This document shows positions 1 to 64,000 of a DNA stretch of 64,000 bases, in pieces. The first letter of the stretch is position 1, and every line of letters begins with the position of its first letter. The stretch covers positions 1 to 64,000 of the forward strand of contig NZ_WIAO01000012.1 of assembly GCF_009451885.1 (NCBI RefSeq). The letters are read 5' to 3'. The translations under genes were made by a program, and so were the position numbers. Source of the DNA: Glycomyces albidus. Its GTDB lineage: Bacteria; Actinomycetota; Actinomycetes; Mycobacteriales; Micromonosporaceae. The notes beneath the pieces are model-generated. The model was not told where the DNA came from. It worked only from the letters and a program-made list of their open reading frames with translations, and ran no database searches.

Positions 1-378
1 GGGCACCGCCGCCGCGGCGCCGAGCCCGGGCCTGGTGACCGCCGCGGCGGCCCCGATGAGCGCGAACCCCACGACCGCGGCCCGCGCGGGCCACGGGCGG
101 GTGCGCCGCAGCCGGCCGATCCCGGCGCCCGCGACCGCGACCCCGACCGCCAGACCCGCGATGAGCAGCGGCTTGTCGAGCGTGCCGACCAGTTCGATGA
201 ACCAGTGGGAGACCTCGAGCGGGACGACGGCGATCACGGCGTCGCTCAACGCCGACAGCGGAGCGGCGCGCGGCGCGGCGAACGCGGCGGCGAGATGGCC
301 GACCCCGAGGCCGGCCAGTGTCGCGAGGAGCCCGGCCAGGGTCCAGGCGCGGGACGAATCGGCATGCGCGGTGTTCAC
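1..378 (-). CDS. Molybdopterin-dependent oxidoreductase, N-terminal part (cut by window edge)
   Basis: Only the first 126 residues lie in the window. They read as a short polar head, a hydrophobic stretch, then 'DKPLLIAGLAVG' and further hydrophobic stretches. This is the layout of the membrane-anchored N terminus of actinobacterial sulfite-oxidase-like molybdopterin enzymes, in which several helices precede a periplasmic catalytic domain. The cofactor domain is outside the window, so catalysis cannot be checked. The start is GTG at 378. A GGGGAGG run abuts it with almost no spacing, so the start is uncertain or the message is leaderless. The assignment rests on resemblance of the membrane part and on the neighbouring glycosyltransferase, epimerase and two-component genes. 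It could be another polytopic protein. Confidence 0.5.
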   Translation of the reverse strand, partial: MNTAHADSSRAWTLAGLLATLAGLGVGHLAAAFAAPRAAPLSALSDAVIAVVPLEVSHWFIELVGTLDKPLLIAGLAVGVAVAGAGIGRLRRTRPWPARAAVVGFALIGAAAAVTRPGLGAAAAVP

Positions 379-644
379 CTCCCCATCATCGCGCTCATCC
401 AGGCGAAAGGCCCGCGCCGGAGCTTACGTTCCGATAAACAAGCGCCTGGGACGTCGGCCGCGTCGGAACCGGCCCGACCCACCGGATCCGAGCCGGCGGC
501 GCGCGCCTCGGACGCTGCCTGCCGATGACGTTGCCCGCCCGGCACCGTGACCGGCCGGTCTTCCGTACCCGCCCTTGCCAGCCGCACCGCTGCACACCGA
601 GCGAACAGGGAACCCGGACACCGGCCCGCCGCCGGGGACGGCCG

Positions 645-1757
645 TCAGTCGCCGAGCGCCTGGGCGAAGTCCTCGATCAGGTCTTCGGCCGCCTCGATGC
701 CGGCCGAGAAGCGGACCAGGTCGTCGGGGAGGCCGGCCGTCTCCTCGTTCGCGGACACGCGGGTGACGAGCGATTCGACGCCGCCGAGGCTCGCCGCCGT
801 GTACGGCAGGCGCAGCGACTTCACCAGGGCGTCGGCGGCCGCCGCGCCCCCGGCGGGCCGGAACGACACCACCGATCCGAACCCGTCGAACAGCGCGGCC
901 GCCCGCCGGTGGTCGGGGTGCGTCGCCAGGCCCGGGTACCGCACGTGCGCGATCGCGTCGTGCCCGTCGAGGAACCGCGCGACCGCGAGCGCGTTCGCGT
1001 TCTGCTGGCGGACCCGCAGCGCGAGCGTCTTGAGCCCGCGCGAGAGCAGGAACGCCGCGTGCGGATCGAGCGCGCACCCGTAGGCGCACATCACCGACGC
1101 GACGCGCGCGATCCGCTCCTTCGACCCGGTCACCACCCCGGCGGCGAGGTCCGAGTGGCCGTTGAGCGCCTTCGTCGCCGAGTGGCACACCAGGTCGAAG
1201 CCGACCGTGTGCGGCCGGAACACGACCGGGGTCGCGAAGGTGTTGTCGATGACCGAGGCCAGTCCGCGCTCGCGGGCGAAGCGGGCGGCGCCGGCCAGGT
1301 CGCCGACCTGGACGAGCGGGTTGGTGATCGTCTCGGTCAGGAACGCCTTCGTGTTCGGGCGCAACGCCCGCCGCCACGCGTCCCGGTCCGCGGGGTCGAC
1401 CAGGTCGAAGGCCCAGCCGAGGCGTTCGGCGTGCTCGGCGAGGAACTGCATCGTGCCGCCGTAGAACGCCCCCGCGGCGATGAGGTGGTCGCCGGCGGCG
1501 AGGACGCTGTGGAGCGCCACGGTGATCGCGGCCATGCCCGATGCGGTGGCGACCGCGGCCTCCGCGCCTTCGAGGGCGGCGAGCCTGCGGTGGAGGTGGC
1601 GCTGCGACGGATTGGTGCCGAGCCGGATGTACCGGACGTCGCCGCCGGGGTCGTCCTCGAAGACCGTGCCCTGGTGGATCGGGAACACCACCGAGCCGTG
1701 CGGGGCGGGCCGCGGCTCGCCGCCGTGGACGGCCAGCGTCTCGAACCGCTCGCTCAT
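645..1757 (-). CDS. Cys/Met-metabolism PLP-dependent enzyme (cystathionine/methionine gamma-lyase type)
   Basis: A 370-residue protein of the trans-sulfuration fold-type I PLP family. The early 'LAVHGGEPRPAPHGSVV' resembles the usual 'T.avHgG...d..tGav' opening. 'SATKALNGHSD' around residue 200 carries the Schiff-base lysine. Family members cleave or replace the gamma substituent of cystathionine, methionine or O-acylhomoserine in the cytosol. Its start overlaps the stop of the upstream MTA phosphorylase gene by four bases (ATGA), so the two are translationally coupled. This suggests sulfur-amino-acid salvage from methylthioadenosine. Substrate choice (gamma-lyase, gamma-synthase or methionine gamma-lyase) cannot be settled from sequence. 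Confidence 0.85.
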   Translation of the reverse strand: MSERFETLAVHGGEPRPAPHGSVVFPIHQGTVFEDDPGGDVRYIRLGTNPSQRHLHRRLAALEGAEAAVATASGMAAITVALHSVLAAGDHLIAAGAFYGGTMQFLAEHAERLGWAFDLVDPADRDAWRRALRPNTKAFLTETITNPLVQVGDLAGAARFARERGLASVIDNTFATPVVFRPHTVGFDLVCHSATKALNGHSDLAAGVVTGSKERIARVASVMCAYGCALDPHAAFLLSRGLKTLALRVRQQNANALAVARFLDGHDAIAHVRYPGLATHPDHRRAAALFDGFGSVVSFRPAGGAAAADALVKSLRLPYTAASLGGVESLVTRVSANEETAGLPDDLVRFSAGIEAAEDLIEDFAQALGD

Positions 1758-2527
1758 GCGGCCAGCCTCGGGATCGCCGCGTCGAGGAGTTCGCGGACCT
1801 TGTGGAGGTTCGCCTCGAAGACCGCGAAGACCGCCTCCTGGCTCACCGGTTCGACGCCGGGGTCCTCGTCCAGGCCCGCGTCGTAATCGGTGACCAGGGC
1901 GATGCCGACGAACGGGATGCCGGCCTCCATCGCGAGGGGCGCCTCAGGGGACTGGGTCATGTTCACCACGTGCCAGCCCGACTCGCGGTGCCACCGCGAT
2001 TCGGCGCGGGTGGAGAAGCGCGGGCCGTTGACGACCACGACGGTGCCGCCGTCGTGCGCGGCCGCGCCGACCTCGGCGGCCGCATCGAGCACGATGCGGC
2101 GCAGCCGCGGATCGTACGGTTCGGCGAACGGAATGTGGACCGGGCCGTCGTCGAACTCGTCGTAGAACGTGGAATCGCGCCCCCAGGTTCGGTCGACGAG
2201 CTGGTCGCAGACGACGAACTCGCCCGGCCTGATCTCCGGCCGCAGCGATCCGGCCGCGAACGGCGAGACCAGGGCCCGCACGCCGAGCTGCCGCATGGCG
2301 TCCACATTGGCCCGGTAGTTGACCCGGTGGGGCGGGATCCGGTGCCCGGTCCCGTGCCGGGGCAGGAACGCCACCCGCACGGACCCGAACGCCGCGACCG
2401 CGACCGGCGCCGACGGCGGCCCCCACGCGGTTTCAATCTTCACTGTCTCCGCTTCGGCCGCAAGGGAGTAGAAGCCTGAGCCGCCGAAGACGCCGATGTC
2501 GGCTCGGGGCCGGTCCTGATCGTTCAA
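1754..2527 (-). CDS. mtnP: S-methyl-5'-thioadenosine phosphorylase family protein
   Basis: A 257-residue member of the PNP/MTAP family, which splits methylthioadenosine (or a related 5'-modified nucleoside) with phosphate to adenine and a ribose-1-phosphate. Signature pieces are 'IGVFGGSGFY' near the N terminus, 'FLPRHGTGHRIPPHRVNYR' in the phosphate/ribose region, and 'NMTQSPEAPLAMEAGI' followed by 'ALVTDYDAGL' in the purine pocket. The best start is TTG at 2527, which has a GAGGAG six bases upstream; longer versions lack a start of the right type. It overlaps the downstream gamma-lyase by ATGA and lies 10 bp after the glycosyltransferase fusion. Next to sugar genes, the true substrate may not be methylthioadenosine. 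Confidence 0.85.
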   Translation of the reverse strand: MNDQDRPRADIGVFGGSGFYSLAAEAETVKIETAWGPPSAPVAVAAFGSVRVAFLPRHGTGHRIPPHRVNYRANVDAMRQLGVRALVSPFAAGSLRPEIRPGEFVVCDQLVDRTWGRDSTFYDEFDDGPVHIPFAEPYDPRLRRIVLDAAAEVGAAAHDGGTVVVVNGPRFSTRAESRWHRESGWHVVNMTQSPEAPLAMEAGIPFVGIALVTDYDAGLDEDPGVEPVSQEAVFAVFEANLHKVRELLDAAIPRLAA

Positions 2528-2537
2528 TGCCTGCTCC

Positions 2538-3824
2538 TCATCGATTCCCGGCCTTGAACCGCGCGAGCTGCGCGCGCATGTCCTTGACCGCGCGGAGGGT
2601 CCCGCCCACGGTGCCGGTGACCTTGCTGCGTCCGACCCGGGGCCGGTAGGGGACCGGCAGCTCGGTGATCCGCCAGCCGTCGCGTCCCGCCCGCAGCACC
2701 ATCTCGAGCGGCCACCCGGAGCGGCGGTCGGCGATGCCGAGCCCGAGCAGCGCCTCCCGCCGGGCCGCGCGCATCGGCCCCAGGTCGGTGACCTGCGCGC
2801 CGCAGCGGCGCCGGATCTGCCCGGCCAGGTACCGGTTCGCGATGCGGCCGTGCAGCGGCTGCGCGCCCTTCTCGGCCCGCCTCGCGCCGAGCGCCAGGTC
2901 CGCCTCGCCCGCCAGCACCGGCGCGCACACCGCCGGCAGGTCCGCCGGGTCGAGCGAGGCGTCGCAGTCCATGAAGGCCACCACCGGCGCGGTTGCGGCC
3001 GCCAGCCCGGCGAAGCAGGCCGCGCCGAAGCCGCGCCGCGGCTCGGACACGACCACCGCGCCGAGACCGGCCGCCACCTCGGCCGATCCGTCGTCGGAGC
3101 CGTTGTCGACCACGATCGCCCGGTACCCGCGCGGCATCCGCTCGAGCACCCACGGGATCGCCTCGCGCTCGTTGAGCACCGGCAGCACCACGTCCACGGC
3201 CGACTCGAGCAGCGCCCGGACCCGCTGCGCCGTCCGCGTGCGCGGCGCCAGCGCGGCCACGGCCCGCGCATCCTCGATGTCGTCGAGATCGCGCAGCACC
3301 GGCAGGTCCGCGACCGCGAGTCCGAGCGACTCCAACCGCTTGCGCTGCAGCAGCCCCGTGTCGGCCCGGCTCATCGGGACCCCGGCGAACGCCTCCGGGT
3401 GCGCCCGCGCCAGCCCCAGCGCCCACCAGCCGCCGTCCTCCGCGAGCCCGAGCGCCGCCTCCCAGTCGCCGCCGGCCACGACGGCCAGCGACTCGTCCAG
3501 CAGCGCCGGCGTCACCTGCGGCGTGTCCATCCCGATCTGGAGCCCCGGCCCGCCCGCGTACGCCCAGGCCGCGGCGAGCCGCTCGTTGAACGTCCCGCCC
3601 GCTTGCGGCACCACCGTGAACCCCTCCGGCAGCCACTCGCCGGGCTCGCCGTCGAGCACGAGGATCCGCCGGTCGGCGCCGCACCCCGCGACGGCCTCCA
3701 ACGTGTCGGCGAGCGCGGCCTCGGCGACCGCCGCCGCCTCCACAGTGGTCAACGGCGGCGTGAGCCTGGTCTTGGACCGCCCCGGGACCGGGGCCTTCGC
3801 CATGACGAGCAGATGGGTCCGCAT
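2538..3824 (-). CDS. DUF2064 (CofC-like nucleotidyltransferase fold) fused to family-2 glycosyltransferase
   Basis: A 428-residue two-domain protein. Residues 1 to about 200 match the TIGR04282/DUF2064 group ('LLVMAKAPVPGRSKTRL', 'IGMDTPQVTPALL', 'EDGGWWALGL'). Residues from about 219 form a GT2 domain: 'DVVLPVLNEREAIPWVLERM', 'IVVDNGSDDGS', and the DxD-like 'FMDCDASLDPADLP'. Family-2 enzymes transfer sugars from nucleotide or lipid carriers. DUF2064 proteins are linked in databases to arsenosugar and related unusual glycoside pathways. The start at 3824 lies 113 bp from the divergent response regulator start (3938). Ten bases separate its stop from the MTA phosphorylase start, so they form one operon. 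The fusion of two activities often found separately suggests successive steps on one product. Confidence 0.85.
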   Translation of the reverse strand: MRTHLLVMAKAPVPGRSKTRLTPPLTTVEAAAVAEAALADTLEAVAGCGADRRILVLDGEPGEWLPEGFTVVPQAGGTFNERLAAAWAYAGGPGLQIGMDTPQVTPALLDESLAVVAGGDWEAALGLAEDGGWWALGLARAHPEAFAGVPMSRADTGLLQRKRLESLGLAVADLPVLRDLDDIEDARAVAALAPRTRTAQRVRALLESAVDVVLPVLNEREAIPWVLERMPRGYRAIVVDNGSDDGSAEVAAGLGAVVVSEPRRGFGAACFAGLAAATAPVVAFMDCDASLDPADLPAVCAPVLAGEADLALGARRAEKGAQPLHGRIANRYLAGQIRRRCGAQVTDLGPMRAARREALLGLGIADRRSGWPLEMVLRAGRDGWRITELPVPYRPRVGRSKVTGTVGGTLRAVKDMRAQLARFKAGNR

Positions 3825-3937
3825 GGGCCCGATGCTACTGACGAGACGGCCCCGCAGGGCCCGGACGATTCTTACGGTATGCGAAAGTCTTGGAGCATCG
3901 GATGACGGAGGCGATCGGGATCGGTCATCGTATTCAC

Positions 3938-4627
3938 ATGAGCTCCGAAGCCGACCCGCGCGTGCTGGTCGTCGACGACGACCCCGCGCTGGCGGAGGTC
4001 GTCGCCCGCTACCTGCGCCGCGACGGCTTCGACGTCGACTACGCCGCCGACGGCGCCACCGGCCTCCACAAGGCCCTGTCGACCCTGCCCGACCTCGTCG
4101 TCCTCGACCTCATGATGCCCGGCATGGACGGCTTCGAAGTCTGCCGCCGCCTCCGCGAGACCACCGCCATCCCGGTGGTCATGCTGACCGCCCGCGGCGA
4201 GGAGAACGACCGCATCGCCGGCCTCGACCTCGGCGCCGACGACTACGTCACCAAGCCGTTCTCCCCGCGCGAACTCGCCGCCCGCGTCCGCGCCGTCCTC
4301 CGCCGCGCCTCGGCCGAGCCCGCCCCGCCCGCGGTCCTCTCCGGCGGCGGCGTCGAGATCGACACCCTCGCCCACCGGGTCCGCCGCCGCGGTGAACCGC
4401 TCACGCTCACCGCCAAGGAGTACGACCTCCTCGTGTGCTTCCTGACCAACCCCGGGCGCGCCTTCCGCCGCGAGGAGCTCCTCGAGACCGTGTGGGGCTG
4501 GAGCATCGGCGACGCCTCCACCGTCACCGTCCACGTCCGCCGCCTGCGCGAGAAGGTCGAGGACGACCCCTCCGCGCCCCGCCACCTGACCACCGTCCGC
4601 GGCGTCGGATACCGATGGGAGCCTTGA
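3938..4627 (+). CDS. OmpR/PhoB-family response regulator
   Basis: The receiver domain starts at 'RVLVVDDDPALAEVVARYL'. The phosphoacceptor Asp is in 'LVVLDLMMPGMDGFE', with the conserved Thr in 'VVMLTARGEE' and Lys in 'DYVTKPFSPREL'. The C-terminal half is a winged helix ending 'HLTTVRGVGYRWEP', typical of OmpR DNA-binding domains. I chose ATG 3938 because the receiver strand begins seven residues later. Upstream in-frame starts at 3890 (TTG) and 3902 (ATG, with a weak GGAG before it) are possible. The last base of its stop is the first base of the sensor kinase ATG. It probably controls the neighbouring membrane protein and epimerase genes and perhaps the divergent operon. Confidence 0.9.
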   Translation: MSSEADPRVLVVDDDPALAEVVARYLRRDGFDVDYAADGATGLHKALSTLPDLVVLDLMMPGMDGFEVCRRLRETTAIPVVMLTARGEENDRIAGLDLGADDYVTKPFSPRELAARVRAVLRRASAEPAPPAVLSGGGVEIDTLAHRVRRRGEPLTLTAKEYDLLVCFLTNPGRAFRREELLETVWGWSIGDASTVTVHVRRLREKVEDDPSAPRHLTTVRGVGYRWEP

Positions 4628-5862
4628 TGGAGCACCACCAGCGCCGCCGCACCGGCTCGCTGCTCATCCTCGCGGTCGCGCTCGCCGCCGCCACTGCCCT
4701 CGCGGTCGCCTTCGACTTCCCGCCCCGCGACATCGCCGTCCTCGTCGCCGTCGCCGCGGTCGCCTCCGCCGTCGCCGGCGGCATCGGCGGCGTCGCGCTC
4801 CGCCGGCTCCGCAACCGCCCCGCCCGCGTCCAGACCATGACCGTCGCGCTCTCCTCGGTCCTCGTCGCCGCCACCGGCGTCGTCACCGCCGCGCTCGCCA
4901 TGTTCATCTCCTTCCACGACCTCGTCGTCCTCTTCGTGGTCCTCATCGTCGCCTCCGGCGTGGCCTTCGGCGCCGCCTGGCAGCTCGGCGACGACATCGG
5001 CGCCGGCGCCCAGCAGGTCGGCGCCTACGCCCGCACCATGGTCGGCACCGACGGCAACATCAGCGCCGCCGGCGCCCCCGCCGTCACCGGCCCCGGCGAA
5101 CTCGCCGCGCTCGCACGCGAACTCGCCGACGTCTCCCGCCGCCTCGAGGAGTCCCAGCGCCGCGAGCGCGCTCTCGAATCCTCCAGGCGAGAACTCATCG
5201 CCTGGGTCTCCCACGACCTGCGCGCCCCCCTCGCCACCATCCGCGCGATGGCCGAGGCCCTCGACGACGGCGTGGTCGACGACGACGCCGCCGTCAAGCG
5301 CTACCACTCCCAGATCCGCACCGACGCCGAACGGCTCACCGCCCTCGTCGACGACCTGTTCGAACTCTCCCGCATCAACAGCGGGACCCTGCGCCTCGGC
5401 CGCGAGAAGGTCGACCTGTGCGACGCCGTCGCCGACTCCCTCGCCGGAGCCAGCGCCGCCGCGGACGTCAAGGGCGTCCACGTCGTCGAACGCCTCTCCG
5501 CGCTCCCGCCGATCGAGGTCGCCGCCCGCGAGTGCTGCCGCGCCCTCGACAACCTCTTCGACAACGCCATCCGCCACACCCCGGCCGGCGGCACCGTCGT
5601 CATCGAAGCCGAGGCCGCCCCGGACGCCGCCGTCCTCCACATCGAGGACCAGTGCGGCGGCATCCCCGAAGCCGACCTGCCCCGCGTCTTCGACATCGCC
5701 TTCCGCGGCGACGAGGCCCGCGGCCGCGACGACCGCGGCGGCGGACTCGGCCTCGCCATCAGCCGCGGCCTCATCGAAGCGCACGGCGGCACCGTCACCG
5801 CCGCCAACACCGCGGCCGGATGCCGCTTCACCGTCCGCCTGCCCGCCGGGGGCCGCCGGTGA
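4627..5862 (+). CDS. Sensor histidine kinase
   Basis: A 411-residue membrane kinase. Hydrophobic segments lie at about residues 11-30, 35-57, 72-93 and 99-118, and a short HAMP-like linker follows. The phosphorylated His is in 'IAWVSHDLRAPLATIRAMAE' (about H196). The ATPase core has the N box 'DNLFDNAIRHTPAGG', the G1 region 'IEDQCGGIPEADLPRVF' and the G2 box 'RGGGLGLAISRGLIEAHGG'. There is no large extracellular sensor domain, so it may sense the membrane or work with its membrane-protein neighbour. It is coupled to the response regulator by a one-base overlap and to the next gene by GTGA. Confidence 0.9.
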   Translation: MEHHQRRRTGSLLILAVALAAATALAVAFDFPPRDIAVLVAVAAVASAVAGGIGGVALRRLRNRPARVQTMTVALSSVLVAATGVVTAALAMFISFHDLVVLFVVLIVASGVAFGAAWQLGDDIGAGAQQVGAYARTMVGTDGNISAAGAPAVTGPGELAALARELADVSRRLEESQRRERALESSRRELIAWVSHDLRAPLATIRAMAEALDDGVVDDDAAVKRYHSQIRTDAERLTALVDDLFELSRINSGTLRLGREKVDLCDAVADSLAGASAAADVKGVHVVERLSALPPIEVAARECCRALDNLFDNAIRHTPAGGTVVIEAEAAPDAAVLHIEDQCGGIPEADLPRVFDIAFRGDEARGRDDRGGGLGLAISRGLIEAHGGTVTAANTAAGCRFTVRLPAGGRR

Positions 5863-7136
5863 CCGGCCGCCGCGCGACCGCCGCCGTCCTCGCCGCCTGG
5901 GCCCTGCTCATGGTCCTCGTGTGGCTGCTCGGCCAATGGAAGCGCCAGATCGAGACCCGCGCCCATCAGCTCGGCGCCATGCCCCTGTTCGGCAGCTGGG
6001 AATGGCACTTCGACGCCACCCTGCTCGCCCCCGCCGCCGTCGGCGCCCTCGTCATCGCGGCCCTGCCCGCCCTCGCCGCCCGGTGGCGCTGGCGGTACAC
6101 GCTCCTGGCGTCCGCGGCCGCCGGCGTCGCCTTCAGCCTCGCGCTGGCGGTCGCCCACTCCCACCCGCGGACCTGGACCGACCTCGACCACCACTACGCG
6201 AGCAACCGGCATCTCGTCGACGACGCCGGCGGGTTCGCGCCCTTCCTCCAGCACTACACCGAGCTGCAGCTCGCCGGCGCCTACCCGGTCCACCTCCAGT
6301 CGCACCCGCCCGGGCTCGTCCTCTTCTTCTGGGGCGCGGCGAAACTCGGCCTCGACGGCCTCGTGTTCCAGAACGCCGTCATCCAGCTCGGGGTCGCCGC
6401 GACCGTCGCCGCCGCCCTCGCGATCGGCCGCGACGTCGCCGGCGAGCGCCTCGCCCGCCGCGCCGCGCCGTTCCTCGTCATCGCCCCGGCCTCCTACTGG
6501 CACAGCAACGCCGACCTCATCTTCGCGGGCGTCACGCTCGCGGCCGTCGCCTGCCTGATCCTCGCCACCAACCGCACCGGCGCCCGCTGCGCCGTCCTCA
6601 CCGCCGCCGGCGGCCTGCTCGCGGGCGCCGCCCTCATGCTCTCCTTCTCCGCCGCACTGCTCGCCCTCCCGGTCCTGGTCGTCGCCGTCCGGCGCCGCCG
6701 CTGGGGCGTGCTCCTCGCCGGCGGCGCCCTCGCCCTCGCGGTGGTCCTCGCGCCGCTGCTGTGGGGCTACTGGTGGCTCGAAGGGCTCCAGACCACGCGC
6801 GTCCGCTACTACGCGGGCGTGGCCGCGGTCCGCGGCTACTGGTACTTCCTGCTCGCGAACCTCGCAGTGTTCGCGCTCGCGCTCGGCCCCGCGACCGCGG
6901 TCGCCCTCACCCGGCTGCGCGACCGCCGCATGTGGATCGTCGTCGGCTCGTGCCTCGCGGCCGTCGCCGTCGCCGACCTGTCGGGCATGTCCTCTGCGGA
7001 GACCGAGCGGATCTGGCAGCCCTTCATGCCCCTGGTGCTCCTGGCCGGATGCGCCCTGACCCGCCCCCGGGCGTGGCTGACGCTCCAACTGGCCGTCGCC
7101 GTCGTCCTCGCCGCCGCACTGCGCGTGCAGTGGTGA
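5859..7136 (+). CDS. Polytopic membrane protein, GT-C-like
   Basis: 425 residues with roughly ten hydrophobic helices. A polar loop early on contains 'HYASNRHLVDDAGGF' and 'VHLQSHPPGLVLFFWGAAKL'. The His-Pro-Pro-Gly loop followed by a helix resembles membrane glycosyltransferases of the GT-C/GT-39-83 type, which use polyprenyl-phosphate sugars. No motif settles the reaction. The GTG start overlaps the kinase stop by four bases; 20 bases after its stop comes the epimerase. The context (two-component system, epimerase, divergent GT2) supports a role in cell-envelope glycan or lipid-linked sugar assembly. That is inference; it could be a transporter-like protein instead. Confidence 0.6.
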   Translation: MTGRRATAAVLAAWALLMVLVWLLGQWKRQIETRAHQLGAMPLFGSWEWHFDATLLAPAAVGALVIAALPALAARWRWRYTLLASAAAGVAFSLALAVAHSHPRTWTDLDHHYASNRHLVDDAGGFAPFLQHYTELQLAGAYPVHLQSHPPGLVLFFWGAAKLGLDGLVFQNAVIQLGVAATVAAALAIGRDVAGERLARRAAPFLVIAPASYWHSNADLIFAGVTLAAVACLILATNRTGARCAVLTAAGGLLAGAALMLSFSAALLALPVLVVAVRRRRWGVLLAGGALALAVVLAPLLWGYWWLEGLQTTRVRYYAGVAAVRGYWYFLLANLAVFALALGPATAVALTRLRDRRMWIVVGSCLAAVAVADLSGMSSAETERIWQPFMPLVLLAGCALTRPRAWLTLQLAVAVVLAAALRVQW

Positions 7137-7156
7137 CCGAGAGAAAGGCATTCCCG

Positions 7157-8200
7157 ATGCGAGTACTGGTGACCGGCGGCGCCGGATTCATCGGCGGTCA
7201 GATCACCGAGCGGCTCGCCGCGCGCGGCGACGACGTGGTGGTCTTCGACTCCCTCACCGCCCACAAAGAGCCGCCCGAACTCCCGGACGGGGTCGAACTC
7301 ATCGTCGGCGACCTCCGCAACGAGCACGCCGTCCGCCGCGCGGTCGAGGGCGTCGACGCCGTCTGCCACCAGGCCGCCCGCGTGGGCCTCGGCGTCGACT
7401 TCGACGACGTGGCCGACTACGTCGCCGACAACGACGGCGGCACCGCGAACCTGCTGCGCGCCCTGTGGCGCCGCTCCTTCACCGGTCGGCTCGTCGTCGC
7501 CTCCTCGATGGTCGTCTACGGCGAAGGCCGCTACCGCTGCCCCGACCACGGCGACGTCCGCGCCGCACCGCGCGACCGCCGCGACCTCGACGCCGGACGG
7601 TTCGAACCGCGCTGCCCCCGCTGCGGCGCCGACCTCGACTGGGCGGCCGTCCCCGAATCCGCCCCGCTCGACCCCCGGAACGTCTACGCCGCCACCAAGG
7701 TCCACACCGAACACCTCTCGTTCCTCTACGGCCGCGAGACCGGCGCCCCAGTCTGCGCCCTGCGCTACCACAACGTCTACGGCCCGCGCATGCCCCGCGA
7801 CACCCCCTACGCCGGCGTCGCCAGCATCTTCCGCAGCGCCCTCGAATCCGGCGCGGCCCCGCGCGTGTTCGAGGACGGCGCCCAGACCCGCGACTTCGTC
7901 CACGTCCGCGACGTCGCCCGCGCGAACCTCCTCGCCCTCGACGGCGACTGGACCGGCGCGTGCAACATCGCCAGCGGCGAACCGCACAGCGTCGGCGACA
8001 TGGCCCGCGCGCTCGCCGCCGCCTTCTCCGAAACGCAGGGCCGCGCCGGGGCCGAACCGGTCGTCACCGGCGAGTACCGGCTCGGCGACGTCCGGCACAT
8101 CGTCGCCTCGCCCGACCTCGCCGCCGACGTCCTCGGCTTCCGCGCCGAGACCGCCTTCACCGAAGGCATGGCCGCCTTCGCGAGCGAACCCCTCCGCTGA
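7157..8200 (+). CDS. NAD-dependent sugar epimerase/dehydratase with zinc-ribbon-like insert
   Basis: A 347-residue extended SDR. The Rossmann motif 'MRVLVTGGAGFIGGQ' binds NAD(P). The active-site pair is in 'NVYAATKVHTEHL' (Tyr177, Lys181), with a serine pair at 'VVASSMVVYGEG'. 'LRYHNVYGPRMP' and 'RDFVHVRDVARAN' are typical of nucleotide-sugar epimerases. Between the SS(M) strand and the Tyr is an insertion with Cys128, His131, Cys153 and Cys156 in a CxxH...CxxC arrangement, which most GalE/RmlB-type enzymes lack. The gene ends the operon that begins with the response regulator. Substrate unknown; probably a nucleotide sugar feeding the divergent glycosyltransferase. Confidence 0.88.
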   Translation: MRVLVTGGAGFIGGQITERLAARGDDVVVFDSLTAHKEPPELPDGVELIVGDLRNEHAVRRAVEGVDAVCHQAARVGLGVDFDDVADYVADNDGGTANLLRALWRRSFTGRLVVASSMVVYGEGRYRCPDHGDVRAAPRDRRDLDAGRFEPRCPRCGADLDWAAVPESAPLDPRNVYAATKVHTEHLSFLYGRETGAPVCALRYHNVYGPRMPRDTPYAGVASIFRSALESGAAPRVFEDGAQTRDFVHVRDVARANLLALDGDWTGACNIASGEPHSVGDMARALAAAFSETQGRAGAEPVVTGEYRLGDVRHIVASPDLAADVLGFRAETAFTEGMAAFASEPLR

Positions 8201-8276
8201 CGCCGAGCCGTTCACTCCAGCAGGCTGTACCGTGCCGCAGGACCTGGCCCCACCCTCGTTTCGGCAGGTGACTGCA

Positions 8277-8305
8277 TTGGGTGCGAAGCCCGTTCGCCGT
8301 AGCGT
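8277..8305 (+). promoter_or_regulatory. Possible promoter of the small membrane protein gene
   Basis: TTGGGT at 8277-8282 and TAGCGT at 8300-8305 are 17 bases apart and lie about 30 bases before the GTG at 8337. This is a plausible vegetative promoter. The -35 and -10 are only partial matches, so the call is tentative. Confidence 0.3.
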
Positions 8306-8336
8306 CAGTGGTATCCGAACCACTCGAGGAGCCGCT

Positions 8337-8564
8337 GTGAACGACCAGCACATCACCGCCCCCGCGCCGCCGCACCCGGCCGCCGGGGCCCACTACAAGC
8401 TCACCAGCACCGCGCTGTGGATCGGCCTCGGCGCCGGCATGCTGCTGAACTTCGCGTTCCAGGCCGCCGGCCTGTGGCTGCTGGCGGCCCCGTTCGGGCT
8501 GATCGCCTTCGCCAGTGCCGTCGCGCTCATCGCGCGGGCGGTCGTGAGCCGCAAAGACAGGTGA
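8337..8564 (+). CDS. Small two-helix membrane protein
   Basis: 75 residues: a proline-rich polar N terminus, then two hydrophobic segments ('TALWIGLGAGMLLNFAF' and 'LLAAPFGLIAFASAVALIARA') and a basic tail. GTG at 8337 has a GAGGAG about five bases upstream, which excludes longer in-frame versions. It belongs to no family I recognise by name; small membrane proteins like this are common in actinomycetes. It sits alone between the epimerase gene and the convergent CobW gene. Confidence 0.65.
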   Translation: MNDQHITAPAPPHPAAGAHYKLTSTALWIGLGAGMLLNFAFQAAGLWLLAAPFGLIAFASAVALIARAVVSRKDR

Positions 8565-8675
8565 CTCAATATTTCATGACATTCCGGAAATGTTCTGGAC
8601 GATGGGCCCCCGGTTCAACGACCCTCCCACCCGGGTGTGACAGACGGGTCGTCTGAGGCGCAACGTGACCGATGT

Positions 8676-9680
8676 TCACCGCTGGTAGCGGAGGAGCCGT
8701 CGCAGCCCTTCGGGGTTGCGCTGCCGCGGCGGCGCGAGCGCCGCTTCGAGGCGGGGCCGTGCCGCGTCCGCGTCGAGGTGCGCCCCGATCGCGACCATCT
8801 CGCCGTCGCCGGCGGTGTCGTGCGCGGCGACGTCGATCTGGCCGCCGACCACGTTGACCAGGTAGCCGCGGGTGCGTCCGCCCGATTCGACGGTGACCGT
8901 GCCCTTCATCCGGTACGCGCCCGGCGGCGGGTCCTCCAGCAGCTCCAGGAGCGCTCCGGGGTCGACCGGCCCGGTCGCCCGCACCGTGACCGCCTTCGCG
9001 TGCGAGTGGTCGGCGTGGCCGCCGTGCGCCTCGCGGGCCAGTGCCGCGAGCGGCAGTTCGTCCTCGGGGTCCGTGCTCGACGCCGTGTCGTACACCAGCA
9101 CCGGGTCGACGGCGCCCCTCGAGGTCCGGACGATGTGGATCTTCGGGTTGACCGCGCGGATCCGCTCCTCGATCGCGGCGAGCGCTCCCGCCGCCTCCGC
9201 CTCGGGGAGGCGGTCGCACTTGTTGATCACCGCCAGGGTCGCGGCCGCGAACCGGACCGGCGGCTGGTCGGTCTTGTCGACCGTGTTGAAGTACTCGACG
9301 GCGTCGACCACGTCGACGACCCCGCCCGGCCGCACCCGCTCGGCCCCGCTGAAGTGGATCATCTTCGCGAGGACCCCGGGCTCGGCGATGCCGCTGGCCT
9401 CGACGATGACGACGTCGAGGCCGAACTTCGGATCGGTCAGCCGGTCCAGGGCCGCGTCGAGGCCGCTGAGGTCCTCGATGCAGCACAGGCACCCTCCGGC
9501 GATCGAGACCGGCTCGTCGATCTGGCCGGTCACCAGCGCGGCGTCGACGTTCACCTCCCCGAAGTCGTTGACGACCACGCCGACCCGCGCGCCGGGCCGG
9601 CACAGCAGATGGTTCACGAGCGTCGTCTTGCCGGCGCCGAGATAGCCCGTGAGCACGACCACCGGTACTCGCCTGTTCAC
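8676..9680 (-). CDS. CobW/Zng-type metallochaperone GTPase
   Basis: A 334-residue COG0523 protein. The P-loop is in '[19 protein letters not shown]', the CxCC metal site in '[17 protein letters not shown]', and the base-recognition motif is 'NKCD'. A histidine cluster 'HGGHADHSH' lies between the G domain and the C-terminal CobW domain. Such GTPases deliver zinc (or another divalent metal) to client proteins and are often made under zinc shortage. I prefer GTG 9680, with AAGGGG eight bases upstream and the Rossmann strand close behind; ATG 9713 and 9773 are possible. It diverges from the surface-protein/zinc ABC operon across 273 bp that carry a Zur-like box, which supports shared zinc control. 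Confidence 0.87.
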
Positions 9681-9894
9681 ACCGTCCCCTTCGTGTTCGA
9701 CCGTCAGCGACATGGGACCACATGCCGCGGGGCCGCCCGTCCGCGACCCGGCCGCACGACGGCCCGGTCCCATGTCGACATATGCGCATCTGCTTGGTAT
9801 TCAACGTCACTGAGGACGGTTCGAGGGCCTCTGCCTGCGGTTCGGGAGTCCGGCCGCCCGGCTCGGGAAGAAACCTCCGGCCGTCTATCGAGAA

Positions 9895-9909
9895 TGGTAA
9901 TGATTTTCG
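9895..9909. promoter_or_regulatory. Zur-like zinc repressor box
   Basis: TGGTAATGATTTTCG matches the actinobacterial Zur 15-mer TGAAAATGATTTTCA at 12 of 15 positions and keeps the central AATGATT. It lies 45 bp before the first surface-protein ATG (9954) and about 215 bp before the divergent CobW gene. Rare AT-rich bases in a GC-rich intergenic region strengthen the call. Binding by Zur is inferred. Confidence 0.65.
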
Positions 9910-9953
9910 TTAGCATGAGGTGAGTCCCGACCCGAGCTGACGAAGGAACCCCC

Positions 9954-11783
9954 ATGACCCCCGCCCGTACGCGCCCCCTCGCGCTCGCCGCCGCGGCGCT
10001 GCTGCTGTCGGCGGCCTGGCCCTCCCCGGCCGCCGCCGCGCCCGGGGACGACCGCGCCGTCCTCTCCGCCGGCCACGTCGACGCCATGCAGGTCTACATG
10101 GACGGCGACCGGCTCGACCTGCGCGTCAAGGACGACACCGGCGACTCGACCCGCTACCACGACCCCGAGGACGTGCTCTTCCACGTCCGCCCCGAAGCCG
10201 AGACGGCCATCCCCGCCGGCGGCACCTGGAGCTTCATCGGCGAGGCCGGCGAGTCCATGTGGATGCTGCCGCTCACCCAGGACCCCGCGCTGTTGTGGCC
10301 CGGCTGGAGCACCGAACCGCTCGCCAAGGGCCGCTTCCAGGACGACGAGGTCTCGCTGAACCTCGTCGACGTGGCCGGACCCGGCGACGCGGTCCTGTGG
10401 ACGGTGCGGAACTTCGGCGAGCCGGTCCCCTTCGCCTCCTCCCGCGACGGCCTGCCCGACGCGATCCCCGTCGGCGTCCCCGCCCACGTCCACTCGTTCT
10501 GGGCGTTCACGGCCCCGGGCGCCTACACCCTCACCTGGCAGGCCGCCGGCACGCTCGCCGACGGCACCGCCGTCGCGACCGACCCGGTCGAATACCACTG
10601 GCACGTCGGCGAACTGCCCGACGAACCGGACCCCGACCCCGATCCCGACCTTCCCGACGAGTCCGACCTCGAAGGCCGCCTCGTCCTCGGCGAAGGCCAC
10701 GTCGACGTCCTCTCCGTGGACGACACCGCCTCCGGCCTCGACCTGCGCACCAAGGACGGCACCCGCCTCCACGACCCCGCGGACGTCTACCGCGACCCCG
10801 ACGACGTCGTCTTCCACGCCAGCCCCGAATCCGAGACCGTCCTGGGGGAGCAGTTCGCGAACCCCGGTTACGACCGGGTCGGCGCCCCCGGCGACGTCCG
10901 CTGGCTCCTCCCGGACACCCAGCAGGACGGCGTCCTCTTCGCCGGCTGGGACACCGGCGGGATCCCCGGCGGCGTGCTCGCCGGCGACGCCCTCGACCTC
11001 GAGCTCACCGGCTTCAGCGGCCCCGGCGACCTCGTCATGCTCACCGTGGACGACTTCGGCGACGCCGCGGTCATGATCGACACGGCCGACGCGCTGCCGC
11101 AGGCGATCACCACCGCGGCCCGCACCCACGCCCACGCCAACTGGTTCTTCAGCGAACCAGGCGTCTACCGCCTCACCTGGCAGGCGACAGCCGAAGCCGC
11201 CGACGGCACCCCGCTGGCCTCCGCGCCGCAGGACTACCTCTTCGTCGTCGGCGAATGGCCCGACGGCGGCGAGCCCGACCCCGACCCGCCGGTCCTCGAG
11301 AACACCCAGACCATCACCGCCGAACTCGACGCCGACACCGGCGGTCTGGTCCTCAGCGTCGACCCCGGCGACCGCACCGTCACGCTCCCGGCGATGACCC
11401 TGAGCCCCGACGCCACCCGCTGGACCACCGCCGGCGAGCTCCGCCCGGTCACCGTCACCGACACCCGCACCGCCGATCCGGGGTGGAACGCCACCGCCCA
11501 GGTCTCGGCATTCACCTCAGGCGGCGACCGCCTCCCCGGCGGCCACCTCGGCTGGGCCCCGAGCCTCACCTCCAAAGGCGCTGACCAGGCCGTGACCCCC
11601 GGCCCGGCCGTCGAAGGACTCCTCGACGGCGGACCCGGCCTCGCCGCCTCCCAGCTGCTCGCCTCCGCAGCCTCCGGCGCCGGCAACGGCACCGCCGTCC
11701 TCCAGGCCGACCTCTACCTGGACCTGCCCACCGACGTCGAGTCCGGAACCTACTCCGCGCTCGTCACCTTCACCGCCATCTGA
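9954..11783 (+). CDS. Secreted protein with two choice-of-anchor M domains and a WxL-like C terminus
   Basis: 609 residues. A Sec signal ends near 'SPAAAAPGDD'. Two tandem actinobacterial surface-anchored (TIGR03769/choice-of-anchor M) domains follow. Each opens with GHVD (about residues 41 and 246) and closes with the HxH-xx-W-x-F-xx-PG-x-Y-x-LTW motif ('HVHSFWAFTAPGAYTLTW', 'HAHANWFFSEPGVYRLTW'). They are joined by an Asp/Pro-rich linker. The last ~170 residues look like a WxL cell-surface domain: 'TVTDTRTADPGW', 'HLGWAP', and an ending like 'YSALVTFTAI'. There is no LPXTG or transmembrane anchor, so attachment may depend on the DUF916 protein of this operon. First gene after the Zur-like box; GAAGGA precedes the ATG. 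Confidence 0.85.
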   Translation: MTPARTRPLALAAAALLLSAAWPSPAAAAPGDDRAVLSAGHVDAMQVYMDGDRLDLRVKDDTGDSTRYHDPEDVLFHVRPEAETAIPAGGTWSFIGEAGESMWMLPLTQDPALLWPGWSTEPLAKGRFQDDEVSLNLVDVAGPGDAVLWTVRNFGEPVPFASSRDGLPDAIPVGVPAHVHSFWAFTAPGAYTLTWQAAGTLADGTAVATDPVEYHWHVGELPDEPDPDPDPDLPDESDLEGRLVLGEGHVDVLSVDDTASGLDLRTKDGTRLHDPADVYRDPDDVVFHASPESETVLGEQFANPGYDRVGAPGDVRWLLPDTQQDGVLFAGWDTGGIPGGVLAGDALDLELTGFSGPGDLVMLTVDDFGDAAVMIDTADALPQAITTAARTHAHANWFFSEPGVYRLTWQATAEAADGTPLASAPQDYLFVVGEWPDGGEPDPDPPVLENTQTITAELDADTGGLVLSVDPGDRTVTLPAMTLSPDATRWTTAGELRPVTVTDTRTADPGWNATAQVSAFTSGGDRLPGGHLGWAPSLTSKGADQAVTPGPAVEGLLDGGPGLAASQLLASAASGAGNGTAVLQADLYLDLPTDVESGTYSALVTFTAI

Positions 11784-11803
11784 ACCACGAGAAAGGAACC
11801 CCC

Positions 11804-12442
11804 TTGCGAACCCTCCCCAAGTACGCCGCCGTCGCCGCAGCCGCGGCAGCGGTCGTCGCCACCGCCGCCTCCCCGGCCACCGCCGAGACCTCCTCGCCGA
11901 CCGTCCTCTCCGAAGGCCACGCCGACGTGCTCGGCGTCGCCTACGAGGACGGCGCCCTCGACCTCCACGTCCACGACGAGGAGAACGACGCCGAGTACGC
12001 CCCGTCCGAGGTCGTCCTCGCGGTGAACCGGGCCGCCAAGACCACGGCCCCCGCCGGATACGACTTCCTCGCCGACGGCGACTCGGACGTGTGGATCCTC
12101 CCCGACACCGAGGTCGAGGGCCTCCTGTTCGCCGGCTGGGCCACCGAGGAGATCGCCCCCGGCGACTTCGCCGGCGACACCCTCACGCTCACCGTCCACG
12201 ACGCCTGGGGCGACGTCGACCTCTACACCGTCGACGACCTCGGCGACCCGACCGTCCTGTTCGACTCCGACCAGGGCCCGGGCTCCTTCACGGTCGGCGC
12301 GGGCAGCCACGGCCACCTGAACTGGGCCTTCGGCGAAGCCGGGGTCTACAAGCTCACTGTCGAGGCCGAAGGCGTCCTCGCCGCCACCGGCGAGACCGTG
12401 TCGACCGGCGAGGTCGACTACTGGTTCTGGGTCAAGAAGTAG
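11804..12442 (+). CDS. Secreted single choice-of-anchor M domain protein
   Basis: 212 residues: a Sec signal ending 'ATAETSS', then one complete domain running from 'EGHADVLGVAY' to 'HGHLNWAFGEAGVYKLTV' and ending 'VDYWFWVKK'. No anchor is visible, so it is released or held by partners. The start is TTG 11804 with AAAGGAA before it. It lies 20 bp after the first surface gene and shares its operon. The conserved His-rich motif and zinc-transport context suggest an extracellular metal-binding or metal-relay role, which is inference. Confidence 0.82.
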   Translation: MRTLPKYAAVAAAAAAVVATAASPATAETSSPTVLSEGHADVLGVAYEDGALDLHVHDEENDAEYAPSEVVLAVNRAAKTTAPAGYDFLADGDSDVWILPDTEVEGLLFAGWATEEIAPGDFAGDTLTLTVHDAWGDVDLYTVDDLGDPTVLFDSDQGPGSFTVGAGSHGHLNWAFGEAGVYKLTVEAEGVLAATGETVSTGEVDYWFWVKK

Positions 12443-12450
12443 GAGCCCCG

Positions 12451-13071
12451 ATGCGCAGCACCGTGATCAAACTCGGCGCCGTCCTCGGCGCGGTCGTGTC
12501 CCTGGCCTTCGCCGGCCAGGCCCACGCGGCCACCATCGCCTCCGGCCACGTCGACGTCCTCGCGTTCTCCTACGACGACACCGCGAACGCGCTCGACATC
12601 AACGTCCACCAGCACAGCACCGGCGCCACCCTCGAAGCCGCCGACGTCGTCTTCGACGTCCACTCCGGCCACCTCGTCAACCGCACCACGGCCGTCGCCT
12701 GCAAGCTCGACGCCGGCCAGAACTGGGTCCTGCCCCGCACCGAGACCAGCGGCCTCATCTGGGCCGGCTGGAGCACCGAGGACCTGAGCCTCGCCGCCTT
12801 CGGCGGCAGCCTCCAGGCCGAACTCGTCGACGCGGTCACCCCCGCCGGCGGGAACGTCTCGGTCTACGACGCCACCACCGGCGCCGTCCGCTTCCACACC
12901 GACCCGGCGTGTAACGCGCCCGGGACCGCGATCACCGAGACCCACCACCACCCGACCTGGGTGTTCACCGAGCCCGGCACGTACGAGCTCACCTTCCAGG
13001 TCAGCGGCACCCACAGCACCGACGGCGCGGTGACCTCGCCCGAGATCACCTACACCTTCGACGTCGGCTAG
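12451..13071 (+). CDS. Secreted choice-of-anchor M domain protein, divergent copy
   Basis: 206 residues: a signal peptide ending 'GQAHAATIASG', then one domain from 'SGHVDVLAFSY' to 'HHHPTWVFTEPGTYELTF'. It differs from its neighbours by two cysteines ('TAVACKLDAG' and 'DPACNAPG') that could form a disulfide, and by three consecutive histidines in the motif. The AGGAG overlaps the previous stop codon, so the spacing is eight bases and the two are in one operon. A strong hairpin at 13089-13122 follows. Confidence 0.82.
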   Translation: MRSTVIKLGAVLGAVVSLAFAGQAHAATIASGHVDVLAFSYDDTANALDINVHQHSTGATLEAADVVFDVHSGHLVNRTTAVACKLDAGQNWVLPRTETSGLIWAGWSTEDLSLAAFGGSLQAELVDAVTPAGGNVSVYDATTGAVRFHTDPACNAPGTAITETHHHPTWVFTEPGTYELTFQVSGTHSTDGAVTSPEITYTFDVG

Positions 13072-13088
13072 ACCGCACCCTCCAGATA

Positions 13089-13122
13089 GGGGCGGCCCCC
13101 ATCCCACTCCCGGGGCCGCCCC
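13089..13122 (+). terminator. GC-rich hairpin within the zinc/surface operon
   Basis: GGGGCGGCCCC at 13089-13099 and its exact complement at 13112-13122 form an 11-bp stem with a 12-base loop. No T tract follows, as is common in actinomycetes. It may partly terminate or stabilise the 3' end of the upstream surface-protein messages, making them more abundant than the transporter genes. Confidence 0.55.
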
Positions 13123-13233
13123 GCCCCCTGGAACCGGTCCGCCGCGACCAGTTCCCCGCCGGAACGACCCGAGACCCCCGGGGCCGCCGCCCCGCCCGAC
13201 CGCCTCCAGCCGCCCCCACCCGAGAGACCCCAA

Positions 13234-14319
13234 GTGAGCAGAACCATCCCGACCGCCCGCGCTCCGCGAGCGCGGCCTGTGAACAGCGCCCGCGCCGCGC
13301 GGACCGCCGCGCTGCTCGCGACCGCCCTCGCATCGCTGCTCGCGGCGAACCCGGCCGCCGCCCAAGAGGAACAGCCCGCGGAGCCCGCCCCCGCCACCTG
13401 GGGCGTCAACCCGTCCTCACAGGACGGACCCGACGGCCGGGCCGCCTTCGACTACGCGCTCGACCCGGGCGAGACCGTGATCGACTTCGTCGGCGTCTCC
13501 AATTTCTCGACCGAGCCGATCACCCTGCGGCTCTACGCTTCCGACGCCTACACCTCCGAGTCCGGCGCGTTCGACCTCCTGCCCTCCGACCAGGAGCCGG
13601 TCGACGTCGGCTCGTGGATCGGCTTCAACGAGGACACGCTGACCATCGCACCCCAGACCCGGCTCGACGTGCCGTTCGCGCTCACCGTCCCCGCCGACGC
13701 CACTCCCGGCGACCATGTGGGCGGGATCGTCGCGGCCGTCACCGAGGAGGCCACCGACGCGAGCGACGCCGAGGTGCTCGTGGAGCGCCGCGTCGGCGCC
13801 CGAGTCCACCTCCGCGTTTCCGGCGAACTCGACCCGCGGCTTTCGCCCGACACCGAGGACGTGACGTACCACTACGACTGGAATCCGGCCCGGCCCGGCA
13901 CGGTCGCCTTCGACTTCGCCGTCGAGAACGCCGGGAACGTTCGCCTGCAAGGAGAACTGGTCGCCCGCGTCGCGGGCCCCTGGGACCTCCTCTCCGAAGA
14001 GGTCGTCATCGCCGAACTCCCGCAGATCCTCCCCGGCGACCGCTACGAAGGCACCGCCGAGATCACGGGCGTGTGGCCCCTCGCCCGCCTCGACGTGGAG
14101 CTGATCGTCCGCCCCGAGGCCGTCGACCCCGCCGACCTCGAATCCCGGCTCGCCTCCACCGCAGCGGAGACGACCCTCTGGGCACCCCCGTGGCCCCAGG
14201 CCGCCGTCGCCGCCGCGCTCGCGCTGCTGGTTTGGATTGCCGTGAAGATCCGCAAACGCAAGCGCCGCAAGGAGACTCACGACGCCCCCGCCGCGTCGAA
14301 GGAGCGAGCCGAGACATGA
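13234..14319 (+). CDS. DUF916/WxL-binding-type membrane-anchored protein
   Basis: 361 residues: a Sec signal ending 'AAAQEEQ', an extracellular part, then a helix ('AAVAAALALLVWIAVKI') and a basic KRKRRK tail. The opening 'TWGVNPSSQDGPDGRAAFDYALDPGETVIDFVGVSNFS' (given here in part) and 'HVGGIVAAV' match the DUF916 (WxL protein peptidoglycan-binding) pattern, followed by the second Ig-like host-binding domain. In Firmicutes such proteins sit beside WxL proteins and dock them to peptidoglycan. Here the first gene of the operon has a WxL-like C terminus, a natural partner. GTG start at 13234; no clear Shine-Dalgarno. The stop overlaps a tiny coupled ORF. Confidence 0.75.
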   Translation: MSRTIPTARAPRARPVNSARAARTAALLATALASLLAANPAAAQEEQPAEPAPATWGVNPSSQDGPDGRAAFDYALDPGETVIDFVGVSNFSTEPITLRLYASDAYTSESGAFDLLPSDQEPVDVGSWIGFNEDTLTIAPQTRLDVPFALTVPADATPGDHVGGIVAAVTEEATDASDAEVLVERRVGARVHLRVSGELDPRLSPDTEDVTYHYDWNPARPGTVAFDFAVENAGNVRLQGELVARVAGPWDLLSEEVVIAELPQILPGDRYEGTAEITGVWPLARLDVELIVRPEAVDPADLESRLASTAAETTLWAPPWPQAAVAAALALLVWIAVKIRKRKRRKETHDAPAASKERAET

Positions 14320-14369
14320 GCCGTCCCCCGACCACCGCACCGACCGTCGTGAAGGAGCGCGAAGCATGA
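14316..14369 (+). CDS. Possible 17-codon coupling ORF
   Basis: ATG at 14316 overlaps the DUF916 stop (ATGA), has AAGGAGC upstream, and encodes MSRPPTTAPTVVKEREA. Its stop overlaps the substrate-binding protein ATG (ATGA). It may simply keep ribosomes loaded between the two larger genes. There is no homology to support a functional peptide. Confidence 0.25.
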   Translation: MSRPPTTAPTVVKEREA

Positions 14370-15898
14370 GACCCCTGCACCACCGCAGGCCGCCGCACCG
14401 CCGGACCGCCGCCCTGCTCGCCGCCGCGGCGGCCGTTCCGCTCGCCGCGGCCGGGTGCTCCGGCGCGGCCGGCGCCGACGGCACCCAGGTCGTCGTCACC
14501 ACCGAGATCATCAAGGACTGGACCGAGATCGTCGGCGGCGACCGGGTCGACGTCGAGACCATCGTCCCGCCCGGCGGCGACCCGCACTCCTACGAGCCGA
14601 GCCCGAACGACGCCGCAAAGGTCGCCCGCGCCGACCTCGCCTTCACCAATCACCTGCTCCTCGAGGACCACCCGCTCATCAAGCTGTTCGACGCGAACGT
14701 CCCCGAAGGCGCCCCCAACATCGCGCTCGCCGAGAACGCGGAGCCGTACGGCGCCAAGCTCATCCCGCTCGTGGAAGACGTCGGCCTCGACGTGGTCTGG
14801 CTCGGCTTCGGCGTGCGCGGCGAGACCGAGACCCGCTCGGCGGAGATCGACATCCGCCTCACCGGCGCCACCGGCCCGGGCACCGTCGCCATGTTCCTCA
14901 CCGACGCGTTCGGCATCCCCGAGATCTACTGGAACACCGGCGACGGCATCGACGGCACCGACGTGATCACCCTCCCGCCCGAGGCGCACACCCACGTCAA
15001 CTGGACCTTCACCGAACCCGGCGTGTACGAGCTGACGGCCGCGGCGAGCGCGACCGACGACGGCGCCACCACCGCTGAGGTCGGCGAGGCGACCTTCACG
15101 TTCGCGGTGGGCGTCAACCCCCGCGAGGTCCGCGAGGGTGCCACCGTCCTCGACGACGGCCACACCGACCTGACCGCCGACCTCGACACCGGTGCGTTCG
15201 TCGTCCGCGACGACGAGCGCGGCGACCTCGCCCCCGCCGACGTGGTGATCGACGTGCCCACACGCTCCATCGAGCAGATCCCCGACGCCGAGGCGTTCGC
15301 GTTCCTCGGCGAGCCCGGCCAGGAGCTGTACCAGCTCCCGCAGGCGGTGCTCGGCAAGCACGTCCACGGCGAGATCGACCCGCACGTGTGGCAGAACGTC
15401 GCCAACGCCAAGGCGTACGTCGAGGTCATCGCGAACGCGCTCATCGAGGTCGATCCGGACGGCCGCGACGAGTTCGAGGCCAACCGCGACGCCTACCTCG
15501 CCGAGCTCGACGCGCTCGACGCCGAGGTCGCCGCCGCGATCGACACCATCCCCGAGGCGAACCGGCAGCTCATCACCACCCACGACGCCTTCGGCTACCT
15601 CGCCGACCGCTACGGGATGCAGGTCGCCGGGTTCGTCGTCCCCAATCCGGCGGCCGAACCGAGCGCGCAGCAGGTCGAGAAGCTGACCGAGACCATCGCC
15701 GACCTCGACGTGCCCGCCGTGTTCGTGGAGCCCAACCTCCACGCCCGCGCGAGCGTCCTGCGCCAGGTCGCCGAGGACGAAGGAGTCGAGGTGTGCACGC
15801 TCCACGGCGACGCGCTGCCCCAAGACTCGCCCACCTATCTGGACATGATGCGGCAGAACGCCGCCGAGCTGAGCCGCTGCCTGGGAGGAGACTCATGA
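14366..15898 (+). CDS. ZnuA/TroA-type metal-binding lipoprotein with inserted surface-domain halves
   Basis: 510 residues. The lipobox is 'LAAAGCSG' (Cys31). The N lobe carries the first metal ligand in 'PPGGDPHSYEPSP' (His74); the second is in 'GEIDPHVWQN' (His340); later come 'TTHDAFGYLADRYGM' and 'VFVEPNLH' of cluster A-I metal-binding proteins. Residues of about 140-330, where ZnuA proteins normally have a flexible His/acidic loop, hold a C-terminal half of a choice-of-anchor M domain ('HTHVNWTFTEPGVYELTA') followed by an N-terminal half ('DDGHTDLTADLDTG'). This fits the anchored-repeat ABC transporter substrate-binding family (TIGR03772). GAAGGAGC precedes the ATG. It supplies zinc or manganese to the permease encoded downstream. 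Confidence 0.88.
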   Translation: MRPLHHRRPPHRRTAALLAAAAAVPLAAAGCSGAAGADGTQVVVTTEIIKDWTEIVGGDRVDVETIVPPGGDPHSYEPSPNDAAKVARADLAFTNHLLLEDHPLIKLFDANVPEGAPNIALAENAEPYGAKLIPLVEDVGLDVVWLGFGVRGETETRSAEIDIRLTGATGPGTVAMFLTDAFGIPEIYWNTGDGIDGTDVITLPPEAHTHVNWTFTEPGVYELTAAASATDDGATTAEVGEATFTFAVGVNPREVREGATVLDDGHTDLTADLDTGAFVVRDDERGDLAPADVVIDVPTRSIEQIPDAEAFAFLGEPGQELYQLPQAVLGKHVHGEIDPHVWQNVANAKAYVEVIANALIEVDPDGRDEFEANRDAYLAELDALDAEVAAAIDTIPEANRQLITTHDAFGYLADRYGMQVAGFVVPNPAAEPSAQQVEKLTETIADLDVPAVFVEPNLHARASVLRQVAEDEGVEVCTLHGDALPQDSPTYLDMMRQNAAELSRCLGGDS

Positions 15899-17319
15899 GA
15901 ACCCGCAAGCCCCTGACCGTCCTCGCCGCCGCCGCGATCGCGGCGGCCGCCTGGACCGCGCCCGTGCAGGCCCAAGCGCCCGAAGGGATCGCCGAGTTCG
16001 CGACCGCCGGCGCCGGCCTCGCGGTCACGGCCCCCGCCGAACTCGAGACGGTGCCCTCGCTCGTCCCCGAACGCGAGGACTTCGCGTTCCTCGGCGCCCC
16101 CGGCGACCTCGTCTGGGTCGCCGGCAGCGCCGACGGGACCGCCTACCCGACGCTCGACGCCTCGGCCGTGGACGGCGACCTCACCCTCGGCCTCGACAAG
16201 GTCGAAGGCCCCGGCGACGCCTGGCTCTACACCTTCACCGGGCCGGGACTGGCCGAACCGCTCGCCTCCACCGCGGACGACTCCACGTTCACGCTCCCCG
16301 GCGGCACCACCGCAATGGTCGTCCTCGCCGTCGACGAACCGGGGGAGTACCGGATCGAACTCGGCGCCCGCGAAGCGGACCGGGGCCACGGCGCCCTCGC
16401 GCCCCGCTCGCAGGCCGCCGCCGCGACGGCCACGGCCGTCTACTCGCTGACCGCCGAAGCGGCCACCACCGAAGAGGCCGCGACCATCGACACCGACACC
16501 GGCACCGAGGCCGGCGGCGCCCAGACCGCCACCTCCTGCGAGGTCGTCGCCGACGGCCACGTCGACATCGGCCCCCGCTTCGTCGACGGCGAATGGACCG
16601 TCCAGCTCCGCGACGACCGCGCCGCCGAATCCCAGTGGCGCGAACTCGAGGACACCGTCCTCCACATCCCCGACACCGCGCTCTTCCCGATCCCCGAAGG
16701 CGACTTCGGCTTCCTCGGCGAACCCGGCGACGAGATCCACATGCTCCCGCAGGTCCAGGCCTCGGGCATCGTCTGGCCCGGCTGGAACACCCAGGACCCC
16801 AGCGTGATCGAGGGCGTCCCCGGCGCCGTCGACTGGAGCCTCGAAGCCGTCGACGGCCCCGGCGCGTTCACCCTCTTCCTGACCGGCACGTTCGGCGGCG
16901 CCGACGTGCTGTTCAACTCCGCCGAGCCGCTGCCGCAGACCATCGCGGTCCCGCAGAACACCCACGCCCACGGCAACTGGACCTTCTCCGAGCCCGGCGT
17001 CTACCGCCTCACCATCGCCTTCACCGGCACCACCGGCGACGGCACCACGGTCACCGACACCGCCGACCTCCAAGTGGCCGTGGGCGACGCGACCGACCCG
17101 AACGCTGCCTGCTCCGGCGACGGCAGCGGTGGCGGCTCCGGCGGGAACGACGACGAGGACGACAACGGCTTCCTCCCCACCACCGGCACCGGCTGGCTCC
17201 TGTGGGGCCTCGGCGCCGCCGCCCTCGCCGTCGTCGCCGGCGCGGTCATCATGTTCGCGACCCGCAAGCGCCGCAACGCCACCGCGGCCGGCACCCCCGG
17301 GGACGCCGATGGCAACTGA
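15895..17319 (+). CDS. LPXTG-anchored choice-of-anchor M repeat protein of the ABC operon
   Basis: 474 residues. A Sec signal ends near 'APVQAQAPEG'. A first, degenerate domain lacks the HxH motif. A full second domain runs from 'VADGHVDIGPRF' to 'HAHGNWTFSEPGVYRLTI'. The C terminus has a Gly/Asp-rich spacer, the sortase motif LPTTG (427-431), a hydrophobic helix and an RKRR tail. It corresponds to the transporter-associated wall protein family (TIGR03773). Sortase would attach it to peptidoglycan, placing its domain outside the permease. Start and stop overlap its neighbours (ATGA before; 11 bases shared with the ATPase gene). No sortase gene lies in the window. Confidence 0.87.
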   Translation: MRTRKPLTVLAAAAIAAAAWTAPVQAQAPEGIAEFATAGAGLAVTAPAELETVPSLVPEREDFAFLGAPGDLVWVAGSADGTAYPTLDASAVDGDLTLGLDKVEGPGDAWLYTFTGPGLAEPLASTADDSTFTLPGGTTAMVVLAVDEPGEYRIELGAREADRGHGALAPRSQAAAATATAVYSLTAEAATTEEAATIDTDTGTEAGGAQTATSCEVVADGHVDIGPRFVDGEWTVQLRDDRAAESQWRELEDTVLHIPDTALFPIPEGDFGFLGEPGDEIHMLPQVQASGIVWPGWNTQDPSVIEGVPGAVDWSLEAVDGPGAFTLFLTGTFGGADVLFNSAEPLPQTIAVPQNTHAHGNWTFSEPGVYRLTIAFTGTTGDGTTVTDTADLQVAVGDATDPNAACSGDGSGGGSGGNDDEDDNGFLPTTGTGWLLWGLGAAALAVVAGAVIMFATRKRRNATAAGTPGDADGN

Positions 17320-18040
17320 GGCCATGCGGGTCAGCGGCCTCACCGTCAGCCTCGGCGGCCGCCCCGTCCTCGACCGCGTCGACCTCGCCGTCGCCCCCGG
17401 CGAGACCGTCGGCCTCATCGGACCCAACGGCGCCGGGAAGACCACGCTCCTGCGGGCCGTGCTCGGCCTCCTCAAACCCGAGTCCGGGACGGTGCGGACC
17501 GGCGCCGGCCGGCCCGGCTACGTCCCGCAGAAGCACGAGTTCACCTGGGACTTCCCCATCACCGTCCAGGGCGCGGTCCTCAATGCCCGCGCCAGGTGGC
17601 TTCGGGGCCCGAACCGCGACGACCGCGCCGCCGCGGCCGAGGCCCTCGACCGGGTCGGCCTCGCCGACCTCGCGAAACGGCCCGTCGGGGAGCTCTCCGG
17701 CGGCCAGCGCCAGCGCGTCCTCGTCGCCCGCGCGCTCGCCCGCCGCCCGTCCCTCCTGCTCCTCGACGAGCCGTTCACCGGCGTCGACGTCCCCACCCAG
17801 GAGCTCCTCACCGACCTCCTCGCCCGGCTCGCCGGGGAGGGCGCCGCGATCCTCATGACCACTCACGACCTCGCCCAGGCCCGCGCCACCTGCACGCGGC
17901 TGTGCCTGCTCAACCGCACGGTCGTCGCCGACGGCCCGCCTGCCGAGCTCACCGACCCCGGCCTGTGGCTGCGCGCCTTCGGCGTGGCCGCCTCGGGCGA
18001 GCTCAAAGCCCTCCTCACCGGAACGGAGCGCCCCCAGTGA
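17309..18040 (+). CDS. Metal ABC transporter ATP-binding protein
   Basis: 243 residues with Walker A 'GPNGAGKTTLL' (38-48), Q-loop region 'YVPQKHEFTWDFP', signature 'ELSGGQRQRV', Walker B 'LLLLDEP' and H-loop 'MTTHDL'. The Q-loop text is typical of ZnuC/TroB metal importers. It powers uptake through the permease encoded next. ATG 17309 has GGGGA upstream and overlaps the wall-protein gene by 11 bases; ATG 17324 is a shorter alternative. It matches the anchored-repeat ABC ATP-binding family (TIGR03771). Confidence 0.92.
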   Translation: MATEAMRVSGLTVSLGGRPVLDRVDLAVAPGETVGLIGPNGAGKTTLLRAVLGLLKPESGTVRTGAGRPGYVPQKHEFTWDFPITVQGAVLNARARWLRGPNRDDRAAAAEALDRVGLADLAKRPVGELSGGQRQRVLVARALARRPSLLLLDEPFTGVDVPTQELLTDLLARLAGEGAAILMTTHDLAQARATCTRLCLLNRTVVADGPPAELTDPGLWLRAFGVAASGELKALLTGTERPQ

Positions 18041-18873
18041 TCGAATGGCTGGCCGAACCGTGGTCCCACGTGTTCATGCAGCGCGCCTTCGCGGTCGCCG
18101 TCATGTCAGCGGTCGTGTGCGTCGCCGTGGGGGCGTTCGTGGTCCTGCGCGGCATGGCCTTCATCGGCGACGCGGTCGCGCACGCCGTCTTCCCGGGCGT
18201 CGCGATCGGATTCGTCCTGCACGTCAACCTGACGCTGTCCGGCGCGGCGGCCGGAGTCGCGACGGCGCTGGCGATCGTCCTCATCAGCCAGACCCGCCGG
18301 CTCAAGGAGGACACGGTGATCGGGATCTTCTGGGCGGGCTCGTTCGGCCTGGGCATCGTGGTGGTCTCGTCCCAGGACTCCTACACCGGCGACCTGACGT
18401 CGTTCCTGTTCGGACAGATCCTGGCCCTCGGCGACGGCGACGTGCTCCTGGTCGGCTTCGCGGGCCTGGCGCTGGTGCTGGCGACGTTCCTGCTGCGCCG
18501 CCAGCTCATCGCCGTGAGCCTCGACCGGGAGACCGCGCGGGCCTCGGGCCTGCCGGTGCTCGCACTCGACATCGCCCTGTACGTCATGGTCACGGTCGCG
18601 ATCGTGATCTCGCTCCAGGCGGTCGGGAACATCCTCGTCCTCGCCCTCCTGGTGACCCCGGCGGCGACGGCGCGGCTGCTCACCGACCGGCTCGGGCCGA
18701 TGGTCCTGGCCGGGTGCGCGCTGGCCGCGTTCGGGGCGCTCGCGGGGCTCTACCTGTCGTTCTACTACAACCTGGCGGCCGGCGGCCTCGTCGTCCTGGT
18801 GATCACCGGGATGTTCGTGCTCGCGTGGCTGTTCGCCCCGCGGCACGGCCTGCTCGCCAGGCGCCGGTCATGA
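18037..18873 (+). CDS. Metal ABC transporter permease (ZnuB/TroC type)
   Basis: 278 residues with about eight membrane helices. 'GDAVAHAVFPGVAIGF' and 'QAVGNILVLALLVTPAATARLL' are hallmarks of the ABC-3 metal permease family. The GTG start overlaps the ATPase stop by four bases (GTGA). It completes an importer with the lipoprotein and ATPase; it likely carries zinc, given the Zur-like box and CobW neighbour, though manganese cannot be excluded. Its last bases overlap the convergent DUF2277 gene. Confidence 0.92.
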   Translation: MIEWLAEPWSHVFMQRAFAVAVMSAVVCVAVGAFVVLRGMAFIGDAVAHAVFPGVAIGFVLHVNLTLSGAAAGVATALAIVLISQTRRLKEDTVIGIFWAGSFGLGIVVVSSQDSYTGDLTSFLFGQILALGDGDVLLVGFAGLALVLATFLLRRQLIAVSLDRETARASGLPVLALDIALYVMVTVAIVISLQAVGNILVLALLVTPAATARLLTDRLGPMVLAGCALAAFGALAGLYLSFYYNLAAGGLVVLVITGMFVLAWLFAPRHGLLARRRS

Positions 18874-19149
18874 CGGGGCCGGCGTGCCGAACCGCTCGGC
18901 CGCGCGGGCCCTCGCCTTGGCCTCCTCTTCCTCCCGGTCGCGCGGCGGCGCCTTGGTGACCAGGGAGTCCAGGAGCTCCTGGGTGGCAGCGGCGACCGCG
19001 GCCACCGCCTTGTCGAAGGCCTCCTGGTTCGCCTGCGACGGGTGCGTCGACCCGCTGAGCTTGCGGACGTACTGGAGCGCGGCCGCGTGCACCTCCTCGG
19101 CGGTGGCGGGCGGCTCGAAGTTGAACAGGGTCTTGATGCTGCGGCACAT
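18868..19149 (-). CDS. DUF2277 family protein
   Basis: 93 residues, 'MCRSIKTLFNFEPPAT' followed by an alpha-helical body with 'QYVRKLSGSTHPSQANQEAFD' (in part) and a charged tail. The N-terminal MCR(S/N)IKTL(F/Y)N and the KxSG-x-xxPS motif are diagnostic of DUF2277, a small cytosolic family of unknown function. It starts four bases after the stop of the reductase gene, so the two form one transcript, and it overlaps the convergent permease gene by six bases. Confidence 0.85.
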   Translation of the reverse strand: MCRSIKTLFNFEPPATAEEVHAAALQYVRKLSGSTHPSQANQEAFDKAVAAVAAATQELLDSLVTKAPPRDREEEEAKARARAAERFGTPAPS

Positions 19150-19153
19150 GCGG

Positions 19154-19741
19154 TCATCCTTCCGTTCCGGTCGAGGGGCGGTGGCGGCGGTAGCGGAGCT
19201 CGACGATCCCGTTCGCGGACGAGGCGCTGGAGACCAGGTCGAGCCGGTACGACTCGGGAACGCCGTCGAACAGGCGGGTGCCCTTGCCCGCGATGTAGGG
19301 GAACATGCTGACCTGGAGCTCGTCGAGCAGGTCGAGCGCCATGAGCGAGCGCCAGAGCCCGACGCCGCCCATGACCACGATGTACCCGTCGCCGCCCCGC
19401 CGCAACCGGTCGACCTCTTCGGCGGTGTCGCCGGAGGCGATCGCGGTGTTCGCCCATTCGGCGGTCTCCAGGGTCCGCGAGAACACGACCTTCCGCGCGG
19501 CCGTCAGGATCTCGGCGAAGGGGTGGTCGGCGTCGGTCTGCGTCATCGCCTTGGAGATGCCCTCGTACGAGGTGCGGCCCATGGCGATGGCGTCGGCGTT
19601 GCGCAGGAAATCGAGCTGCCCGGCGTCGTCGGGGTGCTCGTTCTCCGGCAGGGAGAAGCAGAACTCCCAGAAGTCGGTGCCCTCGTCGGCCAGCAGGCCG
19701 TCGAGGGAGTAGTTGAAGACCGTCGCTATCAGTTTCCGCAT
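19154..19741 (-). CDS. RibD-C/dihydrofolate-reductase-family protein
   Basis: 195 residues of the DHFR-like fold: 'MRKLIATVFNYSLDGLLA' (first strand), 'DAIAMGRTSYEGI', 'KVVFSRTLETAEW' and the nucleotide-binding 'GYIVVMGGVGLWRSLMALDLLDELQ' (in part). Members reduce pyrimidine or pterin-like substrates with NADPH; the specific substrate is unknown for this branch. ATG 19741 has a CGGAG-type site before it. Lies immediately before DUF2277 in the same direction. Confidence 0.82.
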   Translation of the reverse strand: MRKLIATVFNYSLDGLLADEGTDFWEFCFSLPENEHPDDAGQLDFLRNADAIAMGRTSYEGISKAMTQTDADHPFAEILTAARKVVFSRTLETAEWANTAIASGDTAEEVDRLRRGGDGYIVVMGGVGLWRSLMALDLLDELQVSMFPYIAGKGTRLFDGVPESYRLDLVSSASSANGIVELRYRRHRPSTGTEG

Positions 19742-19809
19742 GGCCGGGGCTCCGTTACCGCTCGTGTGATGCCGCCAGTGTCGCAGACGGCACCGACATC
19801 CGGTCCCGA

Positions 19810-20487
19810 TCAGCGCTTGACGAGCGTGTACCGCACTTCGGGGCGGCCGACGCCGCCGTAGTGGGGCCGGCGCTCGGCCACGCCGTTGTCGGCGAGGTAT
19901 TCGAGGTAGCGGCGGGCGGTGACGCGCGCGATGCCGACGGCCGTCGCGATCCCGGCGGCCGAGAGGCCCTCGGTCGCCTCGTCCAGCGCGGCGGTGATCG
20001 ACGCCAGCGTCGAGGCGCTCAGGCCCTTCGGGAGCGGGCCGGTGCCGGGCGTCCGCAGCTCGGACAGCATCCGGTCGACGTCGGTCTGGCCGCCGACCTC
20101 GCCGGGCTGCGCGACCTGCGCCCGCCAGGCCGCATACGTCTCGAGCTTCCCCCGCAGCGCCGCGAACGTGAACGGCTTGAGCAGGTACTGCATGACGCCG
20201 GAGGACACGGCCGCGCGGACCTCGGACAGGTCGCGCGCCGAGGTCACGGCGATGACGTCGACCGGGGCGCGGGCGGCGCGCAGGGCCGCGCACACCGCCA
20301 GACCGTGCGTGTCGGGCAGGTAGAAGTCCAGGAGCACGAGGTCGACCGGGTTGCGGGAGCAGAACCGGACGGCCTCGTTGCCCGAGTGGACGACGCCGGC
20401 GACCGTGAACCCGGCGACGCGCTCGACGTACGCCCGGTGCGCTTCGGCGGCCACCGGGTCGTCTTCGACCACCAGTACGCGGATCAT
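19810..20487 (-). CDS. CitB/DcuR-type response regulator
   Basis: 225 residues. The receiver starts 'MIRVLVVEDDPVAAEAHRAYV'; the phosphoacceptor Asp is in 'LVLLDFYLPDTHGL', with Thr/Lys at 'VTSARD' and 'YLLKPFTFAAL'. The C terminus is a helix-turn-helix ('LSAAGIATAVGIARVTARRYLEYL' in part) ending 'GRPEVRYTL', typical of regulators of C4-dicarboxylate and citrate genes. It overlaps the kinase stop by ATGA. The likely target is the symporter gene diverging from the kinase. Confidence 0.9.
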   Translation of the reverse strand: MIRVLVVEDDPVAAEAHRAYVERVAGFTVAGVVHSGNEAVRFCSRNPVDLVLLDFYLPDTHGLAVCAALRAARAPVDVIAVTSARDLSEVRAAVSSGVMQYLLKPFTFAALRGKLETYAAWRAQVAQPGEVGGQTDVDRMLSELRTPGTGPLPKGLSASTLASITAALDEATEGLSAAGIATAVGIARVTARRYLEYLADNGVAERRPHYGGVGRPEVRYTLVKR

Positions 20488-22250
20488 CGGTCCGACGATA
20501 TCGGCAGCCGGACCGTGAACACCGCGCCACCGGTCGAGGAGGCGCGACCGCCGGCGGGACGGCCGCCAGGAGCAGGGGCGCCGGAAACGCTGTCAGGGGC
20601 GCGGTTCTCGGAGGCGTCGGCTCGGGCGGCGCGGTCGTCGACGGCACGGCCTTCGGAGGCGTCGCCCTCAGTGTCACCGTTGCTCGCCTCGCCGCCGCCA
20701 CCGCCGCCCGCGACCTCGATGCTGCCGCCGTTGCGGCGGACGGCCTGCCCGACGAGCGCCAGGCCCAGTCCCCGGCCGGACTCGCCGTCCGGTTTCGTCG
20801 ACCAGCCCCGCCGGAAGATGTCGGCGCCCTCGGCGACGCCCGGACCGGAGTCGGCGACGCGCACGAGCAGTTCGCCCGGCTCGCTCTTCACGGTCACCGC
20901 GACCTTCGGCGCCCGCTCGGCCGCGTGCTCCACGGCCGCGTCCAAGGCGTTGTCGATCAGGTTGCCCAGGATGGTGATCAGGTCGCGGGCGTCGATGCCC
21001 TCGGTGTCCTGCATGGCCGTGTCCGCGGTCAGCTCCAGCTCGACGCCGCGCTCGCCGGCCTCGCTGAGCTTGCCGAGCAGCAGCGCGGCGAGCACCGGCT
21101 CGGTCACCGAGCCGACGACCCGGTCCGTGAGCTGCTGCGCGGTCGCCAGCTCCGCGGTCGCGAGCTCGACGGCCCGGTCGACGCGGCCCAGCTCGATCAG
21201 CGAGATCACCGCGTGGAGGCGGTTCGCCGACTCGTGCGCCTGCGAGCGCAGCGACTCGGCGAATCCGCGGGCCGTGTCGAGCTCTCCCGTCAGGTGCTGG
21301 AGGTCGGTGTGGTCGCGCAGGGTGACGACGGTGCCCATGCTCCGGTCCCGCGACCGCACGGGCATCGTGTTCACCAGCAGGAGCCGGGTGTCGGTCAGGT
21401 GCAGCTCGTCGGCGACCGGCGCCGGCGACGTGAGCGCCGCGGCCAGGTCCTCGGCGAGTCCGAGTTCGGCGACCGGGACGCCCTTGGGGTCCTCGGGCAG
21501 CCGGAGCAGGTCCCGTGCCGCGTCGTTGCACAGCGCGACGCGCCCGTCCCGGTCGACCAGCACCAGCCCTTCCCGGACCGAGTGCAGGATCGCCTCGTAG
21601 TACTCGAACATGTCGCGCAGCTCGGCCGGTGCGACCCCGCGGGTCTGGCGGCCCAGCCGGGCGCTCACCAGGTAGCTCCCGGCGACGCCGACGACGAGCA
21701 CGCCGCCCGCGACGGCGGCCAGCGGCACCAGGCGCTCGTTGAGCTCTGCCGAGATCGCCTCGATCGTGATCCCCACGGCCACCAGCGCCACCACTGCGTC
21801 GACGTCGTCGAATACGGGCACGACCGCGCGCATCGACGGCCCCAGCGTCCCGGTGTAGGTCTCGGTGAACGGCCGCCCGGCGAGGGCCGTCTCGGTGTTC
21901 CCGATGAACCGCTTGCCGATCTGCGACGGGTCCGGGTGCGTGTACCGGATGCCCTCCGGGCTCATGATCGTGATGAAGTCGACCCCGGTGTCGGCCCGGA
22001 CCCGCTCGGCGAACGGCTGCAGCTCCAGGCTCGGATCCGGGGTCGCGAGCGCGGCGATCACGCTCGGCGAGTCCGCGACGGTCGAGGCGACCGCGAGCAC
22101 CTCTTCGCGCGCGTTGTCGTCGGTCGCCCGCCCGGCGTCGACGTACGCCAGCGCCGTCCCGGCGCCGACGATCAGGCCGACCAGGACGAGCTGCAGCACC
22201 AGGAGCTGCCTGGCGAGCGGCCACGGTTTCGTCACGCCCCATTTCATCAC
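20484..22250 (-). CDS. CitA/DcuS-type sensor histidine kinase with a C-terminal insertion
   Basis: 588 residues. One helix at 15-37, a periplasmic PAS-like sensor with 'GVDFITIMSPEGIRYTHPDPSQIG' (in part), a second helix near 180-203, a cytoplasmic PAS domain, the His in 'QAHESANRLHAVISLIELG', and an ATPase core ('NLIDNALDAA', 'DSGPGV', 'GRGLGLALVGQAVRRNGG'). Such kinases sense external citrate, malate or fumarate. Oddly, about 55 Gly/Ala/Asp-rich residues split the last strand ('IEVAGGGGGG' from 'GGAVFTVRLP'). GTG 22250 or ATG 22247 is the start. It diverges from the dicarboxylate symporter. Confidence 0.9.
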   Translation of the reverse strand: MMKWGVTKPWPLARQLLVLQLVLVGLIVGAGTALAYVDAGRATDDNAREEVLAVASTVADSPSVIAALATPDPSLELQPFAERVRADTGVDFITIMSPEGIRYTHPDPSQIGKRFIGNTETALAGRPFTETYTGTLGPSMRAVVPVFDDVDAVVALVAVGITIEAISAELNERLVPLAAVAGGVLVVGVAGSYLVSARLGRQTRGVAPAELRDMFEYYEAILHSVREGLVLVDRDGRVALCNDAARDLLRLPEDPKGVPVAELGLAEDLAAALTSPAPVADELHLTDTRLLLVNTMPVRSRDRSMGTVVTLRDHTDLQHLTGELDTARGFAESLRSQAHESANRLHAVISLIELGRVDRAVELATAELATAQQLTDRVVGSVTEPVLAALLLGKLSEAGERGVELELTADTAMQDTEGIDARDLITILGNLIDNALDAAVEHAAERAPKVAVTVKSEPGELLVRVADSGPGVAEGADIFRRGWSTKPDGESGRGLGLALVGQAVRRNGGSIEVAGGGGGGEASNGDTEGDASEGRAVDDRAARADASENRAPDSVSGAPAPGGRPAGGRASSTGGAVFTVRLPISSDR

Positions 22251-22344
22251 GTGCCGATCATGCGACCGAAATGAACTAAATAGTGACTGGCCTCACAAGC
22301 GAATGAATACTTCGGTCAAACGCCCGATGAACGAGGAGACGACG

Positions 22345-23712
22345 ATGTCCATGCCGCCACCCCCGAAGCGCCGCGACCGCACCCACTACCTCTACCTGGC
22401 CGTGATCGTCGCCGTGGTCCTCGGCGTCGCCGTCGGGTTCGCGCTCCCCGAGTTCGCGAAGCAGCTCAAGCCACTCGGCACCGGATTCGTGGCCCTCATC
22501 AAGATGATGATCGTCCCGATCATCTTCTGCACCATCGTGCTCGGGATCGGCTCGGTGGCGAAGGCCGCGAAGGTCGGCAAGGTCGGGCTCATCGCCCTCG
22601 GCTACTTCCTGCTCATGTCCACCTTCGCGCTGGCCATCGGCCTGGTCGTCGGGAACCTCCTCCACCCGGGCTCGGGCATGGACCTCGACCCGACCGCGGC
22701 CACCGCCGCGCAGGAGCAGGCGTCCGAGGCCGGCGGCCACGGCACCGTCGACTTCCTCCTCGGCGTCATCCCCGAGAGCATGGTCTCCGCGTTCACCTCC
22801 GGCTCGGTCCTCCAGGCCCTGCTGGTGGCGCTGCTCGCCGGGTTCGCCCTCCAGAAGATGGGCCCCGCGGGGGAGCCGATCCTGCGCGGCATCGGACACC
22901 TCCAGCGACTCGTCTTCCGGGTCCTGGCCATGATCATGTGGGTCGCGCCGATCGGCGCGTTCGGCGCGATCGCGGCCGTCGTCGGCGAGACCGGCTGGGA
23001 CGCGCTGAAGAGCCTCGCGGTCATCATGATCGGCTTCTACGCGACCTGCCTGCTGTTCGTCTTCTGCGTCCTCGGCGCCGTCCTGTGGCTCGCCGCCCGC
23101 GTCAACATCTTCCAGCTCCTGCGCTACCTCGGCCGGGAGTTCCTGCTGATCGTCTCGACCTCGTCCTCGGAGTCGGCCCTGCCGCGGCTCATCGCCAAGA
23201 TGGAGCACCTCGGCGTCAGCAAGCCCGTCGTCGGCATCACCGTGCCGACCGGATACTCGTTCAACCTCGACGGCACCGCGATCTACCTGACGATGGCGAC
23301 CCTGTTCATCGCCACCGCGCAGGGCGAACCGCTCGGCCTCGCCGAGCAGATCTCGCTCTTGGTGTTCATGGTCATCGCCTCCAAGGGCGCGGCCGGCGTC
23401 AGCGGCGCCGGCATCGCGACCCTCGCCGGCGGCCTCCAGTCCCACCGCCCCGACCTGGTCGACGGCGTCGGCTTCATCCTCGGCATCGACCGCTTCATGT
23501 CCGAGGCCCGCGCCCTCACCAACTTCGCCGGCAACGCCGTCGCCACCGTCCTCATCGGCACCTGGACGAAGGAGTTCGACCGCGGCCAGGCCCGGCGGGT
23601 CTTCGCCGGCGACCGGCCCTTCAACGAGGCCACCCTCGTCGACGATCACCGGCCGGCACCCGAGCCCGAGCAGCCGGCCGCACCCGCTCCCCGGGAACCG
23701 GTCGGCGTCTGA
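22345..23712 (+). CDS. dctA: DAACS-family dicarboxylate/amino-acid:cation symporter (DctA-like)
   Basis: 455 residues with about eight helices and two re-entrant loops. The signature 'STSSSESALPRLI' (serine-rich hairpin 1) and 'GYSFNLDGTAIYLTMATLFIA' (in part) define the Na+ or H+:dicarboxylate symporter fold. It imports C4-dicarboxylates such as succinate, malate and fumarate, or acidic amino acids, across the membrane. ATG 22345 has GAGGAG six bases upstream, better than the ATG at 22327. The divergent CitA/DcuS-like pair very likely regulates it. A bidirectional terminator follows. Confidence 0.9.
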   Translation: MSMPPPPKRRDRTHYLYLAVIVAVVLGVAVGFALPEFAKQLKPLGTGFVALIKMMIVPIIFCTIVLGIGSVAKAAKVGKVGLIALGYFLLMSTFALAIGLVVGNLLHPGSGMDLDPTAATAAQEQASEAGGHGTVDFLLGVIPESMVSAFTSGSVLQALLVALLAGFALQKMGPAGEPILRGIGHLQRLVFRVLAMIMWVAPIGAFGAIAAVVGETGWDALKSLAVIMIGFYATCLLFVFCVLGAVLWLAARVNIFQLLRYLGREFLLIVSTSSSESALPRLIAKMEHLGVSKPVVGITVPTGYSFNLDGTAIYLTMATLFIATAQGEPLGLAEQISLLVFMVIASKGAAGVSGAGIATLAGGLQSHRPDLVDGVGFILGIDRFMSEARALTNFAGNAVATVLIGTWTKEFDRGQARRVFAGDRPFNEATLVDDHRPAPEPEQPAAPAPREPVGV

Positions 23713-23727
23713 CCGCAGCCCCCGCCC

Positions 23728-23755
23728 GCGCCCCCGGCCCCCCTGCCGGGGGCGC
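23728..23755. terminator. Bidirectional terminator between symporter and SDR genes
   Basis: GCGCCCCCGGC at 23728-23738 pairs exactly with 23745-23755 around a six-base loop. It sits between the convergent stops at 23712 and 23758, where it could end both transcripts. Confidence 0.7.
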
Positions 23756-23757
23756 GT

Positions 23758-24543
23758 TCACCTCTGCGGCTGCCGCACCGGGTTGCGCGAACCCGAGCCG
23801 GTGAGCATCCGCCCGATGAGCCCCGCCGGAAGCAGCCGTCCAATCGCGACGATGACCTTGTTCTGCCACCCGGGAACGCTGAGGGCCTTCCCCTTCCGCG
23901 AGTCCCGCAGCGCCGCCGCCGCGACGGCGTCGGCCTCCAGCCACAGGAAGCCGGGCACCCCCGCCATGTTCATGCCCGCGGTCGCATGGAACTCGGTGCG
24001 CGTGAACCCCGGGCACAGCGCCGTCACCGCGACCCCGTGCGGCAGCGTCGTCCTGGCCGTGGACTGGCTGAAGTTGACGACCCACGCCTTGGTCGCCGAG
24101 TACGTCGAGCTGGGGAAGAAGCCGAGCACCGACGCGGTGTTGACGACGCGGCCGCTCCCGCGGGCGATCATCGGCGGCAGGGCCGCGAGCGTCAGCCGGA
24201 GCACGGCCTCGATGTGCAGCCGCGCCATCGCGACCTCGGCCGCCACCGGCGTCTCCAGCAGCTCGGTGGGATGCCCGAACCCGGCGTTGTTCACCAGCAG
24301 GTCGACGCCCTCGCGGCAGCGCGCCTCGATCCGGGCGACCTCGGCCTCCACCGCGAGATCCGCGGTCACCGTCTCGCAGGGGACGGGGAGCGCGTTCGCG
24401 AGCCCGCGCAGGCGCTCCCCGTCGCGGTCCACGAGCACCAGCCGGTACCCGTCCCGCGCGAGGGCTCTGGCGAACGCCGCCCCGATCCCCGCCGCCGCGC
24501 CGGTGACGAGCGCCGTCGGCTGCGGCGGGGACCCCTCTGACAT
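23758..24543 (-). CDS. Short-chain dehydrogenase/reductase
   Basis: 261 residues of the classical SDR type: 'ALVTGAAAGIGAAFARALA' (cofactor loop), 'LLVNNAGFGHPTELLE', Ser in 'NTASVLGFFPSS', and Tyr-Lys in 'TYSATKAWVVNFSQS'. The Arg/Asp pattern after strand 2 ('LVDRDGERL') does not settle NAD against NADP preference. Cytosolic oxidoreductase; substrate unknown. Single gene, transcribed away from the EACC1-caspase pair. Confidence 0.88.
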   Translation of the reverse strand: MSEGSPPQPTALVTGAAAGIGAAFARALARDGYRLVLVDRDGERLRGLANALPVPCETVTADLAVEAEVARIEARCREGVDLLVNNAGFGHPTELLETPVAAEVAMARLHIEAVLRLTLAALPPMIARGSGRVVNTASVLGFFPSSTYSATKAWVVNFSQSTARTTLPHGVAVTALCPGFTRTEFHATAGMNMAGVPGFLWLEADAVAAAALRDSRKGKALSVPGWQNKVIVAIGRLLPAGLIGRMLTGSGSRNPVRQPQR

Positions 24544-24634
24544 CCGCCGAGTCTATCGAGGACGCGAACGCGCCTCGCCGTCGTCCGCGACGCCTTGCGG
24601 GAGCGGCGGTCACGCACCCGTAGACGCCGTGCGG

Positions 24635-24640
24635 GATAAT
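24635..24640 (+). promoter_or_regulatory. Possible -10 element of the EACC1-caspase operon
   Basis: GATAAT stands out in a GC-rich 130-bp gap, 34 bases before the EACC1 ATG at 24674. No good -35 lies 17 bases upstream, so an alternative sigma factor or activator may be needed. Confidence 0.3.
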
Positions 24641-24673
24641 GAGCGCAGCTTCCACTGGCGAAGGCAGGTGTCA

Positions 24674-25051
24674 ATGCCCGACGAACTGGTCATCGAACTC
24701 TCCCCCGGCGAAGGCGTCTCAGCGGCGCGGTTCGACCGGCTCTGCAGTGAGGTGGCGGACGAGGTGCGGAGCGTGCGCGGCCTGGCAGTGGCGTCGCCGC
24801 AAGTGGAGCCCGCACCCGGTTCGAAGGCCGGCCTCGGGCAGGAGATCGGCGTCCTCATCGTCTCGGGCCTGGTGTCCGCCGCGGGACTCAAGGCCATCGC
24901 GGACGTCGTCATCGCCTGCGTGCAGCGCACCACGATCGGGTCGGTGACCGTGCGGCGCGGCGAGACCGAGGTGACCATGACCGGGCTCCACCCCAAGGAC
25001 GTCCCGGGCGAGACGGCGAAACTGGTCAAGGCGCTCGAAGAGGCGCAATGA
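24674..25051 (+). CDS. EACC1 (effector-associated constant component 1) protein
   Basis: 125 residues: 'MPDELVIELSPGEGVSAARF', a helical region, a hydrophobic helix 'EIGVLIVSGLVSAAGLKAIADVV' (in part) that could insert in membrane or pack in a core, and a C-terminal 'VTVRRGETEVTMTGLHP' strand pair. This is the pattern of EACC1 proteins, small constant partners encoded just before peptidase or other effectors in actinobacterial conflict systems. The stop overlaps the next ATG (ATGA), so it and the caspase-ATPase are made together. It probably acts as an adaptor or sensor for that effector; the activating signal is unknown. Confidence 0.75.
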   Translation: MPDELVIELSPGEGVSAARFDRLCSEVADEVRSVRGLAVASPQVEPAPGSKAGLGQEIGVLIVSGLVSAAGLKAIADVVIACVQRTTIGSVTVRRGETEVTMTGLHPKDVPGETAKLVKALEEAQ

Positions 25052-28000
25052 CCAGGAGAGCCCTGCTGGTCGCCAACGACAGCTACCACGACTCCTCCCT
25101 CAACGGACTCATCTCCCCGGAGACCGACGCCGTGGAACTCGGCGAGCTCCTCAAGGACCGGCGCGTCGGCGGGTTCGAGGTCGAGATCCTCGTCAACGAG
25201 TCGAAACTGACCGTCGAGCAGGCCATCGAGCGGCTCTTCGCCGAGGCCCGGCCCGACGACGTGGTGCTCCTCTACTTCTCCGGCCACGGCGTGCGCGACC
25301 GGCGCCGCCGCCTCCACTTCGCGGTGCCGAGGACCGACGTCCTCTCGGGCTTGGCCTCGACTTCGGTGTCGGCGTCCTTCGTCAAGGAGCGCATGGCCGA
25401 CAGCGACGCCGAGGCCGTCGTGGTCCTCCTCGACTGCTGCTACTCGGGACTGTTCACCGAGGACGGGCTCAAGTCGGGCCCGCAACCGGACATGGAGCAG
25501 GAGCTGCAGGACTTCGCCTCCGGCCGCGGCGTCTTCGTCCTCACCGCGACCGACGCGGTCCAGGAGGCGGCGGACGGCGTGCTCGACGCCGAGGGCGCCC
25601 CGGGCCAGTCGGCCTTCACCGCGGCGGTCGTGCACGGGCTGCGCAGCGGCGACGCCGACGTCCGCGGCGTGGGCTCGGTGACCCCCGACGACCTCTGGCA
25701 GTACGTGAGCACCGAGGTCCCCAGTCGCACCGACGGCCGCCAGACCCCCACCCAGTTCGGCCGCCTCGAATCGCCCATCGAACTCGCGCGCGTCGGATCG
25801 GGCGGGCCGAAGCTGTTCCTGGAGACCGGATCGCGGCTGAGCCTCGGACGGCTCACCGGGGAGTTGACCGCGACGCCGCTGCACGGCTTCCGCGCCACCG
25901 CCTGGGAGGGCAGCGGACGCCTCATCGTCCCCATCGGACAGGTCGTGGCCCACGGCGAGCGCAGCGAGACCATGTCGGTGAGCTTCGGACAGCGCGGCGG
26001 GCACATCCTGACCGTCGGCAAGATGGGCGCCGGCAAGAGCTCCCTGCTGCGGACCCTCGCCTGCTCACTCGCGATGACCCACAGCCCCAGCGAGATCGCG
26101 CTCGAATTCCTCGAATCCGGCGCGAACAAGCTCGGCTCCCTGCAAGCCCTCCCGCACGTCCGCAGCGTCGTCGGCGACGACGAGTCCGACGCCGTCACGG
26201 CACTCCTCGACCGGACCGAAGAACTCATCAAGCAGCGCAAGGCGCTGTTCCGCAAGCACGGCCTGGTCTCGACCGAGCACTTCCGCAACAGCCGCGGCAC
26301 CCTTCCCGAAGGGCCGCACCCGGACCTGGTGATCTTCATCGACCAGTGGTCGGACTTCGCCGGCGCGATCCCGAAGTTCGCGGCTCGTATCGAGCGCCTC
26401 ATCAACGTCGGCAGGGAGTTCGGCGTCCACCTCGCGGTCGCGACCCGGCGGCCCCTCGACCTGCCCCGGCCCCTCTTCGAACTCTTCGGCTCCTACATCG
26501 AACTCCGGCTCCCCGACCCCGACGACTCGCTGATCGACCCGGCGCTGTCCCGGCGCCTCCCCGAATCCGAGCCCGGCTGGGCGCTGATGAAGGGCCTCCG
26601 GTTCCGCGTCGCACAGCCGTTCCTCAGCGACGACTCGCCGCTCGAAGAGCCTTACATCGACGGCGCCGCCGAGATCATCGACAGGATCGACCGGGCGTGG
26701 ACGCCGGCGGGACCGGCCGCGCCGGCCGGCCGATGGCCGACGGCCACGTTCGCCGAGCCGGCCGGCCCGGAGGAGACCTCGCCCGACACCAAGGGCATCC
26801 GCCTCGCCGAGGTCCTCGGGTTCGAAGCGACCGAGTTCCGGCCTGGGACCCACTGGAAGGCCAAGCCCGCCGACGACTACCTGCGGGTGCCGATCGGCAT
26901 CGGCGCCTTCGGCCGCGAACCGCTCGCGCTGGACCTGAAAGAGGCGTCGCAAGGCGGCATGGGCCCGCACGGACTGCTGGTCGGCGCCACCGGTTCGGGG
27001 AAGTCGGAGGTGCTCCGCACCATCGTCGGCTCGCTGATCGCCACCCACTCGCCCGACGAGCTGAACCTCGTCCTCGTCGACTTCAAGGGCGGCGCGACCT
27101 TCGCGGCCCTCGACGAGCTGCCGCACGTGTCCGCGGTCATCACCAACCTCGCCGACGAGATGGAACTGGTCGACCGCATGGCCGACGCGCTCGAAGGCGA
27201 ACTGGTGCGCCGCCAGGAGGCCCTCCGGGCCGCCGGGAACTTCGCCAACCGCTGGGTGTACGAGCAGGCGCGCCTGACCGGGCAGCGTCTCGAGCCGATG
27301 CCGTCGCTCCTGGTCGTCGTCGACGAGTTCTCCGAGATGCTCGTGGCCAAACCGGAGTTCATCAACCAGTTCCTTTACATCGGGCGCATCGGCCGCTCGC
27401 TGGGCGTCCACATGCTGCTCGCCACCCAGCGGCTCGGCGACGGCAAGCTGCGGGGCCTGGAGGGGTTCCTGTCGTACCGGTTGGCGCTGCGGACCTTCAC
27501 CCAGCAGGAATCGCGCGCCGCCATCGGCTCGAACGCCGCCTCCGAGCTGCCGCCGGCCCCCGGCCACGGCTACCTCCAGGTCGGGACGCAAGAGCTGGTG
27601 CGATTCCGGGCCGCCTACAGCGGCACGGCGGTGCCCGCGACCGAACCGGGCTCGGGCGAGCCGGTGCGCAGCGAGATCGAAACCCTGGTCGAGCTGTCGA
27701 AAGGCAGAGGGCGCCCGGCTCGGCAGGTCTGGCTGCCACCGCTCGCGGAGCCCCCGAGCCTCGACCTCCTGCTCCCGCGGCTGACGGCCGACCCGGCACG
27801 GGGGCTTTCCCCCGGCGGCGGGGAGAGCTGGAAGTGGCGGCTGCGAGCCGTACTCGGCGAAGAGGACCGGCCCTTCGAGCAGCGCCGCGCTCCGCTCGTC
27901 GCGGACCTCGGCGGGGCCCAGGGGAACGTGGCGGTCGCCGGCGCCGCCCAGACGGGCAAGTCGACGCTGCTGCGGTCGATGATCGGCTCGCTCGCCCTCA

Positions 28001-29448
28001 CCCACACCCCACGCGAAGTGCAGTTCTACTGCCTCGACTTCGGTGGGGGCACCCTCCGCGCGCTCGCGGGCCTGCCCCATGTGGCAGGGGTCTTCGGCCG
28101 TCAGGACGATGAGGGCGTCCGGCGGACCCTCCAGGAGCTCACCGCCATCCTTGACGACCGCGAGACGCACTTCACCGCCAACGGCATCGACTCGATGGCG
28201 TCGTACCGGCGCTTGAAAGCCCAGGGCCGGTTCGCTGACGACCCCTTCGGCGACCTGTTCCTGGTCGTCGACAACTGGATGACGCTGCGCGAGGACTTCG
28301 AGCCGTTCGTGGACCAGGTTCGCGCCATCGGCAACCGCGGCTTGGCCTTCGGCGTGCATGTCGTCGTCACCTGCACCCGCTGGGGTGACATCCGCATGAA
28401 CATGCGCGACATGTTCGGCCTCAAGATCGAGCTGAAGCTCTCGGACAGCATGGAGTCCGAGATCGACCGCAAGGCGGCGGCGAACGTGCCTCCGAATCGG
28501 CCGGGGCGCGGACTGTCGCCGAACAAGCTGCACTTCCTGGCTGCGGTGCCGCGCATCGACTCGATCCGCGACGGCGATGACCTCCAAGCCGGCGTCGAGG
28601 ACCTCGTGTCGCGGGTCCGCGAAGCGTGGCCCGGGAGGCCATGCCCGCCGGTGCGGCTCCTCCCCAAGCGGCTGCCGGTCGCCGATTTCCTCAAGGCGGT
28701 CGACCGGACCCGGCCGGGCATACCGATCGGTCTCGACGAGGCCGGGCTCAAGCCGGTGCACTTGGACTTCGACAAGGACCCGCACCTGCTCGTCTTCGGC
28801 GACTCCGGAAGCGGCAAGACCAACCTGCTGCGGCATCTCGCCCGCGAGATCCGCGACGCCCGCGGCGAGCGGGACGCCAAGATCATCATGGTCGACTACC
28901 GGCGGGGCATGCTCGAGGAGATCGGCGAGCCGACCCTGCTCGACTACGCCATGTCCTCGAGCCAGCTGTTGGGGACCGTCAAGAACTTGAAAGGCCCGAT
29001 GGAGAAGCGCCTGCCGAGCCACGGTGTCACCGCCGTGCAACTGCGCGACAGGTCCTGGTGGACCGGTCCCGACCTGTACCTGCTCGTCGACGACTACGAC
29101 ATCGTGGCGACCAGGCTCAACCCGCTCGCGGACCTGTCCGATCTCATCGCGCACGGCCGCGACATCGGCTTTCACATCGTCGTCGCCCGACGCGCCTCAG
29201 GTGCCGCCCGATCGACGTTCGATCCGGTCGTGAGCCGGGTGAGCGAACTCGAATCTCCCCTTCTGGTCATGTCCGGCAGCCGGGGGCAAGGGGCCCTGTT
29301 CAACAAGGTGCGCCCCAGCCCGCAACCACCCGGGCGGGGGATCCTGCTGCGGCGCATCGAGGGCGAACAGGTGGTGCAGACGGCGCTGCTGCCGCCCAAC
29401 GGCTTCGCCGAGAAATCGCCGGTGCCCGAGGAGTCGGGCGGCTCGTAG
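25048..29448 (+). CDS. Caspase fused to four FtsK/EccC-type ATPase domains
   Basis: 1466 residues. Residues 1-240 are an EACC1-associated caspase-fold peptidase: His80 in 'YFSGHG' and Cys131 in 'LLDCCYSGLF'. Four FtsK/HerA-type ATPase domains follow. Walker A motifs are GKMGAGKS (324-331), GATGSGKS (646-653), GAAQTGKS (965-972) and GDSGSGKT (1251-1258). Walker B pairs are DQ (432), DE (759), DN (1075) and DD (1348). The last three domains resemble EccC D1-D3 of type VII secretion, including 'LVDFKGGATF' after the second P-loop. EccC's two N-terminal membrane helices and stalk are absent and replaced by the caspase plus an extra ATPase. No WXG100 or other ESX gene is nearby. Likely a soluble, ATPase-gated proteolytic effector; the trigger and substrate are unknown. 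Confidence 0.88.
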   Translation: MTRRALLVANDSYHDSSLNGLISPETDAVELGELLKDRRVGGFEVEILVNESKLTVEQAIERLFAEARPDDVVLLYFSGHGVRDRRRRLHFAVPRTDVLSGLASTSVSASFVKERMADSDAEAVVVLLDCCYSGLFTEDGLKSGPQPDMEQELQDFASGRGVFVLTATDAVQEAADGVLDAEGAPGQSAFTAAVVHGLRSGDADVRGVGSVTPDDLWQYVSTEVPSRTDGRQTPTQFGRLESPIELARVGSGGPKLFLETGSRLSLGRLTGELTATPLHGFRATAWEGSGRLIVPIGQVVAHGERSETMSVSFGQRGGHILTVGKMGAGKSSLLRTLACSLAMTHSPSEIALEFLESGANKLGSLQALPHVRSVVGDDESDAVTALLDRTEELIKQRKALFRKHGLVSTEHFRNSRGTLPEGPHPDLVIFIDQWSDFAGAIPKFAARIERLINVGREFGVHLAVATRRPLDLPRPLFELFGSYIELRLPDPDDSLIDPALSRRLPESEPGWALMKGLRFRVAQPFLSDDSPLEEPYIDGAAEIIDRIDRAWTPAGPAAPAGRWPTATFAEPAGPEETSPDTKGIRLAEVLGFEATEFRPGTHWKAKPADDYLRVPIGIGAFGREPLALDLKEASQGGMGPHGLLVGATGSGKSEVLRTIVGSLIATHSPDELNLVLVDFKGGATFAALDELPHVSAVITNLADEMELVDRMADALEGELVRRQEALRAAGNFANRWVYEQARLTGQRLEPMPSLLVVVDEFSEMLVAKPEFINQFLYIGRIGRSLGVHMLLATQRLGDGKLRGLEGFLSYRLALRTFTQQESRAAIGSNAASELPPAPGHGYLQVGTQELVRFRAAYSGTAVPATEPGSGEPVRSEIETLVELSKGRGRPARQVWLPPLAEPPSLDLLLPRLTADPARGLSPGGGESWKWRLRAVLGEEDRPFEQRRAPLVADLGGAQGNVAVAGAAQTGKSTLLRSMIGSLALTHTPREVQFYCLDFGGGTLRALAGLPHVAGVFGRQDDEGVRRTLQELTAILDDRETHFTANGIDSMASYRRLKAQGRFADDPFGDLFLVVDNWMTLREDFEPFVDQVRAIGNRGLAFGVHVVVTCTRWGDIRMNMRDMFGLKIELKLSDSMESEIDRKAAANVPPNRPGRGLSPNKLHFLAAVPRIDSIRDGDDLQAGVEDLVSRVREAWPGRPCPPVRLLPKRLPVADFLKAVDRTRPGIPIGLDEAGLKPVHLDFDKDPHLLVFGDSGSGKTNLLRHLAREIRDARGERDAKIIMVDYRRGMLEEIGEPTLLDYAMSSSQLLGTVKNLKGPMEKRLPSHGVTAVQLRDRSWWTGPDLYLLVDDYDIVATRLNPLADLSDLIAHGRDIGFHIVVARRASGAARSTFDPVVSRVSELESPLLVMSGSRGQGALFNKVRPSPQPPGRGILLRRIEGEQVVQTALLPPNGFAEKSPVPEESGGS

Positions 29449-29454
29449 CCGCCC
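29436..29454 (+). terminator. Hairpin across the caspase-ATPase stop codon
   Basis: GGGCGGC at 29436-29442 pairs with GCCGCCC at 29448-29454, with the loop holding part of the stop region. It lies just before the convergent aldo/keto reductase gene. Short stem, no T tract, so only a possible terminator. Confidence 0.4.
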
Positions 29455-29482
29455 GGCCGGGCCGCCACACGCCGCCCGCCGG

Positions 29483-30526
29483 CTACGCCGGCGCGACCGC
29501 GGGCGGGTTGAGCCGTGCGAACCCCGGCTGGCGCTCGTACGGGTAGTACGGGTACGGCGCGGTCTTCGCGCTGGCCTTGTCGAGCCGGGCGATCTGGTCG
29601 GCGTCGAGCTCCCAGCCGACGGCCCCGAGGTTCTGCCTGAGCTGGTCCTCGTCGCGGGCGCCGACGATGACCGAGGCGACGGTGGGGCGGCGCAGCAGCC
29701 AGTTGATCGCGATCTGCGGCACCGACTTCCCGGTCTCGGCGCTGATCTCGTCGAGCGCGTCGACGACGCGGTAGAGCGCCTCGTCCTCGACCGGCGGGCC
29801 GTACTGCGCGGTCTCGTGGAGCCGGCTTCCTTCGGGGACGGGCTGCCCGCGCCGGATCCTCCCGGTGAGCCGGCCCCAGCCGAGCGGGCTCCACGTCAGG
29901 GCCCCGACCCCCTGGTCGATCCCGAGGGGCATGAGCTCCCATTCGTAGTCGCGTCCGACGAGCGAGTAGTACACCTGGTGCGCGGCGAAGCGCGGCAGGC
30001 CGAGGCGGTCGGCGGCGTCGAGGCTCTTCTGGAGCTGCCAGCCGGCGTAGTTCGAGGCGCCGACGTACCGGATCTTCCCGGCCCGCACCAGGTCGTCGAG
30101 GACGGCCAGGGTCTCCTCGACCGGGGTGCCGGCGTCGAAGGCGTGGAGCTGGAACAGGTCGATGTAGTCGGTGCCCAGGCGGCGCAGCGCGGTCTCGACG
30201 GCGCGCACGAGGTGGATCCGCGACGCGCCCGCGTCGTTGGCGCCCTCGCCGATCGGGAGTCCGGCCTTGGTCGAGATCAGCGCCCGGTCCCGGCGCCCTT
30301 TGAGGGCCGCGCCGAGCACTTCCTCGGAGGCGCCGTCGGAGTAGACGTCGGCGGTGTCGAACATGGACATGCCGGCGTCGAGGGCGAGGTCGACCATGCG
30401 GCGGGCCTGTGCGACCCCGGTGTCGCCCCAGGCGCCGAAGAGCGGCCCGGAGCCGCCGAAGGTGCCGGCGCCGAAGGACAGGGCGGGGACGTGGAGGCCG
30501 GAGCGGCCGAGGCGGCGGTGTTCCAT
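29483..30526 (-). CDS. Aldo/keto reductase
   Basis: 347 residues of the AKR TIM-barrel: 'GMSMFDTADVYSDGASEEVLG' (in part, Asp and Tyr of the tetrad), Lys in 'ALISTKAGLP', His in 'YIDLFQLHAFD', and the NADPH-binding 'VGARDEDQLRQNL' near the end. It reduces aldehydes or ketones in the cytosol with NADPH. The divergent TetR gene and the palindrome beside the reductase start point to control by that repressor. Confidence 0.9.
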   Translation of the reverse strand: MEHRRLGRSGLHVPALSFGAGTFGGSGPLFGAWGDTGVAQARRMVDLALDAGMSMFDTADVYSDGASEEVLGAALKGRRDRALISTKAGLPIGEGANDAGASRIHLVRAVETALRRLGTDYIDLFQLHAFDAGTPVEETLAVLDDLVRAGKIRYVGASNYAGWQLQKSLDAADRLGLPRFAAHQVYYSLVGRDYEWELMPLGIDQGVGALTWSPLGWGRLTGRIRRGQPVPEGSRLHETAQYGPPVEDEALYRVVDALDEISAETGKSVPQIAINWLLRRPTVASVIVGARDEDQLRQNLGAVGWELDADQIARLDKASAKTAPYPYYPYERQPGFARLNPPAVAPA

Positions 30527-30540
30527 TGGAGGATCCCTTC

Positions 30541-30562
30541 TAAAGGAACTACGGTTCCGTTA
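30541..30562. promoter_or_regulatory. Putative TetR operator between reductase and regulator
   Basis: TAAAGGAAC (30541-30549) and GTTCCGTTA (30554-30562) form an inverted repeat matching at 8 of 9 positions around a 4-bp centre. It begins 15 bases from the reductase ATG and lies 55 bases before the tetR ATG, suited to repress both. Confidence 0.55.
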
Positions 30563-30616
30563 ACGTGAGGTCTAAGCTATCTCAGAACCGACGCTTAACG
30601 CAACTGGAGTCCCGTT

Positions 30617-32089
30617 ATGAATCAGGTCGCAGGCGCTCCCGGCACCTCCCGCCCCGGCGGGCGCACCGCCCGGGTCCGCGAGGCGGTGCTGCGCGCCGCT
30701 GGAGACGCCTTGGTGGAGAAGGGGACCGACCTCGACCTCGCCGAGGTCGCCCGCCGCGCCGGCGTCGGCAAGACCACCGTCTACCGCCGCTGGGGCACCG
30801 TCCCCGGTCTGGTCGCCGACATGCTCGCCGAGATGGCCGAGTCCTCGCTGCCGCGCGCCCGCACCGGAACCCTCGAGGGCGACCTGGCCGCGCAGGCGGC
30901 GCTCATCTGCAGAACTCTCACCGACGCGCGGCAAGGACCCCTGTTCAAGGCCCTGATCGCGGCCGCCGCCGCCGACGCGCACACCGCCGCGGCACTGCAC
31001 CGGTTCTACCGCGTCCGCATCGACGAGTGGTCCCCGTGCGTGGCCGAGGCCGCCGAGCGCGGCGACGTGCCCGAAGGGACCGACGCCGACGAGGTGATCC
31101 GCGCACTCTCGGCCCCGCTCTACTACCGGTTCCTCGTGAGCGGCGACCCGCTCGACGAGCGGGCCGCGCGGCGGGCCGCCGCCGCGGCCGCGGCGGCCGC
31201 GCGCGCCGGCGTGTTCGCGCGGTTATCCGAGCTGGTCGGTCCTGGCCCGCACGAACTTCGCGTGCCGCAGCCGCCCGTCCGGGGTGCGCGATGCGGCGGT
31301 CACCTCGACCTGCATCTCGGGCCGCACCCAGTGGACGTCCTTCGGCGGGTCGGGGACGGCGACCGCCGGCGCCCCGGTCTCGAGCGGTTCGAGTGCCGGC
31401 AGGACGTCCTCCGGTACGGTGCAGCGCCCGAGGTAGGCGAGCCCGTCCTCGGTGGCCTCGGCCAGCAGCAGCGAAGCGCCGCCGCCGGCCGTGCGCACCC
31501 ATCCGATCGCGGCGGCGTCGACGACCGACTTGTGCCGGTACTTGATCCAGTGCCGCGAGCGCCCGCTGACGTACGGGCTGTTCAGCCGTTTGGCGACCAC
31601 GCCTTCGAGGCCGTGCGCGAGGCTCGTCGCGATGATCGCGAGCCGGTCGTCGGACCACGGCGGCACCGTCCACCGCTCGCCGCTCAGACCGAGCCCGTCG
31701 AGGGTCACCCGGCGCTGCACGTACGGCTGCTTGCGCAGGTCGGTGCCGTTGTATCGCAGGACGTCGAAGACGAGCACGGTCGCCGGCCGGGTCGCCGCGA
31801 GCTCGTCGACCCTCCGCTGCGGGGTGCGCAGCCGGCTGACGGCGGCGGCGAAGTCGGGGCGGCGGCCGTCGAACACGGTGAGCTCGCCGTCGAGGAGCAC
31901 GTCCCCGAGGCCGCCGATCGCGGCGAGCTCGGGGAACTTGTCGGTCGCGTCGGTGCCGCGGCGCGTCACCAGGCGCCAGCGCCCGTCTCGGACGTCGCAG
32001 AGGACGCGGATCCCGTCCCATTTGAACTCGTATGCCCACCCGGCGCGGGCCGGCAGCGGCCCGGCCGACGCCAGCATCGGTGCAGGTAG
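30617..32089 (+). CDS. TetR-family regulator with no stop codon near its expected end
   Basis: The first ~200 residues are a TetR repressor: an N-terminal helix-turn-helix ('LDLAEVARRAGVGKTTVYRRWG', in part) and an alpha-helical C-terminal half ending 'AGVFARLSELVG' near 31245. Beyond that the frame stays open for 280 more codons, antisense to the ligase gene, to TAG at 32089. Those residues are arginine/proline-rich and look like antisense noise. Either the natural stop was lost, the sequence has a frameshift near 31200, or the protein really carries a long tail. ATG 30617 has GGAG eight bases before. It probably represses the divergent aldo/keto reductase. Confidence 0.6.
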   Translation: MNQVAGAPGTSRPGGRTARVREAVLRAAGDALVEKGTDLDLAEVARRAGVGKTTVYRRWGTVPGLVADMLAEMAESSLPRARTGTLEGDLAAQAALICRTLTDARQGPLFKALIAAAAADAHTAAALHRFYRVRIDEWSPCVAEAAERGDVPEGTDADEVIRALSAPLYYRFLVSGDPLDERAARRAAAAAAAAARAGVFARLSELVGPGPHELRVPQPPVRGARCGGHLDLHLGPHPVDVLRRVGDGDRRRPGLERFECRQDVLRYGAAPEVGEPVLGGLGQQQRSAAAGRAHPSDRGGVDDRLVPVLDPVPRAPADVRAVQPFGDHAFEAVREARRDDREPVVGPRRHRPPLAAQTEPVEGHPALHVRLLAQVGAVVSQDVEDEHGRRPGRRELVDPPLRGAQPADGGGEVGAAAVEHGELAVEEHVPEAADRGELGELVGRVGAAARHQAPAPVSDVAEDADPVPFELVCPPGAGRQRPGRRQHRCR

Positions 32090-32095
32090 GTCCAC
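31223..32095 (-). CDS. ATP-dependent DNA ligase (LigD/LigC type)
   Basis: 290 residues: adenylation motif I 'EFKWDGIRVL' with the nucleotide-binding Lys, motif 'LLDGELTVFDG', 'VLVFDVLRYNGTDL', 'EGVVAKRLNSPY' and 'RHWIKYRHK', followed by an OB-fold ending near 'HAKFVRART'. It is the stand-alone ligase module, lacking the polymerase and phosphoesterase parts of full LigD. It seals DNA breaks, most likely in non-homologous end joining with the divergent Ku encoded 79 bp away. The tetR frame runs antisense through the whole gene. Confidence 0.9.
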   Translation of the reverse strand: MDLPAPMLASAGPLPARAGWAYEFKWDGIRVLCDVRDGRWRLVTRRGTDATDKFPELAAIGGLGDVLLDGELTVFDGRRPDFAAAVSRLRTPQRRVDELAATRPATVLVFDVLRYNGTDLRKQPYVQRRVTLDGLGLSGERWTVPPWSDDRLAIIATSLAHGLEGVVAKRLNSPYVSGRSRHWIKYRHKSVVDAAAIGWVRTAGGGASLLLAEATEDGLAYLGRCTVPEDVLPALEPLETGAPAVAVPDPPKDVHWVRPEMQVEVTAASRTPDGRLRHAKFVRARTDQLG

Positions 32096-32174
32096 CGCCA
32101 GAGCCTACGGTCCGCAAGCGTGCAATGGTCACGTATCGCGCACATTCGATCACCGCGGGTGTCATGCTGTGGTG

Positions 32175-33035
32175 ATGGCGGGCATCTGGGACGGAGTGAT
32201 CGCGTTCGGGCTGGTGAGCATCCCGGTCAAGCTCCACTCGGCCACGCGCAGCCACGACCGCGGCCTGCACCAGTACCACGCCTCCGACGAGGGCCGGATC
32301 CGCTACCAGAAGGTCTGCGAGCTCGACGCCGAAGTCGTCCCGGAGGAGGAGATCGTCAAAGGCGTCGAGGCTGACGGCGAGGTGGTCCTCCTCGACGACG
32401 AGGACTTCGACGCCCTTCCGGTGAGCACCTCCAAGACCATCGAGGTCCTCGAGTTCGTGCCCGGCGAGCAGATCGACCCGATCCATTACGAGCGCTCCTA
32501 CTACGCCGAACCGGGCAAGGCCGCCGCCCGGCCGTACGTCCTGCTGCGCGAGGCGCTGAGCGAGTCCGGGAAGATCGCCGTCGTCAAGATCACCCTGCGG
32601 CGCAGGGAGAGCCTCGCCGTGCTCCGGCCCCGCGACGACCTGCTGCTCGTCCACACGATGATGTGGCCCGACGAGATCCGCGAGCCCGCCTTCACCGGCC
32701 TCGACGCCCAGGCCCGCGCCCAGGAGCTCGAGATGGCCGACGCGCTCATCGAGTCCCTGGCCGACGACTTCCGCCCCGACGAGTACAGCGACGACTACCA
32801 GGAGGCCCTCGCCGAGCTCATCGAGGCCAAGCAGTCCGGCCGCAAGGTCCGCAAGCGCGTCGAGGCCGAACCCGAGGCCAAGGTCATCAACCTGATGGAC
32901 GCCCTCAAGAAGAGCGTCGAGCACCAAGGGGGCGGGCGCCCCGCCAAGAAGACCGCGAAGAAGGCGGCCAAGAAGGCCGCGGGACGCAAGTCGACCGCCA
33001 AGAAGGCGACCGCGCGCAAACGCAAGAGCGCCTGA
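32175..33035 (+). CDS. ku: Ku DNA end-binding protein
   Basis: 286 residues, opening 'MAGIWDGVIAFGLVSIPVKLHSAT' (in part), the classic bacterial Ku start. 'LHQYHASDEGRIRYQKVCELD' (in part) and 'ELEMADALIESLADDF' follow. The last 50 residues are Lys/Ala-rich repeats (KKTAKKAAKKAAG-type), a basic tail that aids DNA threading. Homodimers ring DNA ends and recruit the ligase encoded divergently. ATG 32175, or GTG one codon earlier; no strong ribosome-binding site. Confidence 0.95.
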   Translation: MAGIWDGVIAFGLVSIPVKLHSATRSHDRGLHQYHASDEGRIRYQKVCELDAEVVPEEEIVKGVEADGEVVLLDDEDFDALPVSTSKTIEVLEFVPGEQIDPIHYERSYYAEPGKAAARPYVLLREALSESGKIAVVKITLRRRESLAVLRPRDDLLLVHTMMWPDEIREPAFTGLDAQARAQELEMADALIESLADDFRPDEYSDDYQEALAELIEAKQSGRKVRKRVEAEPEAKVINLMDALKKSVEHQGGGRPAKKTAKKAAKKAAGRKSTAKKATARKRKSA

Positions 33036-33052
33036 CGCCGCGGCCGCCGCAC

Positions 33053-35236
33053 TCACCCCTCGCGCAGCCCGATCCGCCCGTGCAGGCGCCGCAGCGGCGC
33101 CGGCGCCCACCAGTTCGCCCGGCCCGTCAGCCGCATCGCGGCCGGCAGCAGGATCCCGCGGATCACCGTGGCGTCCACGACCACCGCCAGCGCCATGCCC
33201 ACGCCCAGCATCTGCAGGAACACCACGTCCCCGGTCGCGTATACCGCGAACGTGAACGCCAGCACCAGCGCCGCGGCGGTGACCAGCGGCGCCGAGCGCT
33301 GGAGGCCGACCGCGATCGAACCGGTCCGGTCGCCGGTGCGGTCGTACTCCTCCTTGATCCGCGCCAGCATGAACACCTCGTAGTCCATGGAGAGCCCGTA
33401 CGCGATGCAGAACATGAGGATCGGGATGCTCGGCTCGAAGGAGCCCTGCGGGGTGAACCCGATGAGCCCGGACAGGTGCCCGTCCTGGAACACCCACACC
33501 ACGGCCCCGAACATGGCCGCCATGGACAGTCCGTTGAGCACGGTCGCCTTGAGCGGCGCGACCACGCTCCCGGTCATCAGGAACAGCACCGCGAACGTGA
33601 CGAGCACGATCAGGCCGAGCAGCAGCGGCAGCCGTTCGAGCAGCGCGTCCCGGAAGTCCGCGAGGTCGGCCGGGTAGCCGGCCACCGAGGTCGCGAACGG
33701 GGCCTCGACCGCCCGCACGTCCCCGACGATCCCGTACGGGTCCGCCCGCATGGCCTCCACTGTCGGCACCGCCGAGAGCCACGTGTCCGCCCCCTGCCAC
33801 GTGAACCGCCCCGCGTCGGCGTCCGCCGTCAAGCGGCCGTCGACGAACCGGCCCGCGGCCGAATCCACCTGCGCGATGCCGTCCACTTCGGAGAGCTCGG
33901 CGGCGTAGGCCGCGAGCGACGCCTCATCGGCGCCGCCGGCCCGGACCAGCAGCGCGTCCGTCTCCTCCGCCGCGAAGTTCGCCGTGACCTGGTCGGTCGC
34001 GACCCGGCTCGGCGCGTCCTCCGGCAGCGCCCGCTCGTCGGGGACGCCGAAGCGGACCCCCAGCAGCGGCGACGCGAGCACCAGCACCAGGACCAGCGCC
34101 GCCGCGCCCCACAGGACCGGCCGGCGCATGACCGCCGACGCGAGCCGGTACCACCGGCCCTCCGCCACCGGGCGCGGCGCGGCGCGCCGCTGCACCCGGT
34201 GGCCCCAGACCGCAAGGGCTGCAGGCAGGACCACGACCGCGCCGAGCACCGACGCGAGCGGCACCACGATCCCCGCGTACGCGAAGGAACGCAGGAACGG
34301 GAACGGCATGAACAGCAGCACCGAGAGGCTGGCGGCCACCGTCACCGCGGAGAACACCACCGTCCGCCCCGCGCTGGCGACGGTGCGCGCGACCGCTTCG
34401 GCGCGGTCGTGCAGCGCCGACTCCTCCCGGAACCGGCTGACGATGAACAGGCAGTAGTCCACCGCCAGGCCCATGGCCATCACCAGAATGAGGTTGGCCG
34501 CGAATGTGGACATCTCGACCTGGGCTGCGATGAACCGGACGGCCGCCAGCGACACCGCCAGCGCGAACAGCCCCGTCCCGACGGTGAGGAGCGCGGCGAC
34601 CGGGCGGCGGTAGATCGCGATGAGCAGCACCAGGAGCCCGGGGATGACGATCGCCTCGGCGAGCAGGAAGTCCTCGCGGGCGATCTGCGCGGCCTCGCGG
34701 AACAGCTCGTCGGAGCCGCCGATCGCGACCGTGAGCGGACCGCCGGTGCGCTCGAACGCGTCCTTGAGCCGCGGCAGGACTGCTTCCCGGATGTGCGTGA
34801 CGTCGCCCGGGACGTACGCGGTGACGAGCGCCTGCGAGCCGTCTTCGCTGCGGAGGGTCGGCGATCCGCCGTCCCAGTACGAGTGGACCCGCAGGACCTC
34901 GTCGAACCGGGCGAACTCCTCGGTCAGCGCGGCGCCGGCGGCGGCGCTGGCGGGGGAGTCGACGTTCCCGTCCGCGGCGGTGACGACGAGCAGGACGTTC
35001 GCGGAGCCGGTGCCGAAGTCCCGGTGGAGCTCCTGCCCGGTGGTGATCGATTCGGAGCCGGGGACCTGGTAGCGGGAGAGGACGAGCGCGTTCATCGTCC
35101 CGGAGGCGGCGAACGCGGCGGCGATGAGGACGAGCAGCGAGGCGACGAGCACGAATCGCCTGCGGCGGTAGGTGAAGCGGCCGATCCGGTGCAGGAGCGG
35201 GCCGGGTGGCGCGATTGGAGGTGCGGTGGAGGTCAT
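33053..35236 (-). CDS. MMPL-family RND transporter
   Basis: 727 residues with two repeats, each a helix, a large extracytoplasmic loop and five helices. Landmarks: 'LVMAMGLAVDYCLFIVSRFREE' (in part) and 'FCIAYGLSMDYEVFMLARIKEEY' (in part), the paired GLxxDY motifs that carry the proton-relay aspartates. Actinobacterial MMPL proteins export lipids, glycolipids or drugs. ATG 35236 has GGGAGA five bases upstream. A divergent TetR gene with tandem operators indicates inducible control. The substrate is not predictable here. Confidence 0.92.
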   Translation of the reverse strand: MTSTAPPIAPPGPLLHRIGRFTYRRRRFVLVASLLVLIAAAFAASGTMNALVLSRYQVPGSESITTGQELHRDFGTGSANVLLVVTAADGNVDSPASAAAGAALTEEFARFDEVLRVHSYWDGGSPTLRSEDGSQALVTAYVPGDVTHIREAVLPRLKDAFERTGGPLTVAIGGSDELFREAAQIAREDFLLAEAIVIPGLLVLLIAIYRRPVAALLTVGTGLFALAVSLAAVRFIAAQVEMSTFAANLILVMAMGLAVDYCLFIVSRFREESALHDRAEAVARTVASAGRTVVFSAVTVAASLSVLLFMPFPFLRSFAYAGIVVPLASVLGAVVVLPAALAVWGHRVQRRAAPRPVAEGRWYRLASAVMRRPVLWGAAALVLVLVLASPLLGVRFGVPDERALPEDAPSRVATDQVTANFAAEETDALLVRAGGADEASLAAYAAELSEVDGIAQVDSAAGRFVDGRLTADADAGRFTWQGADTWLSAVPTVEAMRADPYGIVGDVRAVEAPFATSVAGYPADLADFRDALLERLPLLLGLIVLVTFAVLFLMTGSVVAPLKATVLNGLSMAAMFGAVVWVFQDGHLSGLIGFTPQGSFEPSIPILMFCIAYGLSMDYEVFMLARIKEEYDRTGDRTGSIAVGLQRSAPLVTAAALVLAFTFAVYATGDVVFLQMLGVGMALAVVVDATVIRGILLPAAMRLTGRANWWAPAPLRRLHGRIGLREG

Positions 35237-35261
35237 GGGGTCTCCCGACCGGCGTAGAGTG

Positions 35262-35310
35262 AAATACGAGTGAGCGCTCGCAATAAAAATACGAGCAACT
35301 ACTCGCATTT
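35262..35310. promoter_or_regulatory. Tandem TetR operators, ACGAG-N6-CTCGC
   Basis: AAATACGAG (35262-35270) with CTCGCAATA (35277-35285), and AAATACGAG (35287-35295) with CTCGCATTT (35302-35310), form two inverted repeats of the same design, 25 bp centre to centre. They fill the 93-bp gap between the MMPL and TetR starts and are AT-rich against the background. Two repressor dimers on one face of DNA is the likely arrangement. Confidence 0.65.
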
Positions 35311-35329
35311 ACAAGACCGGGGGGCTTCC

Positions 35330-35944
35330 GTGACCGACGACACGACCAAGCGCAAGCGCCAGGCCCGCGGCGAGAAGCGCATGGAGGAACTGCTGGACGC
35401 CGCGGCCGAGGTCTTCGCCGCGCAGGGATACGCGAAGGCGAGCACCAACGCCGTCGCCGCCGCGGCAGGGGCGTCTCCCGGCACCCTCTACCAGTTCTTC
35501 AGGAACAAGGAGGCCATCGCCGAGGCGCTCATGGCGCGGTACGTCCAGCGCCTCCGGGCCGCCCACGGCGAGGCGTTCGACCTGTCGGTGGCCGACCTGC
35601 CGCTCGCGGACATGCTCGACCGCGTCATCGACCCGATCGTGGCCTTCGACCGCGCGAACCCGGGATTCTATGCGCTGCTGTCGGATCCGCACCTGTCGTC
35701 GGGGCTGGCCAACGCGAAGCGGCCCGCCCAGGCGCTCATGTTCGAGCAGCTCGACCGCATCCTGGCGAAGCGCGCCCCGGACTTCCCGCCCGAGGCGCGG
35801 GCCCGCACCGCGGAGGTCGCCGTGCACCTCTTCCGGGGCCTGCTCCCGCTCATCATGAGCGCCGACGAGGCGGCCCTCCCCGGCCTCGTCGCCGAGACCA
35901 AGGAAGTCCTCTCCGCCTACCTCGCACCGCGCCTCAGTCCGTAG
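35330..35944 (+). CDS. TetR-family regulator of the MMPL exporter
   Basis: 204 residues: basic start, then helix-turn-helix 'ASTNAVAAAAGASPGTLYQFF' (in part) and a helical ligand-binding half with 'NPGFYALLSDPHLSSGLAN' typical of TetR_C-type regulators. GTG 35330 is preferred to a start 60 bases upstream because that one would lie inside the operators. It is expected to repress itself and the divergent exporter until it binds a small-molecule inducer. Confidence 0.85.
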   Translation: MTDDTTKRKRQARGEKRMEELLDAAAEVFAAQGYAKASTNAVAAAAGASPGTLYQFFRNKEAIAEALMARYVQRLRAAHGEAFDLSVADLPLADMLDRVIDPIVAFDRANPGFYALLSDPHLSSGLANAKRPAQALMFEQLDRILAKRAPDFPPEARARTAEVAVHLFRGLLPLIMSADEAALPGLVAETKEVLSAYLAPRLSP

Positions 35945-36073
35945 AACCGAGCGGAGACTCTTCAGAATGGACGGACGAAGCCCGCAGCGCCTTGTGACAA
36001 GCGACCGCGGTGAACGCACGAAGCCCGGCGCAGCACCTCGCGCCCTGCACCGGGTCCGGCCCGGGCGGGTCGG

Positions 36074-36188
36074 CGCCGGTCGCCCGTTCCGCCTAGCGAG
36101 CGCGGCGCACTTCGCGACGCCGCTCCGCTTTGCGCAATCGCCGGTCGCCCGTTCCGCCTAGTGAGCGCGGCGCACTTCGCGACGCCGC
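36074..36188. repeat. 50-bp direct repeat pair in a 511-bp gene-free region
   Basis: Positions 36074-36123 and 36139-36188 are identical except for one base (position 24) and are offset by 65 bp. A degenerate third start (cgccggttcgcccgttcg) lies near 36213. The gap 35945-36455 has no credible gene: open frames here are antisense-like arginine-rich noise. The 65-bp period may reflect slippage or a decayed repeat element. No promoter is evident apart from the start region of the following gene. Confidence 0.6.
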
Positions 36189-36455
36189 GCTCGCCGCTCG
36201 GCCTCGCGCACGGCGCCGGTTCGCCCGTTCGCTCCGTGCGCAGATGACCGTAACGACGCCGTGTTCGCAGCACCGCCTCGCACGTACACGCGCGGGCCCG
36301 CTCCGGTTCGCCCGGCATGCGGCACGGTTCTCCCTGCGGACCAGGGCAACCCGGCGGGGCGGTCGCGGCCGTACATAGGGTGTCGGGTTCCGCCGCATCG
36401 GCGGGCCGGACGACCCGTGCCCCCGTCCCGATCCCGCCGAAGGAAGCCGAACCGC

Positions 36456-37871
36456 ATGCACCCTCACGACGCCCCAGACCTGCTCCGCCGTGCCCGACCC
36501 GACACGCCCCCGGACCGGGCGGCCCTCGACCTCGACCGGATCGTTCGCGACGGCTACCGCGCCCGCCGCCGCAGCCTCGCCGTCCTCGGCGCGGCGACCA
36601 GTGCGGGCATCGCATCCGTCGCCGCCGTCCTGGCGCTGGCGGTGTCCGGGCCCCCGCCAGCCGACGCCGACCCGATGCGCGACGGGGCCGTTGCGGGTGG
36701 CGCCGGCGATTCCGCGATGTCCGGCTACCCGTTCGAGCCGGACGAGGAGTTCGGCACCGCCGCGGAGCGGTCGCGGATCGGCGAGGCGGCGGCCGCCGCG
36801 TTCGGCGACCTCATCGCCGAATCGGGCCTCCTCGGCGGCAGCGAGCCGGAGCTCGACTTCGGCGCCGTCCAGACGCCCGGGAACTACGGGCAGACTTGGC
36901 TGCGGTCCTTCGCGGTCCAGCTCCAGTCCGAAGGCGGGGACGAGGAGGTCGTCCTGCGCATCGAGTCGCTGCTGCCCGGCGGCTGGACCCCCGAGCCGGG
37001 CCCGGCAACCGACCAGGTCTTCCCGCAGCACCTCATCAGCGCCGCCGGCGCCCCCTGGTACGAGGACGCCGACTGGACCGACGAGTTGACGACCACCGAG
37101 CTCGACGACGGCCGCGTCATGCACGTGGTCGACCACGAGTGCGCGTTCGAAGCCGCGGTCGCGTACCCGAACGGGACCGGCCTGCGCGCCTCCTGGGACA
37201 TGGGCTGCGGCCGACCCGCTCCGGAGCACCCCGTCGCCTTGGAGGACTTCACCGCCGCGGTGGAGGCCATGCCGGAGTTCGACTTCGACACGACGGGCCT
37301 CGCCCCGGTCGGCGACCTGGTCGACGTGCCCGTCGGCTGGACCTACGACCCTGACTGGGACGCCGGGGCGCAGGCCGGCGTCGACGCCACCGCGGACGCG
37401 GCGCGCGCCGCCCTCGAAGCGGCCCGGCCGGGCGCCTACCTCGGCGAGGGCGTCCCGGTCCAGATCGGCGATTCCATTTACGGTGCGGCGGTCACCCGCA
37501 CCTATGTCGCCTCGGGCGAATACCCCGCCGAGCACGGCGACGTCGGCTTCGACCTCCGGTACCTCCTGCCCGGCGGGTGGCTCCCCGGGATCGCCGACCC
37601 GCCCGGGAGCGGCCCGTACCCGGTCGCGTGCCAGGACGGCTTCACCTGCACGCAGACCACCGACGACGACGGCACCACGTGGGCCGTCGCCGAATCCGAA
37701 GAAGACCCCGGCGAAATGGAGGTCGTCCGCTTCGACCCCGACGGCTGGGCGGTCGGACTCCGGGCCGCGTCCGAGATCGCACTGGACGCCGGCGCCCTCG
37801 CCGACCTCCTGCGGGCCATGCCCGCACCGGTCTACGACACCGGCGAGGTCCCGACCGTGCCCGCAGAATAG
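36456..37871 (+). CDS. Membrane-anchored hypothetical protein with duplicated extracellular module
   Basis: 471 residues of no family I recognise. A cytoplasmic head of about 45 residues (Arg/Asp-rich, 'DRAALDLDRIVRDGYRARRRS') precedes one helix ('VLGAATSAGIASVAAVLALAVSG', in part), then an acidic extracellular domain. The extracellular part is duplicated: 'SFAVQLQSEGGDEEV..LLPGGWTPEP' and 'TYVASGEYPAEHGDV..LLPGGWLPG' align, each followed by a Cys pair. The short arginine-rich head with one helix resembles the layout of anti-sigma/RskA-like proteins, but no sigma gene is adjacent. AAGGAA lies ten bases before the ATG. A strong terminator follows. Confidence 0.6.
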   Translation: MHPHDAPDLLRRARPDTPPDRAALDLDRIVRDGYRARRRSLAVLGAATSAGIASVAAVLALAVSGPPPADADPMRDGAVAGGAGDSAMSGYPFEPDEEFGTAAERSRIGEAAAAAFGDLIAESGLLGGSEPELDFGAVQTPGNYGQTWLRSFAVQLQSEGGDEEVVLRIESLLPGGWTPEPGPATDQVFPQHLISAAGAPWYEDADWTDELTTTELDDGRVMHVVDHECAFEAAVAYPNGTGLRASWDMGCGRPAPEHPVALEDFTAAVEAMPEFDFDTTGLAPVGDLVDVPVGWTYDPDWDAGAQAGVDATADAARAALEAARPGAYLGEGVPVQIGDSIYGAAVTRTYVASGEYPAEHGDVGFDLRYLLPGGWLPGIADPPGSGPYPVACQDGFTCTQTTDDDGTTWAVAESEEDPGEMEVVRFDPDGWAVGLRAASEIALDAGALADLLRAMPAPVYDTGEVPTVPAE

Positions 37872-37880
37872 CGGCCGTGT

Positions 37881-37911
37881 GCGGCGGTCCCGGTTCGACC
37901 GGGACCGCCGC
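37881..37911 (+). terminator. Strong rho-independent-like hairpin
   Basis: A 14-bp perfect stem (37881-37894 with 37898-37911) with a 3-base loop begins nine bases after the hypothetical gene stop. The remaining gap to 38183 holds no other feature I can support. Confidence 0.75.
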
Positions 37912-38171
37912 AGCGCAACACGCCCGCGCCCCCGCGAAGCACACGCTATGGGCGGCATGGTGAACGCGGCTCGCCCTGTCGGTTGGTCCCCGGCGAGCTC
38001 GGCCGCGGCGCGGGCATCCGCTCGCCCCACCGCGCGCCGCCGAGATGGTCGGGTGGTCGCCGCCGTACCTCCGAGAGCCGGGCCCCGATCCGAATCGCTT
38101 CGGCGACCCGGCGTGAGCCGCCGCGGACGCACCGCTGCGGGCGCAGGCGCGGCCGATGCGCCCTACCGGCC

Positions 38172-38177
38172 TATCAT
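38172..38177 (+). promoter_or_regulatory. Likely -10 element giving a leaderless message
   Basis: TATCAT ends seven bases before the ATG at 38184, and there is no ribosome-binding site, the arrangement expected of a leaderless actinobacterial transcript. No good -35 is seen. Confidence 0.4.
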
Positions 38178-38183
38178 GGGCCC

Positions 38184-40622
38184 ATGCCTGACCGAGCGCC
38201 CGACGCCCGCAGCACCCTCCGCTCGCTCCGCGTACAGGCGATGTTGACGCAGGAAGAGCTCGCCCTGAAGGCGGGGATCGGGACGCGCACGATCAGAGAC
38301 ATCGAGTCCGGACGTGTGCGGCCCCAGCCGAAGACCGTGCGGCTGCTCGCCCAGGCGCTGGGCCTGGAGGCCGACGGGCGCAACCTGCTGACCGGCGTGC
38401 CCGAACCGGTGCTCCTGGTGCCCCGCGAGCTGCCTCGGTCGCTCGCGGCCTTCGCCGGCCGCGAAGACCAGGTCGACGCGGTCGTCACCGCCGTCGACGA
38501 AGGCGCCGCGGTCGTCGCCGTCCACGGCATGGCCGGCGTCGGCAAGACCTCGCTGACCGTGCGGATCGCGCACCTCCTCGCCCCGCGGTACCCCGACGGC
38601 CAGCTCTTCGTCGACCTCCACGGCTTCGCCCCCGGCACCGGCCCCCGGCCGGACCTCAGATCGGTGCTCGCCCGCGTGCTGCGCGTCCTCGACCCGGTCG
38701 GCCGCCCCCTGCCCGCCGACCTCGACGAGATCCTCGCCCGCTACCGCAGCGTCCTGGCCGACCGCCGCGTCCTCCTCATCCTCGACAACGCCGCCGGCGC
38801 CGACCAGGTCGAGGCCCTGCTCCCGGGGACGCCCGGCAGCCTCATCCTCGCGACCAGCCGCCGCGACCTCTCGCCCCTCGCCGGCGCGTTCGCGCTGGCG
38901 CTCGAACCACCCCCGATGCACGAGGCCGTGGCGATGATCAGCGCCGCCATGACCGACCCGATCGGCGTCCCGGAAGCCGTCGCGATCGCCGAGCGGTGCG
39001 GCCGCCTGCCGCTGGCCATGGGCCTCGCCGCCGCCCGCCTCCGCAGTCGTCCACTGTGGCGGGTCGACGACCTCCTCGACCGCCTCGCCGACGAGGACCG
39101 GCTCCTCGACGAGCTCGACGTCGGCCACCGCGGCGTCGCCGCCGCCCTGCGCGCCTCCTATCTCGAACTCGACCCCGCCCTCCAGCGGCTGCTGCGCCGC
39201 CTGTCCCTCGTCCCCGGGCCCGACGTCGACCTCCACGCCGCCGCGGCCCTCGTCGACGCCGGCGCCGAGCAGGCGTCGACGATGCTCGAAGCGCTCGTCG
39301 ACGTCCACCTGGTCGAGACCCGCGTCCCCGGCCGCTACCGGATGCACGACCTGGTGCGGTTGTTCGCGTCGCGGCTCGCCGGCATCGACGAGCCCGCGGA
39401 CGAGCGCGACGCGTCCTTCGGCCGGCTCCTGGGCGTCTACCTCCACTTCGCGTACCAGGCGGCGGCGCGGCTGCACCCCAACAAGCGCCGCTTCATCGAA
39501 GGCGCGGCCGCGCACGCGGTCGGGCTGCCCGGTTTCACCGGCCAGACCGACGCCCTGGCGTGGTTCCACACCGAGCGCGGCAACCTCGAGGCGGCCGTGG
39601 TCGCGGCCGAAGCGAACGGGCGGCTCGAGGAGGCGTGGCACCTGGCCACGGCCTTCAACGCGTTCTTCGTGCACGACCCCGACATCGGCCCCCAGGCCGC
39701 GGTCAACGGGATCGCGCTCGACATCGCCCGCCGCACCGGCGACCGCCGCAAAGAGGCGTTCACCCTCGGCGACGCGGGCCGGCAGCTCGTCGCCGCCGGC
39801 CGCCACCGGGAGGCGATCGACTACCTCAACCGGTCCGTGGTCCTCAAACGCGGCCTCGGCGAGTTCGGCGACGCCGCACTGACGCTCGCCAACGTCGGCA
39901 TCCTCCTGCGGCGCTCGGGCCGCTTCGCCGAATCGGTGGCGGTGCACGAGGCCGCGCTCGCCCAGGCCGAGGCCGCCGCGGACGCGTCGGCGGCGGCGCT
40001 CATCAGGACCAACATGGTCGTCCCGCTCCTGCGGCTCGGACGCTTCGCGGAGGTCGAGTCCTGCCTCGCCGCGGCGGACGAGCGCCTCGACCCCGGCGAC
40101 GAGCACAACCGCATCCGCATCGAGGTGTTCCGCGCCGTGCTGACCCGCGAACGCGGCGGCCCGGCCGACGCGGCCGCCGTACACGCCGCCTGCCTGGAGG
40201 CGTACCAGGGCGGCGGCGTCACCGCCGACGCGACCGCGACCCTGATCGAACTCGGCGAGGACCTGCTGCGCCTGGGGGAGGACGCCGACGCGGCGGAGCA
40301 CTTCGACCGGGCCGCCGTCTACGCGGTCCGACTCGTCGACCCCTCCCTGGAACGCGCCGCCCGAAACGGCCTCGGCCGCGCCCTCGCCGGCTCGGGCCGA
40401 CTCCCCGAGGCGATCGCCGAGCACGAGCGCGCGGCGGTCCTCGCCCAGTCCCATGAGGACGCCTACGAACTGGCCCGCGCCCACCACGGCCTCGCCGACG
40501 CCTACCGCATGAGCGGCGACGCGGCCGAGGCACGGCACCACCTGCTCCTGGCCGCCTCCGGCTACGCGACGTGCGGCGTCCCTGAGGCCGACGTCCTCGC
40601 AGCAGAACTCGACCACGCCTGA
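38184..40622 (+). CDS. XRE-NB-ARC-TPR STAND regulator
   Basis: 812 residues. An XRE helix-turn-helix occupies residues 10-65 ('LTQEELALKAGIGTRTIRDIE', in part). A STAND NTPase follows, with Walker A 'VHGMAGVGKTSLTVRIA' near residue 115, Walker B 'RRVLLILDNA' and the 'PGSLILATSR' sensor. The C-terminal half is tetratricopeptide-like ('REAIDYLNRSVVLKRGLGEFGDAALTLANVG', in part). These proteins are ATP-switched transcription regulators, often of secondary metabolism or development, whose TPR region receives the signal. It stands alone, so targets are unknown. Confidence 0.9.
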   Translation: MPDRAPDARSTLRSLRVQAMLTQEELALKAGIGTRTIRDIESGRVRPQPKTVRLLAQALGLEADGRNLLTGVPEPVLLVPRELPRSLAAFAGREDQVDAVVTAVDEGAAVVAVHGMAGVGKTSLTVRIAHLLAPRYPDGQLFVDLHGFAPGTGPRPDLRSVLARVLRVLDPVGRPLPADLDEILARYRSVLADRRVLLILDNAAGADQVEALLPGTPGSLILATSRRDLSPLAGAFALALEPPPMHEAVAMISAAMTDPIGVPEAVAIAERCGRLPLAMGLAAARLRSRPLWRVDDLLDRLADEDRLLDELDVGHRGVAAALRASYLELDPALQRLLRRLSLVPGPDVDLHAAAALVDAGAEQASTMLEALVDVHLVETRVPGRYRMHDLVRLFASRLAGIDEPADERDASFGRLLGVYLHFAYQAAARLHPNKRRFIEGAAAHAVGLPGFTGQTDALAWFHTERGNLEAAVVAAEANGRLEEAWHLATAFNAFFVHDPDIGPQAAVNGIALDIARRTGDRRKEAFTLGDAGRQLVAAGRHREAIDYLNRSVVLKRGLGEFGDAALTLANVGILLRRSGRFAESVAVHEAALAQAEAAADASAAALIRTNMVVPLLRLGRFAEVESCLAAADERLDPGDEHNRIRIEVFRAVLTRERGGPADAAAVHAACLEAYQGGGVTADATATLIELGEDLLRLGEDADAAEHFDRAAVYAVRLVDPSLERAARNGLGRALAGSGRLPEAIAEHERAAVLAQSHEDAYELARAHHGLADAYRMSGDAAEARHHLLLAASGYATCGVPEADVLAAELDHA

Positions 40623-40644
40623 CCGCGCGCGGCCCGGACGGGCC

Positions 40645-40890
40645 GGATGTCGTCCTCAGGCGGTGGGACTCCGGCGTGGACGAGTCGGTTGGATGCCGCC
40701 TCCAGCGACAGACTCCGAGGTGGACCGCTGGATATCACCTCTAGGTGCCGGGACACCGGCGCGGACCGGCTGGATACCGTGTCCAGGCAGGCGACCTGAC
40801 GCCGGCAAGGACCGCCGGGCACTGCCTCTAGGCGCCGCGGGCCGGCCGGATGCCGCCTCTGAGCGGCGGGACACCGGCGGGATACCGGCG
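40645..40890. repeat. Degenerate 40-46-bp direct repeats
   Basis: The pattern GGAT-(G/A)-CCGCCTCTAG...GGGAC(A/T)CCGGCG-x-GGAC recurs with starts near 40645, 40691, 40730, 40772 and 40848, spaced 39 to 46 bp apart (a fainter copy may lie near 40818), and with many substitutions. It fills most of the 377-bp gap between the STAND regulator and the RDD gene. No coding frame or promoter is convincing here. Confidence 0.5.
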
Positions 40891-40999
40891 GGAATCCGCC
40901 CCGTGCCGGGCTCCGGTCCGATCGCACCGCAGGCAGCGACGGTCGCGGCCGCCGATCGCGGCACCGCGGCCGGACCGGTCGTGCCGTTAGGGTGCGCCC

Positions 41000-41470
41000 A
41001 TGGCGAAAACGAGGATCGAGCGGTTCGGCAACGGCGTGCCGTACGTCCCGGCCCGGTGGACCGGCTTCTTCGCGTGGCTCATCGACTTCATCGTGTTCGT
41101 GGTCGGCCTCGCCGCCGGAACCGCGGCCCTCGCCGTGCTCGCCGAATCGCAGAGGCTCGGCGGCGGCGTGGTCGCACTCGGCCTGCTCGCGCTCCTGTTC
41201 GCCGTGCCGATGCTGTACGGCCTGTGCTACTGGAACGGCCGCGCGCTCGGCGCGCTGCTGACCGGCACCCGCCTGGTGCGGACCAGCGACGGCGGCCGCA
41301 TCGGCGGGAAGGCGCCCTGGGCCATGTTCATCCGCACCGTGCTGCTGCCCCTCGCCGTCGTCGCCACCCTGACGGGCGGCGGCTCCCCTCCCGGGACGCT
41401 GCGGCGCGTCAGCATCGACATCGCCGCCACCCGCCGACTGCACGCCCAGCGGCAGGCCGCGCCGTACTAG
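41000..41470 (+). CDS. RDD-family membrane protein
   Basis: 156 residues with three hydrophobic segments. The RDD signature appears as 'PARWTGFFAWLIDFIVFVVG' (Arg and Asp in helix 1) and 'GRALGALLTGTRLVRTSDGG' after helix 2. RDD proteins are small integral membrane proteins, some acting as Na+(Li+, K+)/H+ antiporters; most are uncharacterised. Single gene; no obvious Shine-Dalgarno before the ATG at 41000. Confidence 0.85.
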   Translation: MAKTRIERFGNGVPYVPARWTGFFAWLIDFIVFVVGLAAGTAALAVLAESQRLGGGVVALGLLALLFAVPMLYGLCYWNGRALGALLTGTRLVRTSDGGRIGGKAPWAMFIRTVLLPLAVVATLTGGGSPPGTLRRVSIDIAATRRLHAQRQAAPY

Positions 41471-41635
41471 GGACCGTTCACGGCCCCGGGCGGCCGTCGT
41501 CCGGCCTCCCGCTCGCTGCGTCCGGCTCCCGGACACCAGATCGGCGCCCATCAGCGGCCCTCGGCGACGATTGCGAGCCGCAGACCTGCGAAGCGAGTGA
41601 ACCGAAGGACTCGGACAGCGGGCACGCTCGGATTC

Positions 41636-41702
41636 CTAGGCCGCCGCGGTGACGGGAATGCTCGAACCCCTAGACCGCCGCGGCGACGGTGATGATCGAA
41701 CC
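41636..41702. repeat. 33-bp duplication of a gene 3' end
   Basis: 41636-41668 repeats 41670-41702, the last codons of the methyltransferase gene, with six mismatches and one base between. Both copies include an in-frame TAG on the minus strand. It looks like a short tandem duplication just beyond the stop. Confidence 0.5.
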
Positions 41703-42440
41703 GGAGGCCGCCGGGTCGAACGCGCGCCCGTCGAAGGCGCCGAAGCGGTCCTCGACCGCGAATCCGGCCGCGTGCAGGAGCCGGTCGAGGTGCGCGGCGT
41801 CGACGAAGCGCAGGCCGCAGCTCGCCTTGAGCGGCTCGTCCCAGTACGAGGCGGTGAAGTACGCGTCGACGGTGACCACGCCCTGCTCGTCGGGCTCGCT
41901 CGCCCGCTGGCTCACCTCCATCGGCTCCCCGAGCGGATCGGTGAACGCGAAGGGGCGCTCCGAGGTCCAGGAGCGCCACGCCGCGGCGGCCGGATTGCGG
42001 GTGTCGAAGACGAACCTGCCGCCGTCGGCGAGCGCCCGGCGAACCGCGGCGAGCGAGTCGGCCGTGGTCCGGTCGTCCAGAAGGCACTGGAACGCGTTGC
42101 CGCTCATGATCGCCAGATCGAACTCGCCGCGCCACGCCGCGTCCGCGGCCGGGGCGAGCACCCACTCGGCTGCGTCCGAGACCGCCGCCTGGCCGAGCAT
42201 CGCCGGATCGGGATCGAGCCCGCACAGCCGGCCGCCGTGGCCCTCGGCGCGGGCCCGGCGCAGGATCGCGCCCGTCCCGCAGCCGACGTCGAGCACACGC
42301 TTCGCGGCCATGACCTCCGCGAGGTAGAAGTCGTCGCCGGCACCCCACGAGTTGAGGTGGTCGTACAGCAGCGCATCGAGGGTCTCCCCGTCCAGCGAAG
42401 GCGGGTCGTAGGCGATCGTCACCGCGTCGGTCTCCGCCAC
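41670..42440 (-). CDS. SAM-dependent class I methyltransferase
   Basis: 256 residues: SAM-binding motif I 'RVLDVGCGTGAILRRA', acidic end of strand 2 'LCGLDPDPAMLGQA', motif at 'FDLAIMSGNAFQCL', then 'GGRFVFDTRNPAA'. It methylates a small molecule or protein using S-adenosylmethionine. It begins three bases after the MFS stop in the same direction, so the two are one operon and may act on and export the same compound. Substrate unknown. Confidence 0.88.
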   Translation of the reverse strand: MAETDAVTIAYDPPSLDGETLDALLYDHLNSWGAGDDFYLAEVMAAKRVLDVGCGTGAILRRARAEGHGGRLCGLDPDPAMLGQAAVSDAAEWVLAPAADAAWRGEFDLAIMSGNAFQCLLDDRTTADSLAAVRRALADGGRFVFDTRNPAAAAWRSWTSERPFAFTDPLGEPMEVSQRASEPDEQGVVTVDAYFTASYWDEPLKASCGLRFVDAAHLDRLLHAAGFAVEDRFGAFDGRAFDPAASGSIITVAAAV

Positions 42441-42443
42441 GGT

Positions 42444-43655
42444 TCACCGGTCGGCAAGCGAATTCGCCGGCTCCCGGCGCGGCCCTGGATCGGTGGTGAG
42501 CACGCTCGTCACGACGGCCGCCGCCGCGAAGACCGCGCCCGTCAGCGCGATGTGCTGCGCGCCGGCGTGCGCGAGCGTGAGGCCGCCGAGCGAGGAGCCC
42601 AGCGCGATGCCGACGTTGAACGCCACCGAGTTCGCCGCCGAGGCGGTGTCGGTGCTCCCCGGCGCGAACTCCATGACGCGGTTCTGGAGCGCGGGACTGA
42701 ACGCCCCCATCGAGAGCCCGGTGAGGACCACCACGCCGCCCGCGACCCACGGGTCGGACCCGAACGCCCACAGCGCCGCGAAGATCGCGGCGAGCAGGAT
42801 CAGCGGCAGCGTCACGGCCAGGCGCTGGCTGCGGTCGGAGAGGATGCCGCCCGCCGCGATGCCGCCGAAGTCGGCGAGCCCCCGGATCAGGAGCAGCGGC
42901 CCGAGCGCCGCCGCCGACATCCCGGCGACCGCGGTGATCACGGTCGACGTGTACGTGTACACCGCGAAGAACCCCGCGACCGAGAGGACCGTCGTCACGA
43001 GCACCAGCGCGAACCGCCGCGCGTCCGGCGTCGTCCCGCGCCCGGCGTGCTCGTTGCGGGTCGGCTTCGACGGCAGCGCCGCGAGGAGGGTCCCGAACGC
43101 GACCAGGCCCATGGCCGCGATCGCGAGGAACGCGACGGGCCATCCGGCGCGCTGGCCGAGCCAGGTGGCGGCGGGCATGCCGAGCATGGGGCCGATCGAT
43201 CCGCCGGTGTAGACGACGGCCATGACCCGGCCGCGGACCTCGACGGGGAACATCCCGGCCGCGATCGGTCCGACGATGCCCCAGAACACCGCCTGGCTCA
43301 GGGCGGTCGCGATGCGGGCGGCGACGAGCATGCCGTACTCGGTCGCGGCGGCGGAGCCCGCGGTCGCGACGACCATGACGGCCATGAGCGCGAGGAGGAG
43401 CGGGCGCCGCGGGACGCGGGCGACGAGTTTCACCAGCGGCAGGGTGACCACGGCGACGGTGACGCTGTACGCGGTGACCAGGAGTCCTACTTGGGACTGG
43501 GAGACGTCGAGGTCGCGGGCGATCTCGCCGAGGAGCCCGACCGGGACGGTCTCGACGGTGACGTAGCAGAACGCCGCCACGGCGAGCGCCAGGAGCGCGG
43601 CCACGGACCGGCGGTCGAGAGCGGACGGTTTCGTCGTCGTGGACGGTCCGGGCAT
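42444..43655 (-). CDS. MFS transporter (DHA1/AraJ-like)
   Basis: 403 residues, twelve predicted helices. 'YSVTVAVVTLPLVKLVARVPRRPLL' (in part) contains the MFS loop 2-3 motif; 'GRVMAVVYTGGSIGPMLGMP' lies at helix 5. It resembles drug or sugar efflux permeases with 'ETVPVGLLGEIARDLDVSQSQVG' (in part) near the start. ATG 43655 has GAGGTG nine bases upstream. It leads the operon with the methyltransferase. Confidence 0.88.
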   Translation of the reverse strand: MPGPSTTTKPSALDRRSVAALLALAVAAFCYVTVETVPVGLLGEIARDLDVSQSQVGLLVTAYSVTVAVVTLPLVKLVARVPRRPLLLALMAVMVVATAGSAAATEYGMLVAARIATALSQAVFWGIVGPIAAGMFPVEVRGRVMAVVYTGGSIGPMLGMPAATWLGQRAGWPVAFLAIAAMGLVAFGTLLAALPSKPTRNEHAGRGTTPDARRFALVLVTTVLSVAGFFAVYTYTSTVITAVAGMSAAALGPLLLIRGLADFGGIAAGGILSDRSQRLAVTLPLILLAAIFAALWAFGSDPWVAGGVVVLTGLSMGAFSPALQNRVMEFAPGSTDTASAANSVAFNVGIALGSSLGGLTLAHAGAQHIALTGAVFAAAAVVTSVLTTDPGPRREPANSLADR

Positions 43656-43818
43656 GGGGCGACACCTCGTTCGCGTCGGCCGCGCGGCGCGCAGCACAAG
43701 CGTGCATGGGGGAGGCCCGGCCGTGAGGCGCCGGCGACGGGCCGACGGAAGCGTACAGCGGACCGGGCGCCGGCGGCGACCCGGTTTCGGCGCCGGGCTG
43801 TGCGTGCCGGACCGGGCC

Positions 43819-44352
43819 TCAGGCGGTCCGGTATTCGAGCTGCATGAACGTGACCGACCACCAGGACTCGGGATCGGCGAACGCGGCCGGGTCGATACCG
43901 GCGAGGGTGGCCCGCAGGACGGCGGCGCGCCGCGCGCGGCCGGCCCGGCCGGTGTCCTGGTCGACGAACAGCGCGAAGTGGTACAGGAATTCGCTGAGCG
44001 CCTTGAAGCTCGAGTTGACCAGTTCGAGGGTCCGGTCCTTGACGCCGAGCATGAGGATCCGGCCCGAGGCGATGTCGAGGCAGAACAGGGTCGCCTCGGG
44101 GTCGGCGGGCACCGCCCCGACGACGACCACCTGGAGCGGCCCGGCCGGTCCGCGCGCGACGTCGATGCGGGCGAACAGCTCATACCGCCCGGTGAGATGG
44201 GAGGTGAACACCGTCGGCATGTCGACCGGGAGGAAGTCGACGCCGGGATAGGCCGCGGCCGGTGCCGGGAATTCGCGCATCCACCGGCTCCGCGGGTAGC
44301 GGACCATGTTGTCCGTTCCCCACGCCTTGACGTACTCCTGTAGGACGCGCAT
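43819..44352 (-). CDS. SUKH-4-like protein
   Basis: 177 residues. 'FLPVDMPTVFTSHLTGRYE', 'ATLFCLDIASGRILMLG', 'LELVNSSFKALSEFLYHFALF' (in part) and 'WWSVTFMQLEY' at the end fit the SUKH-4 branch of the SMI1/KNR4 superfamily, whose members often neutralise polymorphic toxins. No toxin gene lies next to it, so it may be an orphan immunity protein or have a housekeeping role. ATG 44352 has GGGAG six bases before; longer upstream frames are arginine-rich noise. Confidence 0.65.
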   Translation of the reverse strand: MRVLQEYVKAWGTDNMVRYPRSRWMREFPAPAAAYPGVDFLPVDMPTVFTSHLTGRYELFARIDVARGPAGPLQVVVVGAVPADPEATLFCLDIASGRILMLGVKDRTLELVNSSFKALSEFLYHFALFVDQDTGRAGRARRAAVLRATLAGIDPAAFADPESWWSVTFMQLEYRTA

Positions 44353-44604
44353 GTCCGCTCCCGCTGCTCTCCTCGTGCCACGCCGGGAGGCGCTCCGGCT
44401 CCCTGGGGGGCGGGGCGGCTCCTGATTGGACCATAAGGGAGTCCGGCCCGGTCTGGTGCATCCGTTCCGGGACCGAGCGTGACGGGAGGGGCGCGAGTCC
44501 TTCCGAGGGGCGGCTGCACCGCGCTCCGCCGCCGAAATCATCCGTCCGGCCGAGTCGCACTCACCCTGACGGACGAACCGGCTTGCGCAGGTGCGCAGCG
44601 GCGT

Positions 44605-45699
44605 TCACTGGTCGAGGACGATCCGGCGGTCGGGGTCGCCGGGGGCGATGAACTCGAGGAGGCGCGCGCCCTCGTCGAGGACGGCCGCGGCGTCGGCGTC
44701 GCCGAGCGGCCGGGTCGGCGTCACGGTGACGACCGGGCCGGCGACGGACCAGGTTCCGGCCGCGAAGCCGTCGAGGAGGAACATCGGGATGCCGCCGGAG
44801 GCGCCGGCCGAGTACCGCCTGCGGTCGGCTTCGCTGATGACGCGGGTGCGGTCGCGGTGCCCGAGGAGGGCGTTGTCGAAGGCGGGCAGGAACCGCACCG
44901 GCGCGGGCGCTTCGGGGTCGGCGAGGTCGGCGTCCGGGAGGTCGAACAGCTCGGTGCCGTCCTCGGCCTTGAAGACGCGCAGGGTGGCGCGCATCGCGTC
45001 GAACGGCTCGCGCAGCCGGGTCAGGCCCGACCACGCCTGCGCGTCCATGACGCTGGCGGGTCCGAACGCGGCGAGGTAGCGCCGGATCAGCGTCTCCGGG
45101 TCCCGCGTCCCGCGCATCGGCACGCCGGTCTGCTCCTCGGCGAGGGCGACCGCGACGTTGCTGGGGTGGCGCCACCCGCCCCAGGCGCCGTTCTGCGGCG
45201 CATGCGTCAGCGCTGCCGTGACCTCGACCGTGTCGGCGAGCCTGCCGCCGTGCCGGCCCGGGTACCGCTCGGCGAGGAGCTTCCCGAACTCCTTGCGCGT
45301 CAACGTCTTCCCGGCCAGCAGGGCACGGCCGGCACGGGTGAGGTCCTCGAGGTCGAGCCCGTCGATCTCGTCGGCGTAGTACGCCGATTTCAGGGCGTTC
45401 TGGACGACCGGCTGGACGGTCGGCCGCAGCCAGGCGTAATCACCGGCCGTGGAGAGGTGCACGGTGCGGCGCAGGGTTATCGAGCGCACGACCTTCCCGT
45501 CCCGCAGCAGCGCCGCGAGGTCGCCGTGCGCGAACGACGACAGCCGCGTCCAGAGCCCCACGTACGGGCTGTTCGGGTGCTGGCCCTGCATCGCCACGAG
45601 GTGCCCGATCGTCTCCAAGGGAGCGAGCGGGACGCGCCTGGCGAGGTGCTGGCGGGCGAGCAGGGTGCGGTTCAGTGCGCGGACGCTGATGACGGACAC
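44605..45699 (-). CDS. AlkZ/YcaQ-like winged-helix DNA glycosylase family protein
   Basis: 364 residues of the HTH_42 family. 'VAMQGQHPNSPYVGLWTRL' (37-55 region) contains the QxQ catalytic-type motif (Gln38, Gln40) of AlkZ enzymes that unhook bulky alkyl lesions and DNA crosslinks. Three winged helices are expected. 'SITLRRTVHL' and 'ASVMDAQAWSGL' fit the family. In Streptomyces, relatives give self-resistance to DNA-alkylating products; others act in general repair. No biosynthetic cluster is visible here. Confidence 0.8.
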   Translation of the reverse strand: MSVISVRALNRTLLARQHLARRVPLAPLETIGHLVAMQGQHPNSPYVGLWTRLSSFAHGDLAALLRDGKVVRSITLRRTVHLSTAGDYAWLRPTVQPVVQNALKSAYYADEIDGLDLEDLTRAGRALLAGKTLTRKEFGKLLAERYPGRHGGRLADTVEVTAALTHAPQNGAWGGWRHPSNVAVALAEEQTGVPMRGTRDPETLIRRYLAAFGPASVMDAQAWSGLTRLREPFDAMRATLRVFKAEDGTELFDLPDADLADPEAPAPVRFLPAFDNALLGHRDRTRVISEADRRRYSAGASGGIPMFLLDGFAAGTWSVAGPVVTVTPTRPLGDADAAAVLDEGARLLEFIAPGDPDRRIVLDQ

Positions 45700-45793
45700 G
45701 CAGGCAATCTAACCGCCGCCGTCAACCCGCCGGCGGGCCCGGCGCCGGCGAGCGCCGCAGCGGACGCTCGGGCGCGCACCGGGCCCGGCCGCC

Positions 45794-46426
45794 TCACTTG
45801 CCGGCGCGGTTGAACGTCAGGTGCGTGACGCCGCTGGGGGCGGAGGTGGCCTCGATCGTGAAGTCCCGCTCGATGCCTTCGAGCCCGTCCCAGAGGCGCA
45901 CGCCCCGGCCGAGCAGGATCGGGACCACCGCGACGTGCATGTAGTCGATGAGCCCGGCCTGCAGGAACTCGCGGATCACGGTCGCGCCGCCGCCGATGCG
46001 GACGTCCTTCCCGCCGGCGGCCTCGCGGGCCTGCTCGAGCGCCTCGGCGGGGGAGGCGTCGAGGAAGTGGAACGTGGTGCCGCCCTCCATCTCGATCGGC
46101 GGCCGCGTGTGGTGGGTGAGGACGAAGACGGGGCTGTGGAACGGCGGGTTGGGGCCCCACGCGCCCTTCCAGTCCGGGTCCTCGTGCCAGCCGGGGAACC
46201 CGAACTTGCCGGCCCCCATGATCTCGGCGCCGATGCCCGGGTCGTGCTGCCGGACGAAGGCGTCGTCGACCCCGGCGCTGCCGCCCTCCTCCCACCACCG
46301 GGTGGCGAACATCCATTCGTGCAGGCGCTCGCCCGCGTGCCCGAAGTAGGCCTCCCGGCTCGTACCCTCCCCGGTACCGAAGCCGTCCAAGGAGATCGAG
46401 AAGTTGTGGACGCGGGCGAGTGACAT
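45794..46426 (-). CDS. RibD-C/dihydrofolate-reductase-family protein
   Basis: 210 residues: 'RVHNFSISLDGFGTGEG', 'AEIMGAGKFGFPGW', 'VFVLTHHTRPPIEMEGG' and the nucleotide-binding 'KDVRIGGGATVIREFLQAGLIDYM' (in part). It is related to, but distinct from, the reductase at 19154-19741. AAGGAGC stands eight bases before the ATG at 46426. It is divergent from the LysR gene, a usual arrangement for a LysR-regulated target. Confidence 0.85.
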   Translation of the reverse strand: MSLARVHNFSISLDGFGTGEGTSREAYFGHAGERLHEWMFATRWWEEGGSAGVDDAFVRQHDPGIGAEIMGAGKFGFPGWHEDPDWKGAWGPNPPFHSPVFVLTHHTRPPIEMEGGTTFHFLDASPAEALEQAREAAGGKDVRIGGGATVIREFLQAGLIDYMHVAVVPILLGRGVRLWDGLEGIERDFTIEATSAPSGVTHLTFNRAGK

Positions 46427-46548
46427 GGTCGGTGCTCCTTCTGCTCCCCGGGGCCGCCGTCGGGCCCCGGTCCTGAAGCGATCTTCGCCGTACGATGCCA
46501 TGATGTCCAATGCCAAGTCCGATGGTGATTCATTAAGGAACTTGATGC

Positions 46549-47496
46549 ATGCTGAACCCCGTCCATCTGCGCGTGCTCGAGGCGGTCGCCCGCCACGGCT
46601 CCGTGACCGGCGCCGCGAAGGAGCTGCACTACTCGCAGCCCTCCGTCAGCCACCACCTTCGGCGGCTCGAAGCCGCCACCGGCGCCGTGCTCATCCAGCG
46701 GGCCGGCCGCGGCATCCGGCTCACCCCTGAAGGCGAGCTGCTGGCGGGCCGGGCCACGGAGATCCTCGGCCGCATGGACGCCGCGGCAGTCGAACTGGCC
46801 GCCCGTGTCGGACTGCGGGCGGGACGGGTGCGGATCGCCGGGTTCGCGACGGTCCTCAGCACCCTCGTCCCGCGCGCGGCCGCCGAGCTGGCCCGCACCC
46901 ACCCGGGCATCGAGCTGCACCTGGTCGACGCCGACCCGGTGCAGAGCCTGGCGCTGCTGCGCTCGGGCCGCGCCGACATCGCCCTGATCTTCCGCGACGC
47001 CGGCGCGCCCCTCGAGGCCGAGGACTTCCGCCTCGTCCACCTCCTGGACGACCGCCTGTACCTCCTCAGCGACAGGCCCGGCCAGCGCATCGAGGACCAC
47101 CGCGACTCGGCCTGGATCGGCGGCTGCGAGCGCTGCCGGCAGGCCACGGTCGCCGTGTGCGAACGCGCCGGCTTCACTCCGCGCATCGTGTACTCCAGCG
47201 ACGACATGGTGGTCACCCACGCCCTCGTCGCCGCCGGCATGGGCGTGGCGATCCACAACGGGCTCGCTCTCCGCGCGCACCGCGAGCCCGGCCTCCACGC
47301 CGTCCCGCTCGACTGCGGCCCCCGCCGCGTCTACGCCGCCGTCTACGGCGACCCGCCCGACCCGCCCGCCACGTCGGCGATGATCGACATCCTCGCCTCC
47401 CTCGCGGCCCGACCCGACGGTCCGCGTCCGGTCGCCCTCGGCACGTCGGACGCGGCGGCTCGACCCACCGGCCACTCCAATATCCTTGGCGCATGA
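46549..47496 (+). CDS. LysR-family regulator
   Basis: 315 residues. N-terminal winged helix 'HLRVLEAVARHGSVTGAAKELHYSQPSVSHHLRRLE' (in part) is canonical. An effector-binding domain follows ('GRVRIAGFATVLSTLVPRAAAELAR', in part). AAGGA lies nine bases before the ATG. It may control the divergent reductase gene. Its stop overlaps the start of a secreted crystallin-like protein (ATGA), an unusual partner for a LysR gene. Confidence 0.9.
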   Translation: MLNPVHLRVLEAVARHGSVTGAAKELHYSQPSVSHHLRRLEAATGAVLIQRAGRGIRLTPEGELLAGRATEILGRMDAAAVELAARVGLRAGRVRIAGFATVLSTLVPRAAAELARTHPGIELHLVDADPVQSLALLRSGRADIALIFRDAGAPLEAEDFRLVHLLDDRLYLLSDRPGQRIEDHRDSAWIGGCERCRQATVAVCERAGFTPRIVYSSDDMVVTHALVAAGMGVAIHNGLALRAHREPGLHAVPLDCGPRRVYAAVYGDPPDPPATSAMIDILASLAARPDGPRPVALGTSDAAARPTGHSNILGA

Positions 47497-48038
47497 GCAA
47501 ACTCGACCAACTCAGCCCCAAGTCCGCACGCCGCAGGCGCTCGCTGATCGCCGCCCTGCTGACCGTTCCGGTCGCGGTCGGACTCCTCGCGCTCGCACCG
47601 ACGGCCGCACAGGCCGCGGCCCCAGCCGACCACTGCGTCGTCAACCTCGTCACGGAAGAGGTGAGCTGCGCCACGACCCAGGCGGCGGCGTTCGCCGAGG
47701 ACCGGGCCGCCTCTGCGGAGGTCGGCGTCCTCGCCTCCACGACGCTGATCACCCTGTACGACCGCACGAACTACGACCCGGCCGGCGGCACCCGCTCCTT
47801 CGTGGCCACCGACTACACCTGCACGGCCGCATACTCGCCGATCGAGTTCAGCGTCGACTACCTCGACGCCGCCGGCTGGAACAACCGCGCCAGCTCGGTT
47901 CGCACGTACCGCTCGTGCGACATCAAGCTCTGGGACACCGTGACGCTGTCCGGCGCCTCCTCGACCTGGATCGACGCGCTCGCCGACCTCGGGACCATCG
48001 GCTGGAGCAACCGCGCCGGCTCCTACCAGATCAGCTAA
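47493..48038 (+). CDS. Secreted beta/gamma-crystallin-like (peptidase-inhibitor I36-like) protein
   Basis: 181 residues: a signal peptide ending 'TAAQAAAPADH', then two repeats of a crystallin-type Greek-key pattern. 'LYDRTNYDPAGGTRSF' with 'AAGWNNRASSVRTY' is the first; 'LWDTVTLSGASSTW' with 'TIGWSNRAGSYQI' is the second. Four cysteines may form disulfides. Such domains bind Ca2+ or inhibit peptidases in Streptomyces. Translationally coupled to the LysR gene by ATGA; a strong terminator follows. Confidence 0.7.
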   Translation: MSKLDQLSPKSARRRRSLIAALLTVPVAVGLLALAPTAAQAAAPADHCVVNLVTEEVSCATTQAAAFAEDRAASAEVGVLASTTLITLYDRTNYDPAGGTRSFVATDYTCTAAYSPIEFSVDYLDAAGWNNRASSVRTYRSCDIKLWDTVTLSGASSTWIDALADLGTIGWSNRAGSYQIS

Positions 48039-48055
48039 GGCCCATCGGTTCCCGA

Positions 48056-48087
48056 ACGGCGTCCGCCCCGGTCGGGGCGGACGCCGT
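48056..48087. terminator. Strong hairpin between convergent genes
   Basis: A 14-bp perfect stem (48056-48069 with 48074-48087) and 4-base loop lies between the stops at 48038 (+) and 48104 (-), so it can serve both. Confidence 0.75.
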
Positions 48088-48103
48088 CTCGACGTCGGCC
48101 GGC

Positions 48104-48628
48104 TCAGCCCATCGTGAGACGGATGATCGCGGTGCCGTCGGCGACATGGAGGAGTTCGAGCGCGAGCACACCGGGCTCCGGCTCGGGCGCCTCCGGCACG
48201 GCGCCGTCCTCGACCGTGCCGTAGCAGCTCGTGGACGTGCCGTCGACGGTCACGTACGAGAGGCAGTACCCGCCCGACATCGAACCGGTGCCGGTGCCGC
48301 CGTCCCCTTCCTTGCGGGTCTCGATCCCGTCCTCAGTGGCGTTGACGGTGAGCGTGAACTCGTCGAACGCGAACGAGACGGGCTCGCTGGAGACCGCGAC
48401 CTCGCAGGAGCCGTCGTCGCAGGCGGCGTAGTCGGTCCCGTCGGCGGCGGTCGGCGCCTCCGGCTCGGCGGACGAGGGCTCGGGGGACGAGCTCTCGGCG
48501 GCGGCGGAGCCGGACGCGTCGCCGCCCGGGTCGGCATCGGATCCCGTACCGCACCCGGCGGTGCCGAACGCGGCGAGCAGCGTGAGCGCGACCAGGCGGT
48601 GCCGGTGCGGAGCAGGCGAGATGGTCAT
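48104..48628 (-). CDS. Small secreted lipoprotein
   Basis: 174 residues. The lipobox is 'LLAAFGTAGCGTG' (Cys26). A Ser/Glu/Pro-rich linker follows, then a compact domain with four cysteines ('YAACDDGSCEVAVSS', 'GGYCLSYVTVDGTSTSCYG') and a final strand 'VADGTAIIRLTMG'. I recognise no named family. It is probably tethered to the outer face of the membrane; function unknown. Confidence 0.65.
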   Translation of the reverse strand: MTISPAPHRHRLVALTLLAAFGTAGCGTGSDADPGGDASGSAAAESSSPEPSSAEPEAPTAADGTDYAACDDGSCEVAVSSEPVSFAFDEFTLTVNATEDGIETRKEGDGGTGTGSMSGGYCLSYVTVDGTSTSCYGTVEDGAVPEAPEPEPGVLALELLHVADGTAIIRLTMG

Positions 48629-48829
48629 GCACCGATGCTAGGGCGGACCGGCCGGGACCGGTCCCCCGAAGCCGCCCGCCGGCTCCGCGCCGCATGCTTC
48701 CGGACCGCTCGACCCGGCGACGCCGGATCGTCACGCGTTGAGCGGTCCTCCCCGACCCGCACCCGCCCACCGGGTCCGCGCCGCGCACCCACGGCGGCGA
48801 GACCGCTCGACCCCGCCTCCGCCGGATCT

Positions 48830-49522
48830 TCACTCGGAGCGGTCATCCAAGGCCTTGCGGCGCAGGAGCGGGGGATTGAGGAGCGTCGCGTCGCCGCGCC
48901 GGTAGAGGCGGGCCGGCCGGCCGGGCTCGCCTTCGGTCGTGCCGCCCGTCGGCGACACGAAGCCGGGCGTGGACGTGACCTTGCGGTGGAAGTTCCGCGG
49001 GTCCAGCGACTCGCCCCAGACCGCCTCGTACACCTGGCGCAGCGCGGCGATCGTGAACGCGGGCGGGCAGAACGCCGCCGCGAGCGGCGTGTACTCCAGT
49101 TTGGACCGGGCCCGCTCGAGGCCGTCGGCGAGGATCCGGTCGTGGTCGAAGGCGAGGTCGAGCCGGCCCACCGGCCGCCACTCGGCCTCCGCCGCGTCGG
49201 TGCCGGCGGTCGGCACCGGCAGGTCCGGCAAGAGCGCCAGATACGCCACCGTGACCACGCGCCCGCGCGGATCCCGTTCGGGCGCACCGTAACTCGCGAG
49301 CTGCTCGAGGTGCCCTCCCGGCCCGTCGAGACCGGTCTCCTCCGCGAGCTCGCGCCGCGCCGCGGCGGCCAGATCCTCGTCGGCGCGGACGAAGCCTCCC
49401 GGCAGCGCCCATCGGCCGAGGAACGGCTCGCACCCGCGCCGCACCAGCAGCACGTGCAACCGGCCCTCCCGCACCGTCAGGACCACCAGGTCGACCGTGA
49501 CAGCGAACACTGGATAACTCAT
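48830..49522 (-). CDS. NrtR-like NUDIX regulator
   Basis: About 230 residues. The NUDIX box reads 'GGFVRADEDLAAAARRELAEETGL' (in part), here within a domain that usually binds ADP-ribose-type ligands. The C terminus is a winged helix with 'LDPRNFHRKVTSTPGFVSPTG' (in part), as in NrtR regulators of NAD metabolism. ATG 49522 has AAGGTGG upstream; GTG 49531 is possible. A perfect palindrome, 49534-49564, lies between it and the SPFH gene, so it likely represses both. Its NAD link fits the NAD-kinase-like gene downstream of SPFH. Confidence 0.85.
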   Translation of the reverse strand: MSYPVFAVTVDLVVLTVREGRLHVLLVRRGCEPFLGRWALPGGFVRADEDLAAAARRELAEETGLDGPGGHLEQLASYGAPERDPRGRVVTVAYLALLPDLPVPTAGTDAAEAEWRPVGRLDLAFDHDRILADGLERARSKLEYTPLAAAFCPPAFTIAALRQVYEAVWGESLDPRNFHRKVTSTPGFVSPTGGTTEGEPGRPARLYRRGDATLLNPPLLRRKALDDRSE

Positions 49523-49526
49523 TATC
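49513..49526. promoter_or_regulatory. Secondary GATAA/TTATC palindrome at the NUDIX start
   Basis: GATAACTCATTATC has 5-bp arms, shares the GATAA(C)/(G)TTATC half-sites of the main operator 21 bp away, and covers the NUDIX start codon. It may be a second, weaker site for autoregulation. Confidence 0.4.
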
Positions 49527-49533
49527 ACCACCT

Positions 49534-49564
49534 TGACGATAACCTAGCACATTCGTTATCGTCA
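49534..49564. promoter_or_regulatory. Perfect palindromic operator for the NrtR-like regulator
   Basis: TGACGATAAC (49534-49543) and its exact complement GTTATCGTCA (49555-49564) flank an 11-bp centre in the 69-bp gap between the divergent NUDIX and SPFH genes. Ten-base perfect arms are unlikely by chance, and the gap is AT-rich against the background. Confidence 0.7.
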
Positions 49565-49591
49565 TGATGACGAGAAAAGGAGGCCCTCCCG

Positions 49592-50593
49592 ATGGCCGAT
49601 GTCACGAAGCTCCTGTTCCTGCGCCACCTGCGCGGCACCCCCACCGTCTGGGTCCGCTACCAGCAAGGCGGCCGCACCCGCAACGAAGGCACCGGCCAGT
49701 CGTTCTGGTACCGGCCCCTCGTCGCGGTCCTCTCCGAAGTCCCCGTCGACGACCGCGAACTCCCGCTCATGTTCCACGCCCGCACCGCCGACTTCGCGGA
49801 CGTCACCGTCCAGGCCACCGTCACCTACCGGATCGCCGACCCCGCGCTCGCCGCCACCCGGCTCGACTTCTCCGTCGACCCCTACCGCGGCCAGGCCCGC
49901 GCCCGCCCCCTCGACCAGGTCGCCACCCTCCTCACCGAACTCGCCCAGCAGCCCGCCCTCGACCTCCTCGCCCGCGTGCCCCTCGCCGACGCGCTCACCG
50001 TCGCCATCACCGAGGTCCGCGAATCCGTCGCCGCCGCCCTCGCGAACGAGCCCCGCCTCAGCGACGTCGGCGTCGACGTCGTCAGCGCCCGCGTCGTCGC
50101 GATCCGACCCGAACCCGAACTCGAGCGGTCCCTCCAGACCCCGACCCGTGAAGCCGTCCAGCAGGACGCCGACAAGGCCACCTACACCCGCCGCGCCCAG
50201 GCCGTCGAGCAGGAGCGCGCCATCGCCGAGAACGAACTCCAGAACCAGATCGAACTCGCCCGCCGCGAACAGCAGCTCGTGGAGCAGAAGGGCGCCAACG
50301 ACCGGCGCCGCGCCGAGCTCACCGCCGCCGCCGACCTCGCCGCCGCCCAAGGCCAGGCGGAGAAGGCCCGCACCCTCGCCGCCGCCCAGGCCGACCGGCT
50401 CCGCGCCGTCGGCTCGGCCGAGGCCGACGCCGAGGCCGCCCGCATGGCCGCATACAGCGACCTGCCGACCGAACTCCTCCACGCGCTGGCGCTCCGGGAG
50501 CTCGCCGGCCGGCTGCCCGAGATCGGCCAGCTCACGATCACTCCGGACCTCCTCAGCGGCGCCCTCGCCCGGCTCACCGACGGCAGCCGATGA
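49592..50593 (+). CDS. SPFH/band-7 domain protein
   Basis: 333 residues without an N-terminal membrane helix. The SPFH domain spans about residues 20-190 ('FADVTVQATVTYRIADPALAA', in part; 'LSDVGVDVVSARVVAIRP'). A long coiled coil rich in Ala/Glu/Gln ('EQERAIAENELQNQIELARREQQLVEQKG', in part) follows. SPFH proteins oligomerise into membrane-associated rings and scaffolds. AAGGAGG gives a strong start. It overlaps the NAD-kinase-like gene by ATGA and is likely controlled by the divergent NUDIX regulator. Confidence 0.88.
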   Translation: MADVTKLLFLRHLRGTPTVWVRYQQGGRTRNEGTGQSFWYRPLVAVLSEVPVDDRELPLMFHARTADFADVTVQATVTYRIADPALAATRLDFSVDPYRGQARARPLDQVATLLTELAQQPALDLLARVPLADALTVAITEVRESVAAALANEPRLSDVGVDVVSARVVAIRPEPELERSLQTPTREAVQQDADKATYTRRAQAVEQERAIAENELQNQIELARREQQLVEQKGANDRRRAELTAAADLAAAQGQAEKARTLAAAQADRLRAVGSAEADAEAARMAAYSDLPTELLHALALRELAGRLPEIGQLTITPDLLSGALARLTDGSR

Positions 50594-51510
50594 GCGCGAC
50601 CCTCGCCCCGAGGGCGGTGGTGGTCAGCCGCCGCAGCGAACTCGATGAACTGCTCGCCCGGCACGGCACCCGCGCGGCGGCCGACCACTTCCTGCGGCAG
50701 CGCGGCCGCGACCTCGACGAGGTCACCGCCCGCCACGACGCGCTCCAGCACGCGCTCACCACAGTGGACGCGGCCATCCCCGCGGACTGGCGCCGCGGCC
50801 GCGTCGACCGCGCGGACCTGCCGAGGTTCCTGTTCGCCCCGGAGGACGTCGTCATCGCCGTCGGCCAGGACGGCCTCGTCGCCAACCTCGCCAAGTACCT
50901 CGACGGCCAGCCGGTCGTCGGCGTCGACCCCGAGCGCGGCCGCAACGCCGGCGTCCTGGTCCGCTTCAGCGCCGCCGCGGTCGGGCCGGTCCTGCGGGCC
51001 GCGGCCGCACGCACGGCGGCGCTCAAGCGCCTCACGATGGTCACCGCCCGGCTCGACGACGGCCAGGAGCTCCACGGCCTCAACGAGGTCTACGCCGGGC
51101 ACGCCTCGCACCAGTCGGCGCGGTACCGGATCGTCACCGCCGGCGGGCGCGAGGAGCGCCAGTCCTCCTCGGGCGTGGTCGTCGGCACGGGGACCGGCGC
51201 CACCGGCTGGATCCGCTCCATCGAGGCCGACCGCTCCTCGGGCGCGGGCAGGTCCCGCGAGGGCATGCCACTGCCGGACGAGCCGCACCTGTCCTGGTTC
51301 GTCCGCGAGGCGTGGGAGTCGCCGGCGACCGGGAACTCCCTGACCGCGGGAGCGCTCGGGCCGAGGGAGGCGCTGCGGCTCGTCTGCGAGAGCGAGCGGC
51401 TCGTGGTCTTCGCCGACGGGCTCGAGGCCGACCACCTCACGGTCACCTGGGGCCAGCAGGTCGTCATCGGCGTGTCCGACCGCCGCCTGCTCCTCGTCGC
51501 CCCCGGGTGA
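50590..51510 (+). CDS. NAD-kinase-like protein
   Basis: 306 residues. Three landmarks of the NAD kinase/diacylglycerol kinase fold are recognisable: the GGDG loop appears as GQDG (92-95, 'IAVGQDGLVANLA'), 'GLNEVYAGHASHQSARY' matches the 'LNE' motif (164-166), and 'SSGVVVGTGTGATGW' matches the TPTGSTAY nucleotide loop. Gly-to-Gln in GGDG may alter or abolish kinase activity. Its coupling to SPFH and to an NrtR-like regulator suggests NAD(P)-related signalling or synthesis at the membrane. A housekeeping NAD kinase would be elsewhere. Confidence 0.7.
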   Translation: MSATLAPRAVVVSRRSELDELLARHGTRAAADHFLRQRGRDLDEVTARHDALQHALTTVDAAIPADWRRGRVDRADLPRFLFAPEDVVIAVGQDGLVANLAKYLDGQPVVGVDPERGRNAGVLVRFSAAAVGPVLRAAAARTAALKRLTMVTARLDDGQELHGLNEVYAGHASHQSARYRIVTAGGREERQSSSGVVVGTGTGATGWIRSIEADRSSGAGRSREGMPLPDEPHLSWFVREAWESPATGNSLTAGALGPREALRLVCESERLVVFADGLEADHLTVTWGQQVVIGVSDRRLLLVAPG

Positions 51511-51564
51511 CCGATCGGACGCATCCCGTTACATCCCAGCGGATCGGGGCGATACCGTGGGCCG

Positions 51565-52302
51565 ATGAACCGATTCGAAGGCAAAGTCGCCGTCATCACC
51601 GGGGGAGCCAAGGGCATCGGCGCGGCGTGCGCCGCCCGCCTCGCGAGCGAGGGTGCGATCGTGTACGTCGCCGACATCGACGAGGAGGCGGGCGAGCGCA
51701 TCGTCCGAGAGACCGACGGCACCGTCTACTTCAGGCGGTGCGACGCCTCCAGCGCCGCCGACTGGGCGGTGCTCGCCGGCGGTGTCATGGACGCCTACGA
51801 GCGCGTCGACGTGCTCGTGTCCAACGCGTTCGCGAGCGTTCCCGGTGCGCCCCACGAGATCACCGAAGCCGACTGGGGCCTGACCCTGGACGTCACGCTC
51901 AAAGCCACCTACCTCGGCGTCAAGACCCTCATCGACCCGCTGCGGGCCGCGCACGGCTCGGTCGTGGCGGTCTCGTCGGTCCACGCGCACTGCTCCCGCC
52001 CGGGCTACTCCGCCTACGCCGCGGCCAAGGGCGGGCTCAGCGCGCTCATCCGGCAGCTCGCCTCCGAGTACGCCCCCGACGTCCGGTTCAACTCGGTCGC
52101 CCCCGGCCCGATCCTCACCACCGGCTGGGCCGCCTCGCCCGAGGAGGACGTCAAGCGCGTCGGCGAAGCCACCCTCATCGGCCGCATCGGCCGCCCCGAG
52201 GAGGTCGCCTCCGCCGTCGCCTACCTCGCCTCCGACGAGGCCAGCTACGTGACCGGCGCGGAACTCGCCGTCGACGGCGGAACCCTCGCCTTCAGGCCCT
52301 GA
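51565..52302 (+). CDS. Short-chain dehydrogenase/reductase (FabG-like)
   Basis: 245 residues: 'KVAVITGGAKGIGAACAARLA', Asp at the end of strand 2 ('YVADIDEEAGE') favouring NAD, 'VSNAFASVPGAP' in place of the usual NNAG, Ser in 'VAVSSVHAHCSRPG', and Tyr-Lys in 'YSAYAAAKGGLSALIRQLA'. The C terminus 'SDEASYVTGAELAVDGG' is standard. Cytosolic oxidoreductase of unknown substrate. The NAG-to-NAF change is mildly unusual. A terminator follows. Confidence 0.88.
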   Translation: MNRFEGKVAVITGGAKGIGAACAARLASEGAIVYVADIDEEAGERIVRETDGTVYFRRCDASSAADWAVLAGGVMDAYERVDVLVSNAFASVPGAPHEITEADWGLTLDVTLKATYLGVKTLIDPLRAAHGSVVAVSSVHAHCSRPGYSAYAAAKGGLSALIRQLASEYAPDVRFNSVAPGPILTTGWAASPEEDVKRVGEATLIGRIGRPEEVASAVAYLASDEASYVTGAELAVDGGTLAFRP

Positions 52303-52327
52303 ACACCTGCGGCTCGAGCGTTTCGTC

Positions 52328-52354
52328 GCGGGACCGCCGCTCCGGCGGTCCCGC
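52328..52354 (+). terminator. Terminator after the SDR gene
   Basis: A 12-bp perfect stem (52328-52339 with 52343-52354) and 3-base loop, 26 bases after the stop. The 436-bp gap up to 52738 also holds the RNHCP promoter and leader described separately, and an AT-rich patch (ATATCGATAT near 52390). Confidence 0.7.
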
Positions 52355-52487
52355 ACCTCGCCCGCTCTCCGCGCCTGACACCAGAGAGTTATATCGATAT
52401 CAAGGTATGCGCCGACTCGGCGGCCGACCCTCCGTCGCAAACCGCCCCGACCGCGCACCGGCCGCAAAGGCACCCGAGATAAATTCG

Positions 52488-52517
52488 TTGACAGGACCCG
52501 GCCGCGTTTCCTACCGT
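52488..52517 (+). promoter_or_regulatory. Promoter of the RNHCP operon
   Basis: TTGACA at 52488-52493 and TACCGT at 52512-52517, 18 bases apart, the clearest vegetative-type promoter in the window. AAATTC directly upstream of the -35 resembles the AT-rich element of WhiB7/WblC-dependent promoters, which is only a suggestion. It leaves a leader of about 215 bases before RNHCP 1. Confidence 0.55.
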
Positions 52518-52579
52518 GGTCGGGTCCGCAGCGTGCGGGCATTCGATCGGGCGCCATGCCGCCCTAGAAGGAAGTGTTG

Positions 52580-52621
52580 ATGTCCTCCCATGCGCCGAGC
52601 GCGCTTCGCAGCATCGCTTAG
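52580..52621 (+). CDS. 13-residue leader ORF upstream of RNHCP genes
   Basis: ATG 52580 is preceded by GAAGGAAG at ideal spacing and encodes MSSHAPSALRSIA, ending at TAG 52619-52621. It lies between the promoter and two hairpins. A well-placed ribosome site on so short an ORF in a long leader points to translation-coupled attenuation. No homology can be judged at this length. Confidence 0.45.
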   Translation: MSSHAPSALRSIA

Positions 52622-52636
52622 GCGACCCGACATCCC

Positions 52637-52669
52637 GCCGCACCCGAGGTGCGGCAGGCGGACGCCTGC
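52637..52669 (+). promoter_or_regulatory. Two overlapping leader hairpins before RNHCP 1
   Basis: Stem A pairs GCCGCACC (52637-52644) with 52648-52655; stem B pairs GCAGGCG (52654-52660) with CGCCTGC (52663-52669). They share two bases, so full formation of both is not possible, and a short GTTT follows. Stem A starts 15 bases after the leader-ORF stop, within reach of a stalled ribosome. Confidence 0.45.
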
Positions 52670-52738
52670 GCCCGTTTGACCGAGCCGCTCGGCCTGCTCT
52701 TGCTGTCATCGCAGTTCTTCTCCAGCAAGGAGCTCCGG

Positions 52739-53098
52739 GTGTCCAACACCAGCAACACGCTCAAGATCAACACCTTCACCTGCGCTTGGTGCGGCCTGAC
52801 CGCCACCAAGTTCACCGCCGACGGCGCCATGCGCAACCACTGCCCGTCCTGCCTGCACTCGCAGCACGTCACCGACCACGTCGAGGGCGGGCCGAGCGAG
52901 TGCGAGGGGCGGATGAGCCCGATCGCCATCGCGGTGCTCCGCACCGGCGACTGGATGCTCGTCCACCGCTGCGTGCGCTGCGACGAGCTCACCTCGAACC
53001 CGGTGTGCGCGGACGACAACCAGCTCATCCTCATGCGCATGGCGGTCCGGCCGCTCGCGCAGCCGCCGTTCCCGCTCGAAGCGCTCGGCAGTCTGTAG
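52739..53098 (+). CDS. RNHCP-domain protein 1
   Basis: 119 residues. 'FTCAWCGLTATKF', 'AMRNHCPSCLHSQHV' and 'LVHRCVRCDELTSNPVCADDN' (in part) give the paired CxxC zinc-ribbon and the RNHCP signature that names the family. It is a small cytosolic zinc-binding protein of unknown function, common in actinomycetes. GTG 52739 has AAGGAG six bases upstream; a GTG at 52649 would start inside the leader hairpin. It is followed 11 bp later by a second RNHCP gene. Confidence 0.85.
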   Translation: MSNTSNTLKINTFTCAWCGLTATKFTADGAMRNHCPSCLHSQHVTDHVEGGPSECEGRMSPIAIAVLRTGDWMLVHRCVRCDELTSNPVCADDNQLILMRMAVRPLAQPPFPLEALGSL

Positions 53099-53109
53099 GG
53101 GGTGCCGAG

Positions 53110-53532
53110 ATGCCTCGACGAACCCGACCGCGCGGGCAGGATCACCGCCGGCAGCGGCACAAGGACGTCCTGCACGAGGCCGGCGGCCACCGTGCGAACG
53201 ACTTCCGCTGCGTCAACTGCCGTCTCGACGTGTCCCTGGACGCGCCGGGAACCGCGCACCGCAACCACTGTCCGCAGTGCCTCGCCAGCCTCCACGTCGA
53301 CCACCGCATCCCCGGCGACCGCGCCTCGGAATGCCGCGGCCGCATGGAGGCGGTGGCGGTCTTCACCAAGCCCGACGGCGAGTGGATGATCGTTCACCAG
53401 TGCCTGTCCTGCGGCGAGCTCAGCTCCAACCGCATCGCGGGCGACGACAACGCGCTCGCGTTGGTGCGCTTGGCGCTCAGACCGCTCCAGGACACGGAGC
53501 GGGCGAGCCGGACGCTGATCAACCTGTCAACT
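53110..53532 (+). pseudogene. RNHCP-domain protein 2, 3' end lost to IS insertion
   Basis: From ATG 53110 a basic head leads to a complete RNHCP domain: 'FRCVNCRLDVSLD', 'TAHRNHCPQCLASLHV', 'IVHQCLSCGELSSNRIAGDDN' (in part). After 'LALRPLQDTERASRT' the similarity to RNHCP 1 stops and the IS200/IS605 element begins near 53533. The natural stop is missing, so the frame runs through the element to 55161. The domain itself looks intact, and only the tail of about 10-15 residues is displaced. The protein may still work, or be degraded because of the long run-on. Confidence 0.65.
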
Positions 53533-53533
53533 A

Positions 53534-53640
53534 CTCGGCCCTTAAGGACCGAGCTTGACACTCGTTCCTGTCGGGCGTTGTTTATGCTCTCCGCTCACGA
53601 CCGGCTGCCGTACCGGAGGCACATCCACCGGCCCCTACGC
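53534..53640 (-). ncRNA. Possible omega-RNA at the tnpB 3' end
   Basis: TnpB nucleases use a guide RNA made from the element end downstream of, and overlapping, the tnpB 3' end. Here that is the structured stretch from the tnpB stop (53635) to the hairpin at 53534-53553; the guide would come from RNHCP 2 sequence beyond it. Position and family knowledge only; no direct evidence of transcription. Confidence 0.3.
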
Positions 53641-54783
53641 GGGGACCGGGTCGGGCATGTCGACGAATACCCACGCCGTGGCCGCTCGCTTGGCGATGTT
53701 GACCGCGGCGACGACGTCGGCTGGCCCAGCGAGGCCGCACCGACGACATTGGAAACGGTCCCGGTCGGGCCGGTTGGCCCGCTCGGTGTGGCCGCAGCGG
53801 GGACACCGCTGCGAGGTATAGGCCGGGTCCACTTCCAGGTACGGCACACCGGCCCGTCTCGCCTTGTAGGCGATGAACGAGCCGAGTTGGTGGAACGGCC
53901 AGGACGACTGTCGTGCTCGCTGGTCGCGTCGAACCGTGACCCGTTCGCGGATGCCGTCGAGTTGTTCGAGGGCGAGGCCGCGACCGGTGCGTTGGGCGAC
54001 AGCAACGACGTTCTTGGAGATCTTGTGGTTGATATGAGTGGCGTGCCGCGCCTCGTGGCGCGCGCGTTTCTTCAGCAGCTGCTTGGCGCTGCGGGTGCGC
54101 TTGGCTTGGAGTTCGGCTTTCTTGCGGGCCCGCCAGCGCCGGTAGCGTTCGAGGCGGCGGCCGGAGTGGTTGTCGGCATCGGAGGTGGTGGCGAGGTTGG
54201 TGATGCCACGGTCGACGCCGATCCAGCCGACCGGCTCGAACGGTTCGGGCTCGTCGATGTCGATCGTGGCGACCAGGTACAGCTTTCCGTCGCGTTCGAC
54301 CAGGTCGGACTCGCCCTGCCGGTGCTCGGTCAACTGCTTGAGCGCGTCCGGCGAGCAGGCGAAGGGCACGTTCTTGATGCGGCCGTCGAGGGTCCAGATC
54401 GAGACGGTCTGCGCATCGTAGTTCCACGACAGGCACCGGTCGTCGAAGGTGTGGGCGGCGTCGGGGCGGAACCGGACCGGTTTCGATTCGGCTTTGCGGC
54501 GGCGTTTCGACTTCGGTGCGCCGAGGTTCCCGGCCTTGATGTTGGCCCGCAACGTGGTGTAGGCGTCGGCGACGCGTTTGATGACGTGCTGCGCGGCCTG
54601 AGCGCCGAACCCGGCGTCCTTCAACTCGCCGTAGCAGCGGGACCGCAGTTCCTTGACCGAGGCTTTCAGCCCGCAGTGGGCGAACGTATCCGCAGAGACG
54701 CGGTTCGCCGCCTCATTCGCCGCGTGCAGGGTGCGCTCGATAGCCGACGCCTGTGCGGCATCGGGCACGAGCTTGACCTGCAC
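53635..54783 (-). CDS. tnpB: TnpB RNA-guided nuclease
   Basis: 382 residues. The RuvC-like triad is present: Asp191 in 'IGVDRGITNL', Glu273 in 'LALEQLDGIRE', Asp356 in 'GPADVVAAVNIAKR'. A zinc finger is formed by Cys327/330 ('CPRCGHTER') and Cys346/349 ('CRRCG'). TnpB proteins cut DNA next to a TAM under guidance of RNA from the element end. The usual start 'KLTVQVKL' is shortened: GTG 54783 begins at 'VQVKLVP', and just upstream the frame runs into tnpA remnant sequence. The enzyme is probably near full length; its own promoter may be lost. Confidence 0.85.
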   Translation of the reverse strand: MQVKLVPDAAQASAIERTLHAANEAANRVSADTFAHCGLKASVKELRSRCYGELKDAGFGAQAAQHVIKRVADAYTTLRANIKAGNLGAPKSKRRRKAESKPVRFRPDAAHTFDDRCLSWNYDAQTVSIWTLDGRIKNVPFACSPDALKQLTEHRQGESDLVERDGKLYLVATIDIDEPEPFEPVGWIGVDRGITNLATTSDADNHSGRRLERYRRWRARKKAELQAKRTRSAKQLLKKRARHEARHATHINHKISKNVVAVAQRTGRGLALEQLDGIRERVTVRRDQRARQSSWPFHQLGSFIAYKARRAGVPYLEVDPAYTSQRCPRCGHTERANRPDRDRFQCRRCGLAGPADVVAAVNIAKRAATAWVFVDMPDPVPA

Positions 54784-54788
54784 GGTGA

Positions 54789-55067
54789 GTTTGTGCCGAC
54801 TTCGGGGCCGAGCTCAAGGAGTTCAACGGCGAGACCGACCACGTCCACCTGCTCGTCCACTACCCACCGAAGGTGGCGCTGTCGAAGCTGGTCGGCTCGC
54901 TCAAAGGCGTTTCGGCCCGCAGGCTCCGCGCCGAGTATCCCCAGCACGTGCAGCGGTACCTGTGGGGCGAGCACTTCTGGTCGCCGTCGTACTTCGCGGC
55001 CAGCTGCGGGGGCGCGCCCCTGTCGATCGTGGCCGAGTACATCAAAGGGCAGCGACGCCCCGACTAG
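54789..55067 (+). pseudogene. tnpA: tnpA (Y1 transposase) remnant, 5' end deleted
   Basis: Reading from 54789 gives 'VCADFGAELKEFNGETDHVHLLV', with the HUH motif 'HVH', then 'LKGVSARRLRAEYP', 'GEHFWSPSYFAASCGGAP' and the catalytic Tyr in 'IVAEYIKGQRRPD'. The first ~50 residues and start codon are missing; a TGA lies immediately upstream. The break is where tnpB begins, so one deletion removed the 5' ends of both genes and the space between them. Confidence 0.75.
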
Positions 55068-55097
55068 CTCGCAGTCCCGCGCCAGCGGGACTGCGAG
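55068..55097 (+). terminator. Hairpin directly after tnpA
   Basis: A 13-bp perfect stem (55068-55080 with 55085-55097) and 4-base loop start on the base after the tnpA stop. It could terminate tnpA or shield the element from outside transcription. Confidence 0.65.
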
Positions 55098-55237
55098 CAG
55101 GCAATCGCCCCGCATCCCTCCCGGTCCCGAAGGACCGGGATTCCTGCGGGAAACAAGCTGAACCGGGTCGTGGCGCCGCTCGGCGCCCCGACCCGTCCGA
55201 GCCCGACCCGTCCGTTTCCGACTACGCACGAACGAAG

Positions 55238-55269
55238 GGCCGGGAGGGGGATGTGGGCCCCTCCCGGCC
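55238..55269. terminator. Terminator of the protease gene
   Basis: A 12-bp perfect stem (55238-55249 with 55258-55269) with an 8-base loop, 22 bases past the protease stop (minus strand). Confidence 0.7.
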
Positions 55270-55291
55270 GGCTCACTGCGGCAGGGGACCG

Positions 55292-56134
55292 CTAGGCGAC
55301 GCCCCAATCGTCGAGGACGTCGTCGATGGCGCCGTTGAAGTCGGCGACCTCGGCGTACACGCCCGGGTTGCCGGGCTCGGCGCAGCCGTAGCCCCAGCTC
55401 ACGATGCCGGCGAGGATCAGTTCACCGTCCTCTTCGGCCATGATCGGACCGCCGGAGTCGCCCTGGCAGGTGTCGACCCCGCCGTTCTCCAGGTCGCCCG
55501 CGCACAGCATGGTCGCCGGGTCGACCTCACCGGGGTAGGCGGCCTGGCACTGGGCGTCGGTCACGAACGGGACCTCGACCCACTCGGCGACCGTGGGGGA
55601 CTGGCCGTTGCCGAGGTCGCCCCAGCCGGCGGTCTCGAGCACGCCGTACACGGCCGGGTCGGTGGCGAGCTCGATCGGCTGGACGTCGACCTCCTCCTCG
55701 AGCAGGAGCAGCGCCCAGTCGTTGGCGAACTCGACCGGCTCGTTCCAGTCGTGGGCGATGTGGATCTCCGCCACGTCGGCCTCGTCGAGCTCGTCCGACT
55801 CCAGGTCGACCGAGCCGGCGAGGACGGTGATGTCCACCGGGTTCTCGCCCTCGACGCAGTGCGCCGCGGTGAGCACCACGGACGGGGCGATGACCGATCC
55901 GCCGCAGAAGTGCTCCGCGGCGGGCTCGCCGGGCAGCTCGTAGCCGACGCTGACGAGCCAGGGGTACTGGCCTTCGGCGGCGGGCTGCCCGCCGACGATC
56001 TGGGCCTCGAAGTCGCCGCCGGTCGACGGCTCCTCCGCGTACGAGGGGACGCCGCCGAGGCCGAATACGGCGGCGCCGAGACCCGCGGCGACGCCGGCGC
56101 CGAGGCGGATCAGATGCTTCCTCTTGATCTCCAA
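55292..56134 (-). CDS. Secreted trypsin-like serine protease (S1 family)
   Basis: 280 residues: a signal peptide ending near 'GVPSYAEEP', a short propeptide, and activation at 'QIVGGQPAAEGQYPW'. The catalytic triad is His92 in 'LTAAHC', Asp139 in 'NDWALL' and Ser227 in 'CQGDSGGP'. Asp221, six residues before the serine, gives trypsin-like specificity for Lys/Arg. Cysteines at 77/93, 196/211 and 223/251 fit the usual disulfides. TTG 56134 has AAAGGA six bases upstream. The mature domain is very acidic for this family. Single gene, probably an extracellular nutritional or developmental protease. Confidence 0.92.
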   Translation of the reverse strand: MEIKRKHLIRLGAGVAAGLGAAVFGLGGVPSYAEEPSTGGDFEAQIVGGQPAAEGQYPWLVSVGYELPGEPAAEHFCGGSVIAPSVVLTAAHCVEGENPVDITVLAGSVDLESDELDEADVAEIHIAHDWNEPVEFANDWALLLLEEEVDVQPIELATDPAVYGVLETAGWGDLGNGQSPTVAEWVEVPFVTDAQCQAAYPGEVDPATMLCAGDLENGGVDTCQGDSGGPIMAEEDGELILAGIVSWGYGCAEPGNPGVYAEVADFNGAIDDVLDDWGVA

Positions 56135-56285
56135 CTGTGATCCTTTCGGGGTGGATGCGAGGGTCAGGGCGTTTGCCCTTCCCCGTCGGAAAGTAGCCGG
56201 TACCTCCCGGGACCCCTCCCGGACCGCAGGTCGCGCCTGGCGAGCCGATCGCGAGGGGCGCAAGGCGATCGGTGAGAATCGGGTC

Positions 56286-57095
56286 ATGAACGATCCACTC
56301 GCAGCGGTCCTGACCCGGGTCGGCCTCGCCGCCGATCTGCGCCGCCTCGGCCTCGACGACGGCGACGCGGTCATGGTCCACGCCGCGTTCAGCCGCGTAG
56401 GGCCGGTGCTCGGCGGCCCCGACGCGCTGGTCGACGCGGTCTTCGACGTGATCGGCCCGGGCGGGACGATCCTGAGCTACCAGGACTGGGAGCTGGGCGT
56501 CGACGTGTGGGACGAGGACGGCCGCGTGCCCGACCGGTTCCGCGAGCACGTGCCGCCCTACGATCCGGCGACGGCCCGCCCGGCCCGCGACCACGGGATC
56601 CTCGCGGCCGCGATCGGCACCCGACCCGGCGTGCGCCGCAGCGGCAACCCGGGCGCCTCGGTCGCGGCCGTCGGCGCCCGGGCCGAGGCGTTCACCGCCG
56701 ACCACCCGCTCGACTTCGGCTACGGCGAGAACTCGCCGTTCGCGCGCCTGGTCGCCGCGGGCGGGCGCGTGCTCATGGTGGGCGCGCCCCTGGACACGAT
56801 GACGATCCTGCACCACGCCGAGCACCTCGCCGATCTGCCCGGCAAGCGCCGCATCACCATCGAGTACCCGTTCGCGACCCCGGACGGCGCCGAGTGGCGG
56901 ACCGTCGAGGAGTACGACACGAGCGAACCGGTCGTCGCCGGCCCGCCCGAGGACTACTTCAGGCTCATCGTCGAGGACTTCCTCGCGACCGGTCGCGGGC
57001 GCCGGGGCGAGGTCGGGAACGCCGACAGCGTCCTGGTCGGCGCGGCCGACATCGTCGCGTTCGCCGTCGCCTGGCTCGAGGAGCGGTACGGCTAG
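56286..57095 (+). CDS. AAC(3)-family N-acetyltransferase
   Basis: 269 residues. 'DAVMVHAAFSRVGPVLGGPDALVDAV' (in part), 'SYQDWELGVDVW', 'YGENSPFARLVAAGGRVLMVGAPLDTMTILHHAEHLA' (in part) fit the aminoglycoside N3'-acetyltransferase (antibiotic_NAT) family, including the His pair near the active site. Members acetylate the 3-amino group of 2-deoxystreptamine drugs; many chromosomal actinomycete copies act on other amines. Whether this one confers resistance cannot be told from sequence. It stands alone. The 173 bp that follow hold no feature I can support. Confidence 0.85.
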   Translation: MNDPLAAVLTRVGLAADLRRLGLDDGDAVMVHAAFSRVGPVLGGPDALVDAVFDVIGPGGTILSYQDWELGVDVWDEDGRVPDRFREHVPPYDPATARPARDHGILAAAIGTRPGVRRSGNPGASVAAVGARAEAFTADHPLDFGYGENSPFARLVAAGGRVLMVGAPLDTMTILHHAEHLADLPGKRRITIEYPFATPDGAEWRTVEEYDTSEPVVAGPPEDYFRLIVEDFLATGRGRRGEVGNADSVLVGAADIVAFAVAWLEERYG

Positions 57096-57268
57096 GGCCT
57101 GCCCTCTGCCGAGGCGGTACCCGACCCGTTCGCTCGCAAGGCGGACGGGTGTTCAGGCGACGGGGCCGACAACGCGGCGAGCGGGCAAACGGGCGGACAC
57201 CGCTCTGATTCACGCTCAAGGGTGGTCCGCACCGGGGCCCTCATGCTCGCCGCCGTCGAGGCCGCCCG

Positions 57269-59014
57269 CTAGAACTCCAGCGGTCCCAGGTCCGGCTCGG
57301 CCGCGAAGCGGAGGACCGCTTCGGGTGCGCCGTCGAGTTCGAGGAGCACCGCCTCGTTCGTGCCCGCGCGCAGCACCGGGCCCGGGACGTACAGGGTGCG
57401 CTGTGGTCCGCGGGACCAGTAGCGGCCCAGGCAGAACCCGTTGATCCAGGCGATGCCCTTGCCGAGCCCGGAGGTGTCGAGGAACCGGTCCGCGGCCTCC
57501 TCGGCAGTGAACTCGGCGCGCGCGAACGTCAGTCCCGGGATCGCCGGCGCCGCCTCGCCCGCCCCGGTGCCGATGGCGAGCAGATCGGCCTCGCCGATCG
57601 CGCGGGTCGCCCAGTCGGTGAGCGGCCGGCCGTCGAGGCGCACGCCGCCGATGATCCCCTTGTCCTCGCCCAGGCGCGGCCCGTAGTTGACGCGGCCCTG
57701 GTCCTCGACCAGGAGCCGCAGGGATCCGGTGACGGCCGGGATCGCGAGGGTGCGCTGGTGGAGGTCGCGGGACAGGATCCCGACGCAGACGCCGTCGACG
57801 ACCACGTGGACCCGGTCGCGGACCTCTCCGACCGTCAGGACGCCGGCCTCGGCCGCGAAGTGCTTCTCGTGCAGCAGGAACGCCGCGTCGTGCCGGGCCT
57901 CGGCGAACGTGGGGACCTCCGTCGTCGCGACGGCGGCCAGGGCCTGCGCGGCGTCGAGCAGGGATCCGGCGCGCAGCAGCGGCGCCTCGCCGGTCGGGGC
58001 GGGCGCGGCCGGGTCGGGGACCTCGTCCGGCAGTGCGGTGTAGCGGCCGAGGACCTCGCGGAACGCCCAGTACTTGGCGGTGGGGCGGCCGGCCTCGTCG
58101 AGGGGCGCGTCGTAGTCGTAGCTGGTGGAGATGGGCATGTAGGTGCCCTTGTCGTTGGCGCCGCTGGTGAGCCCGAAGTTGGTGCCGCCGTGGAACATGT
58201 AGAGGTTGACGGAGGCGCCGCGGCTCAGGAGCACGTCGAGGTCGGCGGCGGCGTCCTCGGCCTTGGTGGTGTGGTGGTGGGTGCCCCAGGAGTCGAACCA
58301 GCCGTCCCAGTACTCCGAGGACATGAGCGGGCCGGTGGGCTGGTGCTCGCGGAGGACGTCGAGGCGCTCGTCGGAGCGGGAGCCGAACGAGGCGGTCATG
58401 TGGAGCCCGGGGGCGGATCCGCGCTTGAGCATCCACGGCTCCGGTTGGTCCACTGTGGTCAGCGGGACGGTGATGCCCTTGTCGCGGAACATCGCCGTGA
58501 GCGTCTCGATGTAGGCGGTGTCGTCGCCGTAGGCGCCGTACTCGTTCTCGACCTGCATGAGGATGACGGGCCCGCCGGCGTCGATCTGGAGCGGCGCGAC
58601 GATCGCGCAGACGTGCTCGAGGTAGTCCTCGATGGCCGCCAGGAAGCGGGGTTCGCTGCGGCGGACGCCCACTTCGGGGTCGGCGAAGAGCCAGGCGGGG
58701 AGGCCGCCGTTGTCGAGTTCGGCGCAGATGTACGGCCCGGGGCGCACGATGGCGTGCATGCCCTCGACGGCGACGGCTTCGAGGAACCGGCGCAGGTCGA
58801 GGCGGCCGGCCTCGGTCCAGGAGCCGGGTTCGACGGCGTGGAGGTTCCACGGCACGTACGTCTCGATGGTGTTGAGGCCCATGAGGCGCGCCTTGCGGAT
58901 CCGGTCGGTCCAGTGGTCGGGGTGGACCCGGAAGTAGTGGATCGCGCCCGACAGGACGCGACGGGGCTCGCCGTCGAGCAGGAAGTCGTGCTCGCCGATC
59001 GCGAAGCGGCTCAT
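57269..59014 (-). CDS. GH35 beta-galactosidase
   Basis: 581 residues. The family pieces are 'SGAIHYFRVHPDHW', 'GLNTIETYVPWNLHAVEPG' (in part), 'RPGPYICAELDNGGLPAWL' (in part), acid/base Glu158 in 'QVENEYGAYG', nucleophile Glu234 in 'SSEYWDGWFD', and 'MFHGGTNFG'. C-terminal jelly-roll domains follow. There is no signal peptide, so it acts in the cytosol on imported beta-galactosides. ATG 59014 has GAAGGA seven bases upstream. It is divergent from the LacI-type gene. The frame also stays open antisense through downstream plus-strand genes, which is an artefact of base composition. Confidence 0.92.
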   Translation of the reverse strand: MSRFAIGEHDFLLDGEPRRVLSGAIHYFRVHPDHWTDRIRKARLMGLNTIETYVPWNLHAVEPGSWTEAGRLDLRRFLEAVAVEGMHAIVRPGPYICAELDNGGLPAWLFADPEVGVRRSEPRFLAAIEDYLEHVCAIVAPLQIDAGGPVILMQVENEYGAYGDDTAYIETLTAMFRDKGITVPLTTVDQPEPWMLKRGSAPGLHMTASFGSRSDERLDVLREHQPTGPLMSSEYWDGWFDSWGTHHHTTKAEDAAADLDVLLSRGASVNLYMFHGGTNFGLTSGANDKGTYMPISTSYDYDAPLDEAGRPTAKYWAFREVLGRYTALPDEVPDPAAPAPTGEAPLLRAGSLLDAAQALAAVATTEVPTFAEARHDAAFLLHEKHFAAEAGVLTVGEVRDRVHVVVDGVCVGILSRDLHQRTLAIPAVTGSLRLLVEDQGRVNYGPRLGEDKGIIGGVRLDGRPLTDWATRAIGEADLLAIGTGAGEAAPAIPGLTFARAEFTAEEAADRFLDTSGLGKGIAWINGFCLGRYWSRGPQRTLYVPGPVLRAGTNEAVLLELDGAPEAVLRFAAEPDLGPLEF

Positions 59015-59034
59015 GCGCTGGTCCTTCGTTCGGG

Positions 59035-59063
59035 GGGTATTTATAGCCGTTAGAAAAATACCC
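59035..59063. promoter_or_regulatory. AT-rich inverted repeat before the beta-galactosidase gene
   Basis: GGGTATTT (59035-59042) and AAATACCC (59056-59063) are exact complements 13 bp apart, starting 21 bases upstream of the ATG. It could be an operator, but its half-sites differ from the LacI palindrome at 60234, so a different regulator may use it. Confidence 0.4.
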
Positions 59064-59182
59064 GGAGCGGTCGGCGGGCCGCCGGGCCGGTCGGCGGTTC
59101 GGTGAGCTGGCCCCCTTCCCACGGGTCCGACGGGCGGGCCGCGGTCGCATAGGATTGGCGCACTACGCGTGGAAGGGCGGGC

Positions 59183-60199
59183 ATGTCGACGGTTCGAGGG
59201 GCGCGGCAGCCGACGATCAAAGAGGTCGCGAGCCGTGCCGGGGTGAGTCCGATGACCGTCTCCCGCACGCTCGCCGGCGGCCGCAACGTGCGTCCGGACG
59301 TGCAGCAGCGCGTCATGGAGGCGGTCCGCGAACTCGGCTACTACCGCAACGAGAACGCGCGGAGCCTGCGACCGGGCCAGCCCAGCGGCCTCATCGGGGT
59401 CGCGATCACGAACCTCGCCAACCCCTATTACGGCCTCTTCGCGCTCGGTGTCGAGGAGGTGGCCGCCGAGCACGGGCGGCGGATCCTGCTCGGCAACACC
59501 GGCGAGGACGACGCACGCGAGCGCCAGCTCGTCAGCGACTTCATCGGCCGCCAGGTCGACGGGCTGATCCTGGTGCCGACCAGCGGCGACGCGGCGCACC
59601 TGCGGCCCGAGCGGCTCGGCGACGTGCCGCTGGTGCTCGCCTCCCGCCGCGTCCCGGGCCTGGAGGTCGACACGGTCCTCCTCGACGACGTGGGCGGCGC
59701 CTACCGCGGGACGATGGCGCTCCTCGACGCCGGGCACACCCGGATCGGGTTCCTCGGAAACCGCAGCTCGGTGTTCACCGGCGAGCGCCGCTACCGCGGC
59801 TACGAGCGGGCGATGACCGAGCGCGGCGCGCCGGTCGACCCCGCGATCATCGCCCGCGACCAGCAGGACGTGGACGCGGCGAGCCGGGCCGCCCGGGCGA
59901 TGTTCGACCTCGCCGAGCCGCCGACGGCGATCTTCAGCGCGAACAACCGCAACACGATCGGCGCGATGCGCGAGATCGGGCGGCGCATCCGCGAGGGCGT
60001 GCCCGGGCCCCGCCCTGCCGTGGTGAGCTTCGACGACTTCGAGCTCTCCGAGCTCATGCCGGTGCCGGTGACGGTGATCGACCACGACGCGCGGCTGCTG
60101 GGCCGCGAGGCCGCGACCCTGCTGTTCTCGCGCCTGGACGGCACCGCGGAAGCGCGCGTCCGCACGGTCGAGCTGCCGGTCTCCATCGAATTCCCCTGA
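59183..60199 (+). CDS. LacI-family repressor
   Basis: 338 residues: helix-turn-helix 'TIKEVASRAGVSPMTVSRTLAG' (in part) with the hinge 'ENARSLRPG', then a periplasmic-binding-protein-like effector domain ('GLIGVAITNLANPYYGLFA', 'HTRIGFLGNRSS', 'PTAIFSANNRNTIGAM'). It is expected to sense a sugar and repress the divergent beta-galactosidase and the downstream kinase-isomerase-transport genes. The perfect palindrome 60234-60251 just after its stop is its likely site. Confidence 0.92.
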   Translation: MSTVRGARQPTIKEVASRAGVSPMTVSRTLAGGRNVRPDVQQRVMEAVRELGYYRNENARSLRPGQPSGLIGVAITNLANPYYGLFALGVEEVAAEHGRRILLGNTGEDDARERQLVSDFIGRQVDGLILVPTSGDAAHLRPERLGDVPLVLASRRVPGLEVDTVLLDDVGGAYRGTMALLDAGHTRIGFLGNRSSVFTGERRYRGYERAMTERGAPVDPAIIARDQQDVDAASRAARAMFDLAEPPTAIFSANNRNTIGAMREIGRRIREGVPGPRPAVVSFDDFELSELMPVPVTVIDHDARLLGREAATLLFSRLDGTAEARVRTVELPVSIEFP

Positions 60200-60233
60200 G
60201 TCGTTCCGGCCGGGTTGCAATCCGCCGCGGTAT

Positions 60234-60251
60234 GTTGGTAACGTTACCAAC
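60234..60251. promoter_or_regulatory. LacI-family operator (perfect 18-bp palindrome)
   Basis: GTTGGTAACGTTACCAAC is exactly self-complementary with the central CG typical of LacI-type sites. It lies 57 bases before the ROK kinase ATG, in the promoter region of the kinase-isomerase-binding-protein operon. Confidence 0.8.
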
Positions 60252-60307
60252 CGCGAGGCCGCCACGGTCCCGCGAACCCGGCCCACGGACGAGGAGGCAG
60301 ACGAGCG

Positions 60308-61201
60308 ATGGAGCTCTGCATCGACTTCGGCGGCTCCGAGATCAAACTCGGCGCCTTCGAGCAGGCCGCTCCCGTCCGCACCGCCGCCGTCCCAGTCGGC
60401 GACGGCGACCTCGAGGCCGCTGCCGCCGCCGCGGCCGGACTCACCGCCGGCCGTACGCCGGACGCCGTCGGCATCGCCGTCCCCGGCGTCCTCGACCGCG
60501 CCGGCAAGCGCATGGTCCGGGCCCACGACAAGCACCCGCGCCTCGACGGCCTCGACCTCGGAGCGTGGGTGCGGGACGCGCTCGGACTCCCCGCGGGCGC
60601 GACCGTCGCGGTCGAGAACGACGCCCGGGCCGCCCTCGTCGGCGAGACCACCGCGGGCTCCGCCGCCGGCGCCCGGAACGCCGTGCTCATGACGCTCGGC
60701 ACCGGCATCGGCACCGCCGCGCTCATCGACGGCGCGCTCCTGCGCGGCGCCCACGACCACGCGGGCATCCTCGGCGGCCACCTCACCGTCGACCTCGACG
60801 CCCCCCGGTGCAACTGCGGCAACGTCGGCTGCGCCGAGTCGATCGCCGGGGCCTGGGCCATCCGGCGCGACCTCGCCGCCCGCGGCGACGCCGTCGCCGA
60901 CGTCCGCGAGATGTTCGCCGCCGCAGCGGCGGGCGACGCCGCCGCGGCCGCCGTCCGCGACCGCGCCATCCGGGCCTGGGGCGCCACCGCGGTGTCGCTG
61001 TGCCACGCCTACGACCCCGAGGTCGTCGTCCTCTCCGGCGGCATCATGCGCGCCGGCGGCGCCGTCTCCGCGCCCGTGGAGGCGTACGTCCGCGACCACC
61101 TGTGGACCAGTTCGCACCGCCCCGCGTTCATCGTCCCCGACCGCCCCGACCTCTCGGTGCTGCGCGGACTCGCCGTCCTCGCGGCCGACACCCATTCCTA
61201 A
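60308..61201 (+). CDS. ROK-family sugar kinase
   Basis: 297 residues. Phosphate-1 loop 'CIDFGGSEIKLGAF', catalytic Asp in 'VAVENDARAALVGE', ATP loop 'MTLGTGIGTAALIDG', and the ROK zinc motif 'CNCGNVGCAES'. It phosphorylates a hexose such as glucose, mannose or fructose with ATP. Expressed with the mannose-6-phosphate isomerase, it probably feeds hexose released by the beta-galactosidase or imported by the adjacent ABC system into glycolysis. Confidence 0.9.
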   Translation: MELCIDFGGSEIKLGAFEQAAPVRTAAVPVGDGDLEAAAAAAAGLTAGRTPDAVGIAVPGVLDRAGKRMVRAHDKHPRLDGLDLGAWVRDALGLPAGATVAVENDARAALVGETTAGSAAGARNAVLMTLGTGIGTAALIDGALLRGAHDHAGILGGHLTVDLDAPRCNCGNVGCAESIAGAWAIRRDLAARGDAVADVREMFAAAAAGDAAAAAVRDRAIRAWGATAVSLCHAYDPEVVVLSGGIMRAGGAVSAPVEAYVRDHLWTSSHRPAFIVPDRPDLSVLRGLAVLAADTHS

Positions 61202-61210
61202 GGAGCGCTC

Positions 61211-63034
61211 GTGCCAACCGCCAGTCCGTCCGACCCCATCGGCCGCTACGAGAAGCAGCCGACCGTGCCGCTGCCGGCCGGCGCCCGCGTCCTCACCGGC
61301 GCTCGCGCCTGGGCCGCCGCCGCCGACACGGCGACCGAGCGCGCCGCCGGCCGGGCCCCGCGGCTCGTCGTCGACGCCTACCCCGGCGCGGACCTGCCCC
61401 TGATCGCCGAGGCGATCGCCGACGCGCTCCCGCAGTGGACGGTCATCGACGTCGAGGACGCCGCCGCCCTCCCGATCGAGGCCATCAACGCGCGCTTCGC
61501 CGACAACCTCACCGACGACCGCGTCTTCGGCGTCCTCTCCCACGCCGGCGTCGACGCCTTCTACGACACCGAGCGGCTCGACAAGCTCGCCGTCGAAGTC
61601 GACGGCGCCGACCACCCCGTGGTCCTCCTCGGCTGGGGCGCCGACCTCGTCGCCCGCCGCACCGGAGCGCCCTACGCGCTCGTCCTCGCCGACATGGCCC
61701 GCTGGGAGATCCAGCTCCGCCAGCGCGCCGGCGCCCCCAACTGGCGGGCCGGCAACCCCGGTGAGGACCGGCTGCGCAAGTACAAGCGCGGGTTCTTCGT
61801 CGAGTGGCGCGCCGCCGACCGGCACAAGCGGACCCTGTTCGACCGGGTCGACTTCGTCCTGGACGCCAACGCGATCGGCGCCGCCGCCGCGACCGGCCGC
61901 CCCGCCGGGATGATCACCGGCGACGCGTTCCGCACCGCGATCGCCAACGCCGCCCGCGCCCCCTTCCGCGTCGTCCCCTTCTTCGACCCCGGCGTCTGGG
62001 GCGGCCAGTGGATGAAGCGCAGACTCGACCTCGACCCGTCGCAGCCGAACTACGCGTGGTGCTTCGACTGCGTCCCCGAGGAGAACTCCCTGCTCCTGGA
62101 GGACGCCGACGGCGCGATCGTCGAGATCCCCTCCCTGGACCTGGTGTTCACGCAGCCGAAGGCCCTCCTGGGCGAGCGGACCTACGCGCGCTTCGGCGCC
62201 GAGTTCCCCATCCGCTTCGACTTCCTCGACACCATGGAAGGCGGCAACCTCTCCCTCCAGGTGCACCCGCTCACCGACTACATCCAGCAGACCTTCGGGA
62301 TGCACTACACCCAGGACGAGTCGTACTACCTGCTCGACGCCGGCGACGACGCGGTGGTCTACCTCGGGGTCAAGGACGGCGTCGACCGGGACGCGATGCT
62401 CGAGGACCTGCGGACCGCCGAGACCGGCGAGCGGCCCTTCCCGGCCGAGCAGTACGTGAACGCGTTCCCCGCCAAGAAGCACGACCACTTCCTCATCCCC
62501 GCCGGCACCGTCCACAGCTCCGGCGCGAACTCGATGGTCCTGGAGATCTCGGCGACCCCGTTCATCTTCACGTTCAAGCTCTGGGACTGGGGCCGGGTCG
62601 GCCTCGACGGCGTCCCCCGCCCCGTCCACCTCGACCACGGCGAGCGGAACCTCGTGTGGGACCGCGACCGCGACTGGACCGAGTCGAACCTCGTCAACCG
62701 GGTCGAGGTCCTCTCCCAGGAGGACGGCGTCGTCGAGGAGCGCACCGGACTCCACGAGCTCGAGTTCATCGAGGTCCGCCGCCACTGGTTCACCGACCAG
62801 GCCGCCCACGACACCGAGGGCACCGTCAACGTCCTCAACCTGGTCGAAGGCGACGAGGCCGAGATCATCAGCCCCACCGGCGCGTTCGCGCCCTACACCG
62901 TCCACTACGCCGAGACGTTCATCGTCCCGGCCGCCGTGGGCCCCTATGTCATCCGCCGGACCGAACGCTCGCGCAGCGAGCGGTTCGGAACGGTGAAGGC
63001 CTCGGTCCGCGGCACCCGCACCGGCGAGGCGTAA
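61211..63034 (+). CDS. Mannose-6-phosphate isomerase, class I, with N-terminal NTPase-like domain
   Basis: 607 residues, about 200 longer than a simple isomerase. Residues 1-~215 have 'RLVVDAYPGADLPLIAEAIADALP' (in part) and 'YALVLADMARWEIQLRQRAG', resembling a nucleotide-kinase-like domain without a clear P-loop. The C-terminal part is the cupin isomerase: 'MEGGNLSLQVHPLTDYIQQ', 'DESYYLLDAG', and 'LIPAGTVHSSGANS' with the metal-binding His/Glu residues. It interconverts mannose-6-P and fructose-6-P. GTG 61211 has AAGGAGC upstream, nine bases after the kinase stop. Confidence 0.85.
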   Translation: MPTASPSDPIGRYEKQPTVPLPAGARVLTGARAWAAAADTATERAAGRAPRLVVDAYPGADLPLIAEAIADALPQWTVIDVEDAAALPIEAINARFADNLTDDRVFGVLSHAGVDAFYDTERLDKLAVEVDGADHPVVLLGWGADLVARRTGAPYALVLADMARWEIQLRQRAGAPNWRAGNPGEDRLRKYKRGFFVEWRAADRHKRTLFDRVDFVLDANAIGAAAATGRPAGMITGDAFRTAIANAARAPFRVVPFFDPGVWGGQWMKRRLDLDPSQPNYAWCFDCVPEENSLLLEDADGAIVEIPSLDLVFTQPKALLGERTYARFGAEFPIRFDFLDTMEGGNLSLQVHPLTDYIQQTFGMHYTQDESYYLLDAGDDAVVYLGVKDGVDRDAMLEDLRTAETGERPFPAEQYVNAFPAKKHDHFLIPAGTVHSSGANSMVLEISATPFIFTFKLWDWGRVGLDGVPRPVHLDHGERNLVWDRDRDWTESNLVNRVEVLSQEDGVVEERTGLHELEFIEVRRHWFTDQAAHDTEGTVNVLNLVEGDEAEIISPTGAFAPYTVHYAETFIVPAAVGPYVIRRTERSRSERFGTVKASVRGTRTGEA

Positions 63035-63071
63035 GCCCGCACCCTACCCCTTGAGAACAAAGGAGTTCGAC

Positions 63072-64000
63072 ATGAGATCACGGAGGATCCCCCTCACCAT
63101 CGCGGCGGCCGCCGCGGCGAGCCTGGTGCTCGCCTCGTGCGGCGGCGGCGGGGAAGACGACGGCGCCACCACCGGCACGCTCGACTTCTACACCAACAAG
63201 GCCGCGTGGGAGCCCGACTTCGACGAGCTGAACGCCGCCAGCGAGTCCGGCGCCGACATCACCCTTGAGACCACCGGGTACTCCGACGCCGGCCAGTACG
63301 ACGCGTTCATCAAGCAGTCCTTCCGCACCGACAAGAGCCCCGGCCTGTTCACCTGGCAGACCGGCCCCTCGCTGGCCGAACTCGTCGACGAGGGCCTCAT
63401 CGCGGAGACCACCGACATCTGGACCAAGGCCGTCGACGAGGGCTGGGTCTCGCCGGACCTGCGCGACTCGTACACCTTCGACGGCGAGCAGTACTGCGTC
63501 CCGATGAACATCGCCTACTGGGTCATGTACTACAACAAGACGATCTTCGACGAGCACGGCCTCCAGGAGCCGACCACCTGGGCCGAGCTCGACGCCATCG
63601 CCGCGGAGCTCGCCGGAGCCGGGGTCACCCCGTACTACCAGACCAGCACGCTGTTCACCTTCCAGTGGTTCCAGCAGCTCGTCGCCGGCACCGACCCGGA
63701 GCTCTACGACGGGCTCGCCACCGGCGAGGTCGAGTACACCGACCCGCGCATCGTCGACATCATGAACACCTGGCTCGATCAGCAGGAGGCCGGCTGGTTC
63801 TCCGACGCCGGCTCCACCGTCGACCCGGCCGTCGGCCTCAAGCAGGGCGACTACGCGATGATCAACTTCGGGTCGTTCTTCAACGGCTCCCTCGACGGCG
63901 CCGGCATGGTCTCGGGCCAGGACTACGACATGTTCGTGATCCCCGCCGTCAACGGCGACCTCGAGCAGACCCCGGTCGCCGTCGAGTCCGGGCCCCTGTG
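63072..64000 (+). CDS. Sugar ABC transporter substrate-binding lipoprotein (cut by window edge)
   Basis: The first ~309 residues are present. The lipobox is 'ASLVLASCGGG' (Cys23). The body is a CUT1-type extracellular sugar-binding protein: 'DAFIKQSFRTDKSPGLFTWQ', 'CVPMNIAYWVMYYNKTIFDEHGL' (in part), 'PTTWAELDAIAAELAGAGVTP' (in part). AAAGGAG lies six bases before the ATG. It would deliver an oligosaccharide or sugar to permeases encoded beyond the window. It sits in the LacI-controlled operon after the kinase and isomerase. Confidence 0.9.
   Translation, partial: MRSRRIPLTIAAAAAASLVLASCGGGGEDDGATTGTLDFYTNKAAWEPDFDELNAASESGADITLETTGYSDAGQYDAFIKQSFRTDKSPGLFTWQTGPSLAELVDEGLIAETTDIWTKAVDEGWVSPDLRDSYTFDGEQYCVPMNIAYWVMYYNKTIFDEHGLQEPTTWAELDAIAAELAGAGVTPYYQTSTLFTFQWFQQLVAGTDPELYDGLATGEVEYTDPRIVDIMNTWLDQQEAGWFSDAGSTVDPAVGLKQGDYAMINFGSFFNGSLDGAGMVSGQDYDMFVIPAVNGDLEQTPVAVESGPL

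What the first reader, a model, noticed from the sequence alone, without database searches (positions are those of the whole stretch)
24674..29448. EACC1 coupled to a caspase fused to an EccC-like motor
A caspase with visible His80/Cys131 replaces the membrane helices of a type VII secretion ATPase, and an EACC1 gene overlaps its start. EACC1 proteins are partners of effectors in actinobacterial conflict systems. No ESX substrate or membrane component is near. I infer a death or defence effector in which ATPase domains sense or thread a peptide or DNA and release the protease. The fusion may be undescribed as a working system.
Basis: partly seen in the sequence, partly recalled or inferred. 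Interest (0 to 1): 0.92.

Follow-up and report, generated by a model that had tools for sequence, protein, structure and literature searches.

The report
Caspase guard built from secretion motor
Some actinobacteria carry a caspase-type protease joined to a version of the type VII secretion motor, here closest to the cell's own motor and nearly always paired with a small partner gene; the motor part is predicted to act as a sensor that would switch the protease on, much as plant immune receptors carry decoys of the parts they guard.

Summary
Confirmed and extended. A 125-aa EACC1-family gene (24674-25051) overlaps by 4 bp a 1466-aa gene (25048-29448): caspase (His80/Cys131), an extra D2-like ATPase domain (D0, intact P-loop, where EccC has membrane helices, stalk and DUF), then EccC D1-D2-D3. 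EACC1-caspase pairs are published (Kaur 2020); the EccC form was not in the text I read. It recurs in 51 loci of ten named genera, EACC1 upstream in 50; caspase His/Cys and D0 Walker lysine are invariant in 47 of 47 aligned rows. The host has a separate ESX locus with its own EccC. Main new result: caspase-D0 behaves as one family, D1-D3 does not (one clade rejected, p 5e-55). D1-D3 groups with EccC of the same genus or genome; three genomes show identical same-genome DNA tracts of 134-364 nt, read as gene conversion. D1-D3 changes faster than caspase-D0, D1 catalytic residues are lost in some copies, and the most variable D3 stretch is the substrate-signal helix. Best reading: a caspase whose sensor is a borrowed ESX motor, an integrated-decoy-like guard. 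What it senses and cuts is inferred.

The parts
24674..25051 (+). EACC1-family gene (125 aa), 5' member of the pair
   Evidence: family shown
25048..25051 (+). 4-bp ATGA stop/start overlap (translational coupling likely)
   Evidence: sequence
25048..29448 (+). Caspase - D0 - EccC(D1-D2-D3) fusion, 1466 aa
25054..25755 (+). Caspase (peptidase C14) domain, aa 3-236
   Evidence: PF00656 and NF047832; fold near MALT1 paracaspase
25285..25287 (+). Catalytic His80
25438..25440 (+). Catalytic Cys131 (DCCYSG)
25795..26607 (+). D0: extra FtsK/EccC-D2-like domain with intact Walker A (GKMGAGKS), aa 250-520; not the EccC DUF
26635..26682 (+). Mosaic breakpoint (aa about 530-545): 60-residue blocks 90-100% identical to P0004 before it, 52-93% after
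26845..27627 (+). D1, EccC ATPase1-like, K652/D759/E760 intact here, aa 600-860
27685..28617 (+). D2, EccC ATPase2-like, aa 880-1190
28630..29385 (+). D3, EccC ATPase3-like (substrate-signal domain), aa 1195-1446
28948..29019 (+). D3 signal-recognition helix, aa 1301-1324; most variable stretch of D3 between close fusions
   Evidence: pocket location from PMC6954902 (passages)

Best explanation
The two genes encode an EACC1-family partner and a caspase joined to four EccC-type ATPase domains, the last three closest to the motor of the cell's own ESX (type VII) secretion system; the unit is predicted to use that borrowed motor as a sensor and would fire the caspase when it is engaged. Shown: the parts, the recurring pair, invariant caspase and D0 residues, D1-D3 grouping with the EccC of the same genus or genome, identical same-genome tracts in three hosts (read as gene conversion), and faster change in D1-D3 than in caspase-D0. 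Inferred: D1-D3, and above all the D3 pocket that in true EccC binds the C-terminal tail of WXG100 substrates, binds an ESX-type signal peptide or a factor that targets EccC. D0 then acts as the nucleotide switch. EccC-style oligomerisation brings caspases together (induced proximity), and the caspase cuts itself and/or cell proteins, stopping the infected or intoxicated cell. EACC1 is taken as the constant regulator of the caspase. Repeated refreshing of D1-D3 from the resident EccC would keep the sensor matched to the guarded machine, as in plant NLRs with integrated decoys (analogy from general knowledge).
For: Recurrence: 51 loci, EACC1 upstream in 50. Constant part: the caspase of 21 fusions lies on one side of a branch against 29 other related caspases (support 93, below the tool's 95 star); D0 likewise against 45 D1/D2/D3 rows (support 91). 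Borrowed part: D1-D3 of 20 fusions among 25 EccC needs at least 10 label changes; one clade rejected, dlnL 2152, p-AU 5e-55 (rows picked by me from the 32 and 68). Window D1/D2/D3 are 77/79/70% identical to the genome's own EccC, its nearest of 68. Conversion: longest exact same-genome runs 364, 191 and 134 nt against 50, 52 and 71 nt for the best other-genome EccC in three genomes, inside less identical flanks. Sensor-like change: D1-D3 less conserved than caspase-D0 in 138 of 142 close pairs (not independent); dN/dS higher in D1-D3 in 12 of 14 pairs, all below 1; D3 helix 95 of 286 sites differ against 477 of 2503 elsewhere in D3 for fusions, and 21 of 192 against 227 of 1694 for EccC. Motor not required: D1 K652/D759/E760 kept in 44/36/40 of 47, but H80, C131, D0 K330 and D432 in 47 of 47; EccC keeps the three D1 residues in 17 of 17. 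Hosts have ESX: EccB in 25 of 25 genomes searched, EccC in 24 of 25 (26 of 51 loci asked, one genome not held). Patchy: 8 of 101 sampled family genomes, 3 of 6 of the genus.
Against: Nothing here shows that it senses anything or that the caspase is active. The helix window was chosen after seeing the 25-residue table, and the ten pocket residues alone are not significantly enriched (30 of 119 against 542 of 2670, p 0.20). Same-genome EccC is the nearest of 68 EccC for only 9 of 24 fusions, and the exact-run excess holds for 6 of 24. The Nocardia and Streptomyces copies tested share no same-genome run over 30 nt. Gene conversion between paralogues can be neutral. Faster change could be relaxed constraint. 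The one-family support for caspase and D0 is below the tool's mark. ESX is common in these taxa, so 25 of 25 has little weight. No defence neighbours were identified: no third gene recurs in place.
Confidence: 0.42

Rival explanations
1. Effector reading (Kaur 2020 logic): EACC1 senses, the caspase autoprocesses, and the freed D1-D3 fragment is the effector, a dominant-negative EccC that would poison the resident ESX motor by mixed hexamers.
For: Kaur et al. read the variable C-terminal domains as effectors deployed via autoproteolysis (PMC7159879 section 33, read). D1-D3 matches the resident motor closely in several genomes, as a dominant negative would need; some copies have lost D1 catalytic residues.
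Against: Most copies, the window's included, keep the D1 catalytic residues. Within D3 the largest excess of change over EccC is at the signal helix. No advantage of shutting ESX is known to me.
Confidence: 0.2
2. ESX accessory protease: the fusion is a soluble motor-like adaptor that picks up ESX substrates and cuts them before or during export.
For: The D3 pocket of the window protein matches the genome's own EccC at 9 of 10 positions; the ESX substrate P0090 carries a Tyr-x-x-x-Glu motif near its C-terminus (motif from PMC6954902 passages).
Against: Not in the ESX locus here, and comparing coordinates no EccB lies within 40 kb of the fusion in the 25 genomes (contig ends could hide some). 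Sporadic (8 of 101 sampled family genomes); faster sequence change than EccC; paired instead with EACC1.
Confidence: 0.13
3. DNA- or phage-sensing caspase: the FtsK-family domains bind invading DNA or a phage packaging or portal complex, and the likeness to ESX is only descent plus neutral paralogue conversion.
For: Pfam finds FtsK/SpoIIIE domains; the caspase-D0 model also matches FtsK motors in fold; conversion between paralogues can be neutral (general knowledge).
Against: D1-D3 are EccC-like (TIGR03925, 993 bits, against 55 bits for the FtsK model NF007615), and repeated drawing from EccC rather than FtsK is unexplained.
Confidence: 0.15
4. Domain shuffling without a working system: a recombination-prone EccC paralogue carrying a caspase, under weak constraint.
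For: Four of 51 loci are interrupted (L030, L033, L067, L069) and 8 more run off contigs; faster change in D1-D3.
Against: 39 of 51 are complete; dN/dS below 1 throughout (0.03-0.41 for caspase-D0, 0.11-0.63 for D1-D3); invariant catalytic and D0 residues; EACC1 retained in 50 of 51.
Confidence: 0.1

Closest known systems
EACC1-caspase two-gene conflict system (System 4 of Kaur, Burroughs, Iyer and Aravind 2020, eLife, PMC7159879)
   Same: 5' EACC1 gene, 3' gene with N-terminal caspase of the NF047832 type and a large C-terminal module; actinobacteria
   Different: C-terminal module is D0 plus an EccC motor, not named in the section read (supplementary tables not available). The published C-terminus varies by domain type; here it also varies by recombination with a resident secretion motor. 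The predicted EACC1 fold is soluble ferredoxin-like, not a TM helix
EccC/EssC, the ESX (type VII) secretion ATPase
   Same: D1-D2-D3 order and sequence, 70-79% identical to the host's own EccC
   Different: No TM helices, stalk or DUF; extra nucleotide-binding D0; N-terminal caspase; outside the ESX locus; D1 catalytic residues not always kept
MALT1 paracaspase / apoptosome-type caspase activation by NTPase assemblies
   Same: Best solved caspase matches of the model are MALT1; caspase carried on NTPase domains of an oligomer-forming family
   Different: NTPase is an FtsK/EccC motor rather than a STAND NTPase; activation by proximity only inferred
Plant NLR receptors with integrated decoys (general knowledge)
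   Same: Signalling enzyme fused to a copy of a guarded component, fast-evolving
   Different: Analogy only; bacterial, unrelated proteins, no ligand known

Membership tests
EACC1-caspase two-gene system (Kaur 2020) | 3' gene with N-terminal caspase of the EACC1-associated subfamily | tested here: met
   NF047832 161.4 bits over cut-off 140
EACC1-caspase two-gene system (Kaur 2020) | 5' gene of the EACC1 family | tested here: met
   HMM from fusion-linked partners hits the upstream ORF of 12 of 29 other related caspase loci at E<1e-3 (19 of 29 had a qualifying ORF); of 748 random ORFs two hits, both lying just upstream of the caspase in L022 and L075. No public EACC1 model matched in Pfam or NCBIfam
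EACC1-caspase two-gene system (Kaur 2020) | EACC1 contains a single TM helix | tested here: inconclusive
EACC1-caspase two-gene system (Kaur 2020) | Variable C-terminal module after a constant caspase | tested here: met
   Caspase-D0 constant, D1-D3 variable and recombining
Peptidase C14 (caspase) | PF00656 match and His/Cys dyad | tested here: met
   fold
Peptidase C14 (caspase) | Proteolytic activity | not testable with these tools
   needs an assay
ESX EccC secretion ATPase | Three C-terminal FtsK domains D1-D3 | tested here: met
ESX EccC secretion ATPase | N-terminal TM helices, stalk and degenerate DUF | tested here: not met
   No 19-residue segment above hydropathy 1.23 in the window fusion (own EccC 1.86 and 1.45 near its N-terminus; 29 related fusions 1.11-1.75); caspase and D0 stand there instead
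ESX EccC secretion ATPase | Encoded with EccB/EccD/WXG100 | tested here: not met
   those genes lie on other contigs, the ESX ones with their own EccC

The most novel reading that the evidence does not exclude
A bacterial 'integrated decoy' immune receptor: a caspase that has taken the substrate-reading half of its host's own type VII secretion motor as bait, keeps it matched by gene conversion with the live motor, and kills or arrests the cell when a phage, a competitor's effector or a rogue ESX substrate engages that bait.
Probability: 0.27. Interest if true: 0.92.

Novelty: new variant of a known kind. Interest (0 to 1): 0.72.

Why it matters
EACC1-caspase systems were reported in hundreds of organisms (671 in Table 1 of PMC7159879, passage) but I saw no trigger named for them in the text read. 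Here the variable module points to one: the ESX secretion motor or its signals. That makes the trigger question testable with a defined ligand (WXG100 tails) and a defined output (Cys131 proteolysis). It would also be a bacterial counterpart of integrated-decoy immunity, with exchange with the guarded machine visible in sequence, and it suggests that ESX is itself a target worth guarding. On the practical side, many of these proteins carry the database name 'type VII secretion protein EccCb', which is misleading.

Tried and rejected
A third conserved gene: clustering of flank ORFs over 51 loci plus the window gave no positionally conserved neighbour; the widest family (15 loci, 8 genus labels) is scattered on both strands and was not identified. 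D0 as the EccC DUF: rejected (alignment score 53 against DUF, 277 against D2; fold). EACC1 in Pfam, NCBIfam, PADLOC or PDB sequences: no match (the PDB rows at E 0.22 or worse are taken as chance). Best PADLOC hits of the fusion (mad8, SspH, HerA, and a caspase model) are read as shared FtsK/HerA and caspase folds, not membership. Mobile carriage: 46 plasmid and 13 phage records matched in part, none over 80% of caspase-D0. Pocket-specific selection on ten residues: not significant. Literature: searches of the held PMC library listed no paper describing the caspase-EccC fusion. I read section 33 and passages of PMC7159879, and passages of PMC8195603, PMC6954902 and PMC11154593; the rest only as search listings. 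Supplementary tables of Kaur 2020 could not be opened, so the fusion may be listed there.

Rows dropped: P0003 (the window's own record) from the family alignment; the other 34 of 36 Pfam families and most NCBIfam rows for the fusion are taken as P-loop cross-hits. One search used 32 fusions and 68 EccC; searches used 20 (with 25 EccC) and 21 of those 32 fusions, picked by me for speed, with divergent L058 left out. Searches used 46 of 51 loci plus the window (caspase score over 450); 59 used these plus P0004. Duplicates of the same gene fetched twice and one EccC fragment (L188) were left out. Close pairs for rates and the EccC pairs set against them were chosen by me; L064/L066 gave no D3 sites. 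EACC1-like hits: L049 was missed and found, its frame staying open past the fusion start I had assigned. Solihabitans (L062) was not held for the genome search.
Full report
WHAT IS THERE. On the + strand a 125-codon ORF (24674-25051) ends in ATGA, which starts a 1466-codon ORF (25048-29448). The second protein is a caspase (aa 3-236; PF00656 and NF047832 'caspase, EACC1-associated type', both over their cut-offs), then four FtsK-type domains. The last three are EccC D1-D2-D3 (TIGR03925, 992.8 bits; PDB 4NH0/4N1A). The first (D0, aa 250-520) is not the EccC DUF. It is nearer to D2 by sequence (alignment score 277 against 53 for the DUF) and by fold (4N1A and 9JV8, rmsd 1.9 and 1.7 over 261 and 236 columns), and it has an intact Walker A with a Walker B lacking the glutamate. 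The published DUFs have no P-loop (PMC11154593, passages). The AlphaFold2 model of caspase-D0 (pLDDT 81.7) matches MALT1 paracaspase for the caspase part. The window fusion has no 19-residue segment over hydropathy 1.23, while the genome's own EccC has two hydrophobic segments near its N-terminus (1.86 and 1.45).

HOST AND ESX. The window lies in a 5.76-Mb, 88-contig genome. Two sampled genomes of the same genus carry the fusion at the record positions of the Glycomyces tenuis and G. arizonensis loci, so the host is taken as a Glycomyces species. It has one EccB, one EccD and a WXG100 pair, all on contig C45 beside a full EccC of 1346 aa. Two weaker WXG100 matches lie on C41 and C78. The fusion is therefore an extra EccC-like protein, without evident TM helices, away from ESX.

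RECURRENCE. A protein search found 29 other fusion proteins (P0004-P0032; three look partial), where named called 'type VII secretion protein EccCb', FtsK/SpoIIIE-type ATPase, caspase family protein or EACC1-associated caspase. The genome scan returned the best 80 of 423 relatives; 51 of these 80 (L020-L070) match caspase plus D0 (L046 cut by its contig end) and 29 the caspase alone. Genera: Glycomyces, Micromonospora, Nocardia, Streptomyces, Saccharopolyspora, Amycolatopsis, Saccharothrix, Actinokineospora, Goodfellowiella, Solihabitans, plus one unplaced Micromonosporaceae. EACC1 stands directly upstream in 50 of 51: 49, and L049 recovered; none was found at L044. 39 of 51 fusion ORFs are complete, 8 run off the contig and 4 are interrupted. 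No third gene is conserved in place. In a sample of the family 8 of 101 genomes have it, 3 of 6 in the genus. In a phylum sample 5 of 396 genomes matched, but only 2, the own genome included, over the whole caspase-D0 query.

THE MOTOR HALF IS BORROWED. In a tree of 20 fusion and 25 EccC D1-D3 sequences the fusion label needs at least 10 changes and a single fusion clade is rejected (dlnL 2152, p-AU 5e-55). Glycomyces fusions sit with Glycomyces EccC, Micromonospora fusions with one Micromonospora EccC type out of several, Streptomyces and Nocardia fusions with EccC of their own genus, and three Pseudonocardiaceae fusions with the EccC of the same genome (two as supported pairs, one in a supported set of four). 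The strongly divergent L058 stands apart. The caspase of 21 fusions forms one side of a branch against 29 other related caspases, and D0 one side against 45 D1/D2/D3 rows, with support 93 and 91, below the tool's 95 mark. So one caspase-D0 module appears to carry motors of several origins. The junction is visible: window and P0004 are 90-100% identical per 60-residue block up to about residue 530, then 52-93%.

HOW. In Saccharothrix deserti, Goodfellowiella and Micromonospora lupini the fusion and the same genome's EccC share exact runs of 364, 191 and 134 nt, against 50, 52 and 71 nt with the best EccC of any other genome in the set, and these runs lie in less similar flanks. I read that as gene conversion after the fusion existed. 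It is not universal: the same-genome run exceeds all others in 6 of 24 fusions (58 against 35 nt in the window), and same-genome EccC is the nearest of 68 in 9 of 24. The Nocardia and Streptomyces copies tested have no same-genome run over 30 nt, and three Nocardia rows are long-branched.

HOW IT CHANGES. Among 48 fusion proteins, D1-D3 is less conserved than caspase-D0 in 138 of 142 pairs with 65-99.5% N-terminal identity, but in only 324 of 985 more distant pairs. dN/dS is higher in D1-D3 in 12 of 14 close pairs, and D1-D3 is less conserved than in EccC of the same genomes in 8 of 8 genome pairs set side by side. The pairs share members and are not independent. In D3 the stretch 1301-1324, which by alignment to M. 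tuberculosis EccCb1 (pocket residues from PMC6954902, passages) is the helix lining the substrate-signal pocket, differs at 95 of 286 compared sites against 477 of 2503 in the rest of D3. In EccC pairs it is 21 of 192 against 227 of 1694. I chose the stretch after seeing the profile, and ten pocket residues alone are not significant. In the window protein the pocket still matches the own EccC at 9 of 10 positions. Meanwhile His80, Cys131, D0 Lys330 and D0 Asp432 are invariant in 47 of 47 aligned fusions, while the D1 catalytic set is lost in some (K 44, D 36, E 40 of 47; EccC 17 of 17). A secretion motor should not tolerate that; a sensor could.

MECHANISM. The most economical reading is a caspase switch whose sensor is the ESX motor's own substrate-reading module, with D0 as the nucleotide switch and EACC1 as the constant regulator. 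Steps shown: anatomy, linkage, recombination, rates. Steps inferred: ligand, oligomerisation, activation, target, benefit. The passages read (PMC6954902, PMC11154593) support D3 tail binding, linker autoinhibition and hexamer models for EccC; that substrates drive EccC multimerisation is recalled from Rosenberg 2015, not read here. The effector, accessory-protease and DNA-sensing rivals remain open.

NOVELTY. The EACC1-caspase pair is known; the caspase-D0-EccC form, its distribution and its recombination with the resident ESX motor were not found in print in the searches listed under Tried and rejected. The full domain tables of Kaur 2020 could not be opened. I file it as a new variant of a known kind.

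Noticed in passing
window 24674-25051 and relatives (A2): The EACC1 partner, published as a single-TM membrane sensor, is predicted as a soluble ferredoxin-like fold; if right, the membrane-sensor model of EACC1 systems needs revision.
   Followed up: partly
G000:C2:83770-84360 (L002) and G000:C11:77026-77646 (L003): Two further caspase-domain genes in the same genome, in open frames of 893 and 625 codons; ORFs listed, partners not examined.
   Followed up: no
G000:C41:33007-33198 (L016) and G000:C78:117845-118087 (L017): Two longer open frames (454 and 472 codons) with WXG100-like matches away from the ESX locus, possible ESX toxins or substrates.
   Followed up: no
L030, L033, L067, L069: Interrupted copies of the fusion ORF in Nocardia, Micromonospora and Streptomyces, suggesting gain and loss.
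   Followed up: no
window 33056-35308 (-), 29486-30526 (-), 23761-24543 (-): Nearby genes with Pfam matches are ordinary: MMPL transporter, aldo/keto reductase, short-chain dehydrogenase; six other ORFs tried had no match.
   Followed up: partly
L073, L079, L088: Related caspases without EccC occur in a methanogen (L073), a Contendobacter MAG (L079) and a Chloroflexi MAG (L088), with EACC1-like upstream ORFs in L073 and L079, wider than 'actinobacteria and sporadically proteobacteria' (PMC7159879 section 33).
   Followed up: partly
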